Shown here piece after piece: positions 1 through 7,968 of a stretch of DNA of 7,968 nt. The stretch spans positions 1 to 7,968 of the forward strand of contig JAGATI010000139.1 of NCBI GenBank assembly GCA_017621295.1, in the 5' to 3' direction. A program made the position numbers and the translations under genes. Every line of letters starts with the position of its first letter. Position 1 is the stretch's first letter. Origin of the DNA: Clostridia bacterium (lineage in GTDB: Bacteria > Bacillota_A > Clostridia > TANB77 > CAG-508). The notes beneath the pieces are model-generated. The model was not told the origin of the DNA, made no database searches, and was given only the letters and a program-made list of their open reading frames with translations.

Positions 1-656
1 ATGGTTATGAATTTACAACAGAACCATTAGAAGGAGTAACTTTTGGATTATTTAAAAAAGATGGTACAAAAATAAAAGAAGGTAAGACTTCAAGCGATGG
101 TAAACTAATATTTGAAGATATCGAATTGGGAGATTACTATATTCAGGAACTATCAACATTGGATGGATATGTTTTAGATAAAACTAAACATGTTGTAACA
201 TTAAAATATAAAGATCAATATACACCTATTATTAAATATAAGACTTTAATTACAAATAAAGTACCAACTGGGAAATTAATATTTACTAAAACAGATTTTA
301 GTGAATCAAAAACTCTACCAAATACTTTAATCGAAATATATAATGAAGAAGGTGAAAAAGTATTTTCTGGAAGGACTTCGGAATCAGGTCAAATTATAAT
401 TGAAAGGCTCCCAGTGGGAAAATACAAATTATATGAAAAAGAAGCTCCTGAAAATTACAAATTAAATCCAGATGCTATGGAATTTGAAATTAAAGAAGAT
501 GGTGAAATTATTAAATGTAATATGAAAGATGAATTAATAGTTGAAGTACCAAATACTGATAAAACAGATTATAAAGAAGCTATAATAGGTGGAATAATAT
601 TAATTATTACAGGTGCAGGAATAGTAGTTTATGCAAACAAAAAAAGAAAAAAATAA
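1..656 (+). CDS. Cna_B/SpaA-type cell-wall-anchored surface protein, 3' part (5' end outside window)
   Basis: The reading frame is open from the first complete codon (position 3) to TAA at 654-656, so this is the C-terminal 217 residues of a larger protein. Two Cna_B-type beta-sandwich repeats are visible. The first (about residues 1-80) contains GVTFGLFKKDG and LGDYYIQEL; the second (about 87-175) contains GKLIFTKTD and the family's G-Y-L-E-AP pattern as GKYKLYEKEAPENY. Lys and Glu at these places often form intramolecular isopeptide bonds in the family. The C-terminus is a sorting signal: VPNTD at about residue 182, a hydrophobic helix (about 191-210) and a KKRKK tail. VPNTD is a variant of LPxTG. 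The protein is therefore expected outside the cell, covalently attached to the wall, probably by the sortase encoded immediately downstream. A role in cell-cell contact during conjugation is inferred. The in-frame TTG at 126 is internal, not the start. Confidence 0.88.
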   Translation, partial: GYEFTTEPLEGVTFGLFKKDGTKIKEGKTSSDGKLIFEDIELGDYYIQELSTLDGYVLDKTKHVVTLKYKDQYTPIIKYKTLITNKVPTGKLIFTKTDFSESKTLPNTLIEIYNEEGEKVFSGRTSESGQIIIERLPVGKYKLYEKEAPENYKLNPDAMEFEIKEDGEIIKCNMKDELIVEVPNTDKTDYKEAIIGGIILIITGAGIVVYANKKRKK

Positions 657-1245
657 GAGCTGGATTAATATAATCGGCTCTTTATTTATCTTTGCTGGAT
701 TATGTTTAATAGTATATGATTTTACTACTAAAGAACATATAAAAGATGAAGAGAAAGCAGCAATTGAAAATTATAAAATAACTGAAAAAATAGATAATGA
801 AAATATTGAAGAACCTCAAGAACAAGTAGAAGTTAAACAGCAAACAAATATTGAATATATTGCTATACTTAAAATTCCTAAAATCAATTTAGAAAGAGGT
901 TTAGTAAATAGAAATAGTTATTTAAATAATGTTAATTATAATGTAGAAATTGTTAAAGATTCTTCAATGCCAGATGAGTTAAATGGTAATGTTATTCTAG
1001 CGGCTCATTCTGGAAATGCTAGAGTATCATACTTTAGAAATTTAGATAAATTATCAATAAATGATAAAGTATCAATAGATTATAAAGGCATAACATATAA
1101 CTATCATGTTGTTAATATTTACGATATAGAAAAGACAGGAACTGCACTAATTAAAAGAAATTACAATACAAGTACATTAACATTAATAACTTGTAGACAT
1201 AATACTAATAAACAAATAGTAGTAATATGTGAATTAGAAAAATAG
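631..1245 (+). CDS. Sortase (membrane-anchored cysteine transpeptidase)
   Basis: A 204-residue protein with a basic N-terminus and one membrane segment (about residues 11-30), then a Lys/Glu-rich linker and a sortase domain from about residue 75. The catalytic His is H126 in LAAHSGNA, and the catalytic Cys is C188 in TLITC. Sortases cut sorting signals and join the surface protein to the cell wall; the likely substrate is the VPNTD protein just upstream. The start ATG at 631 lies 26 bases inside the upstream gene, behind a weak purine-rich site (AGGTGCAGGA, 611-620), so the two genes are probably co-translated. Oddity: the third catalytic residue, an Arg in a conserved strand after the Cys, seems to be Gln195 (or Lys194) in NKQIVVI, and the Cys-to-strand loop is short. 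The subclass is uncertain; the TLITC motif and general layout fit the sortases of Gram-positive mobile elements. Confidence 0.9.
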   Translation: MQTKKEKNKSWINIIGSLFIFAGLCLIVYDFTTKEHIKDEEKAAIENYKITEKIDNENIEEPQEQVEVKQQTNIEYIAILKIPKINLERGLVNRNSYLNNVNYNVEIVKDSSMPDELNGNVILAAHSGNARVSYFRNLDKLSINDKVSIDYKGITYNYHVVNIYDIEKTGTALIKRNYNTSTLTLITCRHNTNKQIVVICELEK

Positions 1246-1253
1246 GAGGGATT

Positions 1254-1478
1254 ATGAAAGATAATATACAACTAAAATTTAAAACATTAGAAAAATTAAT
1301 AAAATCTGGTTATAATACCGACGAAAAAATTAAAAATATGAAACTTGATGATGTATGGAAAATAAAGGATATTTCATCATCAGATTTACAAAATATAAAA
1401 GGACTAATTGAAGCAATCAAAACTAAAAAGTTGATTGCTTTTTTTAGTGGAATAGAGATAAGCAAGGAGGGAAAATAA
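1254..1478 (+). CDS. Small basic protein of unknown function
   Basis: A 74-residue, lysine-rich protein that I do not recognise. The start ATG at 1254 has a strong ribosome binding site (AGGAGGG, 1244-1250) that overlaps the sortase stop, so translation is well supported. No signal peptide or membrane helix is seen. The middle (about residues 14-57) has alternating short helices with a Gly-Tyr-Asn-Thr turn, faintly like the helix-hairpin-helix folds of nucleic-acid-binding proteins; this is only a resemblance in pattern. Its 3' third contains a perfect terminator-like hairpin (1411-1445) inside the reading frame, which may matter more for regulation than the protein does. It is followed one base later by the next gene and belongs to the same transcription unit. 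Confidence 0.7.
   Translation: MKDNIQLKFKTLEKLIKSGYNTDEKIKNMKLDDVWKIKDISSSDLQNIKGLIEAIKTKKLIAFFSGIEISKEGK
1411..1445 (+). terminator. Terminator-like hairpin inside the 74-residue gene
   Basis: AAGCAATCAA (1411-1420) pairs perfectly with TTGATTGCTT (1431-1440) around a 10-base loop, and a run of seven T (1439-1445) follows. This is the shape of an intrinsic terminator, although only three of the ten pairs are G-C. It lies entirely within an open reading frame that has a strong ribosome binding site. A translating ribosome would mask it, and untranslated RNA would fold it. No promoter is visible between it and the next genes, so it could act as an attenuator for the SSB/TOPRIM block. Confidence 0.5.
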
Positions 1479-1479
1479 T

Positions 1480-1809
1480 ATGGCTTATGAAAATAAATTA
1501 CCTTCTGTAAGAGTAGCTTTGAAGGTAGAAGAATATAACAAATTAATTTCTTTATTAACTGATGTAGAAGATGTTGATATAGAAGATATAAAAAATAGAG
1601 CTGAAGATATAAAGGATAAAATTCTTCATTACACACAACCTGTGGAAGAAGATAAAGTTGTTACAAGATTTTATCCATCACAAGTTGAAATAGTTTTACT
1701 AATTCTTTTATCAAAATCAAAAGAAATAGAAGTAAATAGTGAATATTACAAAATATTAATAGAAAACAGAGAAAAATACAAAAAACAATTAGAAAAAAAT
1801 GAAGCATAA
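1480..1809 (+). CDS. Hypothetical protein, mobile-element associated
   Basis: A 109-residue soluble protein of unknown function. The ATG at 1480 is preceded by a strong site, AAGGAGGG (1464-1471), eight bases away, so this start is secure. The N-terminus (LPSVRVALKVEEYNKLI) could form a beta strand followed by a helix. An acidic stretch rich in Asp/Glu (about residues 27-42) follows, and the C-terminal half is predicted helical, with a hydrophobic helix around VEIVLLILL and a charged Lys/Glu-rich end that could be a coiled coil. No catalytic motif is recognisable. It sits between the 74-residue protein and SSB with 1-base and 15-base gaps, so it is part of the DNA-processing operon. A structural or DNA-maintenance role would be a guess. 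Confidence 0.75.
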   Translation: MAYENKLPSVRVALKVEEYNKLISLLTDVEDVDIEDIKNRAEDIKDKILHYTQPVEEDKVVTRFYPSQVEIVLLILLSKSKEIEVNSEYYKILIENREKYKKQLEKNEA

Positions 1810-1824
1810 GGGAGGTAGATATAT

Positions 1825-2187
1825 ATGTTAAATCAAATTGTTTTAGTAGGAAGACTTACAAGAGATCCAGAAGTAATAGAAACAGAAAATGGAAATAAAG
1901 TGGCTAATATTACATTAGCAGTACCAAGAACCTATAAGAATATGGATGGAGTTTATGATACTGATTTTATTCCAGTTACTTTATGGAGAGAGGTAGCTCA
2001 AAATACTGCTGAATATGTACAAAAAGGTGATTTAGTTGGAATAAAAGGTAGAATGCAAACAGAATCATTCGAAAAAGATGGTAATAAAGAATTCAGACTA
2101 AATGTTGTTGCTGAAAAAGTAACTTTCTTATCATCAAGAGATAAAAATTCACAAGAAAAATCAGATATATCACATGATGAGAGATAA
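1825..2187 (+). CDS. ssb: Single-stranded DNA-binding protein, tail-less
   Basis: A 120-residue SSB of the bacterial OB-fold family. The N-terminus MLNQIVLVGRLTRDPE is the family hallmark, followed by the conserved ANITLAVPR strand, a typical WREVAQNTAEYVQKGDLVGIKGR core and a final VVAEKV strand at about residues 95-100. It coats single-stranded DNA, here probably the strand received or displaced during conjugation. The start ATG at 1825 follows GGGAGG (1810-1815). Chromosomal SSBs usually run longer and end in an acidic tip like DDDLPF that recruits repair and replication proteins. This one ends ISHDER about 20 residues after the OB fold, so it should bind DNA without the usual partner contacts. 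The last codons form one arm of a hairpin (2177-2207). Confidence 0.95.
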   Translation: MLNQIVLVGRLTRDPEVIETENGNKVANITLAVPRTYKNMDGVYDTDFIPVTLWREVAQNTAEYVQKGDLVGIKGRMQTESFEKDGNKEFRLNVVAEKVTFLSSRDKNSQEKSDISHDER

Positions 2188-2207
2188 GGATTTCCTTATC
2201 TTCTCAT
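2177..2207 (+). other. Hairpin spanning the ssb stop codon
   Basis: Bases 2177-2189 (ATGAGAGATAAGG) pair with 2194-2207 (CCTTATCTTCTCAT) around an ATTT loop; the only defect is one bulged base in the 3' arm. The 5' arm contains the ssb stop codon TAA (2185-2187). No T-run follows, so it does not look like a terminator. It lies just upstream of the ribosome binding site of the next gene (2218-2226) and could stabilise or process the mRNA, or tune translation of the TOPRIM gene. Confidence 0.55.
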
Positions 2208-2230
2208 TAATAATATAGAAGGTGATGATA

Positions 2231-3160
2231 ATGGCATATTACAATCAAGAAACAATTAATAGAGTGAAAAGTATTGATTTATTATCATATCTACAGAATT
2301 ATGAACCTGATAATTTAGTTCATTTTAGTAGAGATACATACTGTACAAAAGAACATGATTCTTTAAAAATTTCAAATGGTATGTGGTATTGGTTTTCAAA
2401 AGGAATAGGTGGAGTCAGTGCATTAGATTATTTAATAAAAGTAAGAAATATTGAATTTAAAAATGCAGTTGAAATCTTATTGAATAAAGTTGGGGAAATT
2501 ACACCTATTGAAAGAATTAATAAGAATAAAGAATCCGATAAATTTATACTACCAGAAAGAAATATTAATAATAATAAAGTAATATCTTATTTAAAAAATA
2601 GATGTATAGATATGGAAATTATTAAAGAATGTATTTCAAAAGATATATTATATGAGGATAAATTTCATAATGCTGTATTCTTAGGATATGATAAAAACAA
2701 TAATATTAGATATGCATTTATAAGAGGAACAAACAGTTCAAGGTTTATGAAAGAAGCTTATGGATCACATAAAGCTTTTTCATTTAAATTGGATTCAGAA
2801 GAAGAAAGTAATGTTTTACATTTATTCGAAAGTGCAATAGATTTATTATCATATGCAACATTAAATAAAAATAATTATTGTAAAGAGAATCTTTTGTCTC
2901 TTGCAGGTGTATATCAATCACAAAAAAATATTGAGGATAGTAAACTACCATTAGTATTAAATTATTATTTAAATCAACATCAAAATATAAGAAAAATATA
3001 TCTTCATTTTGATAATGATGATGTAGGAAGAGGTGCAACAATTACTATTAAATATTTGTTAGAAAAATTACACTATGAAGTAATTGATGAACCATCAAAA
3101 ATAGGAAAAGATTATAATGATTATTTAAAATATAAGAGTAAAGGATGTTATGAAAGATGA
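2231..3160 (+). CDS. DUF3991/TOPRIM primase-like protein
   Basis: A 309-residue protein resembling the DUF3991-TOPRIM proteins of conjugative elements. The N-terminal part (about 1-100) is a primase-type zinc-finger relative: the segment WYWFSKGIGGVSALDYL (about 52-67) sits where DnaG-like proteins have CFGCGxGGD, but the zinc-binding cysteines are absent. The C-terminal TOPRIM fold has its Glu at E200 (HLFESAIDLL) and the Asp-x-Asp pair at D261/D263 (HFDNDDVGRG), so metal-dependent catalysis or nucleic-acid handling is plausible. Priming of transferred single-stranded DNA is the usual inference. I chose ATG 2231 because GAAGGTGAT (2218-2226) is correctly spaced for it; a GTG at 2222 lies inside that site. 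The stop overlaps the next start (ATGA, 3157-3160). In some elements this domain pair is fused to a relaxase; here it is a separate gene. Confidence 0.87.
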   Translation: MAYYNQETINRVKSIDLLSYLQNYEPDNLVHFSRDTYCTKEHDSLKISNGMWYWFSKGIGGVSALDYLIKVRNIEFKNAVEILLNKVGEITPIERINKNKESDKFILPERNINNNKVISYLKNRCIDMEIIKECISKDILYEDKFHNAVFLGYDKNNNIRYAFIRGTNSSRFMKEAYGSHKAFSFKLDSEEESNVLHLFESAIDLLSYATLNKNNYCKENLLSLAGVYQSQKNIEDSKLPLVLNYYLNQHQNIRKIYLHFDNDDVGRGATITIKYLLEKLHYEVIDEPSKIGKDYNDYLKYKSKGCYER

Positions 3161-3795
3161 ATATAGAAAAGAAAAGTATATTTGATAAAATTGCAGATAA
3201 ATTATTTGGTGATGAAGACAATTTTGGATTAAATCCATTCATTGCAAGTCACTATAATCAATTAAAAGATGATGAAATAATTGATGAGTATAATGCAGTT
3301 TATGACAAATTAAGAAATAATAAATTAGTGATTAAATCATTAAGAAAAATCATAAAAGTAAATGATTTTGAAGAACATACAAATGATGTTTTAAAAGAAA
3401 AAATAAAAGAATTAAAATATGAAAATGGAACAGCAATAGCTATATTAAAACTATTAAGAAAGAGAGGTAATTTAAACATGTATGAATATTTAATTAATGT
3501 AAAAAATTCAAATGAAAAAGGATATTATATTGAGGCAGAATCACCAGAGGAGGCAGTAAAAAAAGCAGTAGAATTCTTCTTAGAAGATGATAATAATGAC
3601 TGTAAATTTTCAAAAATTGAGGTTGAAATTGTATCATATGATGAAATAGATGAAGAAGATTTAGAGGAAGAAGACATCGAAGAATCAGAAGAAGATGAAG
3701 AAGAAATTGAAACATTAAACTTCAATATTCAAATAAATCCTATCAAAAATATTAAAGATTTAGAAGCAAGATCTAAAGAAATAACTGGAAACTAG
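3157..3795 (+). CDS. Hypothetical protein with highly acidic C-terminal segment
   Basis: A 212-residue protein that I do not recognise. Its ATG overlaps the stop of the TOPRIM gene (ATGA), so it is probably translated by coupling; there is no good ribosome binding site of its own. Residues 1-105 are charged and mostly helical. Residues 108-155 look like a small alpha/beta domain, starting MYEYLINVKN and containing ESPEEAVKKAVEFF. Residues about 164-188 are almost all Glu and Asp, encoded by GAA/GAT/GAG repeats, and a short hydrophobic end follows. An in-frame ATG at 3478 has its own GAGAGG upstream (3462-3467) and could yield a separate product of about 105 residues containing the acidic part. 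Very acidic proteins on mobile elements are sometimes DNA mimics (anti-restriction), but no ArdA or Ocr similarity is visible, so function is unassigned. Confidence 0.75.
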   Translation: MNIEKKSIFDKIADKLFGDEDNFGLNPFIASHYNQLKDDEIIDEYNAVYDKLRNNKLVIKSLRKIIKVNDFEEHTNDVLKEKIKELKYENGTAIAILKLLRKRGNLNMYEYLINVKNSNEKGYYIEAESPEEAVKKAVEFFLEDDNNDCKFSKIEVEIVSYDEIDEEDLEEEDIEESEEDEEEIETLNFNIQINPIKNIKDLEARSKEITGN

Positions 3796-3805
3796 TTTTT
3801 CAGTT
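3783..3805 (+). other. Imperfect hairpin over the stop of the acidic-tail gene
   Basis: AACTGGAAA (3783-3791) can pair with TTTTTCAGTT (3796-3805), with one bulged T and one G-U pair, around a CTAG loop that holds most of the TAG stop codon. The T stretch belongs to the stem and no T-run follows, so it is a poor intrinsic terminator. It may simply mark the end of the operon. Confidence 0.3.
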
Positions 3806-3810
3806 TGTAT

Positions 3811-3885
3811 CTTAGCAAGCACTGAATTTGGCAGACAAAAACATTTGACTGCCTAAATTCGCATGTGGGGACACCCCAATCCCCA
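3811..3885. other. oriT: Candidate origin of transfer (oriT): GC-rich dyad island
   Basis: This stretch is close to half G+C, against roughly a quarter to a third in its surroundings, and has no open gene. It contains a long interrupted dyad, GAATTTGGCAG (3824-3834) with CTGCCTAAATTC (3849-3860), pairing except for one bulge. A second perfect short dyad follows, TGGGGACACCCCA (3866-3878), and its CCCCA arm is repeated at 3881-3885. No T-run follows either dyad, which argues against a terminator. Stacked inverted repeats in a GC-rich patch close to the MobC/relaxase genes are typical of MOBP origins of transfer. HU and DUF3789 lie between this site and mobC. The identification is inferred; the nick site cannot be named from sequence alone. 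Confidence 0.42.
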
Positions 3886-3889
3886 AATA

Positions 3890-3935
3890 ATAATTTCAAA
3901 TAAATTGAAATTATGGTATAATGAAATTGAAATTA
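3890..3935 (+). promoter_or_regulatory. Operator-like repeat cluster at the HU promoter
   Basis: ATAATTTCAA (3890-3899) and TTGAAATTAT (3905-3914) are a perfect 10-base inverted repeat with a 5-base spacer. The 12-base word AAATTGAAATTA occurs at 3902-3913 and again, identically, at 3924-3935. The two copies are 22 bp apart, about two helical turns, and flank the -10 box. Together they give three related half-sites covering the -35 region, spacer and start point. This is what an operator bound by a dimeric repressor, or an autoregulated site, would look like. Confidence 0.5.
3895..3922 (+). promoter_or_regulatory. Promoter of the HU gene
   Basis: A perfect -10 hexamer TATAAT (3917-3922) is preceded by TGG, giving an extended -10 (TGnTATAAT). 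A TTCAAA (3895-3900) 16 bases upstream can serve as a -35 with four of six consensus bases. Transcription would start near 3929, about 28 bases before the HU start codon. This is the clearest sigma-A-type promoter seen in the window. Confidence 0.72.
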
Positions 3936-3942
3936 AAAATAC

Positions 3943-3951
3943 AGGAGGTGA
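3943..3951 (+). promoter_or_regulatory. Ribosome binding site fixing the HU start
   Basis: AGGAGGTGA is a near-perfect complement of the 16S rRNA 3' end. Its GGAGG core is eight bases from the GTG at 3957. This makes the GTG the start rather than the in-frame ATG at 3921, which overlaps the -10 box of the promoter. Confidence 0.85.
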
Positions 3952-3956
3952 ATGTT

Positions 3957-4229
3957 GTGAAAAAATCTGATATGATTTCAGCATTAGCTAATGAAACAGG
4001 ATTAACTAAAGCAGATGTAGAAAAAGTATTTAATGGAACTTTTGAACTTTTCAAAAATGAATTAAAGAAAGGTGAAAAAGTATCAGTAGCTGGATTTGGA
4101 ACATTTAAAGTTTCTAAAAGAGCAGCTAGAACTGGTAGAAATCCACAAACTGGAGAAACTATTAAAATTGCTGCAAGTAATTCAGTTAGCTTCAAAGCTG
4201 GTAGTGCTTTAAAAGAAGAATTAAATTAA
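3957..4229 (+). CDS. hup: HU-family nucleoid-associated DNA-binding protein
   Basis: A 90-residue protein, the normal length for HU. After the GTG start the sequence begins KKSDMISALANETGLTKAD, the helical dimerisation region. The DNA-binding beta arm carries the family signature, GFGTF near residues 47-51 and GRNPQTGETI near 60-70, and the protein ends with a C-terminal helix. HU dimers bend DNA with little sequence preference. Because it is encoded on the element, right after the candidate oriT and before mobC, it may shape the relaxosome or oriT, as IHF or HU does in other systems; that role is inferred. The gene has its own promoter with operator-like repeats and is closed by a strong terminator, so it can be expressed apart from the transfer operon. 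Confidence 0.95.
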   Translation: MKKSDMISALANETGLTKADVEKVFNGTFELFKNELKKGEKVSVAGFGTFKVSKRAARTGRNPQTGETIKIAASNSVSFKAGSALKEELN

Positions 4230-4251
4230 TTTATTTTAATTGTTATATATT

Positions 4252-4282
4252 AAGGAATGGTAGAAATACTATTCCTTTTTTT
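4252..4282 (+). terminator. Intrinsic terminator after HU
   Basis: AAGGAATGGTA (4252-4262) pairs along its full length with TACTATTCCTT (4267-4277), with one G-U pair, across a GAAA tetraloop. Seven T (4276-4282) follow. The ribosome binding site of the next gene begins only about nine bases later, leaving no room for a promoter in between. Confidence 0.9.
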
Positions 4283-4303
4283 ATTACAAAGAAAGGAGTA
4301 TAT

Positions 4304-4447
4304 ATGAGAGAATTTGTATTTTTTTTATTAGGAACTATGTTAGGTGGTTTAACTGGAATTACAATGATGTGCATGTTACAAATTAATAGATTAAAAGATA
4401 ACTCTATTGAAAAGGATAAATCATCAAACTATGAAGAAGAATGTTGA
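4304..4447 (+). CDS. DUF3789-like small membrane protein
   Basis: A 47-residue protein beginning MREFVFFLLGTMLGGLTGIT. The start ATG at 4304 follows AAGGAG (4293-4298) at good spacing. One membrane segment spans about residues 4-25, with a glycine-rich middle (GTMLGG) and MMCMLQINR after it, then a charged cytoplasmic tail. The pattern and location match the small DUF3789 proteins that I recall from Tn1549-like elements; their function is unknown. The last six codons overlap the start of mobC (ATG at 4431), so this gene may serve partly to couple translation into mobC. It is the first gene after the HU terminator and thus the head of the transfer operon. Confidence 0.78.
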   Translation: MREFVFFLLGTMLGGLTGITMMCMLQINRLKDNSIEKDKSSNYEEEC

Positions 4448-4793
4448 GGATATATTAAGAAATAGAATAACAATAAGACTTACTGATGAACAATATGGAA
4501 GATTACTAGATTATAGTAATATAACAGGACAAGATATTAATAAGTTAGTAAGAAAATTAATTGATAGAAAAGTACCCAGAGCAATGAATCCATATGATAT
4601 ACAAAAATTAATAAAGGAAGTAGATCGAATAGGAAATAATATAAATCAAATATCTAAAGTAGCAAATACTTATCATACCTTAAGTGATAATTTAACAAAT
4701 CAATTGGTAAATGATATTAACGATTTGAAACATTATGTAAGATATGAACTTCCTTATGAAAATAATATAGAAAAAGATTGGTATAAAAAATAA
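4431..4793 (+). CDS. mobC: MobC-family relaxosome accessory protein
   Basis: A 120-residue protein of the MobC type. The N-terminal part, RITIRLTDEQYGRLL followed by a helix, resembles a ribbon-helix-helix DNA-binding fold. The C-terminal part has the MobC hallmark GNNINQISKVAN (roughly residues 68-79). MobC proteins bind oriT and help the relaxase open and nick it. I chose the ATG at 4431, which lies 17 bases inside the DUF3789 gene. The nearest SD-like AAAGGA (4411-4416) is rather far, so coupled translation is likely. An in-frame TTG at 4407 would add eight residues but has no ribosome binding site. The relaxase ribosome binding site starts six bases after the stop. Confidence 0.9.
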   Translation: MKKNVEDILRNRITIRLTDEQYGRLLDYSNITGQDINKLVRKLIDRKVPRAMNPYDIQKLIKEVDRIGNNINQISKVANTYHTLSDNLTNQLVNDINDLKHYVRYELPYENNIEKDWYKK

Positions 4794-4798
4794 TTGTT

Positions 4799-4807
4799 GG
4801 AGGTGAT
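4799..4807 (+). promoter_or_regulatory. Ribosome binding site pointing to a non-canonical relaxase start
   Basis: GGAGGTGAT is a strong Shine-Dalgarno sequence. The codon at proper distance in the relaxase frame is ATT at 4811, seven bases after GGAGG. A TTG at 4812 is in another frame and stops after three codons. The site is too far from the first in-frame ATG (4892) to serve it. Confidence 0.8.
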
Positions 4808-4810
4808 AAT

Positions 4811-6139
4811 ATTGCAACAGTAGGAATATGGAAAGTAACAAGTAATTTAAAGCAAGTAATAGATTACACAGAAAATGAAGAAAAAACAAAAATGAATGAA
4901 GAATTTAAAGATGCTATGGATGAATTATTGAATTATGTAGATGATGGTACTAAAAATGAAGAACATCTTTTTATTACTGGTATAAATTGTGAACCTAAAA
5001 CAGCAATTGAAGATATGCTTATTACAAAACAACTATGGATGAAAGAAGATGGAATATTAGGATATCATGCTTATCAATCTTTCCCTAAAGATACTGTTAC
5101 ACCAGAACAAGTTCATCAAATTGGAATACAATTAGCACAGGAAATGTGGGGAGATAGATTTCAGGTTGTAGTTAGTACCCATTTAAACACAGAACATTAT
5201 CATAATCATTTTGTTTTAAATTCTGTTTCTTTTAAGGATGGGAAAAAATATTATGATAATAGAAAAACTTATGCAGAACTTAGAAGATTAAATGATTCTA
5301 TATGTTTAGAACATGGACTAGAAGTTTTAGATGAAAAACCAACAAGAAAACATATTAATTACGCAAATTATATGGACAATGGTACTGGAGAACATATTAA
5401 TTACTATACAATTGCAAAAAAAGACTTAGATAAAGCTATAGAAGAATCTACATCATATAATGATTTCTTAGAAGTAATGAAAACAATGAATTATACTGTT
5501 ACTAATAGATATGATAAATTATCTGTTAGAAGAAATGATTATAAAAAGAATATTAGAATTGAAAGGTATTTTGGAGAAGATTATACTATTGAGAATATAA
5601 AAAAGAGAATAGCAAATACAAAGCCAAGAAATCTACCATTTTTAGAAGAATACTATAAAAAGGAATATAAAGTAGAGCCATATAGCAAAAAAAAATATCA
5701 TGGAATTGTTGGTCTTTATAGATATTATTGTTATTTACTTAAAATATATCCTAATAATATTCGAAAATATAAGTTATCTCCAGCCATGAGATTAGATGTT
5801 TATAAAATGGATTCACTTTCTGAAGAACAGAAACTATTAGCTAGGGAAAATATAAATTCACAAGAAGAATTTAATAATTTAAAGTTAGATAGATTAAATA
5901 AGGTAACAGAGCTTACAAATGAAAAATCAAAGTTATGGTATCAATTAAAAAAAACAACTAATCCTGTGGAAAAAGATAATATACAAAAAAGAATAGATGA
6001 AATATCAAATGATTTAAAACCTATAAGAAAAGATTTAAAATTATTAAAAGATATTGAATATCGAAAAAATAAAATAGAAGCAAACTTGAAAGAATTTCAA
6101 GAACGAGAGGAGGTAAATCGTAATGAATCAATCAGGTGA
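4811..6139 (+). CDS. MOBP-type relaxase (Relaxase/Mobilisation nuclease), ATT start proposed
   Basis: With the proposed start the protein has 442 residues. Relaxases nick one strand at oriT, stay covalently bound through a tyrosine and pilot the DNA into the recipient. The likely catalytic tyrosine is Y19 in VIDYTENEEKT, the usual motif I setting in Tn1549-like relaxases. Motif III, HLNTEHYHNHF, supplies the metal-binding histidines (H124, H129, H131, H133). HAYQSFP upstream and the region ending RRLNDSICLEHGL fit the family. The C-terminal third is Lys/Glu-rich and probably coiled coil. The frame is open from 4787 but holds no ATG, GTG or TTG before 4892, and a start at 4892 would delete Y19. 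A strong ribosome binding site (4799-4807) supports ATT 4811. Alternatively a single lost G (TTG GCA ACA) inactivates or hides the true start. The stop overlaps pcfB by 17 bases. Confidence 0.88.
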   Translation: MATVGIWKVTSNLKQVIDYTENEEKTKMNEEFKDAMDELLNYVDDGTKNEEHLFITGINCEPKTAIEDMLITKQLWMKEDGILGYHAYQSFPKDTVTPEQVHQIGIQLAQEMWGDRFQVVVSTHLNTEHYHNHFVLNSVSFKDGKKYYDNRKTYAELRRLNDSICLEHGLEVLDEKPTRKHINYANYMDNGTGEHINYYTIAKKDLDKAIEESTSYNDFLEVMKTMNYTVTNRYDKLSVRRNDYKKNIRIERYFGEDYTIENIKKRIANTKPRNLPFLEEYYKKEYKVEPYSKKKYHGIVGLYRYYCYLLKIYPNNIRKYKLSPAMRLDVYKMDSLSEEQKLLARENINSQEEFNNLKLDRLNKVTELTNEKSKLWYQLKKTTNPVEKDNIQKRIDEISNDLKPIRKDLKLLKDIEYRKNKIEANLKEFQEREEVNRNESIR

Positions 6140-6854
6140 CGCAGCTGAACAAACAGTAAGAATGTCTTTAGAGGGAGTAGAATTTGCATTGAAAATAACA
6201 GGTAAAGCTGCTAAAGGTATAGCAGTTTTTTTATACACTTTATCGAAAGATAAAAGAAAGACTTCAGGTAAAACATCTTTAACTAATATGCTTAAGTCTG
6301 GAAAAGAATTAAAAGTATTCTCTATTAGACAAGATCAACTAAAAAAATTCTGTGATGAAGCAAAAAGATATGGTGTATTATATTATGCACTTGTGAATAA
6401 AAAAACAAAAGCTCATGATGGAGTAGTAGATATATTAGTAAAAGCCGAAGATGCAGCTAAAATAAACAGAATAGTTGAGAGATTTAATTTATCAACATAC
6501 GATAGTGCAACTATTAGAAATGATATTGCTAAGGCAAGAAAAGCAAAAGAGCATGATAAAGGATATCAAACAAAAGATAAAGATGTAAGAGTTAAAGAGG
6601 AAGATAATTTATCTCATATAAAGAAAGAAGGTAAGTCAGTAAACCCCTCTTTGGCGAAGACAGAAAAAGACCCTCTGTCAGAGCCAACTTACAAGAAAAA
6701 CAATTATTCAAAAAAGGGTTCTATTGATAAAAAGTCCGTAAAAGAAAAGTTAGATAATTATAAGAAAATAATTAAAGATAAAGATAAATCTAAACAAATC
6801 ACTCCAAAAGCTAAAACTAATAATAAAGTTTCTAAAAATAATAGAGCACGATAA
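6123..6854 (+). CDS. pcfB: PcfB-family (DUF3801) relaxase-coupling adaptor
   Basis: A 243-residue protein like PcfB of pCF10, which in that system binds the relaxase and the VirD4-type ATPase and docks the relaxosome at the secretion channel. The conserved domain spans about residues 1-145, with GKAAKGIAVFLYTL, ELKVFSIRQDQLKKFCDEAKRYGVLYYAL and a segment on the VDILVKAEDAAKINRIVERF pattern. A lysine-rich, probably disordered tail carries the short motif NPSLAKTEKDPLSEP, similar to a motif I recall in related proteins. The ATG at 6123 follows AGAGGAGGT (6106-6114) and lies inside the relaxase gene, so expression is coupled. Two internal oddities: a terminator-like hairpin near codons 28-36, and a tail block whose codon use differs from the rest of the gene. 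Confidence 0.9.
   Translation: MNQSGDAAEQTVRMSLEGVEFALKITGKAAKGIAVFLYTLSKDKRKTSGKTSLTNMLKSGKELKVFSIRQDQLKKFCDEAKRYGVLYYALVNKKTKAHDGVVDILVKAEDAAKINRIVERFNLSTYDSATIRNDIAKARKAKEHDKGYQTKDKDVRVKEEDNLSHIKKEGKSVNPSLAKTEKDPLSEPTYKKNNYSKKGSIDKKSVKEKLDNYKKIIKDKDKSKQITPKAKTNNKVSKNNRAR
6204..6232 (+). terminator. Terminator-like hairpin inside pcfB
   Basis: CTGCTA (6208-6213) pairs with TAGCAG (6220-6225) around a six-base loop, and the stem can be extended by AAAG with part of the following T-run (one G-U). Seven T follow (6226-6232). The shape fits a weak intrinsic terminator, but it lies in well-conserved coding sequence, so it could be accidental. If real it would cause polarity when pcfB is poorly translated. 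Confidence 0.3.
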
Positions 6855-6855
6855 T

Positions 6856-7047
6856 ATGAAACATGTAATAGTTATTGATTTAGATAATGAAGAAAAAGGA
6901 ATAATGATAAATGCATTAAATGAGTTTAGAAACAAATTATTAGAAATGAAAATTGATACGGAGCCAGTAGATTGCTTATTATTAAAACTTTTAGATGCAC
7001 CTGAAAAGAAAAGAATGTTCCCGAGAAAATATTTAGAGGTAAGATGA
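6856..7047 (+). CDS. Small conserved-context protein between pcfB and the coupling ATPase gene
   Basis: A 63-residue soluble protein. Its ATG is one base after the pcfB stop, and its TGA overlaps the next ATG (ATGA, 7044-7047), so it is translated within a coupled chain. It has no clear ribosome binding site of its own. The sequence looks like a strand (HVIVIDLD), a helix (ALNEFRNKLLEM), then TEPVDCLLLKLLDAPEKK and a basic end. Small proteins of this size and general pattern occur at this position in Tn1549-like elements as far as I recall; no function is known to me. By position it could assist PcfB or the coupling ATPase, but nothing in the sequence proves it. Confidence 0.75.
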   Translation: MKHVIVIDLDNEEKGIMINALNEFRNKLLEMKIDTEPVDCLLLKLLDAPEKKRMFPRKYLEVR

Positions 7048-7968
7048 TAGATAATAGAGATACACCAAAATGGGTATATGTATTAGGTGTTATTCCAACA
7101 ATATGGTTAGCATTATTAGTCGCACCAAGTGTTAATGGTGGATTAATAAAAATAATAGAGGATCTTCCACATAGAATGGAAAATCCTTTTTCTTTTGTTT
7201 TATGCCCAAATACCCCTAAGACAATAATTGTTTTTATATTAATATATATTTTGTTAATAGGTATATATTTATCAACAAAGAAAAATTATAGAAGAGGAGA
7301 AGAATATGGTTCAGCTAAATGGGGAAGAGCAAAAGAAATAGATAAAAAGTATAGACAACAACCAGATAATATGAATAAGATTTTAACCAAAGAGGTTGCA
7401 TTAGGATTAGATGGTAAATTACATAGAAGAAATTTAAATGTATTAGTTGTTGGTGGAAGTGGAGCAGGTAAAACTAGATTTTATGCTAAACCAAATATAA
7501 TGCAAGCAAATTGTTCCTATGTTGTCTTAGACCCTAAGGGTGAAATTTTAAGAGATACAGGAAATTTATTAAAAGAAAAAGGATATAAGATAAAAGTACT
7601 AGATTTAATTAATATGAATAAGAGTGATTGTTATAATCCATTTGTTTATATTCAATCAGATAACGATGTACAAAAGCTAGTTACTAATTTATTTAAAGCA
7701 ACAACACCAAAAGGTTCTCAATCACAAGATCCATTTTGGGATACTGCAGCATCGGAACTATTATTAGCATTAATGTTTTATTTATGGTATGAAGCACCAG
7801 AAGAAGAACAAAACTTTCCTATGGTTCTAGAAATGTTAAGAGCTGGAGATGTAAAAGAAGAAGAAGAAAACTACATTAGTCCATTGGACATGCTTTTTAA
7901 TGAGTTAGAAGACCAAAATCCTAATCATATAGCATTGAAATATTATAGAGATTATAGAAGTGGTTCAG
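7044..7968 (+). CDS. pcfC: VirD4/TraG-family type IV coupling ATPase, N-terminal part (3' end outside window)
   Basis: The frame is open from ATG 7044 to the window end, giving 308 residues of a protein that is normally about 600 long. Two membrane helices come first (about residues 10-30 and 59-79), with the loop between them probably outside. The cytoplasmic ATPase domain then begins: GSAKWGRAKEI is typical of the family, Walker A is GGSGAGKTR (137-145), and the conserved VVLDPKGE lies at 160-167. Walker B lies beyond the window. The DPFWDTAASELLLALMFYL segment is also characteristic. These ATPases receive the relaxase-DNA complex, here probably through PcfB, and pass it to the secretion channel. 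The AGAGGT at 7035-7040 and the ATGA overlap with the preceding gene set the start. The symbol follows the pCF10 naming; virD4 or traG would serve equally. Confidence 0.94.
   Translation, partial: MIDNRDTPKWVYVLGVIPTIWLALLVAPSVNGGLIKIIEDLPHRMENPFSFVLCPNTPKTIIVFILIYILLIGIYLSTKKNYRRGEEYGSAKWGRAKEIDKKYRQQPDNMNKILTKEVALGLDGKLHRRNLNVLVVGGSGAGKTRFYAKPNIMQANCSYVVLDPKGEILRDTGNLLKEKGYKIKVLDLINMNKSDCYNPFVYIQSDNDVQKLVTNLFKATTPKGSQSQDPFWDTAASELLLALMFYLWYEAPEEEQNFPMVLEMLRAGDVKEEEENYISPLDMLFNELEDQNPNHIALKYYRDYRSGS

Follow-up and report, generated by a model that had tools for sequence, protein, structure and literature searches.

Few bacterial genes that start outside ATG, GTG and TTG are documented, and gene prediction largely assumes these three codons (PMC5472188). 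One example is infC, which encodes IF3; its start codon is ATT in Escherichia coli and ATC in Streptomyces (PMC5472188), and ATA in Staphylococcus aureus (PMC13009471). IF3 represses weak starts, including those of infC and sigR. In Streptomyces sigR, a weak GTC start behind a strong ribosome binding site (AGGAGGTG) lowers the output of one operon partner, and this IF3-sensitive effect was measured (PMC5472188). In S. aureus, non-canonical starts come with extended Shine-Dalgarno motifs; in poor medium, reporters with such starts yielded about 10% of the output seen with ATG, and in rich medium ccpN reached up to 30% of it (PMC13009471). The ccpN gene starts at ATA and cvfC1 at ATT. The plasmid-encoded pncA gene (BBE22) of Borrelia burgdorferi starts at ATT and was mis-annotated at an inner start that removes N-terminal residues needed by the fold (PMC13398362).

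The window, by which we mean the whole 7,968-nucleotide stretch of Clostridia DNA analysed here, contains a relaxase gene with ATT behind an extended Shine-Dalgarno sequence. An ATH start (ATT, ATA or ATC) combined with an extended Shine-Dalgarno sequence is a known kind of arrangement. Its recurrence in a family of transfer genes appears to be new, and nothing relevant on a relaxase or conjugative gene with a non-canonical or ATT start or a link to IF3 was found among the matches listed in the open-access literature searched. The relaxase shares with infC an ATT, ATA or ATC codon behind strong pairing, but infC regulates itself, whereas the relaxase is without such a feedback loop and is carried on a mobile element. 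It shares with ccpN and cvfC1 a low-GC Gram-positive background, a weak start and an extended Shine-Dalgarno motif; those genes, however, are chromosomal with a conserved start, whereas the weak start of this mobile gene family comes and goes. As in pncA, an inner start would remove N-terminal residues that the fold needs, although pncA encodes a metabolic enzyme described in one species and the relaxase start recurs in a transfer gene. The parallel with sigR would lie in a weak, IF3-sensitive start that lowers one operon partner; there the effect of GTC was measured, whereas for ATT in the relaxase we infer it.

The window is part of a conjugative element, and its genes point to a low-GC, Firmicute-like host. 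Its genes encode, in order, a SpaA-like surface protein, a sortase, SSB, a DUF3991/Toprim protein, HU, a mobC/nikA-like protein, the relaxase, a DUF3801 (pcfB-like) protein and a VirD4-like protein (Table 1). The start of the mobC/nikA-like gene was our choice, and 17 bases separate its TAA from the ATT.

Table 1. Features of the relaxase region and its neighbours in the window.
Feature	Position	Strand	Evidence
In-frame TAA, closes relaxase frame upstream	4784..4786	+	Read directly
Extended Shine-Dalgarno sequence GGAGGTGAT	4799..4807	+	Duplex -16.6 kcal/mol, spacing 9
ATT, proposed relaxase start codon	4811..4813	+	Codon 1 homology across 153 distinct loci
Relaxase, 442 residues, MobA/VirD2-like nuclease domain	4811..6139	+	PF03432, E 3.8e-40; structural match
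Codons 1-27, lost with a start at ATG 4892	4811..4891	+	Strand 3-9, helix 13-20, invariant Y19
Codon of Y19, likely motif I tyrosine	4865..4867	+	Invariant in 47 rows
First in-frame ATG, poor start candidate	4892..4894	+	Duplex -2.5 kcal/mol
mobC/nikA-like gene	4431..4793	+	PF05713, PF21983; ORF
pcfB-like gene (DUF3801), ATG start, control neighbour	6123..6854	+	PF12687
VirD4-type coupling protein, extends beyond the window	7044..7967	+	PF02534; NF045973 CD1115 family, 223.9 of 250 bits

Direct reading of the window bore out the original prediction that the relaxase frame is open after the TAA at 4784-4786 and holds no ATG, GTG or TTG before 4892: none was found between this TAA and ATT 4811, and codons 1-27 contain none. 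From 4787 the frame encodes KIIVGGDN, followed by IATVGIWKVTSNLKQVIDYTENEEKTK and then the methionine of ATG 4892. The predicted positions of GGAGGTGAT and of the tyrosine codon (TAC) were likewise correct. The duplex between the Shine-Dalgarno sequence and the 16S tail combines strong pairing (-16.6 kcal/mol) with a normal spacing of 9 to ATT 4811. Just two of the 857 ATT, ATA and ATC triplets on the plus strand of the window had a duplex of -15 kcal/mol or lower at spacing 8-11, namely ATT 4811 and ATA 1823, the latter 2 bases ahead of the ATG of ssb at 1825; the pairing at ATT 4811 therefore exceeds chance. From these data, and from the homology described below, the relaxase very probably starts at ATT 4811. 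A hairpin predicted in the leader (4793-4821, -6.4 kcal/mol) was rejected as a feature, with a z of -0.99 and 37 of 200 shuffles as good.

The relaxase matched PF03432 over the entire profile (positions 1-132 of 132; 137.6 bits against a cut-off of 24.6, E 3.8e-40), and its scores for the NCBIfam equivalogs SAG1250 (59.2 against 575 bits) and TraI/MobA(P) (33.8 against 250) lay below their cut-offs. The conserved N-terminus of the family is encoded from 4811, as had been claimed, with A2, I6, W7, L13, Y19 and K25 invariant in 47 aligned homologues. Also invariant in these rows are H124, H131 and H133, so that an N-terminal tyrosine is accompanied by a histidine cluster; Y19 is the likely motif I tyrosine, catalytic in this relaxase family, and the histidines probably have their usual roles. 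The predicted structure is a relaxase fold that includes the N-terminal strand (residues 3-9), followed by a first helix (13-20) that carries Y19. It matches NES (4ht4), MobA of R1162 (2ns6) and MobM, which have the domain, fold, N-terminal tyrosine and histidines in common with the window relaxase but differ from it in start codon and are 10-14% identical to it. A PDB sequence search with alignment A1 gave no match.

Codon 1 was compared across relatives, as had been suggested. A search with the window protein by itself turned up no relative in either genome_contigs or viral_contigs, and one with protein P0013 turned up none in viral_contigs; relatives in contigs were found with alignment A1, which comprises 47 of 121 sequences. 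From the 198 ORF matches obtained in 198 loci and the window, four that began off register (elsewhere than at model column 1) and 41 duplicates were removed. Among the 153 distinct loci that remained, counting the window, codon 1 is ATG in 117, TTG in 13, ATT in 12, GTG in 6, ATA in 4 and ATC in 1, with no other codon in the set, and all but one of the 153 have GCN as codon 2. ATG is thus the majority start of the family, and the ATT/ATA class comprises 16 loci, most of them from metagenome-assembled genomes in which small errors are possible. An elongation codon would vary freely, whereas only near-cognate starts occur here, as would be expected if codon 1 is an initiation codon. The original prediction had offered either a rare ATT start or a lost base. 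The first of these has good support; no lost base has to be assumed, because ATT or ATA stands at this very codon in 15 further distinct loci, 14 of them with a Shine-Dalgarno sequence at spacing 8-11. The window lineage may have reached ATT by substitution or by indel.

In the 119 protein homologues that could be placed among the best 120 of 5116 found (P0028 was dropped), residue 1 is Met in 87 and Ile in 32. The Ile homologues carry a short extension before residue 1, such as MKGVRK, MIE, MII, MEVIK or MEEGDN, and these extensions look as if a gene caller had read through the Shine-Dalgarno sequence. The Ile residues behind extensions (32 of the 119 placed among those listed) suggest that many database relaxases have wrong N-termini.

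Several loci showed peculiarities of their own. L006 and L011 are near-copies, as are L005 and L133. L098, a distant plasmid relaxase in a Subdoligranulum variabile record, has ATC as codon 1, with an in-frame ATG lying two codons before it. The relaxase of L062 has an in-frame stop at codon 7, and the match in L021/L088 contains one in-frame TAG; these may be decaying copies. In seven relatives (L005, L006, L009, L021, L030, L032 and L039) a stretch of 7-8 T stops roughly 16-28 bases short of the relaxase start and could be a terminator separating the relaxase from the upstream gene; no such run was seen upstream of the relaxase in the window.

Shine-Dalgarno pairing differed between start classes, with median duplexes of -15.0 kcal/mol for ATT/ATA (n=16), -16.0 for GTG/TTG (n=19) and -10.7 for ATG (n=117). 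ATT/ATA loci paired more strongly than ATG loci (p = 1e-4, 16 vs 117; p = 2e-4 for loci scoring at least 510, 15 vs 72), p-values that are indicative because related loci were treated as independent. The spacing was 8-11 in 15 of the 16 ATT/ATA loci and a poor 14 in L051.

The weak starts recur across the family. A mixed tree of 199 rows was built with codon 1 left out (FastTree; several long branches) from 119 proteins and the 80 loci scoring at least 440 in an earlier set of 110 distinct loci, some protein rows repeating loci. On it, 20 changes between ATH and NTG starts were needed, and starred branches make 17 of these unavoidable. The best DNA-only tree, from a short IQ-TREE search of 103 of the 153 loci (score at least 510; L051 left out), required 8 changes of start class and is weakly supported, with 44 of 100 inner branches starred. 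Either gains or losses could account for these changes. Within the mixed tree there are clades that keep the weak start, including all 12 rows around P0013 and the three ATA loci L017, L018 and L038.

The neighbouring pcfB gene served as a control. In the earlier 110-locus set it gave 81 matches, of which 77 were placed: 66 at NTG and 11 displaced by one codon, the adjacent codon being ATG, with no ATH start in the 77. In the 16 ATT/ATA relaxase loci themselves, pcfB starts at ATG in 15 and at GTG in one (L051). The mobC gene was considered as a second control, but the first position of its profile lies inside the gene, so that codon 1 could not be placed.

We also examined infC in 13 genomes of our choosing with ATT/ATA relaxase loci. 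It was found in 11, with starts, placed by eye, of ATA in 8, ATC in 2 and ATG in 1 (G010). Duplexes computed for nine of the ten ATH cases ranged from -13.0 to -14.6 kcal/mol at spacing 10-12. As infC has such a codon in 10 of 11, these hosts most likely already start one gene at ATH codons. By sequence the relaxase leader resembles that of host infC: GGAGGTG is followed by 6-8 bases and ATA or ATC in infC, and by 5 bases and ATT in the window relaxase.

We think it likely that ATT 4811, with its extended Shine-Dalgarno sequence, is one of the recurrent weak starts of this family and keeps an IF3-sensitive relaxase scarce. On this model ATT 4811 would be read as fMet by initiator tRNA guided by GGAGGTGAT, and the initiator methionine would probably be removed, because alanine is the next residue. 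Within the relaxase family, weak ATT/ATA starts have repeatedly appeared and disappeared, while pcfB has kept standard starts. The weak start would hold relaxase synthesis well below that of the operon neighbours, and synthesis would be IF3-sensitive, as with infC, and would rise when IF3 is limiting. Scarcity would benefit the element through less needless nicking of its DNA. Low, IF3-sensitive synthesis is plausible by analogy, to which the infC comparison adds weight.

An alternative is that ATT is accidental, a recent one-base change or sequencing error in an otherwise standard relaxase. The nearest relative among the listed homologues, P0002, is 89% identical and begins with Met. This sister and five others give the window's own nine-row group 6 NTG and 3 ATH starts, and the ATT of the window may be young. 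Such mixed starts may argue against deep ATT conservation in the group, not against ATT as the start. An accident would not account for the same arrangement in the 15 other loci or for whole clades of Ile-start homologues, and here the frame is intact and the Shine-Dalgarno spacing unchanged; we consider it improbable. If translation began at ATG 4892, the relaxase would be shortened or the gene dead; in favour of this reading, ATG 4892 is the first in-frame ATG. It has almost no Shine-Dalgarno sequence, however (-2.5 kcal/mol), and would drop not only the tyrosine, as originally predicted, but also the first strand and first helix. Moreover, codons 2-26 differ mainly by synonymous changes between close ATT/ATA loci (6 synonymous and 0 non-synonymous for L006/L013, 8 and 2 for L006/L039, 5 and 3 for L017/L018); distant pairs differ mostly at non-synonymous positions, as expected under saturation. 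This start was rejected for the missing Shine-Dalgarno sequence and the cut fold, and is very improbable.

A GTG or ATG lying upstream within the Shine-Dalgarno sequence would yield a short N-terminal extension of the kind seen in database proteins of relatives, and some in-frame NTG does occur upstream in 13 of the 16 ATT/ATA loci. Between the upstream stop and the conserved N-terminus, however, the window, L017 and L030 have none, which excludes this start for the window. All 22 upstream codons in the 13 loci were computed, including 4 that lie beyond 12 codons upstream. The best duplex at spacing 8-11 was -5.6 kcal/mol, the stronger ones sitting at spacing 0-3, where the codon overlaps the Shine-Dalgarno sequence, or 14. 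In 11 loci the codon lies exactly three codons upstream; its spacing is 0 in 10 of them, so it is formed by the Shine-Dalgarno sequence itself, and in L036 it has no useful duplex (-2.7). The extensions also vary (VRK, VII, VIQ, VRN, VIC, VVC, MIK), whereas codons 2-26 are conserved. We rejected this start, missing in the window and at spacing 0 in relatives, as scarcely credible. Hardly any weight can be given, either, to a mobC-relaxase fusion by frameshifting at the A-run 4785-4790, even though the relaxase frame, open from 4787 onwards, overlaps the end of the mobC frame at 4791-4793. Such a shift would require the P-site tRNA to pair anew with TAA; in-frame stops lie between the upstream gene and codon 1 in L017 (at -2 codons), L006 and L030 (both at -6); and the upstream gene, where found, ends 17-146 bases before codon 1 in 14 of 16 ATT/ATA loci.

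In each of the 12 ATT loci, the ATT-GCN start necessarily contains a TTG shifted out of frame by one base; in the window it opens a three-codon peptide (4812-4823) ending at TAG. A selected role for this competing TTG was rejected, as the +1 frame is about as long in other loci (medians of 8 codons in ATT, 8 in TTG and 9 in ATG loci).

With an ATT start at 4811 preferred, recurrent weak relaxase starts beside standard pcfB starts suggest selection for scarce relaxase, and the family offers a natural series for start-codon control and IF3 sensitivity of conjugation. A bolder and rather doubtful extension is that the family has repeatedly taken on an infC-like leader, so that transfer is gated by the free IF3 of the host. 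DNA processing of the element would then rise as initiation fidelity falls, and the weak starts would be hidden in annotation because gene callers force an extension through the Shine-Dalgarno sequence or an inner ATG.

Elsewhere in the window, GC content is about 25% over the first 6000 bases, and the surface protein and sortase genes (PF17802, PF04203) occupy the left end, 1-1245. An Rfam scan of the window at the gathering threshold gave no match. Between an acidic ORF and HU, at 3824-3896, an inverted repeat with a one-base bulge (by eye), GAATTTGGCAG / CTGCCTAAATTC, is followed by GTGGGGACACCCC and is a possible oriT. Its exact 23-base core is absent from viral_contigs; its short pattern occurs in 2 of the 198 loci, most of whose flanks are too short to tell. 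The HU gene itself probably starts at GTG 3957 (duplex -16.2 kcal/mol) rather than at ATG 3921, the start of the longer frame.
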